Source of the DNA: Desulfosediminicola ganghwensis
Lineage (GTDB): Bacteria > Desulfobacterota > Desulfobulbia > Desulfobulbales > Desulfocapsaceae
DNA: 64,000 bases
Direction: 5' to 3'
Assembly (NCBI RefSeq): GCF_005116675.2
Contig: NZ_CP050699.1
Coordinates: 62,001-126,000 of the forward strand
The notes beneath the pieces were generated by a model, which saw only the letters and a list, made by a program, of their open reading frames with translations, was not told where the DNA came from and did no database searches. Both the position numbers and the translations under genes were made by a program. The number at the start of each line of letters is the position of its first letter. Position 1 is the first letter of the stretch. Of this stretch, positions 1-64,000 are shown in pieces.

Positions 1-2
1 TT

Positions 3-1148
3 CTTTTTGGCCCAGGCAAGCTCAATGAACTCGCAAACGAGCAACTGCCAGGAAAAAAGGCACTGGTCGTAATTTCCGGCGGCACTTCCATGAAGGCCAA
101 TGGGTATCTCGACAGAGTGGTCAGCCTGCTCGGCACGCAACAGGTTGAAGCTGTCGTTTTCGATAGAATTCTGCCCAATCCAATAAAACAGCACGTCATG
201 GAGGGAGCGGCGATCGCCCGCGAAAAAGGTTGTGACTTTGTCATTGGTCTTGGCGGCGGCAGCAGCATCGACAGCGCCAAGTCCATTGCCGTAATGGCCA
301 AAAACCCTGGCGACTACTGGGATTATATTGGTGGTGGCACCGGTAAAGGCCAACCTGTTGAAGGTGGTGTGCTGCCTATCGTCGCCATCACCACCACCGC
401 AGGCACCGGCACCGAAGCCGATCCCTGGACCGTAATCACCCACGAGGAGCGCAACGAAAAGATTGGCTTCGGCACCCCCGAAACTTTTCCGGTACTCTCC
501 GTGGTCGATCCTGAGTTGATGCTGACAGTCCCGCCCGAGCTTACAGCCTACCAGGGCTTTGACGCCTTTTTCCACGCAGCTGAAGGGGTTATCGCCAACA
601 TTGCCACACCGGTGAGCGATATTTACGCGCTGAAATCAATTGAACTGCTGAACACTTCACTCCCGGCTGCAGTGGCAAATGGTCAGGACCTGGAAGCGAG
701 AACCAACGTCGCCCTGGCCAATACCCTCTCGGGTTTCGTGGAATCCACCTCTTCCTGCACCTCAGAGCACTCTCTGGAACACGCTTTAAGTGCCTACTAC
801 CCCAAACTGCCACATGGAGCCGGACTCATCATGCTGAGCCAGGCCTATTTCACCTTCTTTGCCGATAAGGCACCAGAGAGGCTGACCCTGATGGCTCAAG
901 CCATGGGTAAAGATGTGAACAGTGTTGAGCCTGAGCGTCAGCCACTGCTGTTTATAGAGGCCCTGGCAGAGCTGCAGAAGAAATGCGGAGTGGACAACCT
1001 GAAGATGTCTGACTACGGAATCAGCGAGGAAGATATCCCCAAGTTAGCGCAAAACGCTTTCGATACCATGGGATTTCTGTTCACTCTTGATAGATATGAA
1101 ATGACGCTGGATGACGCCATATCCATAATCAGGAAGGCGTATAAGTAA
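3..1148 (+). CDS. Iron-dependent alcohol dehydrogenase, 5' partial
   Basis: NAD(P)-linked group III (iron-containing) alcohol dehydrogenase, cut by the window edge. The reading frame is open from base 3 and already encodes family sequence before the first ATG at 90 (FGPGKLNEL, then KKALVVISGGTSMK), so the real start lies upstream of the window. Visible motifs are the dinucleotide-binding GLGGGSSIDSAKS, the TTAGTGTEAD segment, and the metal ligands Asp and His in GFDAFFHAAEG plus two further His in SLEHALS and KLPHGAGL. The length suggests a full-length protein of about 380 residues. It is convergent with the ynjF-like gene and separated from it by 94 bp. Substrate (butanol, ethanol, lactaldehyde or other) cannot be read from the sequence. 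Confidence 0.9.
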   Translation, partial: LFGPGKLNELANEQLPGKKALVVISGGTSMKANGYLDRVVSLLGTQQVEAVVFDRILPNPIKQHVMEGAAIAREKGCDFVIGLGGGSSIDSAKSIAVMAKNPGDYWDYIGGGTGKGQPVEGGVLPIVAITTTAGTGTEADPWTVITHEERNEKIGFGTPETFPVLSVVDPELMLTVPPELTAYQGFDAFFHAAEGVIANIATPVSDIYALKSIELLNTSLPAAVANGQDLEARTNVALANTLSGFVESTSSCTSEHSLEHALSAYYPKLPHGAGLIMLSQAYFTFFADKAPERLTLMAQAMGKDVNSVEPERQPLLFIEALAELQKKCGVDNLKMSDYGISEEDIPKLAQNAFDTMGFLFTLDRYEMTLDDAISIIRKAYK

Positions 1149-1154
1149 TCCGTG

Positions 1155-1215
1155 GGACGTTGGAAGTACACGTTATCTGTTACTTGAGGTGACTACACAA
1201 TTACTTCCAACGTCC
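1155..1215. repeat. 14-bp inverted repeat between convergent genes
   Basis: GGACGTTGGAAGTA at 1155-1168 is repeated as its exact reverse complement at 1202-1215, with a 33-nt loop. It sits just after the alcohol dehydrogenase stop and before the 3' end of the ynjF-like gene. There is no T tract, so it is a hairpin-forming repeat rather than a convincing intrinsic terminator. Its arms resemble the GACGTTGGAAGT/GTGAGAAGTG filler repeats seen in other gaps of this window. Confidence 0.5.
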
Positions 1216-1242
1216 AACTTCATGCCTCCAACGCCTTCCACC

Positions 1243-1872
1243 TCACTCCTCACCGTATCCCTCCGATTCTGACAGCGTCTTATACCCACCCCACACCCGG
1301 GTTGCCGTGGTCAAGAAACAGAGTACGGCAAAACACCAGGCCATGGTCGGAAATGCGGCCGGGAACAGACAGATCGCCACAAAAAAGAGGATTGTCTCAG
1401 TACCCTCGGCGAGACCTCCCAGATAGTAAAAACCTTTATGGGGGTAGGTAATATTTACCAGTCCCCTACGCTCAGCCATGATGGCGTAGGCCAGAAAGCT
1501 CGCCCCCGTTCCGACAAAAGAAAAGATCAGTACGGCTGCCGGCAGGCCATTGACCGCGGGATCGGCCAGGCCAAAGCCGACGACTACCCCGGAATAGAAG
1601 ATAAAATCGAGCACAATATCAAGGAATCCGCCCGCGTCGGTGGTGACCTTGATACGAGCCAGTGCCCCGTCCAACCCATCTGCGATTCTATTGATCAGGA
1701 TTAAAGCAAGTGCTGTCAGATACCAGCCCATTGCCAGGGCCGGGATGGCCAGCATACCAACCAGAAAGCCAGCCAGGGTTACCTGATCTGCAGAGACACC
1801 TCGTTTATTGAGCCACTTTGCTCCGCACTCCAGTCCGCCCTTAAGCCAACCAGTAGTCCAGCGATCAAGCAT
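1243..1872 (-). CDS. ynjF: CDP-alcohol phosphatidyltransferase, YnjF-like
   Basis: Integral membrane enzyme of the CDP-alcohol phosphatidyltransferase family, which transfers a phosphatidyl (or other phospho-) group from a CDP-activated donor to an alcohol. The signature is present: D65xxD68-G69xxA72-R73, then G81xxxD85xxxD89, and several hydrophobic spans follow. At 209 residues it matches E. coli YnjF in length. It overlaps the upstream ABC ATPase gene by 8 bp and is the last gene of an operon ordered ynjB-ynjC-ynjD-ynjF, as in E. coli except that ynjE is absent. The natural alcohol acceptor is not known for YnjF. The family call is secure; the symbol rests on synteny. Confidence 0.85.
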   Translation of the reverse strand: MLDRWTTGWLKGGLECGAKWLNKRGVSADQVTLAGFLVGMLAIPALAMGWYLTALALILINRIADGLDGALARIKVTTDAGGFLDIVLDFIFYSGVVVGFGLADPAVNGLPAAVLIFSFVGTGASFLAYAIMAERRGLVNITYPHKGFYYLGGLAEGTETILFFVAICLFPAAFPTMAWCFAVLCFLTTATRVWGGYKTLSESEGYGEE

Positions 1873-2521
1873 TCATATCTCCTGCCAGTTGTGGATTTTG
1901 GCGTAATTCAATCACCGCACCACCACAACTATCCTCAAAATCATGAGTCACCAGAAGGGCCGGGATAGCCAGAAAAGCAATCTGCTCGTGCACAAACTCC
2001 CTGAAGCTTGCCCGCAGTGGTTTATCGAGCTTTGAAAATGGTTCATCAAAAAGAACAGCCTCCGGCTTGGCCAAAAGTGTTCGAAGCAGACTCACCCTTG
2101 CCTTCTGTCCACCCGAAAGGGTCGCCACATCACGCCGGATAAACTCTTCAAGTCCGGCCCGTTTTAGATTGTGCACGATAATTTCCTCCCGCTCAGTCCG
2201 TGACAGGCCCTGGGGTAAACCAAAGGCCAGGTTGCCGAACACATCAAGATGGGGGAACAACAGATCGTCCTGGAAAAGGATACCGACCCGGCGCTTTTCC
2301 ATGGGCATATCATTCAATCTTCTACCATTTAAAAAGATATCACCGACAATTTTAAAACCGTGTACCAGATTACCGGCAACGGCGCCAAGGAGAGTTGATT
2401 TACCGCAACCACTCGGCCCCATGATGGTGGTAATCTCTCCTGCACCGATGCTCACGTTAACCGGTGCAAAAAGCTGCTCCCCTTTATGATGAACCTGTAC
2501 CTCATCCAAACGTAAAGTCAT
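1865..2521 (-). CDS. ynjD: ABC transporter ATPase, YnjD-like
   Basis: Cytoplasmic ATPase of the YnjBCD importer. Walker [10 protein letters not shown] is at residues 35-43, the signature LSGGQ near 135-139, Walker B AVLFDEP near 155-161 and the switch His in VTHDF near 193. An upstream in-frame ATG exists at 2527, but the start at 2521 is preferred because the AAGGGGA ribosome site lies about 7 bases before it and its A overlaps the permease stop (TGATG), which suggests translational coupling. The downstream ynjF-like gene overlaps its end. The closest functional analogues are thiamine- and Fe3+-type importers, but the substrate of YnjBCD is unknown. Confidence 0.9.
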   Translation of the reverse strand: MTLRLDEVQVHHKGEQLFAPVNVSIGAGEITTIMGPSGCGKSTLLGAVAGNLVHGFKIVGDIFLNGRRLNDMPMEKRRVGILFQDDLLFPHLDVFGNLAFGLPQGLSRTEREEIIVHNLKRAGLEEFIRRDVATLSGGQKARVSLLRTLLAKPEAVLFDEPFSKLDKPLRASFREFVHEQIAFLAIPALLVTHDFEDSCGGAVIELRQNPQLAGDMNA

Positions 2522-4269
2522 CACCATTCCCCTTTTTCATTCTGCATCGCACGTCTGTTACGAAAGGCCCAGGCAGGCAGAAAAATTGCCAGGGTGTACA
2601 TCAGCATCGGCAACAAAAACTGACAGAGCGCATAGACCGCCACAACCCTTCGATCCGACCCACCGGCAAGGCTAACTGTCTCGGTGGTAATGGTCATAAA
2701 CCGGCCCGCTCCAAGATACATCGTCGGCAAATATTGAGCCACACTTACCGCGAAACCGGTTGCTAACGCAAAAACAATCGGCTTGGCCAGCATCACCAGT
2801 TTGACCCTGAAAAAGCTACGTAGCGGTGAACCGGATAAACTCACCGCCACCTGGGTATAACGATTGTCAAAACCTCTATAAACACCAGAAAGCGTAAGAA
2901 AGACATATGGCAGAACAAAAATAAGATGAACTCCCACCATGCTCAGCCAGGTTCCCTCAACACCAAACAAGACCGCAATGGTCTGGATACCGAACAGGAA
3001 TGCAATCTGTGGCACCAACAAAGGCAGATAGACCAGCCACATGACCTTCTGGCTATCCGCCCTACGCCCTTTTCGTGCCAGCTCAATCTCATTTTCGAGA
3101 CAACCTATTACCAGCACTACTGCAATGAGAGTTGCCAACACCCCGACCACAAGAGCAATCCATACCGGCTCAGCAGTCTGGGACACTCCACGGGCCCAGA
3201 ACCTGAGACTGTAGACCCCGGGCAACGACTCAGGAAATCGCCAGCTCCGCGTAAAAGACCAGAGAACAAGCACCAGAAATGAAAGCAGACTGACCAGTAA
3301 CAGCAGGGCAGAGCTGAAATATGCGGTCGCTCCCGACAAACCGAATCGCTCAGAGATTGAACTGCGGCTGCCATCAATGAGCCTGTCCCTGCTCAAACGA
3401 TAGATAATCTTTTCGGCCAGCAGAAAAACGGCGATTGCCGCCATCACCAGCAAAAAAAGCCAGGTCGCACCCGCGGCCCCCAACAGACGATACCCCACGT
3501 CTGAATCATTAAACCAACGATCCACCAGGACCGATAACGTCGGCGGTAGATTCGGCCCCAGAATCAAGGCCACATCCACAACACTTAAAGAATAGGCAAG
3601 CACTGCTAAAACCGGCAATCGCAGATGAGGGTAAAGTTGCGGCAGTACCAACCGGGTCCAGATACGGGACCTGGAGTAGCCGAGACTGTGGCCGACCCAG
3701 AGTGTTCTGCGGATATCCAACTGATTGAGACCGCTGAGGCACATTAAGAGTAAAAAAGGAATTTCCTTGAAAGCAAGGGCCAAAGTCAGGCTGATTCCGT
3801 ATGCATCCTTCACGGTTGCCCAGCCCGGCGGCACCTCAAACCCTGTTAACTCTGGTGAGATAATCCGCACCAGCCAACCGCTTGGCGCAATCAGGAAGCC
3901 GAAACCGATAGCAAAGGCCGCATGGGGCATAGCCAGAAGGACAGCCAGTGACCGTTCAAGAAGGCGCCAGAGAGCAGATCCGTAAATCTGGGTGGTGATG
4001 AGCAGAGAAAGCCCAAGGGCAATCAGGGTCGCACCAAGGCCGGTCGTGATAGTGTGAAAGGTTGCGGATGAAAAGCCGGGCTCACGAAAGAGTGTGAAAA
4101 AAACCGATACATTCAGATCATACGCCCCGATTGCCGGTAAGTAACCGAGCGCTGGTAACCAGGTGCCGGCCAGACCAATCAGGATGGGGATACAAAAAGC
4201 CGACAGGGTCAGAATGGGAAAAAGCGCCAGTCTACTCCCTGGTCCGGTAGGTTTATCCACAGAACTCAT
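2521..4269 (-). CDS. ynjC: ABC transporter permease (two fused domains), YnjC-like
   Basis: Inner-membrane permease of 582 residues with two consecutive binding-protein-dependent permease domains in one chain, the arrangement of YnjC, ThiP and FbpB. Each half has about six hydrophobic spans and an EAA-like cytoplasmic loop: HSLGYSRSRIWTRLVLPQL near residues 194-212 and a second, SLSGSPLRSFFRVKLVMLAK, near 500. The two halves would line the channel by themselves, with two copies of the ATPase. Stop and start overlap with the ATPase gene. A weak ribosome site (TGAGG) lies about 11 bases before the ATG. Confidence 0.9.
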   Translation of the reverse strand: MSSVDKPTGPGSRLALFPILTLSAFCIPILIGLAGTWLPALGYLPAIGAYDLNVSVFFTLFREPGFSSATFHTITTGLGATLIALGLSLLITTQIYGSALWRLLERSLAVLLAMPHAAFAIGFGFLIAPSGWLVRIISPELTGFEVPPGWATVKDAYGISLTLALAFKEIPFLLLMCLSGLNQLDIRRTLWVGHSLGYSRSRIWTRLVLPQLYPHLRLPVLAVLAYSLSVVDVALILGPNLPPTLSVLVDRWFNDSDVGYRLLGAAGATWLFLLVMAAIAVFLLAEKIIYRLSRDRLIDGSRSSISERFGLSGATAYFSSALLLLVSLLSFLVLVLWSFTRSWRFPESLPGVYSLRFWARGVSQTAEPVWIALVVGVLATLIAVVLVIGCLENEIELARKGRRADSQKVMWLVYLPLLVPQIAFLFGIQTIAVLFGVEGTWLSMVGVHLIFVLPYVFLTLSGVYRGFDNRYTQVAVSLSGSPLRSFFRVKLVMLAKPIVFALATGFAVSVAQYLPTMYLGAGRFMTITTETVSLAGGSDRRVVAVYALCQFLLPMLMYTLAIFLPAWAFRNRRAMQNEKGEW

Positions 4270-4427
4270 CGATAATTACGCCTCAGGAGTCTGGTGGAGA
4301 AGAACATTTTTTTGTTCAGGTCCTGATTTCGGGTTACAGCTGAGCTGAGCCATTCAGTTGATATCACCAGCATCAATTTTCAACCAGCAAAGTCGAACAT
4401 GGCCCAGGAGGTTATGCCTGCAGAGGC

Positions 4428-5639
4428 CTACTTCCGGTAGCGGGCAAGCCAGGTCGTCTCCAACGCCTCAACCCAGGACGCATGGGGTTCCAGGCGAACT
4501 TTGCCAAGCTCCTGCGGGCTCAAGGTTGCAACACCTGCCTCAATATTGTCAAAAAGCTGTTTCTGCTCCGGTGTCAGCTTGCCCATGGCCAGAACGGTAG
4601 GATCACCCCAGATAGCCGGGTCCGCTTTTCTCGCCTGGGCTTCAGGCGACATCAGAAAATCTGCGAAGACCATGGCGCCCTCTTTGGCAGATGAGTTGAA
4701 GACCACCGCCAGGAAATGGCTATTTCCGATGGTGCCGCCCTCATGCACATAGGTCCGGATACTCTCCGGCAATTCACCGCTGGCGATGGCATTGCTGGCA
4801 TCATTTGGGTTGAAGCTGAGGGAAATGAATATCTCACCGTCACTCAGCAGCTGCTTCATCTCAGGAGCACCATTGGCAAAAGTTCTGCCACTCCGCCACA
4901 TTACCGGGTGCAATTCATCCAGAAACGCCCAAAGCGGCGCGGTAATTTTTTCGAAATCGACCGCATCCACAGGTTTTTTCAGCAACTCAGGATTTTCAAC
5001 GAGTTCCAGCAGAGCCTGCTTCAAAAAGGTTGTGCCGTGAAATTCGGGCGGAGCCGGATAGGTCACCCGGCCAGGATGGGTTTTAGCGTAAGCAAGCAGC
5101 TCCTGCATGTTAGCCGGTGGATTCGTTACATGAGCGGTGTCATACATGAACACCAGCTGAGCCATTCCCCAGGGTGCTTCAAGGTTTTCTACAGCAATGG
5201 TGAAATCATATACAGTTGTTGGTTTTTTCTCAGTATCTACAAGCTGATAGGAGGGAAGTTTATGGGTAAATGGCGGACCAAGCAGGCCCTGTTCTTTCAT
5301 GGCCCGAAAGTTTTCACCATTAATCCAGACCAGATCGACTGTGCCGCCGCTGGTTCGTCCGGCGCTTTTCTCTGCCAGGATGCGGCCGACCACATCACCT
5401 ATATCGGTGACCTTCACGTGTTTGACCGTCACGCCATATCTCTTCTCGACTTCAGCCGAAGCCCAGCGTATGTACTCGTTTATAACCTCGGAGCCGCCCC
5501 AGCCATTATAGTAAACAGTCTGCCCCTTTGCTTTGGCGACGATAGACTGCCACTCACTATTTTCTGTTTCCGCCTGCAACGGGTTGACCAGCACCAGCAT
5601 TGCAAGCAGTACAGCTCCTACAAATCTACCCAGCTTCAT
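4428..5639 (-). CDS. ynjB: ABC transporter substrate-binding protein, YnjB-like
   Basis: Periplasmic binding protein of 403 residues feeding YnjCD. The frame is open ten codons further upstream, but the ATG at 5639 follows an AAGGGGGAAG ribosome site and begins a classic signal peptide (MKLGRFVGAVLLAMLVLVNP, cleavage after QAE or nearby). The mature part has the iron/thiamine/polyamine-type two-lobed fold pattern, with motifs such as VYYNGWGGSEVINEY near its start and APWGMAQLVFMYD in the middle, as in E. coli YnjB. It is the first gene of the operon; a 158-bp gap without a clear terminator separates it from ynjC. The ligand is not established in any organism to my knowledge. Confidence 0.88.
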   Translation of the reverse strand: MKLGRFVGAVLLAMLVLVNPLQAETENSEWQSIVAKAKGQTVYYNGWGGSEVINEYIRWASAEVEKRYGVTVKHVKVTDIGDVVGRILAEKSAGRTSGGTVDLVWINGENFRAMKEQGLLGPPFTHKLPSYQLVDTEKKPTTVYDFTIAVENLEAPWGMAQLVFMYDTAHVTNPPANMQELLAYAKTHPGRVTYPAPPEFHGTTFLKQALLELVENPELLKKPVDAVDFEKITAPLWAFLDELHPVMWRSGRTFANGAPEMKQLLSDGEIFISLSFNPNDASNAIASGELPESIRTYVHEGGTIGNSHFLAVVFNSSAKEGAMVFADFLMSPEAQARKADPAIWGDPTVLAMGKLTPEQKQLFDNIEAGVATLSPQELGKVRLEPHASWVEALETTWLARYRK

Positions 5640-5714
5640 TCTTCCCCCTTGTATGATAGTCGGCGGCAATGCCCCCCTGGATTCAAAGCGAGTTTGTGTA
5701 AGATTTTTGAGAAA

Positions 5715-7406
5715 TTAATAAACCTCGGCGAATTTCATTTCCGCTTCGGTTGTGCCGATCAGGATAAGTTCATCTCCATCACGGAGTGGTAAGGTCGGGT
5801 CAGGCCCCACCAGCAGATCCCCATCTGATTTGATGGCGACAACCGAGCAACCGGTAAGAGGCCTGATCCTGCTCTCGACCAAGGTCTTGTCCACCAGTTT
5901 TCCAGGTACAGGCAGGCTGAAGATATTGAGTCCCTCAGTAAACATGGAAACCTCGTCTGTCTTCAGCGAATTGATAACGGCGTTTGCGCCCATGGACGCG
6001 TAAGAAAGTACCAGATCCGCTCCGGCCATGTGCAGTTTCGGAACGTTACGCTCATTCGTGGATCGACAGATGAGCTGTACATCCGGTCGTAGCTGGCGGC
6101 AGTAGAAGCTGAGATAAATATTCATCGCATCATTATGTGTCGTCACGATAACAGCGCGAGCTTTATCGATGCCAGCCTCCTTCAGAATGTTGAAATCCGC
6201 AGCATCCCCCATGATGAACTTCTCGTCGCTTGAAGCGACGGCTGCCCGTTTTTCAATGATCCTGTAAGGAATATTATGCTGTTCCAGTACCTCTGCAGAA
6301 GCGAGCCCGACCCGGCCGCCACCGAGAATAAGGACGGGTGCGTCTTCGTCAAAGCCGGTTTCGACAGCCACATAGAGCTTTTCAAAATTTCGCAGCTGTT
6401 CTTTGGTACCGGCCAGTAAAAGCAGAGTGCTGTCAACGATCCTGGCATCCGGGTGGGGAGCGTCGAAACGCCCTTTATCCCATAGACCAATGATGGTGGT
6501 TCCGGTGCGTTGTCGGAGGTCTACATCAATAATCGCCTTACCGGCAAGACTCGTTCGTTTTGCCGAAATCTCCGCAATATACAGTTCATCGAAATTACTA
6601 ATAATTGTCGTAGCACTACCAAGGCCCACCGTCCGCTCGGCAAGTGCAAAACCCAACATCTTCATAAACTGAAAGACATGGGTATTGCCGGGATAGTTCA
6701 AAATATCCAGAGAATGATCCCGGTCTGCGGAAGTCACAATGGGCACACTCTTGCTGATCTCGCGCACGGTAAATGCGATATTTGTGTTCATCAGATCATC
6801 ATTGGTGGCCACAACCATCGCCGCATCGTGAATGCGGAGTTTTTTGAAAGTCTCAGGATCGTCAGGTTCCCCGACCACCACCTTGTAGCCGGCATCATGA
6901 AGTTCGCCACCCTGCTGCTGGTCGGCTGCGATCACCACATACTCATAATTTCTGCGCGAAAGTTTTTCGATCAGTTTTTGGGTAATAGGCTCCAAGGTGG
7001 TTATGATCACGTGTCCCTTGGTACCTTCCGGAAGCTCGCGGGGAGTACGGCTTTTGACCTGTGCCTCGAGCCAGGGTTCGTAGAAAAACTGAATAAAGGT
7101 AAACGGCAGCATGATCAGCATACAGATCACACCTGTCACCAACACAAAAATAGTAAAGACCAGCCCGAGATCACTATGGAATGTGATATCGCCGAACCCC
7201 AGGGTGGACATGACGGTGAGAGCCCAATAAAACCCGGTCACCCAGCTGAACTGTCTGCCCTCATAGACCATCAGGACATGGAACATTATACTATAAACAG
7301 TTACCAGGCTGAACAAAAAGCCTAGAAACTTAGCTAGCAGCACCAGATTGCGCTTGGTCGTCTTATTTTGAAAAAAATAGAGGATTTGAGACGGTAAATA
7401 TTTCAT
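5715..7406 (-). CDS. Potassium channel with two RCK (TrkA-N/TrkA-C) modules
   Basis: Ligand-gated K+ channel of 563 residues. TM1 spans about 21-47, the pore helix and filter T68-L-G-F-G-D73 follow, and TM2 spans about 80-108. The cytoplasmic part holds two TrkA-N/TrkA-C units: the first starts near residue 130 (GHVIITTLEPITQKLIEKL) and the second near 345 with a typical nucleotide-binding LILGGGRVGLASAEVL; each is followed by a TrkA-C-like domain, the last ending at the C-terminus. The filter is GFGD rather than GYGD, a common prokaryotic variant. It is probably monocistronic. The first RCK lacks a clean GxGxxG and may not bind NAD(H). Confidence 0.88.
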   Translation of the reverse strand: MKYLPSQILYFFQNKTTKRNLVLLAKFLGFLFSLVTVYSIMFHVLMVYEGRQFSWVTGFYWALTVMSTLGFGDITFHSDLGLVFTIFVLVTGVICMLIMLPFTFIQFFYEPWLEAQVKSRTPRELPEGTKGHVIITTLEPITQKLIEKLSRRNYEYVVIAADQQQGGELHDAGYKVVVGEPDDPETFKKLRIHDAAMVVATNDDLMNTNIAFTVREISKSVPIVTSADRDHSLDILNYPGNTHVFQFMKMLGFALAERTVGLGSATTIISNFDELYIAEISAKRTSLAGKAIIDVDLRQRTGTTIIGLWDKGRFDAPHPDARIVDSTLLLLAGTKEQLRNFEKLYVAVETGFDEDAPVLILGGGRVGLASAEVLEQHNIPYRIIEKRAAVASSDEKFIMGDAADFNILKEAGIDKARAVIVTTHNDAMNIYLSFYCRQLRPDVQLICRSTNERNVPKLHMAGADLVLSYASMGANAVINSLKTDEVSMFTEGLNIFSLPVPGKLVDKTLVESRIRPLTGCSVVAIKSDGDLLVGPDPTLPLRDGDELILIGTTEAEMKFAEVY

Positions 7407-7865
7407 AGCTACTGGTATAATACGTACAAAAGGCTATTTAAAGCGTAGTCAGGGTCAGGGCGATTTCCGCTGACGTAACCCCTCACCTGTTTTCACTTCT
7501 CACCTGCAGACAACCATGCACCTGAACACAAGACAATACCCAGGGTAATCTCCTGTTCAGGCAACAAAAAATCAAACACGGAATCCGGGTAACAAAGTAA
7601 ACCAATTCCAACGAAGTGCAGAAGCTATAATGGAACTAACTAATTATCAATGAAATTTTTCCGATCAAATCCTGTTACACTGCATCAGTTGTTCACCGAG
7701 AGATTTATTTTAAAATTCAATAATTCATTTTATGCCAGCATACCACCCTGTCTGGCGTAACTCGCAAAGATAAACCTGATGATTTATCAACAGCATCTCA
7801 TTACAGTATATAAAACGAGTTGAAAACATTTCTCCCCCCGGAAGCCTTTACATGCGCCAAATGTT
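7407..7865. other. 459-bp AT-rich spacer between divergent genes
   Basis: It separates the K+ channel gene (minus) from the J-domain gene (plus) and must carry both promoters, but I see no convincing -35/-10 pair. TATAAT-like sequence occurs at 7417-7422, very close to the channel ATG. A pyrimidine-rich stretch at 7474-7508 (CCCTCACCTG, then TTCACTTCTCACCTG) belongs to the filler repeats seen in other gaps. No ORF of note, RNA gene or terminator was seen. Confidence 0.5.
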
Positions 7866-8876
7866 ATGTACCTTGCCACTCTTTTTCATGGTGAAGATAT
7901 TCAGTACCAGATTCGCCAGTCTTATCAGGTTGACAATAGTGGGCTGTTTTCTCACCGGATCATCCACGACCTAGGTCGGGAGCCACGCCAATTTATAGAA
8001 CAGCCTTATGACAATGTAATTTTGTTTGATAGCGGGCTCTTCAAGTCCGTCGCAGAGTTCACCGACCGGGACCCTGATCTGTTGCTTGAAAATTTGTTAT
8101 GGAATTTTCTCCCCAGGGGTTACCGCGACAGGCTGGCTCAATTTGACCGCTGCAATGGTGACCCCGGCCCGATGACCGACCAGCAGAGGGCAGCCATCGA
8201 CAGGCAGATCCATATGTTCGACAGACGCCGGATCTATTATCTCTATTACGGTGCGGTCGATCAGAGCAAAATTTTCTCCATGCGCCCACCCGTTTTCAGA
8301 CCGTTGCTTAACCAGAGCAGAGATGAACGGGAGTATGTTTTTGTAGAGATGGAAAAGGCACTGGACCCTGGCGAGTACCGCAATTACATTTATGCCATCC
8401 TCAACCTGCATGTGTATTTTACCGCTTCTTACGCCACGTACATGCCTGAAGCATTGCCCGAGCAGGAAGTTGCCGATTATTTCGTTGAGGCGCTATGCCG
8501 TTTAAACAGCGCTCATTCTTTCTGGCAACACGAACCGAAGCAGACCTGGCTGCACCCGCATCTGGTACGATATATGATAATGTTCTTTGATTACATTCCC
8601 AGGAACAGAAGTTATCAGAATGACTTTATTCGCCAGTTCATGAACGACCATCGCCGCTTCTTCTGGCCCGATCGCACCAAAGATATTGCAGAAGACGAGG
8701 TCGTCAAACTCTATGGACAGTCGTTAAAGTTTCTTAAAGAAATGGCGCCAAAAGAACTCAGCAGACTCTATAGGAAAAAAGCTCTCGAATTGCACCCCGA
8801 TCAGGGTGGCGACCATGACGCTTTCGTGGAGCTCAACCGAATCTATCAGCTCCTGCAGAAATCCGCCCGGAACTGA
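7866..8876 (+). CDS. C-terminal J-domain protein
   Basis: Protein of 336 residues whose last 36 residues look like a shortened J-domain: helix II LYRKKALEL, the Hsp70-activating tripeptide H310-P311-D312 followed by QGGDHDAF, then helix III ELNRIYQLLQK. The first 300 residues match no family I recognise; they are rich in aromatic and charged residues and have no signal peptide or membrane span. The J-domain position suggests a DnaK co-chaperone whose N-terminal region binds a specific client. The ATG at 7866 is the only one in frame after the upstream stop, but its ribosome site is poor. The queF gene begins 60 bp downstream, so the two may be co-transcribed. Confidence 0.7.
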   Translation: MYLATLFHGEDIQYQIRQSYQVDNSGLFSHRIIHDLGREPRQFIEQPYDNVILFDSGLFKSVAEFTDRDPDLLLENLLWNFLPRGYRDRLAQFDRCNGDPGPMTDQQRAAIDRQIHMFDRRRIYYLYYGAVDQSKIFSMRPPVFRPLLNQSRDEREYVFVEMEKALDPGEYRNYIYAILNLHVYFTASYATYMPEALPEQEVADYFVEALCRLNSAHSFWQHEPKQTWLHPHLVRYMIMFFDYIPRNRSYQNDFIRQFMNDHRRFFWPDRTKDIAEDEVVKLYGQSLKFLKEMAPKELSRLYRKKALELHPDQGGDHDAFVELNRIYQLLQKSARN

Positions 8877-8936
8877 TCATCCACTCCAACCAGGAGCGCT
8901 GACGATGAATCGGCGCCCACAATAAAAGAAAAATAC

Positions 8937-9776
8937 ATGAAAATCGAAACCTTGCTCGGCAAGGACGTACAATACAGTTCTCATTACGATCCCAAACTGC
9001 TGCAACCTATTCCCAGAAACCTTGGTCGTGGCACCGCCCAACTCCCAGGGGCCAACGGCCAGTACCCTTACCACGGTGAGGACATCTGGAATGTTTACGA
9101 AGTCTCCTGGCTATCCGCCAATGGAAAACCCGAGGTTGCCATTGCCGAGATCAGAGTTCCGGCCACCTCAGAATTTTTGATCGAGTCTAAATCGCTCAAG
9201 CTCTATTTCAACTCTTTCAACATGACCCGCATTGAAAATGCTGCATCTCTTACTGCAATACTTGAAGGAGATCTCGGTCAGGCCGCCGGCGGGAAAGTCA
9301 ACGTCACACTCACCCTGGCCAATCAATTTGACGGGGTACAGGTGGCTGAGCCGACCGGAATCTGCCTGGATGAACTGGAATGCAACGATTTCAGCTATAA
9401 GGTAGACCCTTTGCTGCTCACGGCTGATCCTGAATCAGCCTCCGCCTCTGAGACCCTGTTCAGCCGCTTATTCCGCTCCTGCTGTCCGGTAACCGGCCAG
9501 CCCGACTGGGCCACGGTACAGGTCAGTTATGAAGGCAGGAAAATAGAGCGTGCCGGGTTACTCCGTTATCTCGTCTCATACCGGGAGCATACCGGCTTCC
9601 ATGAGGCCTGCGTCGAACAGATCTTTCATCACCTTATGGAACAATGCCGGCCTGATTACCTTGAAGTCTCTGCCCGCTTCACCCGTCGCGGCGGTATCGA
9701 TATCAACCCGGTCCGGTCCATTTCTGCCTCCAACTCAGCCAGGCAGTGGCCGAATATCCGTGATCCCCGCCAGTGA
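8937..9776 (+). CDS. queF: NADPH-dependent 7-cyano-7-deazaguanine reductase
   Basis: Reduces preQ0 to preQ1 in queuosine biosynthesis, in the cytoplasm. At 279 residues it is the long, two-domain (E. coli type) form. The NADPH-binding QueF motif is at about residues 83-95 (ESKSLKLYFNSFN), and the nucleophilic cysteine is C183 in SCCPVTGQPDW, with the catalytic Asp at D190. The preceding C182 is not expected to be catalytic. No preQ1 riboswitch was recognised in the 60-bp leader. The gene ends 20 bp before a strong bidirectional terminator. Confidence 0.95.
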   Translation: MKIETLLGKDVQYSSHYDPKLLQPIPRNLGRGTAQLPGANGQYPYHGEDIWNVYEVSWLSANGKPEVAIAEIRVPATSEFLIESKSLKLYFNSFNMTRIENAASLTAILEGDLGQAAGGKVNVTLTLANQFDGVQVAEPTGICLDELECNDFSYKVDPLLLTADPESASASETLFSRLFRSCCPVTGQPDWATVQVSYEGRKIERAGLLRYLVSYREHTGFHEACVEQIFHHLMEQCRPDYLEVSARFTRRGGIDINPVRSISASNSARQWPNIRDPRQ

Positions 9777-9795
9777 ACGTAACAGCATGAAAGAA

Positions 9796-9832
9796 AAAAC
9801 CCGGAATCAGTCTGGAGCTGATTCCGGGTTTT
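9796..9832. terminator. Bidirectional intrinsic terminator
   Basis: A perfect stem: AACCCGGAATCAG at 9798-9810 pairs with CTGATTCCGGGTT at 9818-9830, with a 7-nt loop, extended by A:T pairs on both sides. Flanking A and T tracts allow use from either strand. It separates the convergent queF and DUF945 genes. Confidence 0.85.
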
Positions 9833-9862
9833 GGCCTGTATGATTGTTACAACAACTGAATA

Positions 9863-11191
9863 TCAATAATTGAGATTAACCTGCTCTCCGTTCAGGTAGA
9901 GTTTCTGTTCGCGGGTCTCGGCGTGGTGTTTCAGTGTTTCACCTTCTTCCACAAAAAATCCCTTGCTCATTCCCGGCAATAGCGGAGTAATCATTTGAGC
10001 CTTATTTTCCGCCAGCACTGACGGCATAACAAAGTCAGAAGTGTAGTCGAGATATTCAAAAATCATCTCTGGATCATTCATCATGGGCATGATTTGGGCC
10101 ATGGTCAGATCTTTTTTCATTTTCAGCACGACACCACCGCTCAAGTCCCCCTGGGGCAAAGTGGCCGACATATCCTTCACATACACCTCAAATCCCTCTT
10201 TGAGGAATTTCTCGTAAATGGCCATGAGCTGCAGCCCATAATTCATCATTTTGTCCTGCAGCACCCTTTCCAGTGCTTTCGGATCATCCCCCACGGTGGA
10301 AATATCGGTAAAGAGCTTGCCGGCAAGTTCCAGATAAAGCCGCATTGCTTCTTCATATGCTGCACCATCAACACCTTTTGCGCCAATAGTGACCGTCGCG
10401 TTTTCTACCTTTTCAACCCCATCGCTGATTTCTTCGACTCCATAGAGTGCCTCTATGGCCAAGGCCTTTTTCTCCTGGTCATACTCTACCCCATACTCGA
10501 CGCTGAGATCAGTCATAGCAATTTTCTGAGCCTGCTCCTCGGCAGTGATGGAGGCAACTCTGAGTGCAGTCACACCTTCCCATATATACGTCGAAATCTT
10601 GGTTACATCAGAGCTGAAGGCGACATTATTCATCGCCACCGTACCAGGAATTGCCGCACCTCCCCAATCTCCCGTCATCACGAAAGAATCAAGCTGCAGA
10701 TCAGTATCAAAACTCATGCTGCCAGGCTGCACTTCAATGGTCTGGTCTTCAACCGCAAGGGAGAACGCGCTGATATCAATCTCGGAATGAATGTCACCGG
10801 TAACAGCGTAGGTAGTAACCAAGCTCACCGGCTCTTTACCACCAAGTTTTTCCTCGATAAATTTCAGGTACCAATCATTTTTTTCCAGACTGCTGTATGA
10901 AGTTACATCGGTAAAACCATGCTCGGCTCGTTCAAGCAGGATAATCTCATCAATACCATAAAGTGCTTTCAAATCTCCGAGATTGAGCTTCCACTCGATC
11001 TCCGAGTTCAAAAAACCCCGTTCATAACGCACCAGAGTTGCCGACGCGTTGGTTCCACTCTCGGTATACATCCTGTTCAGTTCGTCCAGGCACCGGTTGA
11101 ACCCTTTTTCCATAATGATGCCGTTTACAAACGGCATACAGCATGCAGCTATCGCCAGAATCAGGACGATACCGATAGCTATCTTTTTCAT
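9863..11191 (-). CDS. YdgA/DUF945 family protein
   Basis: Protein of 442 residues with an N-terminal hydrophobic segment (IAIGIVLILAIAACCMPFVNG) that is either a signal peptide or a membrane anchor, followed by the YdgA pattern: an early RYERGFLNSEIEW segment, then a long, mostly beta-strand region resembling other DUF945 proteins. It is predicted to sit in the periplasm, anchored to the inner membrane. The molecular role of the family is not known. AAGGAG six bases before the ATG supports this start. It stands alone between two terminating regions. Confidence 0.75.
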   Translation of the reverse strand: MKKIAIGIVLILAIAACCMPFVNGIIMEKGFNRCLDELNRMYTESGTNASATLVRYERGFLNSEIEWKLNLGDLKALYGIDEIILLERAEHGFTDVTSYSSLEKNDWYLKFIEEKLGGKEPVSLVTTYAVTGDIHSEIDISAFSLAVEDQTIEVQPGSMSFDTDLQLDSFVMTGDWGGAAIPGTVAMNNVAFSSDVTKISTYIWEGVTALRVASITAEEQAQKIAMTDLSVEYGVEYDQEKKALAIEALYGVEEISDGVEKVENATVTIGAKGVDGAAYEEAMRLYLELAGKLFTDISTVGDDPKALERVLQDKMMNYGLQLMAIYEKFLKEGFEVYVKDMSATLPQGDLSGGVVLKMKKDLTMAQIMPMMNDPEMIFEYLDYTSDFVMPSVLAENKAQMITPLLPGMSKGFFVEEGETLKHHAETREQKLYLNGEQVNLNY

Positions 11192-11416
11192 GCCTACTCC
11201 TTGATGTACGTGTTAGTTGCCAAATACTTCTCAAAAACGGCAGATTTAAATAACAGGTCAAAAACTCAAAGCTCTGAAAAGAGCCTTACTTTAGCATAGC
11301 TACCCTATCAGGCTTATGGAGATGTCGCAAGATTTCAATGGAGAAAAAACATCAAAAAAAGCAGGATGTTCAATCCACAGGGAGGGCGTTGGAGTTTACC
11401 TGGGAAGAGAGGAAAA

Positions 11417-12097
11417 TCAGCTCTCGGTTGCATCGAACTTATAGCCTGCGCTGTAAACGGAATGAATCAGTTCCCCGCTATACACCTCGCTGATTTTTTT
11501 ACGCAACTTTTTAATATGGCTGTCGATGGTACGATCGCTCACCACCCGCTGATCCGGATAGATTTTGTCTATCAACTGGCCACGGGAATAGATCCTGCCC
11601 GGCTGCCCGGCCAACAGAGCAAGCAGATGATATTCCACTACAGTCAGGTTGAGAAGATTGCCGTTCAATCGTACCTGCAGCTTGTCGGCATCAAACTGTA
11701 TTCCCACCTTTGTATTTTCCGCAAGGGTTCTTTGAGAACTGCGCCTGAGCACAGCCTTTACCCGTGCCACGACCTCCCGTGGGCTGAACGGCTTGCAGAC
11801 ATAATCGTCCGCCCCGAGTTCAAGGCCGCGCAGTCTGTCCTGCTCTTCCACCCGGGCGGTCAACATGATTACCGGCACTGTCGAAAATTGCCGAAGCTCT
11901 GCACATATTTCCAGCCCGCCACGCCCCGGAAGCATCAGATCGAGCAGAATCAGGTCAGGCTGGTTATTCTTCACCCAATCAATCACCCCATCACCACTGT
12001 ACAGCTGATGGCTGCCAAAGCCGGCCTGGCGTAAATAGTCGCTGAGCAGTTGTGCCAGCTCCCTTGCGTCCTCAACTATGAGAATTGTCTGTTCCAT
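11417..12097 (-). CDS. baeR: OmpR-family response regulator, BaeR-like
   Basis: DNA-binding response regulator of 226 residues: receiver domain with acidic pocket E9-D10, phospho-acceptor D53 and a Lys in YVCKPF, then a winged-helix OmpR-type domain ending LIHSVYSAGYKF. It lies 15 bp after its kinase gene and the pair is divergent from an RND efflux operon, the same logic as BaeSR with mdtABC in E. coli, so it probably activates that pump. The symbol is by similarity of arrangement and sequence style, not proof of orthology. Confidence 0.85.
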   Translation of the reverse strand: MEQTILIVEDARELAQLLSDYLRQAGFGSHQLYSGDGVIDWVKNNQPDLILLDLMLPGRGGLEICAELRQFSTVPVIMLTARVEEQDRLRGLELGADDYVCKPFSPREVVARVKAVLRRSSQRTLAENTKVGIQFDADKLQVRLNGNLLNLTVVEYHLLALLAGQPGRIYSRGQLIDKIYPDQRVVSDRTIDSHIKKLRKKISEVYSGELIHSVYSAGYKFDATES

Positions 12098-12112
12098 ATA
12101 GAATCTATTTTC

Positions 12113-13552
12113 TCAAATATCTGCCAGAGGCAAGGTGACCTCTACCCGCAAGCCACCGAGATTTGAGTGGCTTGCCTTTATTGTTCCATTATGCCCTTTA
12201 ACGATATTCCAGCAAATAGACAAACCGAGCCCGGCCCCGCCGGATTCCCGGCTGCGTGAACCGTCTACCCGGTAGAGCCGTTCAAAGAGCCGCTCAAGAT
12301 GCTGTCCCTCCACCCCCGGAGCACTGTCCTCGATGACAAAACTGAGGCTATCTTCCCGCTGGCCCACACTGATCAACAACCTTCCGCCGGGGTCTGTATA
12401 GCGGACAGAGTTTGCGATAAGGTTGGTAAAGAGCTGTTTCAAGCGTTCGTTATCGGCAAAAAGAGTCGCATCACTCTCAATATCCGCATGCATTTCAAGA
12501 CTCAGCCCTGCCGCTTCGATCTGTGGCTTGAACAAAGAGACAGCCTGCTCAAGAGCCCAGCATGGTTCCACCTCTGCCCGATTATAGCTCATCGCGCCCT
12601 TATCGGAGAGCGATAATTGATACAGATCATCAACCAGCAGGTTGAGATACATCACTTCCCGGTACAATTCAGAGAACAGCTCCGGTGTCGGGCTATAGAC
12701 CCCATCCTGCAAGGCTTCGACTTTACCGCGCAGAATAGACAATGGCGTGCGCAGCTCGTGGGAAATATCCGCCACCCACTGACTGCGTGCAAGCTGATTT
12801 TTCTCCAGTGTTGCCGCGAGGTCATTGAAGTTTGCCGCCAACTGACCAAGTTCGTCACCTGAGGTATTGTCAATTCGGGTCTGGTACTTACCTGAAGCAA
12901 GCTCTCTGGTGGCCGAGGTTAATTCACGTATGGGCCTGGTCAGGAAAAGAGCCAGAGGGAAAAATAACCCGGCGGCAATGAGAACACCGGCCACAGAGAC
13001 AAGTATCAGGGCCAGGCGATGCTGTCTCATAAATACCACCTGCTGACTTTCTGTGAGCTGTTTGGTCGGGTATGCTCCAAGGTAACCTACAGCTTTGTTC
13101 TGATAGCGTAATGTAATAAGTTCATTATTCTTCGATCTCCCTTCGAAACCGAAGATGGTTCTTTCATTCTCATCTAAAAGGAATATACGAGCAAAGAAAT
13201 GCGGGGGCAAATCGGTTGGGATCGGCCCACGCTTACCTGCAAGTTGATTAAATCCCCCCCTCTCAATACGTCTGAGCACACCCTCCTTGAACTTCCCTTC
13301 CGGATAACTGCCCGCAACAATTCTTGCGACATTGCGTGGGTCCTGCAACACCCAGTCCCAGCTTTCAAAACGCGCATACTGCTGTTGCAATTCTCCGGCA
13401 ACATGCTCGAGCCGAACCCGCTCTTCCGTGCTGATATAGTTTAGAAATCCGCGATCGAAACTCCACTGCAACACCAGCGTCATGTAGATGATGACCGCGA
13501 GAATCGCGGCAAGCAGAGCCGCAAAGAGTTTGTAGTGAATTGAAATTCTCAT
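12113..13552 (-). CDS. baeS: Envelope-stress sensor histidine kinase, BaeS-like
   Basis: Membrane histidine kinase of 479 residues. TM1 is about 8-29, a periplasmic sensor domain covers 30-178, TM2 about 179-203, a HAMP linker about 204-256, the dimerisation helix carries H265 (ADISHELRTP), and the ATPase domain has N-box, DSAPGVE and GAGLGLSI motifs. This is the BaeS architecture. It is the first gene of a two-gene operon with the regulator. The likely stimulus is envelope stress or toxic compounds exported by the neighbouring pump, which is inference from context. Confidence 0.88.
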   Translation of the reverse strand: MRISIHYKLFAALLAAILAVIIYMTLVLQWSFDRGFLNYISTEERVRLEHVAGELQQQYARFESWDWVLQDPRNVARIVAGSYPEGKFKEGVLRRIERGGFNQLAGKRGPIPTDLPPHFFARIFLLDENERTIFGFEGRSKNNELITLRYQNKAVGYLGAYPTKQLTESQQVVFMRQHRLALILVSVAGVLIAAGLFFPLALFLTRPIRELTSATRELASGKYQTRIDNTSGDELGQLAANFNDLAATLEKNQLARSQWVADISHELRTPLSILRGKVEALQDGVYSPTPELFSELYREVMYLNLLVDDLYQLSLSDKGAMSYNRAEVEPCWALEQAVSLFKPQIEAAGLSLEMHADIESDATLFADNERLKQLFTNLIANSVRYTDPGGRLLISVGQREDSLSFVIEDSAPGVEGQHLERLFERLYRVDGSRSRESGGAGLGLSICWNIVKGHNGTIKASHSNLGGLRVEVTLPLADI

Positions 13553-13680
13553 CGTATCTATCGGTTTGGTATAGTCGGTTACAGGGCTAAAAAAGAGGCA
13601 TAAACTGCTTGGCAGTCTCTATTTGTCTAGTACCAGATTCTCATCATTTTACCCGGCAAAATCAGTATGCTGCAAAAAAC

Positions 13681-13713
13681 TTTCACATTCTTTGCATATT
13701 GTTGCCACATTTC
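13681..13713. promoter_or_regulatory. Candidate direct-repeat operator for the BaeR-like regulator
   Basis: In the 295-bp divergent region between kinase and efflux operon, TTTCACA (13681), TTTGCAT (13691) and TTGCCACA (13702) recur at 10-11 bp spacing, the phasing used by OmpR/PhoB-family regulators. There is no experimental consensus to compare with here, so this is a suggestion. Confidence 0.35.
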
Positions 13714-13847
13714 GTCCTCAATCATTAGGTATGTTATTTCACTGACACATATCCTCTAACTTTAAACTGTGTAAATCATCAATGACTGAGCCAAATCACA
13801 TCTGTTTGACCTGGACACCTGCCCTGCCCCCGGCCCGGATAGGGGGA

Positions 13848-15281
13848 ATGAAAAAGTTTTTCTTGCCTGCTGCCACGGCCATGCTGCTCGTAATCAGTGG
13901 CTGTGCCCCCAAGACCAATATTGCCACAGATCAGCTGCCGGTACATGTGCAGGAACGTTTCTCCCTGTCAGGCACAGAGCAACAATCTCCGCACTGGTGG
14001 CTCGAGTTTAACGACGAACCCCTCGATGAGCTTATTTCCAAGGCACTGGCCAGCAATCTTGATATTCTGGCCGCCCGGCAGAGACTTCTGCAGGCGGAAG
14101 CTGTCAGTCGTCAGGCCGGAGCCGCTCTTTCTCCCACACTGGACTACCGCACCAGCGCCACGGAGAGCCGCTCCCGCAATAATGGTGACGAAAGCTCATC
14201 CACCAATTTGTCGATTGGCCTCGCCGCCGGGTATGAGATTGACCTTTGGGGCAGGCTTTCCGCTGCCCAGGAAGCGAGCATCTACAGCGCCCAGGCATCT
14301 TCTGAAGATGTTCAGACCGCAGCCCTGACTGTGGCGGCACAGATCGCCTCCTCCTGGTATCAACTTGCTGAAAGCAACAGCCAGCTGCAGCTCCTGCAGA
14401 AGCAGCAGGACGTTAACCGAACAGGTTTACAGCTTATTCAGCTACGCTTCAATGCCGGCCAGGTAGGGATAGCCGATGTGCTTCAGCAAAAACAGCTTAT
14501 TGAGGCCCAATCCGGTGAACAGTCACAGCAACGGGCATCAGCAACTGTTCTCGAACACCAGCTTGCGGTGTTGAGTGGCATGCCACCCAAATCGCTCGCA
14601 CTGCCTGATCAGCCCCAGCTGGTCGAGTTGCCCCCAATTCCGGCAACAGGCGTTCCGCTGGAAATCCTCAGCAGCAGGCCGGATGTGAAAAGTGCCTATC
14701 TCGACCTGCTGGCCGCTGACCGCAATGTGGCCGTGGCCATTGCAGACCAGTACCCAAGACTCAGTATCTCGACTGACCTCAGCACTTCCGGCACCGCCAG
14801 CCAACTCTTTAACAACTGGCTGGCATCAATGGCCGCCAACATCGTCGGGCCGATTCTTGACGGTGGCTTGCGGGAGGCCGAGGTGGACCGAACAACCGCT
14901 GTCGCCCGCGAGCGATTTTACAGTTACGGCCAGACCATACTGGAAGCCATCCGCGAAGTTGAAAACGCCCTGGCCCAGGAACAAGAACAGGACAAACTTA
15001 TCGGCAGTCTTCAGCTCCAGCTCAACCTTGCCAACGACACACTTGAAAACGTGCGGGACAGATACAAACAGGGGGCAGAAGACTATCAGCGCGTCCTTAC
15101 CGCACTGCTCTCACAACAAAATCTCGAGCGTAGCCTGCTCACCGCCCGTCAGCAGCGCATTGGCTTTCGAATCAGCCTCTACCGGGCCCTGGCGGGACAG
15201 GTCCTGAGCAATCCGTTACACAACCTCGAAACCGTCAGTCAGGCTAAACCAGTTACTCCATTACACCCAGACGCCTTATGA
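13848..15281 (+). CDS. RND efflux outer-membrane lipoprotein, NodT/TolC family
   Basis: Outer-membrane channel of the tripartite efflux pump, 477 residues. The frame is open from 13782, but the ATG at 13848 follows an AGGGGG ribosome site and begins a lipoprotein signal peptide with lipobox VISGC ([19 protein letters not shown]), so it is the better start. Two OEP repeats follow, with long helices rich in Gln and Ala and conserved turns such as [10 protein letters not shown] and [21 protein letters not shown]. Its stop overlaps the start of the adaptor gene (ATGA), giving a tightly coupled OMP-MFP-RND operon. Confidence 0.92.
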
Positions 15282-16579
15282 AAATGAACGAACGCCAACC
15301 AGCTAATACTCCAGGGGAAGTACGCAGAAAACCAAACAAGCTCGGCGGCTTCCTGCTGCACTTTATGCTGCCGGTCATCGCCCTGGCCTGCGGCATAGCG
15401 ATAACGGTTTATCTCCTTGAAACAAAGCCGGAAGCGAAACCGCGCAAACGACCCGCTTCGGCAGCTCTTGTTGAGATTCAACAGGTCCAGTCAGGCCCCC
15501 AGCAGACAGTGGTATACGCAATGGGTGAGATTGTGCCGGCACGGGAAATTGACCTCAAGCCTCTGGTCGATGGTGAGGTTATCGAAATGAACAGGGAGTT
15601 TGTTCCTGGCGGATTCTATCGTGCCGGAGAAACTCTTTTACAGATTGACCCCACCGACTACCAGCTTGAAGTTGATCAGCTTCAGAGCGAAGCGAACCAG
15701 GTTGACAGTGATCTGCTGATGGAGATGGGTTATCAGCGCATTGCCGAAAAGGAGTTTACACTGCTCGGTGAACAGGTCAGCAATGAGGAAAAGGCGCTGA
15801 TATTACGAGTGCCACAACTGGAAAAGCTCCAGGCAGTTCAGGCCCGGGCACGTGCCGGACTCGCCAAGGCTCAACTGAACCTGGAGCGCACCCAGGTTCG
15901 CGCACCTTTCAACAGCGTGGTCAGCAGCCGTAATGTTGATACCGGAGCAGTCGTTGGCGGCTCAACCGTCCTTGCCCACATGGTGGGTACCGACCAGTTC
16001 TGGCTGAGACTGACCCTGCCCGTGGAACAACTTGACTGGGTCGAGATTCCTGCAACCAGCGATGCTACCGGATCAACGGTCCGGGTATATACCCAGGGAC
16101 ATACCAAACCTGACTCCTACCGAATTGGTCACGTTATCAGGCTTGAGGCCTCCCTTGAAGACCAGGGCAGAATGGCCCAGTTGCTAGTAGCTATAGACGA
16201 CCCGATGAGCCGCAACCCAGAAAATGTCGGCAAGCCACCAGTGTTGCTGGGTTCCTATGTCCGTGCTGAGATAGTTGGTAAGACCATCGAATCAGGCATC
16301 ATGGTTGATCGCTCCTATCTGCGTGACGGCAACTCTGTGTGGCTCGTGGGGGATAACGGTATGCTCGATATCCGCACAGTTGATGTTCTTTTTCGCAATA
16401 GAGATCAGGTGATTATCAATGGAGGAATTCACGACAACGATCGTTTAGTCACATCTTCGCTCGCCTCTCCGATTGCCGGTATTCCATTAAAAGTTGCCGG
16501 TGACGATTCAGATAAACAAGCAGTTGCAGGTAACAAAGCTCAAGCTGACAGGCAGCAGGTGGAGGTAGCACGTGATTAA
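15278..16579 (+). CDS. RND efflux periplasmic adaptor (HlyD/MFP family)
   Basis: Membrane fusion protein of 433 residues linking the inner-membrane pump to the outer-membrane channel. One N-terminal membrane span (about 28-48) anchors it; barrel-sandwich halves flank a short coiled-coil hairpin (about residues 130-200; [16 protein letters not shown] to [12 protein letters not shown]), followed by a beta-barrel domain. Start and stop overlap its neighbours by 4 and 8 bp. A second ATG six bases inside (15284) could also be used. Confidence 0.92.
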
Positions 16580-19500
16580 TAAGTTGACGCAAAAGGACCA
16601 CAGCGGACCAATCGGCTGGATGGTCCATAACCGCGTGACACCCAACCTGATCATGCTTTTCCTGCTTCTTGGCGGTCTCTTTGTGACCACCAAGATCAAG
16701 CAGGAAGTTTTCCCGGACTTTGAGCTTGATCTTGTAACTGTCTCCGTATCATATCCCGGTTCCAGCCCTGAAGAAGTCGAGCAGGGAATCATTCTGGCCA
16801 TTGAAGATGGCATCGACGGAATCGATGGCATAAAAGAAATCACCTCCACGGCCTCAGAGGGCAGCGGCCGGGTTAACGCCGAGCTTATGGAGGACGCCGA
16901 CGGACAAGCAGTATTACAGGAGATTAAACAGGAAGTTGATCGAATCACCACCTTCCCCAAAGACTCCGAAGAGCCTGTGGTGTCGCTTGCCGCCCGTAAA
17001 CGCGAAGTGGTGCGCATGAATTTTTATGGTGATGTACCTGAAGGTTCGCTGCGGGAAGTCACCGAACAGGTCCGTGACCGACTGCTCCGCGCCGAAGGTA
17101 TCACCCAGGTTGAGATTACCGGCGCCCGTGATTTCGAAATTCATGTCGAAATACCGCTGGAAAAGCTGAGGATGTATGGCCTTACCCTCTCCCAGGTGGC
17201 ACAGATCATCCAGCAATCTTCAATCGAAGTCCCTAGTGGCAAACTGGATACCAGCAGCGGCGAAATCCTGTTACGGATAGATAACAGGCGCGACTGGGCC
17301 AGCGAGTTCGCTCGCATTCCTGTTGTCACCACACCCTCCGGAGCGACAGTTTATCTTGAAGATCTCGCCGAAGTACGCGAAGGGTTCGAGAGTACTAACA
17401 GGGAAGCTTCCTACGAAAAGGAATCCGCACTCTCCATACGGGTGTTCAGAGTTGGCAAACAGACCCCCATCGGGATCTCCGAGGCGACCCTGGCCGCCAT
17501 GTCCGATATCGAAATCGACCTCCCCCCCGGAATTGAGTGGGCGGTAACCAGAGATCTATCAGAAATTTATAAACAACGACTCGATCTGCTCCTTAAAAAT
17601 GCCTTCATCGGCCTGACTCTGGTGTTAATCCTCCTGGGCTTGTTTCTTGAACTTCGCCTGGCCTTCTGGGTAACCATGGGTATACCCATTTCCTTTCTGG
17701 GCGGGCTGCTGTTTCTGCCAATGATAGATGTGTCGATTAACATGATCTCCATGTTCGCCTTTATTGTCGCTCTTGGTATCGTGGTCGACGACGCCATTAT
17801 CGCCGGTGAAAATATTTACGAATATCGACAAAAAGGACTCAGCAACGTAGACGCAGCCATCGCTGGTGCAAAGGATGTGGCCGTACCTATTGTTTTTTCT
17901 ATTTTGACCAATGTTGTAGCGTTCATGCCGCTGCTCTTTGTCCCTGGAACTATGGGGAAAGTGTGGCTGGTAATACCACTGGTGGTTATCACCGTGTTTC
18001 TGGTTTCATTGTTCGAATCACTGTTTATTCTGCCGGCCCATCTGGCCCATAGCAACAGCCAGTCATCAAACCGTGTCCTTAAAGCTGTTGCCAGGGTGCA
18101 AAAAAAATTCAGCAATCGGCTCAGCTGGTTTTCAGAAAATATCTACGGGGCAATGCTCGATCGTGTCCTACAGATAAAATTTCTTACCGTGGCCCTGCTC
18201 TTTTGTATGCTTTTTGTTACCATTGGCTGGGTTTTCAGTGGCAGAATCAGTATGATCCTCATGCCCAGGGTAGAATCGGACCGTGCGGTTGTTACCGCCA
18301 CCCTTCCCTATGGCAGCCCATATTCCGAGCTCGTCGCTGTACGCGACCAAATCGTCGATGCCATGGAGCGTGTTCGTGAAGACCATGGGGGAGATGATCT
18401 TGTTACCGGTGTGTCATCGTTGATTGACGAAAACACAATAGAAGTAAACGCCTATCTGACCCCTCCCGACATACGTCCCCTTTCAACCGGGAATGTGACC
18501 AGGCTCTGGCGTGAAGAGGTGGGCACCATCGTTGGCCTGCAATCGTCACTCTTTGAATCGGATCGCGGCGGACCCGGCAGCGGTGCCGCACTCTCCATTG
18601 AACTCAGCCACAGGGACATTGAAATACTTGACCAGGCGAGCGCCATGCTGGCTGAACAGCTCGCCGATTTTCCCAATACCAAGGATATCGACAGTGGCTA
18701 TACGCCCGGTAAACAACAGTTTACCTTCCAGATCAATGAGAGAGGTGACTCCCTTGGGCTTACCGCTGCCGAAGTAGGCAGTCAGGTTCGAAACAGCTTT
18801 CAGGGCTCAATCGCGCTCCGCCAGCAGCGCGGTTCAAACGAGGTTACTGTGCGACTGCGGCTCCCGGAGTCCCAGCGACTCAGCGAGTTTGATATTGAGA
18901 GCATGCTGATCGCCACCTCGGCTGGAACCTTCGTGCCACTCTCCGATATTGCCACGGTTGATCGCGGCCGGGCCTATACCTCTATCACCCGAAAAGATGG
19001 TCGCCGGACGGTCACCGTCAGGGCCAATGTTGACCCGCTGGCCATGACTTCCCAGATCATGACTTCCCTCAACTCCAACATACTCCCTGAACTGGCCGGC
19101 ACGTTCCCCGGCCTTGGCTACGAGTATGCAGGAAGACAGGCTGATCGTAAGGAGAGTGTACAGAACCTGTTCGGCGGTTTTGTTTTCTCACTCATTGCCA
19201 TCTACTTCCTGTTGGCAATTCCTTTTAAGAGTTACAGCCAACCCATAATCGTCATGACAGCCATTCCGTTTGGCATGGTGGGTGCTGTTATTGGCCATAT
19301 AATTATGGGCTACAATCTCAGTTTGATGAGCATGATGGGTGTGGTCGCGCTGTCTGGCATCGTGGTGAACGATTCGCTTGTACTTGTCGATTACGCCAAT
19401 AAGAGAAGACTGGAGGGTTTTTCCCCAAGCGAGGCCATCCGTGCCGCAGGCATCCGCCGTTTCAGGCCCGTCTTGCTCACCACGCTCACCACCTTTTGCG

Positions 19501-19748
19501 GACTGGCTCCGATGATCTTCGAAACCTCCAGGCAGGCACGGTTTCTTATTCCCATGGCGCTCTCGCTCGGCTTCGGAATTCTTTTTGCCACGATCATCAC
19601 CCTGGTGCTGGTACCGTGCCTGTACCTTATGGTTGAAAGAACACGAGTATACCTGAAGGAAGCCTCTGGCGAGGAACCCATCGCCGATACCAGCGCCCTC
19701 TTGCGCCATGGAGAATCGGCAGGGTTACAGGAAAAGAGTCAGCACTAA
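16572..19748 (+). CDS. RND efflux transporter permease
   Basis: Proton-driven inner-membrane pump of 1058 residues with the AcrB-type twelve-span layout and two large periplasmic loops. The proton-relay pair is present in TM4 (GIVVDDAIIAGENI). The start is GTG at 16572, supported by GGAGG six bases upstream and an 8-bp overlap with the adaptor gene. The N-terminus (VTPNLIMLFLLLGGL) and the EVFPDFELDLVTV segment resemble the environmental multidrug RND subfamily rather than AcrB itself or CusA; no CusA-type methionine cluster was noticed. Substrates are unknown. Confidence 0.93.
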   Translation: MINKLTQKDHSGPIGWMVHNRVTPNLIMLFLLLGGLFVTTKIKQEVFPDFELDLVTVSVSYPGSSPEEVEQGIILAIEDGIDGIDGIKEITSTASEGSGRVNAELMEDADGQAVLQEIKQEVDRITTFPKDSEEPVVSLAARKREVVRMNFYGDVPEGSLREVTEQVRDRLLRAEGITQVEITGARDFEIHVEIPLEKLRMYGLTLSQVAQIIQQSSIEVPSGKLDTSSGEILLRIDNRRDWASEFARIPVVTTPSGATVYLEDLAEVREGFESTNREASYEKESALSIRVFRVGKQTPIGISEATLAAMSDIEIDLPPGIEWAVTRDLSEIYKQRLDLLLKNAFIGLTLVLILLGLFLELRLAFWVTMGIPISFLGGLLFLPMIDVSINMISMFAFIVALGIVVDDAIIAGENIYEYRQKGLSNVDAAIAGAKDVAVPIVFSILTNVVAFMPLLFVPGTMGKVWLVIPLVVITVFLVSLFESLFILPAHLAHSNSQSSNRVLKAVARVQKKFSNRLSWFSENIYGAMLDRVLQIKFLTVALLFCMLFVTIGWVFSGRISMILMPRVESDRAVVTATLPYGSPYSELVAVRDQIVDAMERVREDHGGDDLVTGVSSLIDENTIEVNAYLTPPDIRPLSTGNVTRLWREEVGTIVGLQSSLFESDRGGPGSGAALSIELSHRDIEILDQASAMLAEQLADFPNTKDIDSGYTPGKQQFTFQINERGDSLGLTAAEVGSQVRNSFQGSIALRQQRGSNEVTVRLRLPESQRLSEFDIESMLIATSAGTFVPLSDIATVDRGRAYTSITRKDGRRTVTVRANVDPLAMTSQIMTSLNSNILPELAGTFPGLGYEYAGRQADRKESVQNLFGGFVFSLIAIYFLLAIPFKSYSQPIIVMTAIPFGMVGAVIGHIIMGYNLSLMSMMGVVALSGIVVNDSLVLVDYANKRRLEGFSPSEAIRAAGIRRFRPVLLTTLTTFCGLAPMIFETSRQARFLIPMALSLGFGILFATIITLVLVPCLYLMVERTRVYLKEASGEEPIADTSALLRHGESAGLQEKSQH

Positions 19749-19766
19749 TCAGTAAGTTGTTCAACG

Positions 19767-19809
19767 GACAGCGGCTACGCCACGCCTTCCTGGTGGCGTG
19801 GCCGCTGTC
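19767..19809 (+). terminator. Hairpin after the RND operon
   Basis: GACAGCGGCTACGCC (19767-19781) pairs with GGCGTGGCCGCTGTC (19795-19809) with a single G-T pair. The stem is strong and lies 19 bp after the stop, but the following bases are CT-rich rather than a clear T run, so termination is likely but not certain. Confidence 0.6.
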
Positions 19810-19963
19810 AACTCCTCTCTTTATCCCCCCAACCCGACAGCAGCTTTACTTGCCACAGAATTGGCAACAGGGTAAGTACTACATTCCAGTGACCACCCTC
19901 ATTACTCAACCTGGTCACTGCAATCAGTCATCTGAAAATTTACGACTTTTATAGAGGTACGAT

Positions 19964-20215
19964 ATGGCGCGTGGAAGAAACAAGATTCGTTACTGTTATG
20001 AAGACTACATGAAGAACGTTACCGATACGGAACGGTTGGAGTATCAACGCAACTATGCGCCATTGATCGATATCATCGCCAGGGGAGAAAATGACCGGGA
20101 GGTCATGACCAGGGCCAGGGAGTATGACAGTGAGCACTCAACAGAGATGCTTGCCGAAGCCATACACTTGACGGTTTACTGTATTGCCTGCTCTAAATTT
20201 GACTGCGACTGCTGA
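19964..20215 (+). CDS. Small protein with cysteine-rich C-terminus, unknown
   Basis: An 83-residue ORF with AGAGG seven bases before its ATG. It is basic at the N-terminus (MARGRNKIRYCYEDYMKN), acidic in the middle, and ends CIACSKFDCDC: two CxxC/CxC-like pairs suited to binding a metal or forming disulfides. There is no signal peptide or membrane span. I do not recognise the family. It stands alone between the efflux operon hairpin and the convergent tungstate operon. The good ribosome site and non-random composition make it likely to be real. Confidence 0.6.
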   Translation: MARGRNKIRYCYEDYMKNVTDTERLEYQRNYAPLIDIIARGENDREVMTRAREYDSEHSTEMLAEAIHLTVYCIACSKFDCDC

Positions 20216-20363
20216 AGTCAGCCGCCCCACCCTGGGCAATACCAAGGCGAATTCCACAGATACGAACCCGCACTGCTCATGACATTTTCGGGTTGAATCT
20301 CAAAAGGTTGCTAACACTAATAAGAAATTCGGGCTAACGGCTATGCCCTCACAGGCATCCTGC

Positions 20364-21389
20364 CTACATCATACTGCAGCGCATGGCCGAATCTGGAATG
20401 GATATCATAATCCGGCCTCCGATAATCGGCATAATGTCCCGATACTGGTCCGTGGTAAGAAAGAAAAAGAGCTTTACCCCGATATCCACTCCCACATGAA
20501 TCCGACCTTTGTCCTGATTCAGCTGAAAGACCGTGCCTGCGACAATATTAGCGGCTGGTTCCGCACAATCCAGTTCAGCAGTGGTCTTTGTCGGGTCGAT
20601 GTAGAGTTTGAAGTCCCCGCTGCTGTCCGCAACACTCTCTTTAGGCAGAGTCAGTTCAGCGCCGTGACCAACCTGGCAGAGCAGCCTGCCGTGTTCTTCA
20701 GCTATCACCCTGGCCCGAAAGATATTCTCATTGACCATATCTGATAGCTGGCCATGCTCCAGCATCAATGAGTGATCAGCCAGCCTGCGTCCCTGGGAGA
20801 GGTAATGCGTGGAAAAGATCACGGACGTACCATAACTCTTGTTAATCTTGCCCAGAAGAGCCAGGATGATCTCCTGATTCTCCTTGTCTACATTTGCCCC
20901 GGGTTCATCACAGAGCAACACTTCAGGCCGAACTGCCAGGGCTCTCGCCAGCGCGACCCTCTTGGTCTCGCCACCCGAGAGCTTATGGGCATCCGCTTCG
21001 ATAAACTTCTCCATTCCGACCAGATCGAGCACCTCAACCACCCGCTTGCGACGCTCAGCCTTATCCACTCCCCTGACTTTCAGGCCAAACTCCACATTTT
21101 TCCAGACCGGCCCGGTAAAAAGGATAGGATACTGATCGAGAAGCACCACCCGGCGGCGCAATTCCAGCAGCTGCCTGGCGGAGTATTCCACCCGTTCGCC
21201 TTTAAAGCTCAGCGCTCCATGCTCCGGCCTGTCAAGAAAGGCCAGCACATTCAAAAGGGTACTCTTTCCTGCGCCATTTGGCCCGATCAGGGTGTAGATC
21301 TTGCCGGGTTTAATGGCAAGTTCCTCAATGTCCAATATTTTACGGCCCTTGAATTCCCGGGCGAGATTTTCAAGTGTATAAAGATTCAA
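20364..21389 (-). CDS. tupC: Tungstate ABC transporter ATPase
   Basis: ATPase subunit of the tungstate importer, 341 residues. Walker A GPNGAGKST is at 36-44, signature LSGGE near 137-141, Walker B VLLCDEP near 157-163 and the switch His in STHYL near 195. After about residue 225 there is an extra C-terminal region of the TOBE/MOP-like kind found in oxyanion ATPases, which may sense cytoplasmic oxyanion. It overlaps the permease gene by 4 bp and is the last gene of the operon. No intrinsic terminator was found in the 148 bp downstream. The tungstate (rather than molybdate) call depends on the TupA-type binding protein. Confidence 0.88.
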   Translation of the reverse strand: MNLYTLENLAREFKGRKILDIEELAIKPGKIYTLIGPNGAGKSTLLNVLAFLDRPEHGALSFKGERVEYSARQLLELRRRVVLLDQYPILFTGPVWKNVEFGLKVRGVDKAERRKRVVEVLDLVGMEKFIEADAHKLSGGETKRVALARALAVRPEVLLCDEPGANVDKENQEIILALLGKINKSYGTSVIFSTHYLSQGRRLADHSLMLEHGQLSDMVNENIFRARVIAEEHGRLLCQVGHGAELTLPKESVADSSGDFKLYIDPTKTTAELDCAEPAANIVAGTVFQLNQDKGRIHVGVDIGVKLFFFLTTDQYRDIMPIIGGRIMISIPDSAMRCSMM

Positions 21390-22081
21390 ATCCTGGTCCT
21401 GCCCTGGAAAAAGAGAAACAGTAAGTTGACCATGAAGGCGATCATCATCAAAGAAAGGCCAAGCGCCACAGCAAGAACAAACTCACCTTTGTCATATTCG
21501 AGCGCCATAGCCGTAGTCATGGTCCTGGTAAACCCTTTGGCGTTACCACCCAGCATCATCGACACACCGACTTCGGCAATAACCCGCCCGAAAGCTGCAA
21601 TTACGGCTGCACAGATCGCGAATCTGGCTTCTTTTACCACCACAAGCGCCATCTGCAGTCTGGTGGCTCCCAGAGTAAGCGCCGTATTACGGTACCTGCC
21701 GTCAATTCTACTGATGGCCGCGATGGTAAGCGAGGTTACCAGGGGCACGATGAGCAGGGTCTGACCAATGATGATTGCTTTCTGGGTATAGAGCAGCTCC
21801 AGCGAGCCGAAAATACCACGGCGGGAGATAAAGGAGTAGACCACCAGACCTATGACCACAGTCGGCATAGCCAGCAGGGTGTTCAGACAGGTGAGCAGAA
21901 AACGCTTCCCGTAAAAATTGGTTTGAGCAATGATAAAACCGGCTGGTATGCCCAGTAACGAGGCAGAAATAGTCGAAAAGCCACTCACCTTGAGCGAAAC
22001 TGCTATAATTTCCAGCAATTCCGGATCTAAAGAAATCAGCAGCAGAAAGGCTGATTTTGTGCTGTCAATAAGCAGTCCCAT
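21386..22081 (-). CDS. tupB: Tungstate ABC transporter permease
   Basis: Inner-membrane permease of 231 residues with five to six hydrophobic spans and an EAA-type loop (ALTLGATRLQMALVVVKEAR). An in-frame GTG at 22105 would add eight residues, but the ATG at 22081 has GGAG at proper spacing and is preferred. The sequence FGRVIAEVGVSMMLGGNAKG is typical of TupB. It overlaps tupC and is separated from tupA by 200 bp containing a terminator-like hairpin. Confidence 0.9.
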   Translation of the reverse strand: MGLLIDSTKSAFLLLISLDPELLEIIAVSLKVSGFSTISASLLGIPAGFIIAQTNFYGKRFLLTCLNTLLAMPTVVIGLVVYSFISRRGIFGSLELLYTQKAIIIGQTLLIVPLVTSLTIAAISRIDGRYRNTALTLGATRLQMALVVVKEARFAICAAVIAAFGRVIAEVGVSMMLGGNAKGFTRTMTTAMALEYDKGEFVLAVALGLSLMMIAFMVNLLFLFFQGRTRI

Positions 22082-22225
22082 GAATCTCCGATATAAAAAA
22101 CACACCCTCCCCCAAAACTCCCGCAGGGCCGGGGAGGTTGCAACTGACAGTTACATTATCATTTCCAACGGTGTGGAATCCATACACCACAATCATACGC
22201 GGTGCAAGCCTTGCCGTGCCACGTA

Positions 22226-22260
22226 AAAAAGGAGAAGCCCGCAGAAGGCCTCTCCTTTTT
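22226..22260 (-). terminator. Intrinsic terminator/attenuator between tupA and tupB
   Basis: On the minus strand the stem arms are AAAAAGGAGAGGCC and GGCTTCTCCTTTTTT (one G-T pair), directly followed by the T tract at 22230-22225. It lies about 45 bp after the tupA stop and before tupBC. Partial readthrough would give more binding protein than membrane complex, as is common in ABC import operons. Confidence 0.8.
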
Positions 22261-22305
22261 CAATTTGAACATACTCCAGTCGCAATTTTCGTCGGTATAA
22301 CCCGC

Positions 22306-23202
22306 CTACTTGATTGCATCCGGATAGAAGAGCTGCTTGCCTTCGAGGCGATAGTCAGCGATCAGCTTCTGTCCACGAGGACCGGTAATCCAGTTAACGA
22401 ATTCCATGGCCATGTCATACTGAACATGGGCATACTTCTTTGGGTTTACCGGAATTACACCATAAGGATTGGCAAGCGCCTCGTCACCTTCTGAGAGTAC
22501 ATCGAGCTCGATGGCAGGAGTTTTGCCGTACTTATATTTGATGTAGGTTCCGCGGTCGGAGAGGGTGTATGCCTGCTTCTCATCTGCGAAAGTGATGGTT
22601 TTACCCATTCCCTGGCCGATGGAAGTATACCATGCCGCGGAATTTTCAGGACGGCTGAAGGTGATATCTACATTTTTACCTTTCTTGGTAATGGTCATGG
22701 TCTCACTCCCCATGGCCAGACCGCTTTCCTTCCAGAGGTTCTGCTCTTTGGTATGGGTACCGCTGTCATCACCGCGAGAAATAAACTGGGCCTCGGCAGC
22801 GGCGATAGCTTTCAGAGCATCGGCTGTGGATTTGGTCGCTTTAACACCAGCCTTGTCGGCAGCTGGTCCAATTAGAACAAAGTCGTTGTGCATAACAGCA
22901 TAACGCTCAGTCCCGTATCCTTCCTCAACAAACTTCAGCTCACGGCCTTTGGCATGTACGAAAATTACGTCGACGTTTCCGTCCTGACCATCACGGATAG
23001 CAGCACCGGTACCTTTAGCAATAACCTTGATCTTGATGCCGGTATCCTTTTCAAGCTCTGGCAGCAGTACATCAAGAAGTCCGGAAGACTGGGTACTGGT
23101 AGTGGTGGACATTTTCAGCACTTTATCAGAACTGAAACCGTTTCCGGCAAAAGCCAGTGCCATGATAGCAACGCTTGCAACGGTAAAAATTTTGCGTAGC
23201 AT
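22306..23202 (-). CDS. tupA: Tungstate-binding periplasmic protein
   Basis: Periplasmic oxyanion-binding protein of 298 residues. The frame opens six codons earlier, but the ATG at 23202 has AAGGAG at ideal spacing and starts a normal signal peptide (MLRKIFTVASVAIMALAFAG). The TupA-specific ligand loop TTTSTQSSGLLD is at residues 33-44, and SRGDDSGTHTKEQNLWK is the second conserved oxyanion loop. The ribosome site overlaps the end of the upstream regulator gene, so regulator and tupABC form one transcription unit. Such importers usually have sub-nanomolar tungstate affinity and supply tungsto-enzymes. Confidence 0.93.
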   Translation of the reverse strand: MLRKIFTVASVAIMALAFAGNGFSSDKVLKMSTTTSTQSSGLLDVLLPELEKDTGIKIKVIAKGTGAAIRDGQDGNVDVIFVHAKGRELKFVEEGYGTERYAVMHNDFVLIGPAADKAGVKATKSTADALKAIAAAEAQFISRGDDSGTHTKEQNLWKESGLAMGSETMTITKKGKNVDITFSRPENSAAWYTSIGQGMGKTITFADEKQAYTLSDRGTYIKYKYGKTPAIELDVLSEGDEALANPYGVIPVNPKKYAHVQYDMAMEFVNWITGPRGQKLIADYRLEGKQLFYPDAIK

Positions 23203-23206
23203 ATCT

Positions 23207-24145
23207 TTACTCCTTCTCATTAAAATTATTTGGAAACATCATTTTTCCACAAAGCGAAATATCGTACCCCTGCAACGAGGCTGCGGCGTTACGAAATTCT
23301 TTTTCATGCAACAACGTCAAAAATTCCTGAATGCCCTTTTCGAAGAAGCGCTCTCTACTCACCAGCAGATCGAACCTCTCCCAACGTAAGGGGAGAAAAT
23401 CAAGATCCAGCATGCCGGCAATGGTTCTGATTGCCGGGGCAGCATCGGCCTTACCAGACAAAACCTCAAGTCCGGCATCGAGATGTCTGGAAACCAGGTG
23501 GTGATAACCTGTTATATCGCTTACGGAAATATCTGACTTGGAGACCTCGTAGTCGAATAACAGTCTGGTTCCTGTACCCAGGTGACGATTGACAATCTTC
23601 ACATCATTTCGTGCCAGGTCTTCAATGGATTTGATATTTTTAGGATTGCCCGGAGCAAGTAAAATTCCCTGCTCACGCTGACTGAAGTTCACAAATACAG
23701 GGGAACGCTCCAGCTCCTGCTCCGCAAACTCGAAATTATATTCCTTATTGTCATCCTGCAGCAGATGGCAGACACCTATATGGCAAAGCCCACGACGCAG
23801 ACTGGTCAACCCGCCCATACTTCCAAGATTGGCGAAAAAGGCCAGGGTATCTTTTCGGTGCTCATGGAACAGGGAAAGACAGCGTTGAAAGAGCGGATCA
23901 TCGCTACCGGCCAGTAGCAGGATTCCCTCCTCTGAGGAAAACCCCGCATGTTCCTTGCTGAAATTGAGAATGTGCGCATCAAGCCAATCCTCAACCAGCC
24001 TTCTTGGAAAAAGCCACTTGCCCGTCACCTTGGTCGCCGGCAGCCCTTTCTCGTTAACGAGAGTATAAATCATCTTCTCATTAACCTTGAGCAACTCGGC
24101 CACTTCACGGGTCGTTAAAAATTTATTCGCAGCAGTCATTCCCAT
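23207..24145 (-). CDS. Oxyanion-responsive regulator: excisionase-type HTH plus PBP-like domain
   Basis: Cytoplasmic regulator of 312 residues. Residues about 7-52 form an excisionase/MerR-like winged helix (TTREVAELLKVNEKMIYTLV). Residues about 75-305 form a periplasmic-binding-protein-like domain related to tungstate/molybdate sensing, with motifs RHLGTGTRLLFDYE and GYHHLVSRHLDAG. It has no signal peptide, so the binding domain acts as an intracellular sensor. Being first in the tup operon, it most likely controls that operon in response to tungstate or molybdate. An alternative ATG lies two codons inside. Confidence 0.85.
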   Translation of the reverse strand: MGMTAANKFLTTREVAELLKVNEKMIYTLVNEKGLPATKVTGKWLFPRRLVEDWLDAHILNFSKEHAGFSSEEGILLLAGSDDPLFQRCLSLFHEHRKDTLAFFANLGSMGGLTSLRRGLCHIGVCHLLQDDNKEYNFEFAEQELERSPVFVNFSQREQGILLAPGNPKNIKSIEDLARNDVKIVNRHLGTGTRLLFDYEVSKSDISVSDITGYHHLVSRHLDAGLEVLSGKADAAPAIRTIAGMLDLDFLPLRWERFDLLVSRERFFEKGIQEFLTLLHEKEFRNAAASLQGYDISLCGKMMFPNNFNEKE

Positions 24146-24498
24146 TGCCTTCCCCTATTCTTAAACACACATATCAAAACCTAGCCTGAATACATTGGAC
24201 CCAGTCTTTTTGCCATCCTTTGTGCTTTATATTACCAATACTAACCAAAACAAACCCAAAATTACACCACGCCTCTTTCCCGCCAAATCCCCGCAACACA
24301 GCTCAAGCCAGGCTCCACAAAAATTTAATTTCAGATGCTTAAACAAGCTCAGCCCAAGGACATTGCTCTTTTTTCTACGACTATCTGATATTTTGACTGT
24401 CAAACTACTTGACTATCAAAGTAGTGTCTGCTCTATTGCTAACACTTCAGACATCACCCGCGCTATCTTGTTAACTTAGGAAATTTTGAGAAATTATC
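24146..24498. other. 353-bp divergent spacer with tandem operators
   Basis: It lies between the tup regulator (minus) and the His-rich transporter (plus). It is AT-rich and without an ORF worth reporting. The only clear structure is the pair of TTGA-N3-TCAA repeats at 24392-24420 described separately. No promoter for the minus-strand tup operon could be recognised. Confidence 0.5.
24392..24420 (+). promoter_or_regulatory. Two tandem TTGA-N3-TCAA operators over a possible -35 box
   Basis: TTTGACTGTCAAA (24392-24404, a perfect palindrome) and TTGACTATCAAA (24409-24420) share the same TTGA-N3-TCAA core, with centres 16 bp apart. TTGACT of the second copy can serve as a -35 box with TCTATT 17 bp downstream as -10. 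This is a typical size and symmetry for a MarR-family operator, and a MarR gene is the second gene of the operon. Confidence 0.55.
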
Positions 24499-25275
24499 AT
24501 GGAACTACAACCACTCTACCTGGCCGCCCTGCAATCGAGCTTCATTCTGGGTCTCATCCACGGCGTCAATCCCTGCGGTCACTCCTGGCTTGTCATTGCA
24601 CCTTTTGTTGCCGGCGAAAAAAATGGCAAAAGAGTTTTTTCACTCACTTCTGCTTTTCTGTTCGGCACAGCTGTGGCCTGCCTTGTCCTTGGCGCCACCC
24701 TGGGTTCAATTTCCATGCTTTTTCCACCATCTGCGGCGTATTGGATGGAATTATCCACTTCTCTCATTCTCATCCTGATAGGCCTTATACTCTTATACGA
24801 CCCTCACATTCTGCATAGTCACGACCATGACCATGACCACGACCATGCGCATGAACATCATGATCATGCAGGTCATCACCACAAGCACCATCCTTGCGAG
24901 CATAAACATCATCACAGCCATGGCCCGACATGCGGCCACGCAGCGAATGGGAATAAACAGACCAGGAAAAAATGGATGGCAGCCAGCCTTTTCAGCATAG
25001 GTTTTGTCAACATGATCATCCCCTGCCCTACCGCAGCTGTAATGTATGGTTATGCACTCAACTCGGGCTCGGCATTTACCGCGACCCTCGTTTTCGGCAC
25101 GTATGCTCTTTCCACCGCCCTTTCAGTAGGACTTGTGATCTATTGTATCTTTCGCATTACCACCATGGCTGGTACATTACAAAAAGACTGGCTGGAACCG
25201 CTAATAATGAGATCGGCAGGAGTAATTATCATATGCTTTTCCGGCTACAGCCTTTACTCGTCACTTGCAACCTGA
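24499..25275 (+). CDS. Histidine-rich membrane transporter, NicO/UreH/CcdA-like
   Basis: Membrane protein of 258 residues with six or seven spans. The first half has an HGVNPCGHSW motif (H21, C26, H28) and the second half a related FVNMIIPCPTAAVMY motif (C176), an internal inverted-repeat arrangement as in the LysE/DsbD-CcdA and Ni/Co exporter superfamily. Between them, residues 103-147 form a loop with some twenty histidines (HDHDHDHDHAHEHHDH), expected to bind Ni2+, Co2+, Zn2+ or Cu. The likely role is metal efflux or metal delivery to a cofactor enzyme. Sulfite/thiol transport is a less likely alternative. The MarR gene starts 10 bp after it. Confidence 0.65.
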   Translation: MELQPLYLAALQSSFILGLIHGVNPCGHSWLVIAPFVAGEKNGKRVFSLTSAFLFGTAVACLVLGATLGSISMLFPPSAAYWMELSTSLILILIGLILLYDPHILHSHDHDHDHDHAHEHHDHAGHHHKHHPCEHKHHHSHGPTCGHAANGNKQTRKKWMAASLFSIGFVNMIIPCPTAAVMYGYALNSGSAFTATLVFGTYALSTALSVGLVIYCIFRITTMAGTLQKDWLEPLIMRSAGVIIICFSGYSLYSSLAT

Positions 25276-25284
25276 GGTCTTTAA

Positions 25285-25722
25285 ATGACAGTGCCCGGTG
25301 AAAATCAGACTGAGCTTGATTATCTCTCTCATCAACTGCTCGAACTTTATGACAAGATCAACTCCTGGGAACACTCCGTCGTCAAAGGCAGCGGCTTGTC
25401 ACCTTCACAGATGCATGCCATCGAGGTGATTGGCCACAGGCAGGACATGCGGATGAAGGAATTGGCTGAGAGACTTGGAATCACCACCGGAACGCTCACG
25501 GTCACAGTCGATAAACTTGAGAAAAAGGGCTTGGTTGCCAGAAAACCCCACCAGCACGACAGACGCTCCTGGCTTATCTCTCTCACTGAAAGCGGTCACC
25601 GAATATTCAGACAGCATGATCGCTTTCACCTCGACTTCACCAAGGATATTTCTGCAGATCTCAACACTCAAGATATCGAGACCCTCTCTAAACTGCTCAG
25701 CCGTGTTCTGGCACGGATGTAA
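25285..25722 (+). CDS. MarR-family transcriptional regulator
   Basis: DNA-binding protein of 145 residues with the MarR winged helix: MRMKELAERLGITTGTLTVT as the helix-turn-helix, KPHQHDRRSWLISLTESG as the wing, flanked by dimerisation helices. TGAGG before the ATG is the ribosome site. It is the second gene after the His-rich transporter and probably represses the pair through the tandem sites at 24392-24420. The ligand could be a metal or a small phenolic compound; the sequence does not decide. Confidence 0.88.
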   Translation: MTVPGENQTELDYLSHQLLELYDKINSWEHSVVKGSGLSPSQMHAIEVIGHRQDMRMKELAERLGITTGTLTVTVDKLEKKGLVARKPHQHDRRSWLISLTESGHRIFRQHDRFHLDFTKDISADLNTQDIETLSKLLSRVLARM

Positions 25723-26112
25723 GACCTGTGGTGGGCAGTCCCACTGATCAGGTTATTACCAGCCAATCGCCTTTGACGGCACGTGATAGGTTGCGAAAAG
25801 TTAGTGGCTGGAGCCCAGCAGAGGCTAACGATCCACATCTCACTTCTCACTTCCTTCTTCTTACGGCCCACCTTCCACTCCTTCCCCCTCAACACACTCA
25901 ACTTCCCGCAGCAAACTGGACTCTGACACATATCACCCCGTTGCTGATTGACATTTCCTTATGGAAAATTGTATGTTTTCTGGGTATTAACCTGACATAG
26001 GAACATCCAGGAGCCCCTTGGTTTGACGTTAGGGGGGCCATCCCACAGCCTAGGCTGCTGTAGTTTTTTATATTGCACTCGTCTTCGCAAGGAGCCTCTA
26101 CACGAGAGGATT
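25723..26112. other. 390-bp spacer with candidate sigma70 promoter and leader hairpin
   Basis: It holds a pyrimidine-rich filler stretch at 25833-25909 (CTCACTTCTCACTTCC and related), a possible promoter TTGACA (25948-25953) with TATGTT 18 bp downstream (25972-25977), and in the presumed leader a short hairpin ACAGC/GCTGT (about 26045-26060) followed by AGTTTTTT, which looks like an intrinsic terminator in front of the kinase gene. None is certain. Confidence 0.4.
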
Positions 26113-27798
26113 ATGGAGCAGGGTAACCAGCATACGCAACAAATAATCAGTACGGAATATTTCCGAGACAACCAGATTCAGCAGATCATAAACGACATTC
26201 TGCGAATCTCACTTGAACCATATCTGTTCAAGGAGTTGCTTGAGAGAATTCTGCGATATCTCATTTCCAGAGAGCAGCTCCAGCTTGCCCCCAAAGCAGG
26301 CGTCTTTGTTGTTGAGCCTGAAGAGAAAACACTCTCCCTGCAAGCCCACATCGGTTTCGCGGATAAACAGATCGCCCGTTGCAACAGTGTAAAATTCGGT
26401 TTGTGCCACTGCGGTCAGGCTGCCAGCGAAAGTGATATTCTCTTTTTCAAAGACCAGCCCCCCCTGTTAAAAGGACAGCCAAAATCATTTCCCCGTTACA
26501 GGCACTACAGTGTGCCCATTGTCCGCGACAACCAACCCATTGGCGTTCTGGTTCTTTACGTCAAGGAGCTGCATCAACTCAGTGTGGGCATGGAACAATT
26601 GCTTGAATCGGTCAGCAACATTCTTGCCACCGTTATCGAAAACCAGAAAATGGATCAGCAGATGGTGGAGCTGGTCAACGACCTGCGGATCTCCATTATC
26701 AGCCTGCAGGAAGAGAAACTTTTCTCCGAATCCGTTATCCAGAGCCTGGACCATGGCCTCATCGTTACTGATCTTGCCGGCAACATTCTAAAAAGCAACA
26801 CTGTTGCCAGACAGATACTTCAACCCATGGCCAAGAGTATCGAAGGAAAAAGTCTCAAAAGCCTGGTAGGCCCCAACCATACAGCCAGACTTACCAGAAT
26901 TGACACCACTCAGACCGACAGCAAGGAAAACCTGCTCAATCTCCAGGCTCTGAACGGTGATGAAAAAATTATCAGTTATACCACAGCGCCAAGAAAGGAT
27001 GCCCGGGGGAACCAGGTCGGGATGGTCATCTCCTTCACCGATGTCACAGAACTGAGCTATGTCCGCCGGGAAATGGAAAAAATGAACCGGCTCTCCACTG
27101 TCGCCGAAATAGCTTCCGCCGTTGCCCACGAAGTTCGCAATCCGCTGGCTGGCATTAAAATCATGGCCCAGTCCATCGAAGAAGATGCCGCAGACAATGA
27201 GCAACACCTCGAATGTTCCCAGCGCATTATTCGCCAGGTCGATCGCCTGAACGAATTGCTGACAGAATTTTTCTCATATGCCAGACCGGTTGAACCCAAC
27301 AAACGACCAACCTCCCTTTCCGGGATCCTGGCTGAGACCAAACCACTGATCCACAATCGTCTACTCAAGAATTCCATCGAACTCGTCGAAAATGTACCGG
27401 AAGAGTTACCGATGATCCTTGCCGACCCGAACCAGATGCAACAGGTGTTTCTGAATCTGATGCTCAACTCGATCGACGCCATCCGGCAAAACGGTGCGAT
27501 CACAATCAAGGCATGCCTTGTCTCTGGCAAAACTCTCTCCCACTATAAGAAAAAGTTCCCCGGTCTCCTCACTAGCAGCCGCTATGTGCTGATCAATTTC
27601 TCTGATAATGGCAAGGGGATGCCGGCTGAGATCGCCGATAAGGCTTTTGAGCCGTTCTTCACCACCAAGAGTACCGGTACCGGTCTTGGCCTGTCCATAG
27701 TCTACAGAACCCTGAGAGAAAATGATGCTGTCGTCACTCTTGAATCTGAACAGGGTAAAGGGACGACTTTCTATATGTTTATTCGGGCGGTGAGATAA
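26113..27798 (+). CDS. Cytoplasmic GAF-PAS sensor histidine kinase
   Basis: Soluble kinase of 561 residues. The ATG at 26113 follows GAGAGGA; the upstream in-frame extension to 26023 looks non-coding. Order: an N-terminal helical region, GAF domain about 50-190 (with [11 protein letters not shown]), a short coiled coil, PAS about 210-315, HisKA with H339 ([11 protein letters not shown]), and an ATPase domain with [17 protein letters not shown] and GTGLGLSI. It lacks membrane segments, so it senses an internal signal, possibly redox or a small ligand through the Cys/His in the GAF. Its stop overlaps the start of the NtrC-type regulator gene (TAATG). Confidence 0.88.
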
Positions 27799-29108
27799 TG
27801 AGCACGGTACTGATTGTCGATGATGTCGAGGACCTTCAATTTTCGCTCTCCCTCGCTGTTAAAAAGGAAGGCTACGGGGTTTCTGTAGCTTCCACGGGGC
27901 AGGAAGCACTCGAGCAGATGCACTCCTCAGTTATTGAGCTTGTTTTCCTCGATATAGGGTTGCCCGACGGTAGCGGTATCGACCTTATCCCTCAATTTCT
28001 GGCCATAAATCCCGATGTGGACATCGTCATGCTTTCAGGCCTGAACGATGCCAAGACCGCTGTCCAGGCGCTGCGGGAAGGGGCTGTGGACTATATTGCC
28101 AAACCATTTGATCTGATTGAATTTAAATCGGTCTTGAAACGTTTGATGGAATCGCGGCTACTCGGTAAAAAGGCGCTGCTGGCCGAAACCGAAAATGGCG
28201 TTGAATCCATAGTCGGCTCTTCTCTGAAAATGCGACAGGTTAAAGAATCTATCCTGCTGGCCGCTGATGTCGATGCGCCTGTTCTCATTACCGGCGAGAC
28301 CGGTACAGGCAAAGAACTTGTGGCCAGGTCAATCCACAGCTCCCGGGCCAGACAAAGTGGAGTATTCGTCAAAGTCGATTGCGGCACGCTGTCTGCCAAC
28401 CTGATTGAGTCCGAGTTGTTTGGTCACACCAAAGGTGCTTTTACCGATGCGGCCTCCGACAAAAAAGGGTTGGTGGAAGTCGCGAACAACGGCACACTCT
28501 TTCTTGACGAGATTGGCAACCTGCCCATTGAACTGCAACCGAAACTACTGCGTCTGATTGAAGAATCAATCTTCAGGAAAGTCGGCGGGGTCAAGGATAT
28601 TGAGGTAAACGTCCGGATCATCGCCGCCACGAACGCCGATATCAGGCAGCAGATTGACCAGGGGGTTTTCCGGGAAGATCTTTACTACCGCCTCAATGTT
28701 ATCCCACTTGAGCTTCCTCCCCTGCGGGATCGTGGCCTGGACATTCTGCACCTTGCTGAATTCTTCCTGCACAGTCTCTGTAAAGAGCTGAAAAAGGATA
28801 TAAAGAGCATCGCTCCGTCTGCAAAAGACGCAATGCTGACCCATGATTGGCCCGGCAATATCAGGGAACTCCGCAATCTGATTGAACGAGAAGTCATCTT
28901 TTGCAAAAATGACAGACTTGCCCCAGCCGGGTTCACGGCAGCGCAGACTCCCGCCCATCCTGTCCAGGCCGAAAAACTGCTGACGCTGAGGGAAAATGAG
29001 CGACACTACGTGCAAAAGGTGTTGGATTTCACCAACAACAACAAATCTAAAGCGGCCCGTATTCTGAATATCTCCCGCACCACATTGCGCGATAAATTGA
29101 CCGACTAG
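27798..29108 (+). CDS. Sigma54-dependent response regulator (NtrC family)
   Basis: Activator of 436 residues: receiver with D52, AAA+ domain about 140-375 with Walker A GETGTGKE, the sigma54-contact loop GAFTDA (a frequent variant of GAFTGA) and Walker B TLFLDEIG, and a Fis-type helix-turn-helix at the C-terminus (NNKSKAARILNISRTTLRDK). It is coupled to the upstream kinase gene. A sigma54 promoter with an upstream palindrome lies immediately downstream, in front of the REC-DUF4388-Roadblock gene, which is therefore its most likely target. Confidence 0.92.
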   Translation: MSTVLIVDDVEDLQFSLSLAVKKEGYGVSVASTGQEALEQMHSSVIELVFLDIGLPDGSGIDLIPQFLAINPDVDIVMLSGLNDAKTAVQALREGAVDYIAKPFDLIEFKSVLKRLMESRLLGKKALLAETENGVESIVGSSLKMRQVKESILLAADVDAPVLITGETGTGKELVARSIHSSRARQSGVFVKVDCGTLSANLIESELFGHTKGAFTDAASDKKGLVEVANNGTLFLDEIGNLPIELQPKLLRLIEESIFRKVGGVKDIEVNVRIIAATNADIRQQIDQGVFREDLYYRLNVIPLELPPLRDRGLDILHLAEFFLHSLCKELKKDIKSIAPSAKDAMLTHDWPGNIRELRNLIEREVIFCKNDRLAPAGFTAAQTPAHPVQAEKLLTLRENERHYVQKVLDFTNNNKSKAARILNISRTTLRDKLTD

Positions 29109-29194
29109 CAGAGCGCATGGCTCAGCCTTTTGGAAAATTCTCATTATACTCGCCTGCCTGAATTTCGAAAAATAGGCCAGGCTCCGCTATGCCC

Positions 29195-29229
29195 CTGGTC
29201 AACTGGTCAGTTCCTGACCAGTTGACCAG
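29195..29229 (+). promoter_or_regulatory. Perfect 16-bp inverted repeat, candidate activator site
   Basis: CTGGTCAACTGGTCAG (29195-29210), a 3-nt spacer, then its exact reverse complement CTGACCAGTTGACCAG (29214-29229). TGACCA half-sites repeat every 10-11 bp through the right arm and into CTGACCACC. It is centred about 150 bp before the start point predicted from the sigma54 promoter at 29338, the usual distance for an NtrC-type enhancer. It could also act as a hairpin terminator for the preceding gene, though no T tract follows. Confidence 0.6.
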
Positions 29230-29337
29230 TTTCTGACCACCTCCCTTGACCGCCAGCATTCAGCCCCTGCCCGCCACACCAGCAAACACGCTCGCATTAT
29301 CATACACTTAAAAAACATTTTCCCAGGAGCCTTACTC

Positions 29338-29354
29338 TGGCATCTTACTTGCTA
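29338..29354 (+). promoter_or_regulatory. Sigma54 promoter
   Basis: TGGCATCTTACTTGCTA has the invariant GG and GC with exactly 10 bp between them and matches TGGCAC-N5-TTGCA/T at all but one consensus position. It lies 94 bp before the ATG of the REC-DUF4388-Roadblock gene and just downstream of a sigma54-activator gene. Confidence 0.8.
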
Positions 29355-29447
29355 TTTATCCGGTAACAACGTGTAGTAATTTGGACTTTTGTGGACAGAA
29401 ACTGACCACTTCTCCTATTTGCACCATATAACGTCATGAGGTAGACA

Positions 29448-30668
29448 ATGAAACGAGTCCTGGTCGTCGACGATGAAGCGGACATGCTCTGGATGCTCCA
29501 GAGAAACCTCAATAAAGGAATGGAGGATGTCGAGATCCTCGCTGCTGAATCCGGTGAAGAAGCGCTCTCCATTCTCAGCGATAAAGGGGTAAATCTGGTA
29601 ATTACCGATATAAACATGCCGGGCATGAACGGTATCGATTTGCTGATGGAGATTTCCTCTCGCTATCCGCAGACCGGGGTTATTATTATGACCGCCTACC
29701 CATCCAATACCTATGAAAGCCAGGCGATGCTGAGCGGCTCCCTGCGATTTGTCGAAAAACCATTCGACATCAATGACATGCGCCAGATAGTCAAGGACAC
29801 TCTGTTTTCAGAGGAAGGCTTTCAGGGCACGGTGGACGGTGTTGACCTCATGGATATTGTTCAGTTCAACGGCCTCTCACGGGCAACAGCGGCCCTCAAG
29901 GTGACCACTGCCAACAATGAAGGCATGATCTTCTTCAAAGATGGTGACGTTGTACACGCCATGTGCGACTCAGAGAGCGGTGAGAACGCTTTCTTTCGCA
30001 TTCTTTCTTTCCAGGGTGGCTCACTGCAGAATATACGAGGCGTTGAACCGCCGGTGATGAGTATCAAGAAAGGGCTTGATGGGCTGCTGCTTGAAGCCGC
30101 AAATCGCTCTGATGAAACTGACCCCAAAGAATTTCGCTCGGCAGCGGAAGCTCCAAAGATCGAAGATATCGACCTTGATGTATTTGAGGCGGAAGACAGT
30201 ACAAGTAACCAGGAACCGGAATTCGACGAGTCGTTTTCCCCTGAAGATGATATTGCAACAGATCAAATATTGAACGACTTACCAACTACAGCAGAAGAGG
30301 AATTTGAAATGACAAATATTCAACAGATCCTGGCAGAGTTCACCAATATCGAAGGCGTTCATACAGCATGTCTGGTTGGTCGCGACGGCTTCCTCCTGGA
30401 TAGTCTCGCCCGCCCGGGGATCGATGCGGAGATGATTGGTGCTATCGCCTCCTCCGGTTTTGGTTCTGCCGAGTCTATGGGAAATCAACTCGGCCAGGGC
30501 GATCTGAACATGACTATGTTCGAGTATGGTAATGGTCCGGTTATGTTTGCTCCAGTTGGCTCCGAAGCTTTTCTGGTAATAGTCGCAGACCAGGACACCA
30601 ACCTTGGCTGGATTCGTATCGCTATCAAGAAACACTCAAGCAAAATTGCCGACGTGGCTCAGCTCTAA
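29448..30668 (+). CDS. Receiver-DUF4388-Roadblock/LC7 fusion protein
   Basis: Protein of 406 residues with three parts: a receiver domain (1-120, phospho-acceptor D54, VEKPFD), a DUF4388/PATAN domain (about 124-200, GTVDGVDLMDIVQFNGLSR and MIFFKDGDVVHAM), an acidic linker (about 220-285), and a Roadblock/LC7 domain (about 290-400). No DNA-binding or enzymatic output is present, so it is probably an adaptor whose Roadblock domain binds a partner, classically a small Ras-like GTPase. It is driven by the sigma54 promoter at 29338. An internal ATG at 30309 with a ribosome site could yield the Roadblock domain alone. A second Roadblock gene is convergent with it. Confidence 0.85.
   Translation: MKRVLVVDDEADMLWMLQRNLNKGMEDVEILAAESGEEALSILSDKGVNLVITDINMPGMNGIDLLMEISSRYPQTGVIIMTAYPSNTYESQAMLSGSLRFVEKPFDINDMRQIVKDTLFSEEGFQGTVDGVDLMDIVQFNGLSRATAALKVTTANNEGMIFFKDGDVVHAMCDSESGENAFFRILSFQGGSLQNIRGVEPPVMSIKKGLDGLLLEAANRSDETDPKEFRSAAEAPKIEDIDLDVFEAEDSTSNQEPEFDESFSPEDDIATDQILNDLPTTAEEEFEMTNIQQILAEFTNIEGVHTACLVGRDGFLLDSLARPGIDAEMIGAIASSGFGSAESMGNQLGQGDLNMTMFEYGNGPVMFAPVGSEAFLVIVADQDTNLGWIRIAIKKHSSKIADVAQL
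30292..30311 (+). promoter_or_regulatory. Internal ribosome site and in-frame ATG
   Basis: Inside the fusion gene, GAAGAGGAA is followed seven bases later by ATG at 30309, in frame and exactly at the boundary between acidic linker and Roadblock domain (MTNIQQILAEF). Translation from here would give a free 119-residue Roadblock protein. The Glu-rich linker codons also produce GAAGAGGAA by chance, so this is only suggestive. Confidence 0.4.
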
Positions 30669-30686
30669 CGAGCAGCGGCCGATCTA

Positions 30687-30733
30687 TCACTCATTGCCGC
30701 CTGATGATAAAACAGTCAGGCGGCAATGGGTGA
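30687..30733. terminator. Long hairpin between convergent Roadblock genes
   Basis: CATTGCCGCCTGA (30692-30704) pairs perfectly with TCAGGCGGCAATG (30716-30728), extended to about 18 bp with one G-T pair. It lies 24 bp after the fusion gene stop and in front of the 3' end of the minus-strand gene. There is no T tract on the plus strand. It probably ends transcription in both directions. Confidence 0.65.
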
Positions 30734-30808
30734 GATGCAAGTTTATTCAGACAGACAAAACCACCCGTGGCAACGACATTCCGTATACACTCCAGCAGTA
30801 TCCGAGTG

Positions 30809-31207
30809 TTACACCTCGTAGTGCTTTTCCAAAAACTCCTTGAACTCGCCAAAAGATTTTTCATATTCCTTGATCAGCATCCTCGCTTTACCAAGCCAGG
30901 TCTCTTTAGTGGTCATCAGGAAAATAAAAAACGGTTGCCCCGGCTGATGGCGGATTATGAAGTGATACTGGCTGGTGGTAACCAGAATGTCATCGACTTC
31001 TTCGTCGTCTGCAAGCAGCTTAATTGCCTTTGCATTCGATTTTACAATGGAAGCAAGGTAAGCGGACGCCGCTGCAGTCTCAAGATCTTCCCGGCTACTT
31101 GCCTCGGCTATGGACATGCCGTCTTCGATGGTAACGACCGCTGCGGCAAGAATACCCGGTAGCTCACCGGACATTTTCTCGATGAGGCTTTGAATTGAAT
31201 TGATCAT
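30809..31207 (-). CDS. Stand-alone Roadblock/LC7 domain protein
   Basis: Protein of 132 residues. The frame is open ten codons further, but the ATG at 31207 follows AGGGA and begins MINSIQSLIEKM. The pattern of a helix, LPGILAAAVVTIEDGMSIAEA, then a five-strand sheet with YHFIIRHQPGQPFFIFLM matches the Roadblock/LC7 fold (MglB-like). Such proteins dimerise and regulate or bind Ras-like GTPases, or act in signalling adaptors. No GTPase gene is in the window. It faces the REC-DUF4388-Roadblock gene. Confidence 0.75.
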   Translation of the reverse strand: MINSIQSLIEKMSGELPGILAAAVVTIEDGMSIAEASSREDLETAAASAYLASIVKSNAKAIKLLADDEEVDDILVTTSQYHFIIRHQPGQPFFIFLMTTKETWLGKARMLIKEYEKSFGEFKEFLEKHYEV

Positions 31208-31678
31208 GGTCTTCCCTGGAAATGCAGAAATTAGCAATGCGCATCAAAATTGGTGCGTATAACCTGAGCACTATACCATTCATGACAGCCGAAGTGAACT
31301 GAAGAATGCTCTTCAGTTCCACAAGGGTATTGTAATTGTTACAATCATCTGAATATCTGCAGACATCAGATTGTTTCCTTACCAGGTCTTTCAGACTACT
31401 CTCCAGCTACTATCTGACCGGATTGCTGTAGGCCCCCCTCAGATCTGTTATATTTTATCAGGCAATCGCTTCATTCAAAGCTTGCTTACTCTCCCATCAT
31501 CCTTATAATTCTCTGGATTCGTCCGTCCCTATCAGCAGCGTATCCCCTTGATGGACAGTCACTGAACAGCACCACGGCCTGAGCCGAGTCGTAACGATTA
31601 CACCAGCAAAGATCACCCGATGCCAGCAGTCGATTTGGCTAGAAAGGGTAAAATCATATACTATATGAAGACAGAGGC
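31208..31678. other. 471-bp divergent spacer with two inverted repeats
   Basis: It lies between the Roadblock gene (minus) and dtd (plus). GAACTGAAG (31296-31304) and CTTCAGTTC (31311-31319) form a 9-bp hairpin, and TTGTAATTGTTACAA (31330-31344) is a 15-bp operator-like palindrome. No promoter with a good consensus, no sigma54 box and no RNA gene was found. Confidence 0.45.
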
Positions 31679-32128
31679 ATGCGAGCAGTAATCCAGAGAG
31701 CAACAGAGGCACAAGTAACAGTAGACAACAAGGTAACCGGCAAAATTGGCCCGGGCCTCGTTGTCCTGCTTGGTATTCACCGTGAGGACGGTGCCGGAGA
31801 AATCCAATGGATGGCGGAAAAAATCATCAATCTCCGCATCTTCGAAGATGATGAGGGGAAAATGAACCGTTCTCTGGCTGATACCGGCGGTGAGATGCTC
31901 ATTGTCTCCCAGTTCACCCTATACGGAGATTGTCGCAAAGGGCGCCGCCCAGGCTACTCCAGTGCTGCACCTCCTGAAATTGCTGAACCGCTCTACCTGG
32001 AATTTGTCCATGAAATAGAATCTCGCGGCATTACAGTAGGTACAGGTACCTTTCAGGCAATGATGCAGGTTGAGCTGATCAATGACGGTCCTGTCACCCT
32101 GCTACTCGACTCACAAAAGACTTTTTAA
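31679..32128 (+). CDS. dtd: D-aminoacyl-tRNA deacylase
   Basis: Hydrolyses D-aminoacyl-tRNAs (and Gly-tRNA-Ala), recycling tRNA and keeping D-residues out of proteins. At 149 residues it is standard length. The catalytic segment [15 protein letters not shown] and the C-terminal cross-subunit [11 protein letters not shown] are both present. AGAGG lies unusually close to the ATG, but the N-terminus [13 protein letters not shown] is the canonical Dtd start. It is followed after 60 bp by the M16C peptidase gene. Confidence 0.96.
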
Positions 32129-32188
32129 CGCAATTCCTGCGATCCAGGAGGGAAAATTGCCTTCCATAACCACTAAACAGGACATCAC

Positions 32189-35107
32189 ATGACATTTCAG
32201 ACAAGGAATACCTATTCAGGCTTTACCCTTGTAAAACATGCCAGGATCGACGAGATCCATTCCGATGTGTACCTTTTTGAGCATGACCTTCTTGGCTGCC
32301 CATTGCTGGCCATTAAAAATAGTGACAATAACAAGACTTTTTCCGTAGCCTTCAACACAATACCAACCGATTCCACCGGTGTAGCCCATATTCTTGAACA
32401 TTCAGTACTTATGGGCTCGAAGAAATACCCGGTAAAGGATGTCTTTGGCGAGATCAACAAGGGCGGACTGATGACATTTCTCAACGCCATGACCGGTTCG
32501 GATGTCACCTACTATCCTTTTGCCACCAGGAATATTAAGGAATATTTCAACATCATGGACGTTTACTGCGATGTTGTTTTCAATCCTCTGCTTGAGCGCT
32601 CCACCTTTGATCAGGAAGGCTGGCACTATCACCAGGAGAGTGAGGATGCACCACTGGAATATCAGGGTGTTGTCTTTAACGAGATGAAGGGGGCATTTTC
32701 CGACCCGATCCGGCTCATCTTTCATCACATCTTCGGCGGCCTGATGCCGAACTCAACCTATGCCCATGAATCTGGCGGTGATCCTGCTAATATTCCAGAT
32801 CTCAGCTATGAACAATTTTGTGATTTCCACAAAGAGCACTACCATCCCTCCAACGCCTTCTTCTTTGTCTATGGTGATGCACCACTGGAAGAAGAGCTGA
32901 GTTTCCTCCAGGAGAGGTTCCTCTCCGCCTACTCTGAAAAGGGTAAACGAACCACCATCGAGGAAGGCGACGAGACCACCAGACCGGTTTTCATTACAGA
33001 TCATTACGCTGTTGACTCTCACGATACCAAGGAGAAGACCTTCCTGGCCGTCGGCACCCATGTTTCTACGGTACTCGACCGGCAACAGAGTGCCGCCTTC
33101 CAGGTCATCGCCAACATCCTCTTTAACTCCGACGGTTCACCGTTGAAAAACGCCATCACCTCAAGTGGCATGTGCAAGGACTTTGGTGGGTTTTACCTTT
33201 CGTCCTCATGTTTCAAGACCTTTATGATCAGCTACCTGGTCGGCAGCGAACCGGAGCATCGGGACAGCTTCCTCGAGCTCTACAACACCACCTTGAGGGA
33301 AATGGTGGAGAAGGGGCTTGATGAAGACCTGGTACTTGCTGAACTCAACAAATATGAATTCAGCCTGCGCGAAGAGGCAAGTAAGGCTCAGCGTGGACTT
33401 GACCTGATCGGCAAGGCAATGACCGCCCTGAAATATGGCACCGATCCTTTTGAAAACCTGGTCAATGAAGAACTGATCAGCTCACTGAGGGAAAAAGCAC
33501 TCAGCGGCGATTATTTCGAGTCGCTGATCAGAGAATACCTGCTCGACAACCAGGCCACTGTCACGGTCACCCTCATACCGGATCCCGACAAGCAGGCTGC
33601 AACCAAAGCCGTTGAAGAGGAGCGACTGGAAGCTTATGCCGAGACGCTCACCAAAAAAGAGCGCAAGGAACTTATCAACCGCACCCGCAAGGTGATGGAG
33701 CAGCAACAACTGCCTAACGACATTGATACACTTTCCCTCTTGCCTCATCTCAGCCGCGAGGATCTCACAAGCGATATCAATTTTCACATGACCGAACCCA
33801 GCCGGCTGTTCGGCCAGGAAGTTCTGGTGAACAGGCTTGAAACCAACCATATCAGCTATTTAGACATTGGTTTCGATGTCAGCTGTCTGCCTGTAAAGTT
33901 GCTCCCTTTTATCGACTTATTCGGTACCATCATCACCGAAATTGGTACCGAGAGGTTGGATTTCAAACAGTTTGCCAAGGAGATAGCGACCTGTACCGGC
34001 AATTTCTCCCACTCCCTCAGCACCTATTCACACGGGCCGGTGGACCAAAACCTTAAACCCGTATTCTGGCTCCACCTCAAATGCCTGCCCAGTTACCTTG
34101 AACGTTCCCTGAAACTGGTGGCCGAGATTTTACAGGATCTCTCTTTGAAAGACAAAGCCCGTATACGTGAGATCGTTGGCAGGGAATTCGCCTGGTCTGA
34201 GCATTCCGCCCAGAGTGAGGGCTATACCCTGGCCTCCGCCCGGGTTTTTGCCCATCTCAGTCAAGCCGGTCAGTACAATGAGTATTTCAACGGCATCACC
34301 GCCTATAAGAGCCTGAAAGATCTTGCACTCAATTATGAGAGCAGAGAGGAAGACTTTCTCGATAACCTGCAGGCAATCGCCAACACCCTCTTCAACCGAC
34401 GCAACCTGCTGATGTCCATCACTGCGGAGCCAGAAGAGGTCGAACTGTTCGAAAAAGTCGGCAATTGCCTGATTGAGGGCCTGTCTGACGAGCCGGTCAG
34501 CAAGCAGGAGTTGCCGGCCATGGACCTGCCCCGGCATGAGGCATTTATAACTTCATCCGAGATCGTCTACAACATTCAGGGAGCCAATCTTCTTGACGCC
34601 GGTAATGGCTATAACGGGCATTTCGAAGTTCTGAAGACCTACCTCTCAAGAGATTACCTCTGGAATACTGTACGTCAGATGGGAGGTGCCTATGGTTGCT
34701 TCATCCAGTTCAGCCAGATTACCGGCAACCTGGCCTATGTGAGCTACCGTGACCCCCAGGTGAAGAAGACGTTTGACGCCTATAACAACGTCCCGGCAAT
34801 TGTCGCCGGACTCGACGTTCCCGACAAGGTACTCCAACAACTAGTTATCGGCACCTATGGGAATTTTGACCCGCACCAGAGTGCCGCCGCCAGGGGCGCA
34901 AGTGCCCGAAATGAATATCTGAGTGGTATTGATTCCGATTATAAACATCGACGATTGGCAGAAATCCTCGACACTACGGTTGACGATCTGCGGCATTTTG
35001 CCGGCTCATTTGAGCGAATGATCCCCAACAGCTATCGTGGAGCTATAGGCAACCGTGCCAAAATCGAAGCTGACAAAGATCTGTTTGATGCACTGACCGA
35101 ATTATAG
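32189..35107 (+). CDS. M16C zinc metallopeptidase, PreP/Cym1-like
   Basis: Insulinase-family peptidase of 972 residues, the size of a complete two-half PreP clamshell. The inverted zinc motif HILEH is at residues 67-71 and the distal Glu is in GVVFNEMKGAFSDP near 168. The second half lacks the zinc motif, as expected. There is no signal peptide, so it should degrade oligopeptides in the cytoplasm. CAGGA before the ATG supports the start. It is probably co-transcribed with dtd and ends before a strong hairpin. Confidence 0.92.
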   Translation: MTFQTRNTYSGFTLVKHARIDEIHSDVYLFEHDLLGCPLLAIKNSDNNKTFSVAFNTIPTDSTGVAHILEHSVLMGSKKYPVKDVFGEINKGGLMTFLNAMTGSDVTYYPFATRNIKEYFNIMDVYCDVVFNPLLERSTFDQEGWHYHQESEDAPLEYQGVVFNEMKGAFSDPIRLIFHHIFGGLMPNSTYAHESGGDPANIPDLSYEQFCDFHKEHYHPSNAFFFVYGDAPLEEELSFLQERFLSAYSEKGKRTTIEEGDETTRPVFITDHYAVDSHDTKEKTFLAVGTHVSTVLDRQQSAAFQVIANILFNSDGSPLKNAITSSGMCKDFGGFYLSSSCFKTFMISYLVGSEPEHRDSFLELYNTTLREMVEKGLDEDLVLAELNKYEFSLREEASKAQRGLDLIGKAMTALKYGTDPFENLVNEELISSLREKALSGDYFESLIREYLLDNQATVTVTLIPDPDKQAATKAVEEERLEAYAETLTKKERKELINRTRKVMEQQQLPNDIDTLSLLPHLSREDLTSDINFHMTEPSRLFGQEVLVNRLETNHISYLDIGFDVSCLPVKLLPFIDLFGTIITEIGTERLDFKQFAKEIATCTGNFSHSLSTYSHGPVDQNLKPVFWLHLKCLPSYLERSLKLVAEILQDLSLKDKARIREIVGREFAWSEHSAQSEGYTLASARVFAHLSQAGQYNEYFNGITAYKSLKDLALNYESREEDFLDNLQAIANTLFNRRNLLMSITAEPEEVELFEKVGNCLIEGLSDEPVSKQELPAMDLPRHEAFITSSEIVYNIQGANLLDAGNGYNGHFEVLKTYLSRDYLWNTVRQMGGAYGCFIQFSQITGNLAYVSYRDPQVKKTFDAYNNVPAIVAGLDVPDKVLQQLVIGTYGNFDPHQSAAARGASARNEYLSGIDSDYKHRRLAEILDTTVDDLRHFAGSFERMIPNSYRGAIGNRAKIEADKDLFDALTEL

Positions 35108-35177
35108 GACTGCCCAGCAACAGCCCCTTGGTGGCAGTTGTGTTGGCACATTCTCCATAATTCCCTGAACAACAAGC

Positions 35178-35221
35178 TTGGGGAGACCACCAGTTACTCC
35201 TTCACTGGGCGGTCTCCCCAA
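35178..35221 (+). terminator. Hairpin after the M16C peptidase gene
   Basis: TTGGGGAGACC (35178-35188) pairs with GGTCTCCCCAA (35211-35221), with an additional inner CAGT/ACTG stem. It lies about 70 bp past the stop and is followed by CTGCTTTTCCC, a short T run. Confidence 0.65.
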
Positions 35222-35373
35222 CTGCTTTTCCCGCTCCTCAACCTCGTTCCCCTTTTCAATTACCCTTTCATACTGACCTACAGCTGTCCGAATCTGCTGC
35301 TTTTATGTCATTGCGGACAATTCGTTTTTCTGTGACTATCAGTTCACAACAAACTCACCAATATTAAGGGTAG

Positions 35374-36390
35374 ATGATGTCCAATCCAACGCAAGACCAT
35401 ACCAGCAGGCACATTCTCCAGTTCGCCTTCCATGGAGCCCAGGCCCTCGATATTACAGGCCCGCTTGAGGTTTTCTCCCTTACCAATCAATTCCTGGCAA
35501 ACGGGTCGGCAAGCCTGAATCATCCCTATAAGATCGACCTCATTGCTGAAAAATCCGGCCCGGTCACTCTCTCCTCAGGGCTTCGATTAGTTCCGAATTA
35601 CTGTCTTGAATCTCCGGTCGAAACACCTTGCTTCACTGCGGTCGATACTTTTCTGATCCCAGGTGGAAACGGTGTACAGGCAGTGAGAGAAAATGACACT
35701 GTGCTTTCTTTTATTCGGCACCAGTCAACAATAGCCAGACGTCTCGCCTCCGTATGCTCTGAAACATTCCTGCTTGCCCAGGCCGGATTACTTGAAGGAA
35801 AGACCGTCACCACCCACTGGCAGGTTTCCTCCCGGCTTGCCCACGAATTCCCGGCACTACAGGTAGAACCAGACCTCATTTATACAAGAGACGGGAATAT
35901 CTATACTTCTGCAGGTATTACAGCGGGTATAGACCTGGCTCTCTGCCTGGTCGAAGAGGATTATGGCCGTAAGGTATCCCTCGCTGTGGCCAAGGAACTT
36001 GTAGTTTATATGAAACGTCAGGGTGGTCAATCCCAATTCAGCAGTGCGCTCAACCTCCAACATGCCAGCCCGACTGTATTGGGGGACATCATTTCCTGGA
36101 TTCGGGCCAATCCCACAGCTGATCTCTCCATTCATAACCTCGCCAGCCTGACACGCCTGAGCGATCGTCACTTCTCCAGGAAATTTAAGATAGAGACAGG
36201 ATTTTCTCCCGGCGTTTTTGTCGAGAAGGTGCGAGTTGAGCACGCTGCCAAGATGCTCGAAAACAGCTGTGACGGGCTGAAGTCCATCGCTGCTGATTGC
36301 GGATTTTCAAATGAAGAGATGATGCGTCGCTCATTCAAACGACAGTTGAATGTTTTGCCCAATCTTTATCGCCAGCGCTTCGGTAAATAG
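35374..36390 (+). CDS. GlxA-family regulator (DJ-1/PfpI plus AraC HTH)
   Basis: Transcription regulator of 338 residues. The N-terminal DJ-1/PfpI-like (class I amidotransferase-fold) domain covers about 12-205, with nucleophile-elbow cysteine in ASVCSETFLLAQAG. The C-terminal AraC-type double helix-turn-helix covers about 230-335 (LASLTRLSDRHFSRKFKIE, then IAADCGFSNEEMMRRSF). A leading pair of ATGs gives two possible starts three bases apart. It is followed by a separate DJ-1 protein lacking the DNA-binding part and by an EamA transporter, which together suggest a small metabolite-responsive export unit. Confidence 0.9.
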   Translation: MMSNPTQDHTSRHILQFAFHGAQALDITGPLEVFSLTNQFLANGSASLNHPYKIDLIAEKSGPVTLSSGLRLVPNYCLESPVETPCFTAVDTFLIPGGNGVQAVRENDTVLSFIRHQSTIARRLASVCSETFLLAQAGLLEGKTVTTHWQVSSRLAHEFPALQVEPDLIYTRDGNIYTSAGITAGIDLALCLVEEDYGRKVSLAVAKELVVYMKRQGGQSQFSSALNLQHASPTVLGDIISWIRANPTADLSIHNLASLTRLSDRHFSRKFKIETGFSPGVFVEKVRVEHAAKMLENSCDGLKSIAADCGFSNEEMMRRSFKRQLNVLPNLYRQRFGK

Positions 36391-36510
36391 CTGGATGGCT
36401 TATTCATCCAGGGATGCTCCTCTGCCGGCCAGCCATACTCGTTCATGGCGTACCCCCCTTTTTCTCCGATCATCCAGATACGTAAGCTGAAATCACTAAA
36501 GGAAATACAG

Positions 36511-37116
36511 ATGAAGACAGACATCGCCCTGCTGCTTTTTGAAGATACTGAGGTCCTTGATTTTGCAGGTCCATTTGAGGTATTTTCCGTCACCGACGAA
36601 TTACACCAGCATCAGTTCTACAATATCTACACCGTTGGCCTGGAATCCATTCCGGTTAAAGCGAAAAACGGTTTGCAAGTTGTGCCGGACTATTGTCTAA
36701 GTAATTGCCCTGCTCCGGAAATTCTGATAATTCCAGGCGGCTCCGGAACTCGCGCTCTGCTCGAAAATGCAGATTTTCTCGACTGGATACGGTGTACTGC
36801 TGCATCCTGCAAACATGTGCTTTCAGTCTGCTCAGGCTCCCTGGTGCTCGCCAAATGCGGCCTGCTGGCCGGGCTTGGCGCAACGACTCATCATCAGGTA
36901 CTCGCCGAGCTTGAAGAACTGGCTCCGGACAGTGATATTTTCCCGCAGAGGCGTTTCGTAGATAACGGCAAAATCATCACCTCCGCCGGCATCTCAGCCG
37001 GAATCGATATGTCACTCTATGTCGTCGGGTTGCTTCATGGCCCCAACGCCGCACGAAAAACGGCACAATATATGGAATACCCACTCAACACCCGGGCTAA
37101 CAATGCAATCTCCTGA
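36511..37116 (+). CDS. DJ-1/PfpI family protein
   Basis: Protein of 201 residues. An upstream in-frame ATG exists at 36445, but AAAGGAAA six bases before the ATG at 36511 and the homologous N-terminus (KTDIALLLFEDTEVLDFAGP) fix the start. The elbow cysteine is in LSVCSGSLVLAKCG. It is clearly paralogous to the N-terminal domain of the preceding GlxA-like protein (shared GPFEVFSVT and VPDYCL segments) but lacks the AraC domain. Enzymatic possibilities include isonitrile hydratase or glyoxalase-like activity; nothing here decides. It overlaps the next gene by 14 bp. Confidence 0.85.
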   Translation: MKTDIALLLFEDTEVLDFAGPFEVFSVTDELHQHQFYNIYTVGLESIPVKAKNGLQVVPDYCLSNCPAPEILIIPGGSGTRALLENADFLDWIRCTAASCKHVLSVCSGSLVLAKCGLLAGLGATTHHQVLAELEELAPDSDIFPQRRFVDNGKIITSAGISAGIDMSLYVVGLLHGPNAARKTAQYMEYPLNTRANNAIS

Positions 37117-38020
37117 AATTTCAGATAGTAAAAAACCCACAGTGCTGCCATATCTGGCTTGCCTCTTTTTCATTTTTACCTGGGCGGGCTGGATTGTGGT
37201 TTCCCGCCACGGCACCCAGACAGCAATGACACCGGTGGACCTCATCTTTATTCGCTTTATCACCGCGCTGATTGTCTCCAGCCCACTCTGGTTTTTCTAT
37301 AAGTGGCATAAGATACCGTGGTATCGTGTGATCCTGATGGCCTGGGGAACCGGCGCGGTCTACCTGCTCTTTTGCTTTGGTGCCATGAGCAACGCCAAGG
37401 CAGCCAGTGCAGGCGTACTGATAAATGGCTTGTTGCCTCTTTTCGGGGCGATCATCAACTTTGCCTGGACTGGTCAACGGGCCAGCCGCATCACCCTGTT
37501 GTGCATTGCGGCAATTATCATCAGTAACAGTCTGCTCATTCAGGGTGATATGGTCTTGCTCAATTCCGGCCAGGGAGCACTTTCAGTACTGTTGTTTACC
37601 GCCGCATCATGTACCTTCAGTTTTTACATGGTAACTGTAAAAAACTGGGGATTCACCCTGATGGATGTCGTTATCTGGGTACCGATCGTCAATGCTCTTA
37701 CCATAATCCCGATCTGGTTCTGCAGCACTTCCGGTCTTCCTGCCACCCCGATCTCTATCATCGCCAGCCAGGCCGCCTTCCAGGGAATCCTTATCACGCT
37801 TATCGCCGGAGCAATAATCGCCTATGCGATTCGCTCTCTCGGCCCAATGACCACTTCCATGTTCGGGTCGTTTGTGCCCGCCGTGGCCGCTGTTCTGGGG
37901 CTCATCTTTTTAGGGGAGCAACTCACCCCCCTCGAAATTGGCGCTATCGCTCTATGCACCTGTGCCCTGCTGGTCAACAGCAGATGGGGAGCCGGCACTC
38001 AGGGGAAAGCACTCAAATAA
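37103..38020 (+). CDS. EamA/DMT-family transporter
   Basis: Drug/metabolite transporter of 305 residues with ten predicted membrane spans and two EamA repeats. The frame runs open from 37019, but the ATG at 37103 (MQSPEISDSKKP, just before the first span) is preferred; it overlaps the DJ-1 gene by 14 bp and lacks its own good ribosome site, implying translational coupling. The second repeat ends with the typical GLIFLGEQLTPLEIGAIALC. It is probably an exporter of an amino acid or other small metabolite, regulated by the GlxA-type protein two genes upstream. Confidence 0.88.
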   Translation: MQSPEISDSKKPTVLPYLACLFFIFTWAGWIVVSRHGTQTAMTPVDLIFIRFITALIVSSPLWFFYKWHKIPWYRVILMAWGTGAVYLLFCFGAMSNAKAASAGVLINGLLPLFGAIINFAWTGQRASRITLLCIAAIIISNSLLIQGDMVLLNSGQGALSVLLFTAASCTFSFYMVTVKNWGFTLMDVVIWVPIVNALTIIPIWFCSTSGLPATPISIIASQAAFQGILITLIAGAIIAYAIRSLGPMTTSMFGSFVPAVAAVLGLIFLGEQLTPLEIGAIALCTCALLVNSRWGAGTQGKALK

Positions 38021-38135
38021 AGGCTGGTTGTTTCCAGCAGATTGCCTTGAGTGCCCATAAATTTCTTCTGCAGCACGTTCTTTTCTGTAAATCGAGTTCC
38101 GGCAAACTCAATAAAAAGCACTGTGTTATTAAAGT

Positions 38136-39182
38136 CTAACGGCTTATGAGCGCATCAGGTATCTCCACCCCCATCTCCCGATAGTATCTGGCAGCGCCCG
38201 GGTGAAGGGGTACCGGCAAACCGGTGATTGCCTGCTCAAGCTTCATCGCCTCGGTGATCGGATGAATATTATAGAGAAATTCCAGATTGTTATAGATTGT
38301 CTTCACGATATGATAGACATCCTGATCGCTGACATCTGCACGAACTGCCAGGAAGTTCGGCTGCGCTATAGTCCTTATCGGACGGTCCTGCCCCTGATAG
38401 GTGTTGGCTTCGATAATATACTCACTCCACAACTGCTGCCTGCTATTCACAAGCCCCACCTGCTCAGCCGTAAAATCCAGTACCCGAATGTCCTTTCCTA
38501 GTGCTGAAAAGGCCTTATTCACCGCCGTAACCGGCGGGCCTCCCGGGATACTCATAATCTGGATCGTACCCTTTCGTATTGCATCGGCACTGTCGTTATA
38601 GGTCAGATTGACCAGCTCGAAATCTCCCTTCGCTTCCAACCCAAGCCGATCAAGAATATAGCTGCTGGACCCTGCACTGCCTGAGTGGACCTCACCAAGA
38701 GATATCTTTTTGCCGGTTATCTGCTCAAGGTCTGCAACCGTGCCGCTCTGCACGTAATCCGACTGGACTATAAAATGCTCAACATTCTGCCAGAGCATGG
38801 TTATCGAGCGTAGGTTTTTCTGCGGACCCTGTTGCACGAACGGACCCTTGCCATCCCAGGCCCATGAGCCGTACAATCCCTGCAGGATAGCGAACTGCGC
38901 CTCTCCCTTTCTCATCAGTTGAAGATTTTCCGCTGAACCTGCCGATCTGATGGCTGTGAGCGATAAACCATACCCCGGCTCAAGCTTTACCTTGGTCAGG
39001 GTTGCCAAAGCCACACCAACCGGATAGTAGGTACCTGCGATATTGGCTGTGGCCAGCACATATTTCCGCTCTCCCGCCGACTGAACTGACCCTGGAACGA
39101 TCACGGTAAAAAGCAGACAAGCGAACAGCACACTACAGGTCCATGCCCACCAACCCTTACTGAAACACAATTGCAGATTCAT
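38136..39182 (-). CDS. TAXI-family TRAP solute-binding protein (orphan, in regulator operon)
   Basis: Periplasmic binding protein of 348 residues with a signal peptide (cleavage near VQSAG) and the TAXI pattern ANIAGTYYPVGVALATLTKV and GEAQFAILQGLYGSWAW. It is closely similar throughout to the other TAXI protein at 44125, so the two are paralogues. It is the last gene of the larA-dctB-dctD operon, 12 bp after dctD and with a GAGAGGGGG ribosome site, and has no permease of its own next to it. It may share the fused TRAP permease at 45259, or present ligand to the neighbouring DctB-like kinase. Confidence 0.88.
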   Translation of the reverse strand: MNLQLCFSKGWWAWTCSVLFACLLFTVIVPGSVQSAGERKYVLATANIAGTYYPVGVALATLTKVKLEPGYGLSLTAIRSAGSAENLQLMRKGEAQFAILQGLYGSWAWDGKGPFVQQGPQKNLRSITMLWQNVEHFIVQSDYVQSGTVADLEQITGKKISLGEVHSGSAGSSSYILDRLGLEAKGDFELVNLTYNDSADAIRKGTIQIMSIPGGPPVTAVNKAFSALGKDIRVLDFTAEQVGLVNSRQQLWSEYIIEANTYQGQDRPIRTIAQPNFLAVRADVSDQDVYHIVKTIYNNLEFLYNIHPITEAMKLEQAITGLPVPLHPGAARYYREMGVEIPDALISR

Positions 39183-39194
39183 GCCCGCCCCCTC

Positions 39195-40574
39195 TCAATC
39201 GTCCAGATAATCAGTTCTTACCAGACCATGCTTTACCATCTTCTGGTTCAGGGTACGCCTCGGCAGGTCCAACTCTTCCATTACCGCCGTGGCATTGCCT
39301 TTATGTCGCTGCAGTGATTGTTCAAGAACACATTTCTCGAAACACTCGCTCTGTTCAGCCAATGATTGCTGAGCCTCCATCACACCATGTGGTTCCGTGT
39401 TTCCGAGCAGGTAGGCTATACGATTGTCACCACGTTGCGAGGTAAGCACATAACGCTGGGCAATATTTTTCAACTCCCGCACATTGCCGGGCCAGCTATG
39501 GGCCATCAATGCTGTTATGTCGGCCGGTGTCAGCGGATCAATCCCCCGATTATAGCGTTTAGCTGCAAGATCTGAAAAATATTCAAAGAGTAACACAATA
39601 TCCCGCCCCCTTCTAGACAAAGGCGGCAAGGTGATCCTGGCCACATTCAGCCGATAGTAGAGATCTTTTCTGAGCAGTCCCTTTTCACAGGCAGACTCCG
39701 GCTCGACGTTGGTGGCGCTGATTACCCTGATATTTATCGGTATTGTTTTGGTGCCGCCAAGCCGTTCTATTTCCTTTTCCTGCAACACCCGTAGCACCTT
39801 GGCCTGCATGTTCAGCGGCATGTTATTGAGTTCATCGAGGAAAAGCGTGCCACCATCAGCCTGTTCGAACTTGCCGATCCGACGGCCGACAGCCCCCGTA
39901 AAAGCGCCCGGCTCGTGACCGAACAACTCATTTTCAAAGAGCCCTTCCGGAATTGCGCCACAATTGATAACCACAAACTCCTGGTCAGCCCTCTCGCTGG
40001 CATCGTGCAGGCAACGGGCGGTCACCTCCTTGCCTGAGCCGGTTTCGCCAAAAAGGAATACGCTAGCATCGGTCGGCGCAAGCTCCTGAATCTCCTGATG
40101 CAGAAACTGCATCGCCTCGCTGGTCCCGAGCAGTTTACTCTCAATGCTGTCCCGATCCTGCTGAAGACGCTTTTTCAACAGACGGTTTTCCAGCACCAGA
40201 GCACGCTGTTCCTTGGCCCTGCGCACTGTTTCAAGCAGGATATCCGGCTCAAACGGTTTTTCGATAAAATCGTAGGCACCTTTGCGTATCGCCTCCACCG
40301 CCATGGGAATATCACCATGGGCAGTGATCAGTACCACCGGTATCTTTCGGTCAATGCTCTGCACTTCATGCATCAGTTGCATACCGTCGATATCTGGCAT
40401 CCGAATGTCGCTGACGATGACCCCGTTGAAATTGCGGTCGATTATCTCCAACACTTCGCGCCCGCCGCTGAAAGCCTCAACGTGCAAATCAGCAAGTTCA
40501 AGCCACTGACTCATAGCAAGGCGCATCGCCTCCTCGTCATCAATCAAATAGATGTTTTCCAGCCCCTTACTCAC
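39195..40574 (-). CDS. dctD: Sigma54-dependent response regulator, DctD-like
   Basis: Activator of 459 residues: receiver with D56, AAA+ domain with GETGSGKE, intact GAFTGA loop (GHEPGAFTGAVG) and TLFLDELN, and a C-terminal Fis-type helix-turn-helix (NATAVMEELDLPRRTLNQKM). It uses a GTG start with GGAGG eight bases upstream, 25 bp after the kinase gene. The sigma54 promoter and twin palindromes at 43904-44049, in front of the TAXI-TRAP-oxidase operon, are its likely target. The symbol is by family; the substrate is unlikely to be a C4-dicarboxylate given the neighbours. Confidence 0.9.
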   Translation of the reverse strand: MSKGLENIYLIDDEEAMRLAMSQWLELADLHVEAFSGGREVLEIIDRNFNGVIVSDIRMPDIDGMQLMHEVQSIDRKIPVVLITAHGDIPMAVEAIRKGAYDFIEKPFEPDILLETVRRAKEQRALVLENRLLKKRLQQDRDSIESKLLGTSEAMQFLHQEIQELAPTDASVFLFGETGSGKEVTARCLHDASERADQEFVVINCGAIPEGLFENELFGHEPGAFTGAVGRRIGKFEQADGGTLFLDELNNMPLNMQAKVLRVLQEKEIERLGGTKTIPINIRVISATNVEPESACEKGLLRKDLYYRLNVARITLPPLSRRGRDIVLLFEYFSDLAAKRYNRGIDPLTPADITALMAHSWPGNVRELKNIAQRYVLTSQRGDNRIAYLLGNTEPHGVMEAQQSLAEQSECFEKCVLEQSLQRHKGNATAVMEELDLPRRTLNQKMVKHGLVRTDYLDD

Positions 40575-40599
40575 TCTTCAACACCTCCAATTTCTCGTC

Positions 40600-42402
40600 T
40601 CATATTATTGCATCCTGCATGTCAGCATTATTACCGAGAGGAAAACTGAGCAGAAAACAGGCTCCGCCTCCATCACCATTGCTCGCAATAATTGTTGCTC
40701 CCAGCTCCTGCAATATCGAGTAGCTGATTGACAGCCCCAGCCCTAAACCGTCGCCATCTTGCTTTGTGGTAAAAAACGGCTCGAAAAGATACTCCATAGC
40801 ATCGGCCGCGATGCCTGCGCCATTATCTGTAACCTGCAACCGGGCTTTGCCGTCACCTGCTGTAATCTCAATATCAACCCTGCCGTCATCCCGCTCTTTG
40901 AGTGCATCCATACTGTTCACCAGCAGATTGATCACCACCTGCTCCACCCTGACCGGATGCCCTTGGATAACTGCACAGCCTTTCGGCAACAGCTCAGTGG
41001 AGACCGCGATATTCTTTTCTGCCAACTGAGCCGAGAGAAATTGAAGTACATTCTCTACACAGACCACCAGGTCCACCGGTTCACTTCGACCGATATTTTT
41101 CCGGGAAAAATTTTTAAGCTGCGCTGTGATTGAAGCCATCCGGTCCGTAAGAGAACCGATCAACGACAGGTTTTTCTTCACCTCATCATGCCTTCCCCGC
41201 TCCAGTAAAATAGAACAACTCGCCAGAAATGTCCGGATTGCTGTCACCGGCTGATTGAGTTCATGGGCCACGGCGGCCGACATCCGGCCCAGCGCAGCAA
41301 GCTTTCCTGTCTGGATAAGTTCCCGCTGGGTTTCCCGAAGACTCTTCTCGGTCCGCTTATGCTCCTGAACCTCCTTTTGCAAAAGCAGGTTCAGCTCGCG
41401 AACAGCCTCTGCTTCCGTGGCTTTTGTGAGTGAAATTTGTTTCGCCTTTCGTTCCCTCAGGTAGAGGACCATCAGAAAAATAATAACCGAGGCGGCAATG
41501 GCCGCGATCTGGGTTGCCCGCATCAAGGTCGCCACCGGTGCCAGGCTTTGCAGGTAGTGCAGCCTCCAACCATATTCCGGCAGCTGATTCGATGTTTCCA
41601 GATAGGTGTCCTGACCGATTTCCAGGATGTTGCCGAATGCGCTGTTTTGTCGCACCATGGGCAGGACTTCCAACTCTTTTTCAAGATACTGGTTGGTAAT
41701 GAGCCGTTTTCTGGTTGGTTTTGAGAGCTGCTCTATAGTCCGGTAACGGTATTCGTCACTGGTTGATAAAATAAAAACCCCGTAAAAATCACTCACCAGA
41801 ATCGTCTCATCACCATCCCGCCAACTCTGCTGCAATGATCCGAGGTCCACCTTTACTGCAACTACCCCAAGCAGGACCCCGTTCTCATAAACGGGAGATG
41901 AGATGAAATAACCTGGCTTTCTCGTTCGAAGCCCAACCGCATAATAACCGCCGGAATCCCCCCTTCTGGCGTCGAGGAAATAGGGGCGAAAGTTAAAATT
42001 CTGGCCAAGCAGGGAGAATTCACCGCGCCAGTTACTGGCTGCTACCGTGGTCCCCCCCTTATCCAGTACGAAAATAAGGCAACCTGTCGCTGCGCCGAAA
42101 TCTTCCAGATGCGGATTGACCCGTATCTCATCCAGCTCACCTTTCAACAGGGAACGAATCCGCGCATCCCGTGCCAATACATAGGGAAGATGACGGTATT
42201 TTTCCAGGCTGTCCACCAACACCCGCGAGTAATACCCTGCCCTGGTACGCCCGTCGCGCTGTAGATCGTGCATAGCCTGCTGCTCCACATAACGGCACAG
42301 TGCCCAGGCAGCAGCGCCAAGCAGCACAAGAAAAGACGCTGCCAGCAGCCATGTGACTTTCTTATTGCGGTGGGCTGTGCCGCTTACAGTGGCAGTTCTC
42401 AT
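40600..42402 (-). CDS. dctB: Sensor histidine kinase, DctB-like
   Basis: Membrane kinase of 600 residues. TM1 is about 17-37, a periplasmic double-PAS (dCache/DctB) sensor covers 38-305 with the ligand-site signature VAASNWRGEFSLLGQNFNF and GLRTRKPGYFISSPVY, TM2 is near 310, then a coiled coil, HisKA with H380 (VAHELNQPVTAIRTF) and an ATPase domain with GLGLGLSI. Its start overlaps the larA-like stop (ATGA). DctB proteins bind small organic acids directly, so the sensed ligand is probably the hydroxy acid handled by this cluster. Confidence 0.9.
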   Translation of the reverse strand: MRTATVSGTAHRNKKVTWLLAASFLVLLGAAAWALCRYVEQQAMHDLQRDGRTRAGYYSRVLVDSLEKYRHLPYVLARDARIRSLLKGELDEIRVNPHLEDFGAATGCLIFVLDKGGTTVAASNWRGEFSLLGQNFNFRPYFLDARRGDSGGYYAVGLRTRKPGYFISSPVYENGVLLGVVAVKVDLGSLQQSWRDGDETILVSDFYGVFILSTSDEYRYRTIEQLSKPTRKRLITNQYLEKELEVLPMVRQNSAFGNILEIGQDTYLETSNQLPEYGWRLHYLQSLAPVATLMRATQIAAIAASVIIFLMVLYLRERKAKQISLTKATEAEAVRELNLLLQKEVQEHKRTEKSLRETQRELIQTGKLAALGRMSAAVAHELNQPVTAIRTFLASCSILLERGRHDEVKKNLSLIGSLTDRMASITAQLKNFSRKNIGRSEPVDLVVCVENVLQFLSAQLAEKNIAVSTELLPKGCAVIQGHPVRVEQVVINLLVNSMDALKERDDGRVDIEITAGDGKARLQVTDNGAGIAADAMEYLFEPFFTTKQDGDGLGLGLSISYSILQELGATIIASNGDGGGACFLLSFPLGNNADMQDAII

Positions 42403-43706
42403 GGTTGAACTACTGTCTTCCCGCCCGCGATACCGACTTTCTGTTTCGTGACCAGAAGAGAACTATTCGCGACAACACCAACCCTGCAATCAGTATCAAG
42501 ATCGTCAAGTACCAGCTGTGCCTGATCCGGCGATATTTTTTTTACCCCGATCTCACGACAGATTTCCTCATCAAGATCGGTGATCAGAGCAATACGAATA
42601 CGTCTGGTCTTCTCCATCATAGCCAGGGCCGTACCACCGTTGCCGACATAGCGCGCAACCAGTTCAGTAAAGGCCTGCTTCCAGCCCCCCATCCGAAAAT
42701 ATGGTAAAAAGGTCTTGGAGCCTATCCCGTCCCGGCACTCAGCAAACATTATCAGCGTACCACCATCTTCAACCAGCGGAGCCGCATTATGAATCGACTT
42801 ATGGCTCTGGATGAAATTAATATCCTTGGGAAAGCCGCCGGCAGAGGCAATTACCAGCGGATATTGTTCTTTTTGTTCAACGGTATAATAGCTGTCCAGC
42901 TCATCACAGGCTGCCAGGAAATCCTGGTAGCTGTCACCAAAAATGAATCTCGCCACCTCACCTTTGCTGTCGAGAATACCGTGAATCGAATGGTAGTCCG
43001 GCATCCTTGACTGCATATCGCGCAAATCATCAGCCAGGGGGTTGCCCACCAGATTTCCGGGTCGGCAGCCGGCTGATAGAGTTGATTGCTCTGGGTCGAG
43101 GAAAAGTCGATGATTGGCATAAATCGCCTCCCGTTCACCGAGCCCGGGAAAAATAAGTTTTCTGCCGCCCCCGTAACCGGCAAAGTAATGGTGAGACAGG
43201 GCACCGACAGTCAGTACCAGCCCGGCAGAACAGAGTTCTTTGCGGACCCGCACCGGTGTCCCTCTGCCGGTTTTCCCCAGTTCCTGGAACTGTTCTCTTT
43301 TTTCACAATCGTGGTGAATAAAACGATAGTTGTTATACACTTCACCATAGGCTTTCAGACACTCGTCATCGCTCTGCCTCGGATGAGTGCCATAGGCGAT
43401 AAAAAAGGTTATCTCTGCCGGATCAACGTCCAGCTCCTGCAATGTAGTCACCACCCAGGGAAGGATGGTTGTATACCCGCAGAGCCGTGTCTTGTCAGCC
43501 ACCACAATGGCGACATTGGTATTTTTGCCCCGTTGCGTCAACATCGGCTCAACGAGATCCCGTAACCTCATTCGGAAATCACTCTCTTCAACCGCATATT
43601 CCGGTTCCCTGAATGAGTAGTGAACCGCATCCTGAGAAATGTTGAGCGAGCGATATCCCTTACCGCCATCTAATCCCTGTCCGTAGGGAAGTTCTATCTG
43701 CTGCAT
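42399..43706 (-). CDS. larA: LarA-family nickel-pincer racemase/epimerase
   Basis: Lactate racemase family (DUF2088) protein of 435 residues, requiring the nickel-pincer nucleotide cofactor. Catalytic residues fit: His in AYGTHPRQ, then SHHYFAGYGGGRK with the His and the Lys that anchors the cofactor, and a further His in YANHRL. The start has GGAGGG four bases upstream. It leads the minus-strand operon with the DctBD pair. LarA homologues act on lactate, malate, gluconate and other 2-hydroxy acids; the neighbouring GlcD-like oxidase makes lactate or a similar acid most likely. The cofactor genes larBCE are not in the window. Confidence 0.82.
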   Translation of the reverse strand: MQQIELPYGQGLDGGKGYRSLNISQDAVHYSFREPEYAVEESDFRMRLRDLVEPMLTQRGKNTNVAIVVADKTRLCGYTTILPWVVTTLQELDVDPAEITFFIAYGTHPRQSDDECLKAYGEVYNNYRFIHHDCEKREQFQELGKTGRGTPVRVRKELCSAGLVLTVGALSHHYFAGYGGGRKLIFPGLGEREAIYANHRLFLDPEQSTLSAGCRPGNLVGNPLADDLRDMQSRMPDYHSIHGILDSKGEVARFIFGDSYQDFLAACDELDSYYTVEQKEQYPLVIASAGGFPKDINFIQSHKSIHNAAPLVEDGGTLIMFAECRDGIGSKTFLPYFRMGGWKQAFTELVARYVGNGGTALAMMEKTRRIRIALITDLDEEICREIGVKKISPDQAQLVLDDLDTDCRVGVVANSSLLVTKQKVGIAGGKTVVQP

Positions 43707-43903
43707 TTACCCTCCATATTGCCAGCCATCATTGAATTCACTCTCGCAGGCGTCAGACTCTTCGCCTTTCCCTGCCGTCAAGCAACATAAAGAACAAGAA
43801 CCGTTCCAGTTGTCAGATTCTTAGCACTGCTGGCCCAACTCTGATTCATAGCACGAAATCAATACGATATGCAATCAATGCCAAATCATGAGCGAAACCA
43901 TAA

Positions 43904-43952
43904 GCAAGATCTTGCCGATAGCCAGCTCCCCATAGGCAAAATTTTGCCGATT
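43904..43952 (+). promoter_or_regulatory. Two tandem palindromes, candidate DctD enhancer
   Basis: GCAAGATCTTGC (43904-43915) and GGCAAAATTTTGCC (43936-43949) are perfect palindromes with the same GCAA-N4-TTGC core, both followed by CGAT. Their centres are 33 bp apart, close to three helical turns, and lie about 115-150 bp before the predicted sigma54 start site. This is the expected form of an enhancer for two activator dimers. Confidence 0.65.
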
Positions 43953-44032
43953 GACTCCCGGACTCTATGCGGGCATTCTTGTAAATAGCCTAATACGCGT
44001 CTCTTTCACAACCGCCATTCTGCAATCCGCCA

Positions 44033-44049
44033 TGGCCCGCCTCTTGCTA
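44033..44049 (+). promoter_or_regulatory. Sigma54 promoter of the TAXI-TRAP operon
   Basis: TGGCCCGCCTCTTGCTA has GG and GC with 10 bp between them and an intact TTGCTA; only CC replaces the usual CA. It lies 76 bp upstream of the TAXI gene ATG and downstream of the paired palindromes. Confidence 0.75.
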
Positions 44050-44124
44050 TATGGCAACTTGGAAATCTAACAAACACGAAGTAACGGTTGGAGGTCAACC
44101 CACCCATCTATCAAGGAGGAAGTT

Positions 44125-45147
44125 ATGAAAATTACATCGGCGATAGCCCGTTGTGCCCTGGTAGCCTTTACTGCCACCCTGCTCTCGACTGCCGCTGCCA
44201 CCGCGGCCGAAGAGAAGAACTACCTGCTCGCCACTGCCAGCACAGGCGGCACCTATTACCCTGTTGGCGTAGCCATCTCGACCCTGACCAAGGTGAAGCT
44301 ACAGCCTACGGAAGGGATCGGCATGTCTGCTATCAACTCTGCAGGCTCAGGTGAAAACATCAAGCTGCTGCGGGACAATGAGGCGCAATTTGCTATTCTT
44401 CAGGGCCTCTATGGCTACTATGCCTGGAACGGCAAGGGTCCGATCAAAAACGAAGGCCCACAAAAAGGGCTGCGCTCGGTAACCATGCTCTGGCAAAATG
44501 TTGAACAATTTACCATCGCCGCCGACAAAGCCGCCACCGGAACCATCGAGGATGTTCTCGCCTTAAAAGGCAGCCGTATGGCGCTTGGCAAGAAGAACAG
44601 TGGCACCCTCGGCTCCAATACCGTCCTGCTTGAAAATCTTGGCATGGATCCAGCCAATGATTTTGACCTGGTTTATGTCGGCTACGGCCCCAGCGCCGAT
44701 GCCCTGCAAAATGGTCAGGTGGCAGGAATGTCCACCCCGGCAGGAACCCCTACGGGAGCTGTAACCCGCGCCATCGCCGCCATGGGAGACAAAGCAAAGC
44801 TCCTTGAGTTCACCGATGAGCAGGCCGCAAAAGCTGACGGCGGCCTCGGACTCTGGACTGAATACATTATCAAGGCCGGCACCTATCCGGGCCAGGAAAA
44901 AGACATCAAGACCATCGCACAGCCAAACTTTCTTGCTGTCCGTGCAGATGTGGATGACGAAGCCGTCTATAAAATCACCAAGACCATTTACGAGAATCTG
45001 GCATTTTTAAACGCAATCCACAAGGCCACTGCCGTGATGCAACTTGAAAAAGCCATCGCCGGTCTGCCAATGCCCCTGCACCCCGGCGCTGTGAAATATT
45101 TCAAGGAAGCTGGTCTTGAGATCCCTGAAAAACTGATCGCCGATTAA
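44125..45147 (+). CDS. TAXI-family TRAP solute-binding protein
   Basis: Periplasmic binding protein of 340 residues that captures the substrate for the fused TRAP permease downstream. It has a signal peptide (cleavage after TAAA or TAAAEE region, about residue 27) and the TAXI motif ASTGGTYYPVGVAISTLTKV. AAGGAGG before the ATG is a strong ribosome site. It is separated from the permease by an intrinsic terminator, which should raise its level relative to the permease. It is a paralogue of the orphan TAXI protein at 38136. Confidence 0.92.
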   Translation: MKITSAIARCALVAFTATLLSTAAATAAEEKNYLLATASTGGTYYPVGVAISTLTKVKLQPTEGIGMSAINSAGSGENIKLLRDNEAQFAILQGLYGYYAWNGKGPIKNEGPQKGLRSVTMLWQNVEQFTIAADKAATGTIEDVLALKGSRMALGKKNSGTLGSNTVLLENLGMDPANDFDLVYVGYGPSADALQNGQVAGMSTPAGTPTGAVTRAIAAMGDKAKLLEFTDEQAAKADGGLGLWTEYIIKAGTYPGQEKDIKTIAQPNFLAVRADVDDEAVYKITKTIYENLAFLNAIHKATAVMQLEKAIAGLPMPLHPGAVKYFKEAGLEIPEKLIAD

Positions 45148-45179
45148 TCGACAGCAAGCAAATTTCTTTGTTCGAACAT

Positions 45180-45210
45180 ACCGGCTCCCCTTTTTTCGGG
45201 AGCCGGTTTT
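45180..45210 (+). terminator. Intrinsic terminator/attenuator between TAXI and TRAP genes
   Basis: ACCGGCTCCC (45180-45189) pairs with GGGAGCCGGT (45198-45207), then TTTT. It lies 32 bp after the stop of the binding-protein gene and 50 bp before the permease start. Partial readthrough would set the binding protein to permease ratio. Confidence 0.82.
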
Positions 45211-45258
45211 CTGTATTACCTTCTACCAGTAATTGAATCAGCATTACGGGAGCACCTC

Positions 45259-47367
45259 ATGCAAACCGACGACATTTTCATGCCAACCAAGGGATTTGCC
45301 GGTAAAGCTATCTTTTATATAGGTATCCTCGTCTCTTTGGTTCACATCTACTTCAATATCTTCGGCGTGCTCCCAACGCTTACCCAGAACGCACTGCATT
45401 ATTCCGGCTTCGCCATTCTCTGCGCCCTTGTCTACCCCTTTCGGGGAGCAGGTAAAAAACGAGGCCGCTTCGGTCTGGTCTTTGACTGCCTGCTCGGTGT
45501 TACTGCAGCATTCTGCGCGATTTATATGATCGCTATGGAAGATGCCATTTACGCGCGCGGTGTTCATCTCAGCAGCATTGAGTGGGTTGCAGGTACCATC
45601 CTCATCCTCACCGCAGTTGAGTTTACCAGAAGGGCCACCGGTTGGATTATCCCGGTGCTGATCCTGCTCGCCCTGAGTTATGTGGGCTGGTGGGGTGAGT
45701 ATGTGGGCGGAGTATTCAGATTCAGCGGACTTTCGGCTGAAACAATACTTTTCCGCTCGGTGTATGGTGATGATGGTCTGTTCGGCAACATCGCCAGAAT
45801 ATCGTCAACCTTCGTTTTCATGTTCATCCTCTTCGGCGCATTTTTACTTCGCTCCGGAGCCGGGGACTTTGTCATAAATCTTGCCAGGGCCGTGGCCGGC
45901 AGGATGATTGGGGGCCCCGGACTGGTGGCGGTTTTTGCTTCCGGGCTTACCGGTACCATTTCCGGCTCTGCTGTGGCCAACACAGCCTCCACAGGAGTCA
46001 TCACCATCCCGCTGATGAAACGGGCAGGCTTTGAAGCCCGCTTCGCCGCAGGTGTTGAAGCAGCGGCTTCTACCGGCGGTCAGCTTATGCCGCCAATCAT
46101 GGGTGCCGGCGCCTTTGTAATGGCCAGTTACACCCAGATCCCTTACACCACCATCGTGCTCTACTCGATCCTGCCCGCGATACTTTATTTCGCCACAGTC
46201 GGTTTTTTCGTGCGCATCGAGGCTAAACGTACCGGTATAGGTATCGTCGAAGATGAAAAACTGGGCGTCATGAAAGTTTTGAAAGAAGGCGGCCTGCCCT
46301 TTCTGCTGCCGGTATCTATCCTGATCGGTATGCTGATTTATGGCTTTACTCCCACCTACGCCGCAGGCTTTGCCATTCTCTCTGTTGTCGTCTCATCGTG
46401 GATGACCCCGAACAGGATGGGTGTTCAGGCGATCATGGAGGCGCTGGCCCTGGGTGCGCGCAATATGGTGATGACTGCCATCCTGCTCTGCAGTGTCGGC
46501 CTGGTTGTCAATGTTATCGCCACCGCCGGAATCGGCAACACCTTTTCACTGATGATTACCGAATGGTCCGGTGACAACATGCTGATAGCCATCCTGCTTA
46601 TCGCCCTGGCCTCGCTGGTGCTCGGCATGGGGTTGCCGGTCACTGCTTCCTATATCGTGCTTGGCACCCTGTCCGCCCCGGCGCTTTATACACTCATCGC
46701 AGACGGCCAGATCACCCAGACCATCGCCAGCGGTATGCTGAGTGAAGACGCTAAAATGATCTTCATGATGGCGGTCCCCGACAAAGCTGAGCTTCTGGGC
46801 CAGGTCATGCCCCTGGCCCAGGCCAGGGAATTGTTTGCTTCGGTGCCACTGGAGCTGAGCGATACCCTGCGCACTATGCTCATTGCTCCGGAAGCAGCCA
46901 CTTTCGCCCTACTTTCGGCCCATATGATCATCTTCTGGCTCAGCCAGGACTCCAACGTCACCCCGCCGGTCTGCCTCGCCGCCTTCACCGGCGCCGCCAT
47001 TGCCGGTACACCGCCGATGGCCACCGGTTTTCAATCCTGGAAGGTCGCCAAAGGCCTTTATATCATACCGCTTCTTTTCGCCTACACCAATCTGCTCGGC
47101 GGCTCACTTGCCGAAGTTCTCACCATCTCATTTTTCGCCCTGCTCGGGCTCTATTGCTTCACCAGCGCCATCCAGGGGCATATGGAAAATCCCGTCCCGC
47201 CACTGGTACGTATTGCTCTGCTGGTACTGGCCTTTTTCCTGTTAAAACCTGCTTCACTCGTCATTCATAGTGTTGCCGCAATACTTTTCTTGCTGCTATT
47301 TGTCGTAAACTTTACAATGAAAGCCCATAAAAAAAATCCTAACGCGAGTCAACCGGCTTCAGCGTAA
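45259..47367 (+). CDS. TRAP transporter fused permease (4TM/12TM)
   Basis: Secondary transporter of 702 residues in which the small DctQ-like and large DctM-like parts form one chain, the usual form for TAXI systems. About four spans in residues 12-170 are followed by the large domain, including GLTGTISGSAVANTASTGVI and the gate-region AAASTGGQLMPPIMGAGAF. GGGAG lies six bases before the ATG. It uses the Na+ (or H+) gradient with the TAXI binding protein to import an organic acid. Confidence 0.93.
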   Translation: MQTDDIFMPTKGFAGKAIFYIGILVSLVHIYFNIFGVLPTLTQNALHYSGFAILCALVYPFRGAGKKRGRFGLVFDCLLGVTAAFCAIYMIAMEDAIYARGVHLSSIEWVAGTILILTAVEFTRRATGWIIPVLILLALSYVGWWGEYVGGVFRFSGLSAETILFRSVYGDDGLFGNIARISSTFVFMFILFGAFLLRSGAGDFVINLARAVAGRMIGGPGLVAVFASGLTGTISGSAVANTASTGVITIPLMKRAGFEARFAAGVEAAASTGGQLMPPIMGAGAFVMASYTQIPYTTIVLYSILPAILYFATVGFFVRIEAKRTGIGIVEDEKLGVMKVLKEGGLPFLLPVSILIGMLIYGFTPTYAAGFAILSVVVSSWMTPNRMGVQAIMEALALGARNMVMTAILLCSVGLVVNVIATAGIGNTFSLMITEWSGDNMLIAILLIALASLVLGMGLPVTASYIVLGTLSAPALYTLIADGQITQTIASGMLSEDAKMIFMMAVPDKAELLGQVMPLAQARELFASVPLELSDTLRTMLIAPEAATFALLSAHMIIFWLSQDSNVTPPVCLAAFTGAAIAGTPPMATGFQSWKVAKGLYIIPLLFAYTNLLGGSLAEVLTISFFALLGLYCFTSAIQGHMENPVPPLVRIALLVLAFFLLKPASLVIHSVAAILFLLLFVVNFTMKAHKKNPNASQPASA

Positions 47368-47397
47368 AGAGATACCCGCAAGGAGATACGCAGTGCC

Positions 47398-48786
47398 ATG
47401 AACAACGCAATTCAACGCGAAATTGAAAACATAGTAGGTAAGGATAAGGTCTTTGGCTCCGTTGAGGATAAAATTGCCTACTCCTACGACGCTACCGGCG
47501 AAGAACATATGCCGGATCTGGTGGTTCACGTGTCAACCACAGAGCAGGTTTCCCAAGTCGTCAAACTCGCCAACAGGGAAAATATCCCGGTCATCCCCCG
47601 CGGTGCCGGCAGCGGCTTCAGCGGCGGCACCGTGCCGATTAAGGGCGGTATCGTCCTGGTTCTGACCGATATGAACCAGATTCTTGAGGTGGATGAAGAC
47701 AACCTGGTGGCGGTTATCCAGCCTGGAGTCATCACCTTGCAGCTTCAGCAGCATGTGGAAGCTCTCGGCCTGTTCTACCCGCCGGACCCCGCTTCACTCG
47801 ATTTTTCGACCATGGGCGGCAACGTGGCCGAATGCGCCGGAGGCCCTCGCTGTGTGAAGTATGGAGTCACCAAGGATTATGTCCTCGGCCTGGAAGTTGT
47901 TACCCCCACCGGCGATATTATCCGCACCGGTGGGCCGACCATGAAAAACGTGGTCGGCTACGACCTCACCAAGCTCTTTACCGGCTCCGAAGGAACTCTC
48001 GGTATCATCACCGAGATCACCCTGAAACTGCTGCCAAAGCCGGAAGCCAAGCAGACCATGATGGCTCAATTCACCTCCATCGATGGTGCTGCCCGCGCAG
48101 TATCGGCAATCATCAAGGGCAAGATCATTCCCACAACTCTTGAATTTCTGGATAAATCCACCCTCGAGTGCCTGCGGGAAGGGGTGAATGCAGATATCCC
48201 CGAAAGCTCCGAAGCCCTGCTGATCATTGAAGTCGATGGCGAACCCGAACTGCTGACCAAACAGATCAACCGAATTATTGAAATCATTGAACCTTTGGGT
48301 ATCGTTACCACCCAGGTCGCAACCACTCCTGAAGAATCAGACAAAATTTGGAAGATGCGCCGCAGTGTCAGTGCGAGCCTGAGAAATGTAGCACCGGACA
48401 AATTCAACGAAGATATTGTCGTACCCCGTTCCCGAATCCCCGAGATGATCAGAAAACTCGAAGCGATCTCGGAGAAATTCGGCGTGCCGATCGTCAATTT
48501 CGGCCATGCTGGTGATGGCAATATCCATGTCAATGTGATGGTCGATCTGAAAGTTCCGGGAACCCAGAACAAAGTCGACAAAACCCTGAAAGAGGTCTTT
48601 GCCGCTGCCCTTGAACTGGGCGGGTCTGTAAGTGGGGAACATGGCATCGGTATTACTAAGCTACCCTTTATCGCCATGGAGCTTGATCAGGCCACCAGAG
48701 ATTGCATGGTGACTATTAAAAGAGCACTGGACCCGAAGAATATCATGAACCCCGGGAAGATTTTTCCCTCGGAAAAATCTTCATGA
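47398..48786 (+). CDS. FAD-linked 2-hydroxy-acid oxidoreductase, GlcD/D-lactate dehydrogenase type
   Basis: Flavoprotein of 462 residues. The FAD-binding PCMH/VAO fold covers about 40-220 (VIPRGAGSGFSGGTVPIKGG, AECAGGPRCVKYGVTKDYVL), and the FAD-oxidase C-terminal domain ends with NFGHAGDGNIHVNVMVD and GEHGIGITK, the GlcD/LctD substrate-site motifs. AAGGAG lies 12 bases before the ATG, a long spacing. It probably oxidises D-lactate, glycolate or a longer 2-hydroxy acid taken up by the TRAP system. No GlcF-type iron-sulfur partner or EtfAB genes adjoin it, so the electron acceptor is unknown. Confidence 0.9.
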   Translation: MNNAIQREIENIVGKDKVFGSVEDKIAYSYDATGEEHMPDLVVHVSTTEQVSQVVKLANRENIPVIPRGAGSGFSGGTVPIKGGIVLVLTDMNQILEVDEDNLVAVIQPGVITLQLQQHVEALGLFYPPDPASLDFSTMGGNVAECAGGPRCVKYGVTKDYVLGLEVVTPTGDIIRTGGPTMKNVVGYDLTKLFTGSEGTLGIITEITLKLLPKPEAKQTMMAQFTSIDGAARAVSAIIKGKIIPTTLEFLDKSTLECLREGVNADIPESSEALLIIEVDGEPELLTKQINRIIEIIEPLGIVTTQVATTPEESDKIWKMRRSVSASLRNVAPDKFNEDIVVPRSRIPEMIRKLEAISEKFGVPIVNFGHAGDGNIHVNVMVDLKVPGTQNKVDKTLKEVFAAALELGGSVSGEHGIGITKLPFIAMELDQATRDCMVTIKRALDPKNIMNPGKIFPSEKSS

Positions 48787-48793
48787 GAAGCCA

Positions 48794-48832
48794 GGAGGAG
48801 CGAGTGAGGGGATGCCCCTCACTCGCTCCTCC
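48794..48832. terminator. 18-bp perfect hairpin between convergent genes
   Basis: GGAGGAGCGAGTGAGGGG (48794-48811) and its exact reverse complement (48815-48832) flank a 3-nt loop. It begins 8 bp after the oxidase stop and ends 10 bp before the 3' end of the minus-strand gene. A T-rich stretch (TTAATTTTTTC) follows within that gene's end. It probably terminates both genes. Confidence 0.75.
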
Positions 48833-48841
48833 CCGCCTGCC

Positions 48842-49804
48842 TTAATTTTTTCTCAAATAGCCCTGCACATACTCCACCGCTTCTGATCGGCCCAATGGTC
48901 GCAATGCAAAAAACAGTTCCCGGCACGCATTCAGATCAAGCATCCGGGCAATCTTTATGGTCTCCAGGTCATTTCTGGTGTAGGGAAAGTTTTCTTTGTC
49001 TTCCAGAATCTCTTCTTTCCAGACCAGCTTGGCATAGACCAGGGTCTGGGCACAGAGCATTTCGGCGCGGGCTTTACTGATCTTTCTGCCAAACATATAT
49101 GCCAGGGTCAATTCATCGCCCGGGGCAACCATGCTGCCCATATAGCCACTGGCGCGCATCTCCTCAAGTTCGATGAAATGTGTTTTCAACCGCCAGCCCC
49201 CGCCTTCGGCGGCTAACTGCTGAAAGAGGTATTTCTTCAGCAACAGGTGCATGGCCCCGGCTTCCACATAGATGCTGTCACTGTGCGGCAATAACTTCAT
49301 GATCTCAGTCGTCCGCAATTGGTCGCGCAGCCTGAAGCGCGCCGCATCAGCCCGGGCGAAAAGGTCCATGGCCCTTAGGATTTTCAGGTAATCTTTTCCC
49401 CGCACCGCCTTGTAATAGGCTATCAACCGCCCTGTGGCTACCCGTTCGTGATCATATACCTGAAACTCCACTGAGGAGCGATCTATATCAGCCGGCCCAT
49501 TACCATCCGCCAGGAAATCCTGTATCCGATAGAGATGATGCCAGAACGGCTCAACCTGCATCACCTTTTTGCCCAGTTTGTGAAAGTCCCTGACCAGCCG
49601 GTACTGCTCGGTAGAAAAAAGCGGATATTCGACGTCGAGTTCCAGCAGGTGATCTTCAATAGACTGTTGGCCCCCCAACATCTTGTAAAAGTCAGGGTGC
49701 GACGGCTCTTCAAGCACTATCAGCTTGCTGAGAGACATCAACTCGGCAGTTCTCTGCAGGGTTTCCGGTCGATGGGTAGACAAGGCCAGGGTCAGGGTTT
49801 TCAT
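48842..49804 (-). CDS. Conserved-looking protein of unknown function
   Basis: Cytoplasmic protein of 320 residues that I do not recognise. The frame is open to 49918, but that extension is low-quality sequence and the ATG at 49804 (MKTLTLALSTHRPETLQRTA) looks like a natural start. There is no signal peptide or membrane span. It is helical and charged, with a possible alpha/beta start (TLTLALSTHRPE, IVLEEPSHPDF) and a central segment IYVEAGAMHLLLKKYL. No cofactor motif is evident. The opening could suggest a nucleotide- or sugar-related alpha/beta fold, but this is weak. It is probably monocistronic. Confidence 0.7.
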   Translation of the reverse strand: MKTLTLALSTHRPETLQRTAELMSLSKLIVLEEPSHPDFYKMLGGQQSIEDHLLELDVEYPLFSTEQYRLVRDFHKLGKKVMQVEPFWHHLYRIQDFLADGNGPADIDRSSVEFQVYDHERVATGRLIAYYKAVRGKDYLKILRAMDLFARADAARFRLRDQLRTTEIMKLLPHSDSIYVEAGAMHLLLKKYLFQQLAAEGGGWRLKTHFIELEEMRASGYMGSMVAPGDELTLAYMFGRKISKARAEMLCAQTLVYAKLVWKEEILEDKENFPYTRNDLETIKIARMLDLNACRELFFALRPLGRSEAVEYVQGYLRKN

Positions 49805-50097
49805 TCGGTAACAGTAGGTACTCTTTGGGCAGAATCCAGTATTGCTGAACTCCGCACCGGCGGATTGATACCTTTTGCCCACACAATAACTCTTCGTGTA
49901 CCCATACAAATATGCCACCAGGCTTATTTCAGAAAAAATGCTATGACATTATGATTCAATTTCATTATGTTAGAGGGGTTTGTGAGTTCTATATACACTG
50001 GTTATCCCTGTTCACTTTCACATTTTTTTCGCAGGTGACAACCTCTAAAAATCATAAGAGATAACTTTTATTTATCATCCAGTTCAAGGAGTTGAGC

Positions 50098-50790
50098 ATG
50101 CAATACACTTCAGAAATCATGGAGATGTGCCGCGTTGCGCAGGGGGCAAATCATGGCCCCTCCCCCATACCCCAGGAAGGCGGTTGGACAAAGGCCAGAG
50201 AAGTAACCGATATCAGTGGTCTTACCCACGGTGTTGGCTGGTGTGCACCACAACAGGGTGCTGCCAAACTGACCCTCAATATCAAGAACGGCATAATTGA
50301 AGAAGCGCTGATCGAGACCCTGGGTTGCACAGGCATGACCCACTCTGCCGCCATGGCCTCAGAAATCCTGCCAGGTAAAACCATCCTCGAGGCAATGAAC
50401 ACCGACCTGGTTTGTGACGCCATCAACGTCGCCATGCGGGAACTGTTCCTGCAGATCGTTTACGGCCGCAGCCAATCAGCATTTTCAGAGGGCGGGCTGC
50501 CTGTCGGCGCCGGTATGGAAGATCTCGGCAAAGGCCTGCGCTCCGTTACCGGCACCACCTACGGTACCGCAGCCAAAGGCCCCCGCTATCTCGAGACTGC
50601 AGAAGGCTATGTTACCGAGATCGGTCTGGATGAAAACGATGAGATCATCGGTTATACCTTCGTCAACCTGGGCCGCATGATGGATGCTATTAAAAAAGGT
50701 ATCGATCCCGCCGAAGCATTACAATCCGCATCCGGCACCTATGGCCGTTTTGCAGACGCAGTTAAAACCATCGATCCAAGACACGAATAA
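50098..50790 (+). CDS. NifU/IscU-like iron-sulfur scaffold protein
   Basis: Protein of 230 residues, longer than IscU. An in-frame TTG two codons earlier is less likely than the ATG at 50098, which has AAGGAG six bases upstream. The IscU-like region keeps three cysteines in the scaffold spacing: C49 (GVGWCAPQ), C77 (ETLGCTGMTHSAAM) and C106 (DLVCDAI). The second half contains TTYGTAAKGPRYLE and no recognised domain. It is 11 bp before the GGGtGRT gene. The pair occurs together in many anaerobes by my recollection. The target of any Fe-S cluster is unknown. Confidence 0.8.
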   Translation: MQYTSEIMEMCRVAQGANHGPSPIPQEGGWTKAREVTDISGLTHGVGWCAPQQGAAKLTLNIKNGIIEEALIETLGCTGMTHSAAMASEILPGKTILEAMNTDLVCDAINVAMRELFLQIVYGRSQSAFSEGGLPVGAGMEDLGKGLRSVTGTTYGTAAKGPRYLETAEGYVTEIGLDENDEIIGYTFVNLGRMMDAIKKGIDPAEALQSASGTYGRFADAVKTIDPRHE

Positions 50791-50801
50791 GGAGACTGAC
50801 A

Positions 50802-51797
50802 ATGGCACTGTTTGAAAGTTATGACAGACGGATCGGTCAGATTACTCCGGTCCTGGAAGCGTATGATATGAAGAGCCTGGAAGAAGCGCGTGAGATTTGC
50901 CTGGCCAAAGGTGTGGATGTGGCCGAGATCGTTCGTTCCATCCAGCCGATCTGCTTTGACAACGCCTGCTGGGCGTATACCCTTGGTGCTGCGATCGCCA
51001 TCAGAAAAGATCTCACCAGGGCCGCCGATATCGCCGCCACCGTTGGAGAAGGTCTGCAGGCTTTCTGCATCCCCGGCTCCGTCGCGGATGATCGCAAAGT
51101 AGGCTTAGGCCACGGCAACCTCGCTTCCATGCTCTTAAAAGATGAGACGAAATGTTTCGCTTTTCTGGCCGGACACGAGTCCTTTGCCGCTGCGGAGGGC
51201 GCCATCGGTATCGCCAAGTCAGCTAATCGGGTACGCCAGACTCAATTGCGGGTAATACTGAACGGGCTTGGTAAGGATGCCGCCAAGATCATCTCCCGTA
51301 TCAACGGATTCACTTATGTGCAGACCCAGTTCGACTATGCTGCCGGTGAGGTGAAAATCGTCGGCGAGACCGCCTATTCAAAAGGTGAACGGGCAGAAGT
51401 CCGCTGCTACGGCGCAGACGATGTTCGCGAAGGTGTGGCCATCAATCATCTCGAGGGTGTGGATGTTTCTATCACCGGTAACTCCACCAACCCGACCCGT
51501 TTCCAGCATCCCGTTGCCGGCACCTATAAGAAAGAGTGTCAGCAGGAAGGCAAGAAATACTTCAGCGTCGCCTCAGGCGGCGGTACCGGACGTACCCTGC
51601 ACCCGGATAATATGGCCGCAGGACCTGCCTCTTATGGTATGACCGACACCATGGGCCGCATGCACTCCGATGCCCAGTTCGCAGGATCATCCTCCGTTCC
51701 CGCCCACGTTGAAATGATGGGTTTGATCGGCATGGGCAACAACCCTATGGTTGGTGCTTCTGTTGCTGTCTCAGTTGCCCTTGAACAAGCTAAATAG
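50802..51797 (+). CDS. GGGtGRT-family protein
   Basis: Protein of 331 residues named for the motif found at residues 259-265 (GGGTGRT) followed by LHPDNMAAGPASYG. Other features are an N-terminal cysteine in QPICFDNACWAYTLGAAIAI and a glycine-rich C-terminus (GLIGMGNNPMVGASVAV). There is no signal peptide. The family is of unknown function and partners with the NifU-like scaffold encoded just upstream (AAGGAG ribosome site in the 11-bp gap), which suggests a metal-cluster-dependent role. It ends before an intrinsic terminator. Confidence 0.85.
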   Translation: MALFESYDRRIGQITPVLEAYDMKSLEEAREICLAKGVDVAEIVRSIQPICFDNACWAYTLGAAIAIRKDLTRAADIAATVGEGLQAFCIPGSVADDRKVGLGHGNLASMLLKDETKCFAFLAGHESFAAAEGAIGIAKSANRVRQTQLRVILNGLGKDAAKIISRINGFTYVQTQFDYAAGEVKIVGETAYSKGERAEVRCYGADDVREGVAINHLEGVDVSITGNSTNPTRFQHPVAGTYKKECQQEGKKYFSVASGGGTGRTLHPDNMAAGPASYGMTDTMGRMHSDAQFAGSSSVPAHVEMMGLIGMGNNPMVGASVAVSVALEQAK

Positions 51798-51827
51798 CAG
51801 TTAGCATGTCCAGAACGTGCCAGAACT

Positions 51828-51862
51828 AAAAGCCGGTCTACCGCAATGGTTGACCGGTTTTT
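51828..51862. terminator. Intrinsic terminator after the GGGtGRT gene
   Basis: CCGGTC (51833-51838) pairs with GACCGG (51852-51857), with flanking AAAA and TTTTT extending the stem and supplying a T tract. It lies between the GGGtGRT gene and the convergent minE. Confidence 0.75.
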
Positions 51863-51926
51863 GCTGTTCTATCGGATAGAGGGAAGATGTCAGAAGTAAC
51901 GTTACATACTTCTCACCTCTCACACC

Positions 51927-52178
51927 CTAGTGATCTGAAAGCATGATATTCACTTCAAGCACTTCACTGTCATCCTGCCGGTCGACGTTTAAAAAGATCT
52001 GGTCTTCATGAACCTGAACATACTTGCGTACCACCTCGAGGATATCCTGCTGGAGTTGAGGCAGATAGTCGGGACTGGAGGCGTGTCGTCGCTCATGGGC
52101 GACGATAATCTGCAAGCGTTCCTTGGCAATGGAGGCAGTACCCTGTTTTTTCGATCCGAATACGTTAAATAAACTCAT
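51927..52178 (-). CDS. minE: Cell division topological specificity factor MinE
   Basis: MinE of 83 residues, drives MinD off the membrane and so sets pole-to-pole oscillation of the division inhibitor. The frame is open to 52340, but that part overlaps minD; the ATG at 52178 gives the standard start MSLFNVFGSKK (membrane-targeting helix), followed by TASIAKERLQIIVAHERR, the MinD-binding segment. It lies 4 bp after minD in a minC-minD-minE operon. Confidence 0.95.
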   Translation of the reverse strand: MSLFNVFGSKKQGTASIAKERLQIIVAHERRHASSPDYLPQLQQDILEVVRKYVQVHEDQIFLNVDRQDDSEVLEVNIMLSDH

Positions 52179-52182
52179 GGCA

Positions 52183-53031
52183 TCAGGTTCCAAAAAGACG
52201 GGAGAGAAAACTTTTCTTTTCTTCATCCATAAAACGGAATGGATGGTCTTTACCAAGGAAGCGGTCGATAACATCGAAATAGGCATCGCCCGCATCGTTT
52301 GTGTCGGCCAGAGTAACGGGTACACCTGAATTTGAAGCATTCAGAACATATTCCGATTCCGGCACAACTCCTAAGAAAGGGATGGCGAGAATCTGGTTTA
52401 CGTCGTCTGCACTCAGCATCTCTCCCTTGTTTACCCGGCTCGGATCGTAGCGGGTGATGATCAGATGTTCCTTGATGGGCTCAAGATCCTGCTCTGCCCG
52501 CCGGCTCTTGCTGGCAAGAATACCAATCATCCTGTCTGAATCACGGACGGAAGAAATTTCCGGATTAGCCACAACCAAGGCCACATCCGCGTAATACATA
52601 GCGGTCATGGCACCCTTTTCGATACCGGCGGGGGAATCACAGATGATGTAATCAAATTTTTGCCGCAAAGCGTCAATAACCTCACCGACACCTTCCAGGG
52701 TCAACGCATCCTTGTCACGGGTCTGGGAGGCCGGGAGAATTGAGAGGTTGGCAATCCTTTTATCTTTGATCAGAGCCTGATGAAGTGAGCCCTCGCCATG
52801 GATTACGTTTAGGAGATCATAAACAACACGCCTCTCGCAGCCCATGATAAGATCGAGATTGCGCAGACCGACATCAAAATCGATCACAACCGTTTTATAT
52901 CCACGTACTGCGAGGCCTGCAGCAAACGCTGCACTGGTGGTGGTTTTACCGACACCGCCTTTACCGGAGGTGACAACCACGACCTGACCCAGCGGTCTTT
53001 TTTCATTCAAGGGCTGTATTGTATCTTCCAT
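52183..53031 (-). CDS. minD: Septum-site determining ATPase MinD
   Basis: Membrane-associated ATPase of 282 residues. The deviant Walker A SGKGGVGKTT lies near residues 22-31, switch-like sequences include DFDVGLRNLD and CDSPAGIEKGA, and the C-terminus EEKKSFLSRLFGT forms the amphipathic membrane-targeting helix. It recruits MinC to the membrane to block off-centre FtsZ rings. It is between minC and minE, the usual order. Confidence 0.97.
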   Translation of the reverse strand: MEDTIQPLNEKRPLGQVVVVTSGKGGVGKTTTSAAFAAGLAVRGYKTVVIDFDVGLRNLDLIMGCERRVVYDLLNVIHGEGSLHQALIKDKRIANLSILPASQTRDKDALTLEGVGEVIDALRQKFDYIICDSPAGIEKGAMTAMYYADVALVVANPEISSVRDSDRMIGILASKSRRAEQDLEPIKEHLIITRYDPSRVNKGEMLSADDVNQILAIPFLGVVPESEYVLNASNSGVPVTLADTNDAGDAYFDVIDRFLGKDHPFRFMDEEKKSFLSRLFGT

Positions 53032-53074
53032 GACGTATACCTTATAAAAGGTTGAATATATTTATTTTTATTTA

Positions 53075-53851
53075 TCAAGTCGGTGTGAATGAGCCAACCA
53101 CCTGAGCCTTCAGGCTGCCATCACTGAGGGAGAATACCGCGCTGTGGTTCAGTACATTCTGGTCAAGTGACTCATTAACCATATACTCCCCTGCGATAGC
53201 GATCAGTTCAGGGTCTGACTGCAGACTAAAAATGCGTGAAGTTGAATCTCCGTTAATTCCAGCCAACGCACGCCCACGCAGTGCTCCATAAATATGAATA
53301 TTTCCGGCAGCAAGCACCTCGGCCCCGGCATTGACCGACGAGAGGATTACAAGATCACCCTCCGGGGCAAATACCTGCTGCCCGGATCGGACCGGCTGAT
53401 TGATAACTTTGGTGGGTGCTACAGATCTGGATTCATTATCGGTTTTTCTATCCCGCGATTCAGATTGAGTTTCTGATTCTTCAGTATCATCCTGAACGAT
53501 TTTGCTACTTCTGCTCTTGACCGGTGGAAGTAAACCCAAGCCTGCCTCCACCACCCGTTCACATAAAAAGGCATCACTGCTCCGGACACCAACCAGAACC
53601 AGGCCGAACTCTCGCAGGGTATTGACCAACAGACCAAAATCCAGTTCGGCCTTCCCCTTTTTATCTATCTCTTCGAGGTCCAATATCACCGGGGCATTCT
53701 TGAAAAACGCTTGTGCCTTGCCGAATTTCTTCTCCAGCTGCGGATACAGGCGGTCAGGCTGCGTTTCCATAATATGCAGCGTGATTATGGTCAGGACGCT
53801 GCCTTTCACTTCCAGGGCCGGGCTTACAACTTCTCCGTTATTCTGTCTCAT
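53075..53851 (-). CDS. minC: Septum formation inhibitor MinC
   Basis: FtsZ-assembly inhibitor of 258 residues. The N-terminal FtsZ-binding domain covers about 1-105, a charged low-complexity linker rich in Asp, Glu, Ser and Arg about 110-150, and the C-terminal beta-helix starts near 155 with VRSGQQVFAPEGDLVILSSV and GNIHIYGALRGRALAGINGD, the MinD-binding and dimerisation signature. The linker is somewhat longer than in E. coli. The ribosome site is weak. It is first in minCDE. Confidence 0.95.
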   Translation of the reverse strand: MRQNNGEVVSPALEVKGSVLTIITLHIMETQPDRLYPQLEKKFGKAQAFFKNAPVILDLEEIDKKGKAELDFGLLVNTLREFGLVLVGVRSSDAFLCERVVEAGLGLLPPVKSRSSKIVQDDTEESETQSESRDRKTDNESRSVAPTKVINQPVRSGQQVFAPEGDLVILSSVNAGAEVLAAGNIHIYGALRGRALAGINGDSTSRIFSLQSDPELIAIAGEYMVNESLDQNVLNHSAVFSLSDGSLKAQVVGSFTPT

Positions 53852-54154
53852 CGAGTGATCACGGTTTTCTTGAATTTAAATAGAACACACCAATTCCAGA
53901 TAGTACTTATCAAGGAAAATTCAATCGGTCAATTAGCTTGTGATTATAACGCGTTCAGACAGGGGTTCTCGACAGGAATGAAGAGCGGATATTAAGCAGA
54001 AAAAGTATGGCAGCATTTTCCAACAACGAGAAAAAAACGGTGCGGCGGTGTCTTATTAAGAACACCAGAACCAGGTATCCGAGACTCAGGCAGTCATCCC
54101 GGCGCAGAAAATCCCCCTGCGCCAGGAGAGGACATCACCATGTGCCAACCGGCC
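53852..54154. other. 303-bp spacer between minC and the rubredoxin-like gene
   Basis: Both neighbours are on the minus strand, so this should hold the end of the rubredoxin-like transcript and the minC promoter. A short hairpin GGCGCAG (54101-54107)/CTGCGCC (54117-54123) lies about 30 bp after the rubredoxin-like stop without a T tract. Nothing else was recognised. Confidence 0.45.
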
Positions 54155-54352
54155 TCAGACGAGTCTGGGATCGATTTTTCCCGGCCCACCGCAGTCGGGA
54201 GTATAACAGCTGACATCTTTGAATTCGCATTTTTTGGAACAACTTGGGCATTGCTCAGGCGCGGCAGGAGCCTGCAGCGTATTTCCGCAATTTCCACAGT
54301 TCCAGAAGGGATCCATATTCTTTGTAGAAGCGGTCTGTGTTTTCTCGATCAT
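54155..54352 (-). CDS. Small rubredoxin-like protein with seven cysteines
   Basis: A 65-residue protein. C19-x2-C22 and C35-x2-C38 form a rubredoxin-type metal site (FWNCGNCGNTLQAP, PEQCPSCSKKC), and three more cysteines follow at 42, 49 and 54 in CEFKDVSCYTPDCGGPGKID. The first part is like the rubredoxin domain of rubrerythrins; the Cys-rich tail is distinctive and might bind a second metal or form a disulfide. AGGTGA lies four bases before the ATG. A likely role is electron transfer in oxidative-stress defence. The internal Met13 is an alternative start. Confidence 0.8.
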   Translation of the reverse strand: MIEKTQTASTKNMDPFWNCGNCGNTLQAPAAPEQCPSCSKKCEFKDVSCYTPDCGGPGKIDPRLV

Positions 54353-54435
54353 AAGGTCACCTGTAGGTAATCTGGTTTTATCACCGGCTCTCCTTCCCCT
54401 ACCCGTGCGTGTGTAACTGGCGGGCCGGCCTGATG

Positions 54436-54467
54436 TTCAGGCAGCGCCACCCAGGCAACTGCCTGAA
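54436..54467. repeat. 9-bp inverted repeat upstream of the rubredoxin-like gene
   Basis: TTCAGGCAG (54436-54444) and CTGCCTGAA (54459-54467) form a hairpin in the 250-bp spacer between mtnA and the rubredoxin-like gene, about 85 bp before that gene's start. With no T tract it may be an operator or leader structure, or end the upstream mtnA transcript. Confidence 0.4.
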
Positions 54468-54602
54468 TAGCTAAAGGATAAGACAGCCTGCCAAAAGAGA
54501 AAGCCCTTTGCGCAAAAGAGCATGAACTGTCTCTACCAGAACACCATACTGCAGGACAGATCACCGTTTAAAGGAATTGGGATTTGACTTCAACTCCACC
54601 CC

Positions 54603-55643
54603 TTAGAGCGAAGATTTTTCCTGATAATTCTGGATATACTGCTCCCGTGTATATACACCCCCATCCAGCACCCAACCTGTCACCAATTCAGCGGGAGTTA
54701 CATCAAAGGCGGGGTTAAACGCAGGACTGGACTTCGGCGCCCACAGGCATGTCCCCTCCACTCCAGGCACCCCGCGTACTTCGTTCATGCCCCGTTCTTC
54801 AATCTCAATTTCAGCACCTGTCGGGCAGTTGCCATCAATAGTGGTGGACGGCGCAACAACGTAGAAAGGAATTTCATGAAAGGAAGCCAATACTGCCAGG
54901 CTATAGGTGCCTATTTTATTCGCGAAATCGCCGTTGGCAGCTATCCGGTCAGCACCCACCAGCACGGTATCAACTTCGCCGCCCTGCATAAGCATTGCTG
55001 CGGCGGAATCACAGATAATTGAATGGCGAATACCAAGCTTGCCGCATTCCCAGGCAGTGAGCCTTCCCCCCTGTAAAAGCGGTCGGGTCTCATCAACCCA
55101 GACCATGGGGTTCTTGCCCTGCTCATGGGCTCGGCGGATTACGCCCAGGGCTGTTCCGATTCCGGCAGTTGCAAGCCCGCCGGTATTGCAGTGGGTAAGT
55201 ATGCGTTCATTTTTGCCTATCAAGGCTGCACCGTTATCTGCAATACGATCACAAAGCTCTCGGTCCTCGTTAAAGATTGCCTGTGCTTGCTCAATTACCG
55301 ATTCCGGGTAATTCGGGCTGTCAATTTTCTCTACCAGGCGATCAATATTGTTTATCAGGTTAACTGCTGTGGGGCGGGCCTTGCGTAATCGGGCAGCATC
55401 CCTGGCGAGTTCAAAAGGTGATGCACCACGTATGGCTAAAGTTGCCAGGAGCAGAGCCGAAGATATGCCGATGGTCGGTGCACCACGAATCGCCAGGCGT
55501 TGAATAGCCTCAATCAAGTCATCTATAGTATCGCAAATCAGCCAGTGCTCTTCATGGGGCAGAATAGTCTGGTCAAGGATGGCGAAGGTGTCATGCTCCC
55601 AACGCATTCCCATGGCGATGAGAGGCGTGATTGCATCGACCAC
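54603..55643 (-). CDS. mtnA: Methylthioribose-1-phosphate isomerase
   Basis: Isomerises 5-methylthioribose-1-phosphate to 5-methylthioribulose-1-phosphate in the cytoplasm; some homologues also act on 5-deoxyribose-1-phosphate. At 346 residues it is full length. The catalytic cysteine is C152 ([10 protein letters not shown]) and the catalytic Asp is D232 ([14 protein letters not shown]). The start is GTG at 55643, supported by GGAGGAGGG six bases upstream and by direct abutment on the aldolase stop codon. The two genes are therefore tightly coupled. None of mtnK, mtnW, mtnX, mtnC or mtnD is nearby. Confidence 0.95.
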
Positions 55644-56276
55644 CTATTTCCCTCCTCCAAGTGCCACCGCTTGAGCGAGTACCGCTATCATTGTCTCACA
55701 TGCTTCCTGGATTGATACACCGAAACTGACCACACCATCCTCGTGTCCGCCCATAACGAAACACTTTGCACTCTGACCTGAAGATTCTCTGAAGATTCTG
55801 GCCACCTCCAGGGCCATTTCCACAGTGCCATAGGCTGCCCCTTCCCTGGTGACCGGCAGACCAAGTTGCTCCCGATAGTTCCAGATCCGTGGCGAATGGA
55901 CGTGCAGCACAGACTGAATCGCGCTATCTATCTGATAGAGCTGACCATGGGTCAGAGCTTCGGAAGATGGCTTGGTCATGCCTGTGGCGGTGATACTGTT
56001 ATCAAACGGATCACAGGCAGTTACTTTGCTATATTCGGTATGAGGCAGAAACAATGAACTGCCTGTCTGGGTTCCGGTAATGATAAAGCTTTGCGGTTCA
56101 TCATCACAACGTTTGCTGAGGTTGCCAAAACCGTACCCCATATAGCGAGCCTGATCCTGCCCGATCAGCTGCAGTTTATGCATGATATACCGCCAGCCAC
56201 TCAGCTCCGCAGTCATCTCCGGTGTGACGCAGGGTTGCTGGGTATAGTGGAGATTGAATTTTATAACACCTTCCAT
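55644..56276 (-). CDS. Class II (zinc) aldolase family protein
   Basis: Fuculose-phosphate-aldolase-fold protein of 210 residues. Zinc ligands H125 and H127 (VLHVHSP) and H178 (VMGGHEDG) are present, with E106 as a candidate catalytic acid. The fold is shared by MtnB dehydratases and by aldolases of the methylthioadenosine/5-deoxyadenosine shunts. Pairing with mtnA, and the absence of the rest of the methionine salvage genes, favour an aldolase that cleaves methylthioribulose-1-phosphate (or deoxyribulose-1-phosphate) to DHAP and an aldehyde. MtnB remains possible. The ribosome site is weak. Confidence 0.75.
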   Translation of the reverse strand: MEGVIKFNLHYTQQPCVTPEMTAELSGWRYIMHKLQLIGQDQARYMGYGFGNLSKRCDDEPQSFIITGTQTGSSLFLPHTEYSKVTACDPFDNSITATGMTKPSSEALTHGQLYQIDSAIQSVLHVHSPRIWNYREQLGLPVTREGAAYGTVEMALEVARIFRESSGQSAKCFVMGGHEDGVVSFGVSIQEACETMIAVLAQAVALGGGK

Positions 56277-56638
56277 ATGGCATCCATTCTCTGAATTAGA
56301 GCGGTTTCTTTAAAGCTCGCGGCCCGCCAATTACCAGGAGCTCTACTCAACAGATATTGTACTCTCTCACATATCAGCACACTACGATAAAAAAAAGGGA
56401 GAGTTCCGAAAAACTCTCCCTTTTCCTGCATCACTAACGTGCCTATTTCGCGTGTTGAAACAGCCTGCTCAAATTTGAGGGTTGTATCGACCTGCATCCC
56501 AGGGGCGCTTCTCACGGACGCCCGGAGGGTGAAAATCACAACCTCTATGTAACCGGATGAGGTAGTTTGCGATTTTCGTGAAATTTGCCGGTCAGGTTGC
56601 AGCCAACCACGCCCGTATGTACTCTCCTCTCCTGCTTC
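56277..56638 (-). other. 362-bp leader region with terminator, upstream of the aldolase-mtnA pair
   Basis: Read on the minus strand, the segment has a potential stem GAGGTTGT with ACAACCCTC enclosing a GGGCG/CGCCC hairpin, a perfect palindrome CTCAAATTTGAG (56468-56479), and then the strong terminator at 56393-56424, about 117 bp before the aldolase start. This order (folded leader, then terminator) resembles a riboswitch or attenuator, but it matches no class I know, including SAM-I. The plain alternative is the long 3' end of the upstream repeat-protein transcript. A 92-codon ORF here is not convincing. Confidence 0.4.
56393..56424 (-). terminator. Intrinsic terminator upstream of the aldolase gene
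   Basis: AAAAGGGAGAGTT (56393-56405) pairs perfectly with AACTCTCCCTTTT (56412-56424). On the minus strand the stem is followed by eight T, a very strong intrinsic signal; on the plus strand by TTTT. Confidence 0.85.
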
Positions 56639-57082
56639 TTAGTTCTCAGTAGTTTCAGGCGCGGTCATATCATGTACTTTCTTTTTGGCTTTATTGTACC
56701 ATGAACTGGTACCTTTTTTGGTCTTATCCCAGATGCTTGCGGCCTTATCCCCTGCTGACTCCAGAGCGTCTCCGCTTTTATCTACAGCCTTGGAACTCCC
56801 GTCCTTTGTTTTATCCCATGCCTCGTGACTTGTTCCTTTGGTTTTATCCCAAGTCTCGCCGCTTACGTCTTTGGTCTTATCCCAGGCATCTGAACTGGTC
56901 TCTTTAGTCTTCTGCCAGGTCTCGGCAGAAGCATCACCCACAGCCCTGGCCGTCTCGCCAACCTGTTGCCCGACCTTGTCCCAGGCGCTCTGTTCAGCTA
57001 AAACAAACCCCGGCGCAATACAATAGATCGCCAAGGTCACCACAAGAGCCTGTAACAAATTAATTTTCTTGATATTTTCCAT
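56639..57082 (-). CDS. Exported 11-residue-repeat protein, LEA/apolipoprotein-like
   Basis: Protein of 147 residues. The ATG at 57082 has AAGGAG seven bases upstream. A signal peptide (about 1-29, ending FVLA) is followed by an amphipathic region with five 11-residue repeats at 54-108 of the form E/D-A/T-W-D-K-T-K-x-x-S-x, then a basic tail. Such 11-mers form amphipathic helices as in group 3 LEA proteins and related stress proteins. It is likely periplasmic and may protect membranes or proteins under desiccation, salt or cold. No partner genes. The function is inferred from the repeat only. Confidence 0.75.
   Translation of the reverse strand: MENIKKINLLQALVVTLAIYCIAPGFVLAEQSAWDKVGQQVGETARAVGDASAETWQKTKETSSDAWDKTKDVSGETWDKTKGTSHEAWDKTKDGSSKAVDKSGDALESAGDKAASIWDKTKKGTSSWYNKAKKKVHDMTAPETTEN
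56759..56923 (-). repeat. Five degenerate 33-bp tandem repeats
   Basis: The DNA encoding residues 54-108 of the exported repeat protein consists of 33-bp units sharing GGGATAAAACCAA-type sequence. Number of units could change by slippage. Confidence 0.7.
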
Positions 57083-57301
57083 AATTATCTCCTTCAAACA
57101 TCTGCGATCAGCGCCTATTTAAACTTCAAAAACACTGTCAGATCAGCCATTTTTAACAACTGCAAACTGTAGAAATATATCTCGCTCTACAGTTTTTGCA
57201 ATATGGCCGTATTTTTAGATGTTCATCAGGAGATTGTCACAGCTTACTCCTTACCCCTCTCATCTCTCTCACTTCTACCTTGAAGCTTCCCGCCTCACAC
57301 C

Positions 57302-58072
57302 TTAGAGAATCTGGCTCAGGAACAGCTGGGTACGTTCCGACTGGGGATTACTAAAAAACTCCTCCGGCTCATTCTCTTCTACAATCTCGCCAGCATCCAT
57401 AAATATGACGCGATCCGCCACTGTCTTGGCAAAGCCCATTTCATGGGTAACACAGATCATGGTCATGCCCTCTTCGGCCAGATCGACCATTACATCGAGC
57501 ACCTCCTTTATCATCTCAGGATCCAGCGCAGAGGTCGGTTCATCAAAGAGCATAATGGAGGGGTTCATGCAGAGACTCCTGGCAATGGCCACACGCTGCT
57601 GCTGCCCCCCGGAGAGCTGGCCGGGGAATTTGTCTGCCTGGTCACCTATCTGCACGCGATCGAGAAATCTGCGGGCTGTTGCTTCCGCCTCCTTTCTCGG
57701 TTTCTTCTGCACCCAGACCGGTGCAAGGCAGCAATTTTCCAACACTGTCAGATGGGGAAAGAGATTGAATTGCTGGAACACCATGCCGATATCCCGTCGC
57801 ACCCTGTCAATCCCCTTGAGATCATTGGTCAACTCCACACCGTTGACGATAATATCGCCTTCCTGGTGCTCCTCTAGCCGATTCATGCAGCGGATCATGG
57901 TCGATTTTCCGCAGCCGGAAGGACCGCAGATGATGATGCGCTCCCCTTTGTACACTTTCATGTTGATATTTTTCAGCACATGAAAATCGCCATACCATTT
58001 GTTCATGTTCCTGAGCTCGATCATTATTTCGCTGTTCATGGCCGGATCTTCCTTTAATTGCGTATTATTCAT
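57302..58072 (-). CDS. aapP: General L-amino acid ABC transporter ATPase
   Basis: ATPase of the AapJQMP importer, 256 residues, matching the usual AapP length when started at the ATG at 58072 (AAGGAAG upstream). The open frame to 58192 overlaps aapM and is not used; Met at 58036 is an alternative. Walker [11 protein letters not shown]-loop [12 protein letters not shown], signature [15 protein letters not shown], Walker [15 protein letters not shown] and the switch His in VTHEMGFA are all canonical for polar amino-acid ATPases. Confidence 0.95.
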
Positions 58073-58100
58073 TATCTTCCTTGGTCGTTGCCGGCTGCTG

Positions 58101-59198
58101 TTAATGTCCGGTATGCAGTTTTTTCTCAAGATACATGGAATAGCGTGACATGGAGAAACAGGACACCCAGTATATTGCCGCCACAAACACATAGCCTTCC
58201 ACGGAAAAACCCAGCCAGTTCGGGTCGGAGAAAGCTGATTGCACCACCGCCAACAAGTCGAACAGGCCGATAATCAATACCAGCGTGGTGTCTTTGAAGA
58301 GCGCGATGAAAGTGTTGACGATTCCGGGAATTACCAGCTTCATCGCCTGGGGCATGATGATGAGAAACATCGATTTCCAATAGGAGAGGCCTAACGCCTC
58401 CGCTGCCTCATACTGCCCACGTGGAATAGCCTGCAGGCCACCCCGGATAACTTCCGCCATATACGCAGATTGGAAGAAGATGATGCCGATCATGGCTCGC
58501 AACAATTTATCAAAGCTTATTTCCTCGGGCATAAAGATCGGCAACATCACCGAAGACATGAACAGCACCGTAATAAGGGGTACGCCCCGCCAGAACTCGA
58601 TAAAAAAGATACAAACCGACTTAGCCACCGGCATTGAGGACCTTCGTCCCAGGGCCAGCACCACCCCAAGCGGGAGTGAGCAGAACATACCCACCGCTGC
58701 CAGGATCAGGGTCAGCATCAGGCCGCCCCACTTATGGGTCTCGACCACCGGCAGACCAAACAGGCCACCATAAAAGAGACCGTAAGCAATCACCGGGTAG
58801 ATGAAGATGGCAAAAAACACGACCTTCCCCTTATGCCGGGTACGTTCAACCAGTAACCAGCCGACCAGTGCCACAAACATCACAAAGGCCAGGATGACAC
58901 GCCAGTACTGCTCAGAAGGATAAAAACCGAATATAAACTGTTCGAATCGCACCGAAATGAATACCCAGCAAGCGCCATCGGCGCTGCAGGCATCCCTGGT
59001 GGTTCCGACCCAGCTGGCCTTGAAAAAGAGCCACTCCATTGCCGGCGGTACGGTCTTGAACAGGAACCAGAGCGCCACGACAGTGAACAGGGAACTGATC
59101 CAGGAAGAAAACAGGTTTTGCCGCAACCAGCCAACCACGCCGGCCTTGGCTACTGGCGGCATACGATCAATTGCAGGGGTATAGGAAATTACTGCCAT
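58101..59198 (-). CDS. aapM: General L-amino acid ABC transporter permease AapM
   Basis: Permease of 365 residues. An extended N-terminal region with several spans ([20 protein letters not shown] onward) precedes the HisM/GlnP-type permease domain with EAA-loop [23 protein letters not shown] near residue 275. The [16 protein letters not shown] segment is typical of AapM. GGAGAG sits six bases before the ATG and overlaps the end of aapQ, so the two are coupled. Confidence 0.95.
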
Positions 59199-59199
59199 T

Positions 59200-60375
59200 C
59201 TATCTCTCCACCAACATAATTTTCTTGTTGTACCAGTTCATTAAGAAGGAGATCGTCAAACTGATGAACAGGTAGACCGCCATGGTCATGGCCACAACCT
59301 CAATAGCCTGGCCAGTCTGATTCAGGGTCGTTCCGGCGAACACCGAAACGAGATCCGGATAGCCGATTGCTGTTGCCAGTGAGGAGTTTTTCACAAGGTT
59401 CAGATACTGACTGGTGAGCTGAGGAATGATCACCCTGAGCGCCTGGGGAACGACCACCAGCTTCAACACCATGGACTGATGCAGACCGAGTGCCGAGGCA
59501 GCTTCAGTTTGCCCTTTGTTTACCGCCAGAATACCTGAGCGTACCGCCTCCGCGATAAAAGCACCGGTGTAGATTGAAAGTGCCACCAGAAGCGCTGTGA
59601 ACTCAGGGATGATGGAAATGCCACCTTTGAAGTTAAAGCCTTTTAATGCCGGCAACTCCCAGGAAACTGGACTACCCGCAAGAAAATATGTAGCGAGTGG
59701 CAGGAGAATCACGAGCAGGCCGGCGGCCAGTGGAGTGTTGAATTGCTGACCAGTCTCCCGCTGGCGTTTACCAGCCCATATTGCCAGAGCGATCGTCACT
59801 GCAACAGCGATTGCCAGAACTACCAGCACCAGACCGAAGCCACTCTCAAAGATCGGTTTCGGTAAATACAGACCACGGATATTCAGAAAGATCGTCTCCC
59901 CCAGCGACATACTCTGCTTTGGCGAAGGAAGAGCCCTCAATACCGCGAAATAACAGAAAAAGATCTGCAGCAACAGAGGAATATTTCGAAAAATCTCGAT
60001 GTAGATCCCGGCCATGGTCGACACCAGCCAGTTTTTCGATAATCTCGCCACACCTACAGTAAACCCGAGAATAGTGGCAAGAATGATGCCGCAAAACGAT
60101 ACCAGGAGCGTATTCAAAAGGCCGACGACAAAGGTCCGGCCAAAACTGTATGACTCGTCATATGGAACGAGGCTCTGGATAATACCAAACCCCGATTCCT
60201 GTGTTAAAAACTTAAATCCGGTAGATATGCCGCGTTTTTCCAGATTGGTCATGGTATTGCCGGCAATGGTCCAGACGACCAGTGCCAGGCCACCAATCAA
60301 CAGCACCTGAAAAAGCAGTGCCCTGTGCTGGGCATTATTCCACCAATGCTTTGTACTCTTGGTCTGGTAAGACAT
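59200..60375 (-). CDS. aapQ: General L-amino acid ABC transporter permease AapQ
   Basis: Permease of 391 residues. The frame is open to 60420, but the ATG at 60375 (MSYQTKSTKHWWNN) with GGA five bases upstream fits AapQ. It has an N-terminal span, a GTG-type periplasmic insert, and a permease domain ending with EAASALGLHQSMVLKLVVVP and GYPDLVSVFAGTTLNQTGQA. It pairs with AapM to form the channel. Confidence 0.94.
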   Translation of the reverse strand: MSYQTKSTKHWWNNAQHRALLFQVLLIGGLALVVWTIAGNTMTNLEKRGISTGFKFLTQESGFGIIQSLVPYDESYSFGRTFVVGLLNTLLVSFCGIILATILGFTVGVARLSKNWLVSTMAGIYIEIFRNIPLLLQIFFCYFAVLRALPSPKQSMSLGETIFLNIRGLYLPKPIFESGFGLVLVVLAIAVAVTIALAIWAGKRQRETGQQFNTPLAAGLLVILLPLATYFLAGSPVSWELPALKGFNFKGGISIIPEFTALLVALSIYTGAFIAEAVRSGILAVNKGQTEAASALGLHQSMVLKLVVVPQALRVIIPQLTSQYLNLVKNSSLATAIGYPDLVSVFAGTTLNQTGQAIEVVAMTMAVYLFISLTISFLMNWYNKKIMLVER

Positions 60376-60530
60376 AGTAATCCACAACTCATGGGAAGAC
60401 GAAAGACAGAGCTGTCCCACATACCCCTCAATGGGTGAAAAGCATGATCACAGGGAGTGGCACTAAACCGCCCCCAGGATCTATTTTGACTTTGTGAAAA
60501 AGTAAGACGCCACCCTCATCTGTTCAGACG

Positions 60531-60607
60531 GCGCCATATTCGAAGTTTTCGTTAGTGCGCTATAGATTATGCTATGCGCACTAACGAAACACTGAAGAAG
60601 ATGGCGC
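60531..60607 (-). repeat. Long imperfect hairpin between aapJ and aapQ
   Basis: An inner stem of TTCGTTAGTGCGC (about 60548-60560) with GCGCACTAACGAA (about 60577-60589) and an outer stem CGCCAT (60532-60537) with ATGGCG (60601-60606) make a hairpin of nearly 80 nt. It begins about 20 bp after the aapJ stop. It may protect the aapJ message or partly stop transcription before aapQMP; no T tract is evident. Confidence 0.65.
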
Positions 60608-60627
60608 TGTATGGACTGATGAGAGAT

Positions 60628-61647
60628 CTAGCGGATAGGCGGGGCATACTGCAGCCCACCCTGAGTCCAGAGGGCGTTCAGGCCACGGCCGATTTTCAGC
60701 GCAGAGGAGGTACCAACGGTGCGGTCGAACATTTCACCGTAATTGCCGACCTGCTTGATAACCTGGTAACACCAGTCATCTGCCAGGCCGAGACCTTCAC
60801 CCTTGATGCCTTCGAGACCAAGCAGACGCTTCACGGCGGGGTTTGGGGTATCTTTCATGGTATCGATATTGGCTGAGGTAACACCAAGCTCTTCACCATT
60901 CACCATTGCATAGAGGCTCCACTTGACGATATTAAACCAGGCATCGTCACCCTGGCGTACAACCGGCCCCAGAGGCTCTTTGGAAATTACTTCAGGAAGC
61001 ACAATGGCCTCTTCAGGCTTGGCAAGCTTGATGCGCAGACCGTAAAGCTGGGACTGATCGGAGGTGAGTACATCACAGCGACCAGCTTCGAAACCTTTAA
61101 CGGTCTGATCGGAGGTATCGAAAACTATAGGCTTGTACTCCATCTTGTTCTGCTTGAAGTAATCGGCAAGGTTCAGCTCGGTTGTGGTACCGGACTGGAT
61201 ACAAACCGCCGCACCATCAAGCTCGAGTGCGCTTGCGACCCCGAGATTTTTGGAGACCATGAATCCCTGTCCATCGTAATAACTGGTACCGGTGAAGTTC
61301 AGACCGAGGGAAGAATCTCTGGTGAGGGTCCAGGTTGTGTTTCTAGAGAGAATATCAACTTCGCCTGACTGCAGGGCGGTGAATCGCTCTTTGGCTGTGA
61401 GCGGTACGAACTTAACCTTGGTGGCGTCACCCAGTGTTGCGGCAGCCACGGCTCGACACATTTCAACATCGAGACCGGTCCAGTTTCCTTTCTCATCCGG
61501 ATTGGAAAATCCCGGCAGACCTGTTGAGACCCCGCACTGCAGGTAGCCGCGTTTCAGAACCTCATCCTTGGTAGCTGCCTGGGCGAGGCCGGCTGAAAGA
61601 CAAAGCGTCAGTGCTGCAGTTGTAAGTGTCCGGGTAATTCTCTTCAT
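60628..61647 (-). CDS. aapJ: General L-amino acid-binding periplasmic protein
   Basis: Family 3 solute-binding protein of 339 residues and first gene of aapJQMP. It has a signal peptide (MKRITRTLTTAALTLCLSAG, cleavage after AQA), the family signature GNWTGLDVEMCRAVAAATLG, and the AapJ/BztA-type AKERFTALQSGEVDILSRNT and VCIQSGTTTELNLADYF segments. AGGAG precedes the ATG. Transcription probably comes from the sigma54 promoter about 190 bp upstream. Confidence 0.95.
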   Translation of the reverse strand: MKRITRTLTTAALTLCLSAGLAQAATKDEVLKRGYLQCGVSTGLPGFSNPDEKGNWTGLDVEMCRAVAAATLGDATKVKFVPLTAKERFTALQSGEVDILSRNTTWTLTRDSSLGLNFTGTSYYDGQGFMVSKNLGVASALELDGAAVCIQSGTTTELNLADYFKQNKMEYKPIVFDTSDQTVKGFEAGRCDVLTSDQSQLYGLRIKLAKPEEAIVLPEVISKEPLGPVVRQGDDAWFNIVKWSLYAMVNGEELGVTSANIDTMKDTPNPAVKRLLGLEGIKGEGLGLADDWCYQVIKQVGNYGEMFDRTVGTSSALKIGRGLNALWTQGGLQYAPPIR

Positions 61648-61837
61648 TACGTTCTCCTGAATTTTGTAGTTGCTCTGTTCATTATCTCAAACTGTACATC
61701 TTCAAACCACCTGTCAGCACCTTGCTTACGTCCCGTCATCTCTTTCCCCCCGAAGCGTAAATCCAACTGCCGTGGTATCCGACAGAACCCGAATATCATT
61801 TATTACATTCTCTTTATTGCAAGACGCACATCTTGAC

Positions 61838-61854
61838 TAGCAAGGGTTGTGCCA
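61838..61854 (-). promoter_or_regulatory. Sigma54 promoter of aapJQMP
   Basis: On the minus strand the sequence is TGGCACAACCCTTGCTA, an excellent match to the TGGCAC-N5-TTGCA/T consensus with 10 bp between GG and GC. The predicted start point is near 61828, giving a leader of about 180 nt before aapJ. Confidence 0.85.
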
Positions 61855-62260
61855 GCAACCACACTTCTATGTTCTGAAAAAGCGCACCAAAGTCAACATT
61901 ATCGTGTTTACAACATTTTAGTAATGAACTCTTTTACCAAAATACTGTTTTTTCTGTATCGAGCTGCCATTTAGCAACCAATGGCGGTCAGACCACATTA
62001 CAATTTTGCAGGAACCACACACGGCCAAAAGGGGTGCCAACAGACCTTACCACAATTTTGTGACGCAGCATTTTTCACTGAAGCTCCTGCCAATATTGCA
62101 TTAACAGCTCTACCCCTGCCAACCGGATTACGTGACCCTTCTCCCGACTTTACAACATTTACATTTTTGTTATTCATCGCCAGGCAAAAAAAATCATAAT
62201 GCAAGACCGGAAAACAGTGATTAAAAGGACACATCCTGAACGAATGAATAATCTCCGATC

Positions 62261-62310
62261 CAGGAAATAAAAAAAGCCGTCCCCGGAATGGACGGCTTTT
62301 ATATTTCCTG
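62261..62310. terminator. Bidirectional intrinsic terminator after the transaminase gene
   Basis: AAAAGCCGTCC (62272-62282) pairs with GGACGGCTTTT (62290-62300), and an outer CAGGAAATA/TATTTCCTG extends the hairpin. On the minus strand the inner stem is followed by seven T. It starts about 30 bp after the stop of the aminotransferase gene. Confidence 0.88.
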
Positions 62311-62339
62311 GAGAAGGCTGTGATAAACCTGAATAGCGT

Positions 62340-63185
62340 TTACATTGCGTTCTTCCTGCCTTCTTCAAGGTACAGTTGTCCCAATCTTCTTGAGACCGCA
62401 CCAGGTTTGCCGTCATGCAGCTTAACACCATCAATTTCCACAACCGGATAAACAAAGGCCGTGGCGGAAGTCATGAACGCCTCTTTGGCCTGTTGCGCTT
62501 CCTCGATGGTAAATGGTCGCTCAACCACTTGCATATTCTGCTCTTTGGCAAGTCTCAGGACTGCAGAACGGGTGATGCCATGGAGAATCGAGTTTGAGAG
62601 ATTTCTGGTAACAATGGTATCATCGGCAGTGACGATGTACACATTGTTGGAAGTACCTTCGGTGACATAACCATCCTCCACCATCCAGGCATCGTCCTTG
62701 CCCTCCTTTTTCGCCAACATCTTCAGCATACATGGGGCAAGCAGTTGCACTGTTTTGATATCCCGGCGTCCCCAGCGGATATCCGGCGCGGAGATCACTT
62801 TGATGCCGGCTTTTACAGAACTCACCTTCTTGGCCTGGGTGAAGAGCACCAGGGTTGGGGTAAGGTCATCAGAGTATGCAAAATCCCTGTCGGCAGCCCC
62901 CCTGGTCACCTGCAGGTAGACCAACCCTTCCGCCACATCGTTTCTGCGCACCAGCTCACGATGAATTTCCAGCATCTGGTCCGGAGTGACCGGCATCTTC
63001 ATGCCGAGTTCTTTCAAAGAGCGCTGTAACCGGTTGGCATGCCCTTCATAATCGATAAGCTTTCCGTCCAGAACTGCGGTAACCTCATATACACCGTCAC
63101 CAAAAGTGAAACCACGGTCAAAAACGGAGACAGTGGCCTCCTCTTCCGGCACATAGTCGCCATTCACATATACTGTTCTGCTCAT
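62340..63185 (-). CDS. dat: Class IV aminotransferase, D-amino-acid transaminase type
   Basis: PLP enzyme of 281 residues. The catalytic lysine is K144 (RRDIKTVQLLAP), the PLP phosphate site lies in SNSILHGITRSAVL, and the N-terminal VFDRGFTFGDGVYEV is the family signature. Length and sequence are closer to D-alanine transaminase than to IlvE. It interconverts D-alanine/D-glutamate and their 2-oxo acids, feeding peptidoglycan synthesis or D-amino-acid use. It lies 119 bp downstream of a dipeptide epimerase gene on the same strand, a related function. Confusion with aminodeoxychorismate lyase or IlvE is possible. Confidence 0.85.
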   Translation of the reverse strand: MSRTVYVNGDYVPEEEATVSVFDRGFTFGDGVYEVTAVLDGKLIDYEGHANRLQRSLKELGMKMPVTPDQMLEIHRELVRRNDVAEGLVYLQVTRGAADRDFAYSDDLTPTLVLFTQAKKVSSVKAGIKVISAPDIRWGRRDIKTVQLLAPCMLKMLAKKEGKDDAWMVEDGYVTEGTSNNVYIVTADDTIVTRNLSNSILHGITRSAVLRLAKEQNMQVVERPFTIEEAQQAKEAFMTSATAFVYPVVEIDGVKLHDGKPGAVSRRLGQLYLEEGRKNAM

Positions 63186-63304
63186 CTCGTAACCTTTTCC
63201 TTGTATAAGTTCAGAAAACTCACCTTAAAACAATGTGCTGCTTCGGATAATTTCATAAGATATTATAATTACAATCGCTGTCTCCAGCTATCAGTTACTC
63301 TCTA

Positions 63305-64000
63305 TCAACCCCACAAGCTTTTCGTTGCAGGATGCACTCCTACCTGATCGTATTTCAAACCATCCGGCCGATCATGGGCCAGCAAGAGCGGGCCGTCCAG
63401 GTCTGTAACCGCACATCCCTGTGCCACCAGCACAGCAGGAGCCATGGCCAGTGAAGAACCAACCATGCAACCCACCATTATATGGTAGCCTGCCCGTTCA
63501 GCTTCTTCTTTCAGGGCCAGCGCCTCGGTAAGCCCACCGGTCTTGTCGAGCTTGATATTTATCATGTCATATTTGCCGACAAGCTTGGCTAAAGAGCTGC
63601 GATCATGGCAGGATTCATCAGCGCAGACCGGCAACACCCTTTCTATATCTGTCAGGGCCTCATCTTCACCGGCAGGCAACGGCTGTTCGACCATTTCCAC
63701 GCCCAGCCTGACCAGCACCGGCGCAAGTTCACCATAGGTCTCAATTGACCAGCCCTCATTGGCGTCGACTATAATCCTGGCCCCGGGAGCGCCGCGCCGT
63801 ACCGCCTCTATTCTTGCCACATCACCGGTGCCACCCAGCTTGGTCTTGAGTAACGGCCTGTGACTGTTTTTCCGGGCAGCGGCTTCCATATTCTCGGGAG
63901 TATCCAGAGAAAGGGTATAGGCCGTAACTTCTGAGCTAGGTTCGGAAAGCCCGGCCAATTGCCAGACCGGACGACCTTTCAGCTTGGCCTCAAGATCCCA
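63305..64000 (-). CDS. L-Ala-D/L-Glu dipeptide epimerase, enolase superfamily, 5' partial
   Basis: The gene runs off the right edge; its frame is open to base 64000 (DLEAKLKGRPVWQLAG before the first listed start-like codon). The muconate-lactonising subgroup residues are visible: the catalytic K in LLKTKLGG, metal ligands D in IIVDANEGW, E in VEQPLPAGED and D in VCADESCHD, and the second catalytic K in INIKLDKTGG. The DxD-like DLDGPLL near the end is typical of dipeptide epimerases (YcjG/YkfB). It converts L-Ala-D-Glu from murein turnover to L-Ala-L-Glu. Confidence 0.88.
   Translation of the reverse strand, partial: WDLEAKLKGRPVWQLAGLSEPSSEVTAYTLSLDTPENMEAAARKNSHRPLLKTKLGGTGDVARIEAVRRGAPGARIIVDANEGWSIETYGELAPVLVRLGVEMVEQPLPAGEDEALTDIERVLPVCADESCHDRSSLAKLVGKYDMINIKLDKTGGLTEALALKEEAERAGYHIMVGCMVGSSLAMAPAVLVAQGCAVTDLDGPLLLAHDRPDGLKYDQVGVHPATKSLWG

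What the first reader, a model, noticed from the sequence alone, without database searches (positions are those of the whole stretch)
50098..51797. NifU-like scaffold paired with a GGGtGRT protein of unknown function
A long IscU-like protein with three scaffold cysteines (C49, C77, C106) and an uncharacterised C-terminal half is coupled to a GGGtGRT protein. There is no cysteine desulfurase nearby. A scaffold dedicated to one partner suggests an uncharacterised cluster-containing or cluster-inserting enzyme, and its recurrence as a pair in anaerobes makes it a good target.
Basis: partly seen in the sequence, partly recalled or inferred. Interest (0 to 1): 0.6.

Follow-up and report, generated by a model that had tools for sequence, protein, structure and literature searches.

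The report
Iron-linked IscU-fold/GGGtGRT protein pair
A two-gene unit shared by many anaerobic microbes encodes a modified iron-sulfur scaffold fold and a near-invariant partner of unknown function, and it looks more like one abundant iron-dependent enzyme or complex than a factory serving other proteins.

Summary
The pair is real and at the stated coordinates. The upstream protein is a distant IscU-fold homologue; the downstream one is full-length PF14057. Pairing held wherever it could be checked: 77 of 80 public-genome loci have both genes, and in the other 3 the contig ends just upstream. In 296 sampled genomes of the window's phylum, the 8 with the first protein are the 8 with an intact second one. 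No cysteine desulfurase was detected in the 80 loci.

The reading "scaffold that inserts a cluster into GGGtGRT" is not supported. C49, C77 and C106 of the IscU-like subunit are invariant in 97 of 97 sequences, while GGGtGRT has no invariant cysteine; two full-length members lack all three near-invariant ones. The scaffold lacks features tied to cluster release in IscU. Published data show the pair iron-responsive in Bacteroides (11-13-fold) and Clostridium (up to 7-fold); gut surveys find it expressed, sometimes highly.

Best reading: an obligate two-subunit, iron-dependent complex whose IscU-fold subunit keeps its cluster. Function is unproven.

Unlooked-for: the 3' end of the GGGtGRT gene appears to be an attachment site for integrative elements.

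The parts
50098..50790 (+). IscU-fold (NifU-like) subunit, 230 aa
   Evidence: ORF with Shine-Dalgarno; NifU_N in 30 of 30 relatives; hhalign to IscU-family profile prob 95.6
50212..50472 (+). IscU-like domain, residues 39-125
   Evidence: the matching stretch of the L098 read-through model aligns to human ISCU2 (8pk8_D), Z 6.8, 3.5 A, 88 residues, 22% identity; Z under 8 alone would not suffice, the sequence homology carries it
50242..50244 (+). codon of invariant C49 (aligned to IscU Cys1 with a 3-residue insertion after it; followed by APQQG, not GD)
   Evidence: 97 of 97; hhalign -glob
50326..50328 (+). codon of invariant C77 (IscU Cys2)
   Evidence: 97 of 97; hhalign
50413..50415 (+). codon of invariant C106 (region of the IscU Cys3 helix; exact register ambiguous; preceded by Val, not His)
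   Evidence: 97 of 97
50545..50745 (+). C-terminal part, residues 150-216, four strands and two helices; possible decayed second IscU unit
   Evidence: secondary structure; profile score vs IscU beats 198 of 200 column shuffles but probability only 6.9%
50789..50794 (+). Shine-Dalgarno of second gene, overlapping the stop of the first (50788-50790)
   Evidence: sequence
50802..51797 (+). GGGtGRT protein, PF14057, 331 aa
   Evidence: E 2.9e-194
51144..51575 (+). Rossmann-like alpha/beta domain of GGGtGRT, residues 115-258
   Evidence: AlphaFold model pLDDT 79.5, pTM 0.81; no clear PDB relative
51570..51722 (+). GGGtGRT signature region, residues 257-307; dense conservation, but largely unmodelled (pLDDT < 50 over 260-267 and 269-298)

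Best explanation
The two proteins form one obligate, stoichiometric, iron-dependent complex, most likely an enzyme. The upstream protein is an IscU fold turned into a permanent subunit: it takes its cluster (or iron) from the cell's general Fe-S machinery, holds it at C49/C77/C106, and does not pass it on. With three protein thiolates, a [4Fe-4S] cluster would leave one iron free for chemistry. GGGtGRT docks over this site with its conserved 257-307 region and its invariant His/Asp/Glu/Asn residues and supplies substrate binding. Shown: strict pairing in the loci examined, invariance of the three Cys, absence of invariant Cys in GGGtGRT, absence of the CGD Asp and of LPPVK, an operon of two genes. 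From papers: iron response and abundance. Inferred: complex formation, cluster, cluster retention, catalysis. The substrate is unknown; I cannot name the reaction.
For: Pairing: 77 of 80 loci, other 3 at contig edge (in L026 and L058 the first gene is split over two frames, in L092 it is cut by the contig end); first protein in 8 of 296 genomes (E <= 1e-20), the same 8 that have intact GGGtGRT, the 9th GGGtGRT match being a relic. Same order, 2-45 bp apart in 81 of 84 pairs with clean starts. C49/C77/C106 97 of 97; GGGtGRT C89 101/103, C118 101/103, C202 99/103, none invariant. Gly54 where IscU has the CGD Asp and Val before C106; D39A, D37A, D43A and H106A are tabulated as stabilising the cluster in IscU/SufU (PMC13423590, passages). 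No NifS detected near. In 12 carrier genomes checked, two Bacteroidota and one Akkermansia have no NifU_N match (E <= 1e-3) other than the pair's own protein. Iron: B. thetaiotaomicron BT0173-74 listed at -12.8 to -11 among down-regulated genes of the iron stimulon (PMC10434189, passages); C. pasteurianum F502_05012 7.1x (early) and 2.2x (late), F502_05017 2.4-3.7x (early) and 1.6-2.9x (late) higher with iron (PMC5395762, section 11). Abundance: 'nitrogen-fixing protein NifU' at 1.72, 1.47 and 0.28 in the three columns of a rumen metaproteome table (PMC6043501, passages); GGGtGRT 'highly expressed' by taxa such as five named chicken-gut ones (PMC11204068, passages). Codon adaptation 93rd and 91st percentile of 111 ORFs here. 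Read-through two-protein model pTM 0.73 although the two halves share only a disordered linker.
Against: No biochemistry exists in what I could find; cluster, complex and catalysis are untested. The pTM argument is indirect (no PAE seen; the linker forces proximity; the proteins are from Butyricimonas L098, not the window). The register of C106 against IscU Cys3 is ambiguous, so 'no His before Cys3' depends on it. IscU-type proteins can bind Zn instead of a cluster. The rumen 'NifU' rows are not proven to be this family. Absence of invariant G cysteines does not exclude iron bound by His/Asp/Glu of G. Codon bias is a proxy; by my reading the top of that list also holds exported proteins. GGGtGRT has no identified fold or active site, so 'enzyme' rests on conservation.
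Confidence: 0.45

Rival explanations
1. One reading: a dedicated scaffold that builds a cluster and inserts it into GGGtGRT, which is the Fe-S enzyme.
For: IscU-fold domain with three conserved Cys; strict pairing; iron response of both.
Against: GGGtGRT has no invariant Cys in 103 sequences and two full-length members lack all three near-invariant ones; the release-linked aspartate and LPPVK are absent; abundance suggests a structural subunit.
Confidence: 0.2
2. Iron or Fe-S buffer: the pair stores iron/sulfide when iron is plentiful and releases it when scarce.
For: Large rise with iron and fall on depletion; signs of high abundance.
Against: Conservation in GGGtGRT is rich in Gly/Ser/Asn/Thr with fixed His/Asp/Glu, more like a ligand or active site than a mineral surface (inference).
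Confidence: 0.15
3. Zn-bound, SufU-like sulfur relay acting on GGGtGRT or on a metabolite; no Fe-S cluster.
For: SufU shares the fold and its PDB chains are among weak hits; three conserved thiols.
Against: The CGD aspartate is absent; no desulfurase detected in 80 loci; iron-replete expression is not explained.
Confidence: 0.1

Closest known systems
IscU / NifU N-terminal domain (PF01592, TIGR01999, TIGR03419)
   Same: Fold of residues 39-125; Cys2 equivalent (C77); three invariant Cys
   Different: Window protein below curated cut-offs; no CGD Asp, no LPPVK segment, no His before C106, 3-residue insertion at Cys1, ~100-aa extra C-terminal part; no desulfurase detected nearby
SufU (TIGR01994)
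   Same: IscU-fold protein; weak hit
   Different: Scores 16.4 against a cut-off of 92.5; CGD Asp absent
PF14057 GGGtGRT
   Same: Full-length member
   Different: The family has no assigned function in the library used; nothing differs in this member

Membership tests
PF14057 GGGtGRT | Full-length profile match over cut-off | tested here: met
   644.8 bits vs 27, residues 4-330 on profile 1-327
IscU/NifU scaffold (PF01592 superfamily) | Homology to the NifU_N fold | tested here: met
   prob 95.6, 30 of 30 relatives; the single window protein is under the Pfam cut-off
IscU/NifU scaffold (function) | CGD motif with the aspartate used in cluster lability | tested here: not met
   CAPQQG; position 54 is Gly in 97 of 97, aligned to the Asp by hhalign -glob
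IscU/NifU scaffold (function) | LPPVK-HC segment (HscA site, Cys3 and its His; roles recalled, segment seen in canonical IscU rows) | tested here: not met
   no such segment in the alignment of 30; residue before C106 is Val in 97 of 97
IscU equivalog TIGR01999 | Score over curated cut-off | tested here: not met
   21.1 vs 192.4 bits
IscU/NifU scaffold (context) | Linked cysteine desulfurase | tested here: not met
   no PF00266 match in window; none detected in 80 loci, within the flanks held
Fe-S protein | Bound cluster | not testable with these tools
   needs anaerobic purification and spectroscopy
Known fold for GGGtGRT | Clear structural relative in PDB | tested here: inconclusive
   best Foldseek E 0.008, best VIA Z 7.9 with 116 residues at 3.5 A, generic Rossmann-like

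The most novel reading that the evidence does not exclude
An IscU fold has been captured as the permanent cluster-bearing subunit of a previously unrecognised, abundant, iron-controlled enzyme that has spread between phyla of anaerobes as a two-gene unit; the conserved region 257-307 of GGGtGRT closes over the cluster.
Probability: 0.3. Interest if true: 0.85.

Novelty: new variant of a known kind. Interest (0 to 1): 0.6.

Why it matters
It would be a major iron enzyme of gut and sediment anaerobes for which I found no assay in print, and a case of an assembly scaffold turned into an enzyme subunit. It is directly testable: two genes, cultivable carriers that include Bacteroides thetaiotaomicron, and a strong iron-dependent expression signal already published.

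Tried and rejected
Fold of GGGtGRT: Foldseek and VIA-align gave only generic alpha/beta rows; nitrogenase-like DPOR (Z 6.5) and phosphofructokinase rows were not taken as relatives because they do not stand out. Sequence searches of GGGtGRT against the PDB, and all 83 members of an alignment against Pfam and NCBIfam, gave nothing convincing; the most recurrent other hits were NeqB_N (17 of 83, best E 0.039) and a pantothenate kinase model (14 of 83, best E 0.0014), unrelated to each other; KamB (E 0.13) occurs in 1 of 83.

C-terminal half as a duplicated IscU unit: suggestive only (probability 6.9%, beats 198 of 200 shuffles; against the protein's own N-half 0.2%).

Operon partner: a C_GCAxxG_C_C (PF09719)-like protein lies within about 2.3 kb in 8 of 80 loci, 7 of them downstream (4 of the 8 checked and confirmed by Pfam); but PF09719 is in 180 of 296 genomes of the phylum, so I do not count it as a partner. 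No Rfam family in the window. Sigma-70-like sites upstream of the pair are only consensus matches.

Attachment repeats: exact-match searches in about 4 kb of the far ends of the five viral records behind L102-L106 and in about 17 kb downstream of L072's GGGtGRT found none. Four of six 'phages' records carrying GGGtGRT (L151-L154) were opened; I recognised no integrase in them by eye and they look like host DNA.

Literature: 'GGGtGRT' occurs in 9 papers of the library; I saw passages of 7, one section of one of these, and only the listing for the other two. One of them (PMC9942572) names it within a virulence-factor survey of Clostridium innocuum; I give that no weight. 'GGGtGRT'+'integrase' gave 2 papers, which I did not search for a link between the two words.

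Full report
What is there. The second is a full-length PF14057 protein. The first hits NifU_N weakly, but its profile (window plus 84 relatives) against an IscU-family profile gives probability 95.6, E 1.1e-8 for that single comparison; the IscU profile came from 16 proteins, 4 of this genome and 12 of other genomes, rows over 40% gaps dropped. 30 of 30 relatives hit NifU_N. The window's genome (5.65 Mb) holds one GGGtGRT. It also holds a NifU next to a NifS-like PF00266 gene at 3.308 Mb, far from here, and three more NifU_N proteins. So the cell has a general assembly system and this pair is something else.

Pairing. In 77 of 80 the IscU-like gene is immediately upstream on the same strand; in the other 3 the contig ends 120 bp or less upstream of GGGtGRT. 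In two of the 77 (L026, L058) the IscU-like gene is split over two frames and in one (L092) it is cut by the contig end. All 11 hits kept from two other-phylum searches are paired, 9 of them new, as are Vibrio and Persicobacter. In 296 genomes sampled from the window's phylum, own genome included, intact GGGtGRT occurs in 8 and the IscU-like protein in the same 8; the ninth GGGtGRT match is a 69-aa relic. Other samples, each counting its seed genome: 1 of 198 (the seed alone) and 9 of 199 genomes in the phyla of a Butyricimonas and of Clostridium neonatale. A same-strand ORF within 150 bp upstream was found in 0 of 69 loci; the nearest upstream ORF of either strand (ATG starts, 60 aa or more) is 166 bp away; 18 of 75 have a same-strand ORF within 150 bp downstream, of varied kinds. 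The unit is therefore in essence an autonomous two-gene operon.

Spread. Identity between members is high (mean 77% for the IscU-like protein, 81% for GGGtGRT; pairwise identities of the two correlate at r 0.71 over 85 pairs of proteins; no species-tree control). In the GGGtGRT tree (74 of 80 loci plus the window) starred branches force at least 4 changes for Thermodesulfobacteriota and for Bacillota; two Methanobrevibacter rows sit with four Bacillota on a starred branch. This fits transfer between phyla; mis-binned contigs could explain part of it. The 80 loci are the best-scoring ones, so diversity is under-sampled.

Which protein carries the metal. Across 97 IscU-like sequences C49, C77 and C106 never change; C56 is present in 94 but is Ala in the window and in Vibrio. 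Across 103 GGGtGRT sequences no cysteine is invariant, while H104, H125, H236, H302, E126, E132, D159, E210, E218, D269, D282 and D290 are. Two divergent full-length members, L116 and L117 (66% and 64% identical to the window), lack all three near-invariant cysteines, and their partners keep the three; 99 of 103 do keep all three. If a Cys-bound cluster exists in every member, it belongs to the IscU-like subunit. This is the strongest result against the insertion model.

Scaffold features lost. The alignment puts C49 on IscU Cys1 with a three-residue insertion and Gly54 on the CGD aspartate; position 54 is Gly in 97 of 97. The LPPVK-HC segment visible in canonical IscU rows is missing, and the residue before C106 is Val in 97 of 97. 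The register of C106 is uncertain: hhalign places it near, not on, Cys3. A 2026 review tabulates that D39A (E. coli), D37A (S. pombe), D43A (B. subtilis SufU) and H106A increase cluster stability, and that the aspartate is needed for efficient release (PMC13423590, passages). A natural protein without that Asp would be expected to hold its cluster; that step is inference.

Structure. GGGtGRT alone: pLDDT 79.5, pTM 0.81, a helical N-terminal part, a Rossmann-like domain, and an unmodelled region 260-298 although this stretch is among the most conserved. A read-through of the Butyricimonas pair (L098) gave pTM 0.73; with unrelated placement of two domains of 230 and 332 residues I would expect about 0.5 (my estimate), so some mutual packing is predicted, but I saw no PAE. 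In that model residues 39-125 match IscU chains (VIA Z 6.8, 88 residues, 3.5 A; Foldseek E 0.056-0.085, probability 0.98-0.99, for the two best). The C-terminal half may be a decayed second IscU unit; evidence is weak.

Expression and iron. In B. thetaiotaomicron the pair is listed at -12.8 to -11 among genes down-regulated in the iron stimulon, which I read as iron depletion (PMC10434189, passages). In C. pasteurianum GGGtGRT is 7.1-fold (early) and 2.2-fold (late) higher with iron excess, the largest value in the 'higher at Fe+' iron columns of that table, and its NifU neighbour 2.4-3.7-fold (early) and 1.6-2.9-fold (late) (PMC5395762, section 11). GGGtGRT and NifU are named among expressed or differing gut and rumen proteins (passages); the rumen table gives NifU 1.72, 1.47 and 0.28 in its three columns. 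In Akkermansia a NifU gene falls modestly with bile (-0.779), not clearly iron related. In the window's genome codon adaptation to ribosomal genes is at the 93rd and 91st percentile of 111 ORFs. An iron-responsive C. difficile dataset lists only the canonical IscR-IscS-NifU cluster in the passages I saw, so nothing can be said there.

Verdict. Known domains, unknown function; I found no experimental characterisation of the pair (searches; subscription papers are mostly outside that library). The best reading is a two-subunit iron-dependent complex with a retained cluster (0.45); dedicated insertion into GGGtGRT 0.2; storage 0.15; sulfur relay 0.1.

Side finding. The 6 virus-collection contigs found with GGGtGRT, and 3 of 80 genome loci (L042, L049, L072), carry a PF00589 integrase directly 3' of it (9 of 9 confirmed by Pfam). 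Searching with six of these integrases gave 6 hits in the 80 genome loci; 3 lie within 120 bp of the GGGtGRT 3' end, the other 3 are kilobases away. In the record behind L107 a 233-bp repeat (97.9%) of the gene's last 168 bp plus 64 bp beyond recurs about 14 kb away, followed by a second ORF whose start resembles the first integrase by eye; in the genome of L049 a 93-bp repeat (94.6%) ending at the stop codon lies on another contig. So the 3' end of this conserved gene looks like an attachment site. The repeat was not found for the other five viral records or for L072, and for L042 only one 17-base motif was sought.

Noticed in passing
L102-L107, L042, L049, L072 (just 3' of GGGtGRT); G708 and G709: Tyrosine integrases of several types sit directly downstream of GGGtGRT in the 6 virus-collection contigs found and in 3 of 80 genome loci; 3'-end repeats of 233 bp (L107 record) and 93 bp (L049 genome) suggest that the gene's 3' end is an attachment site. 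No repeat found for six others.
   Followed up: partly
L029, L054, L060, L068, L095 (directly downstream); L077, L092, L099 (within 2.3 kb): C_GCAxxG_C_C (PF09719)-like protein near the pair in 8 of 80 loci of Bacteroidota and Bacillota (4 of 8 confirmed by Pfam); the family is common anyway (180 of 296 genomes).
   Followed up: partly
PF09719 matches in the 296 genomes: Many PF09719 matches read through one in-frame TGA, as might be expected of selenoproteins (for example in G053, G107, G266).
   Followed up: no
L021:1450-1659 (-): 69-aa relic of GGGtGRT in genome G193, which has no match to the IscU-like partner: a decayed pair.
   Followed up: partly
window 50263-50265: The window's IscU-like protein has Ala at position 56, where 94 of 97 relatives have Cys; Vibrio shares the Ala.
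   Followed up: partly
window 48842-49918 (-): 358-aa ORF divergent from the pair with no Pfam match at E 0.001.
   Followed up: no
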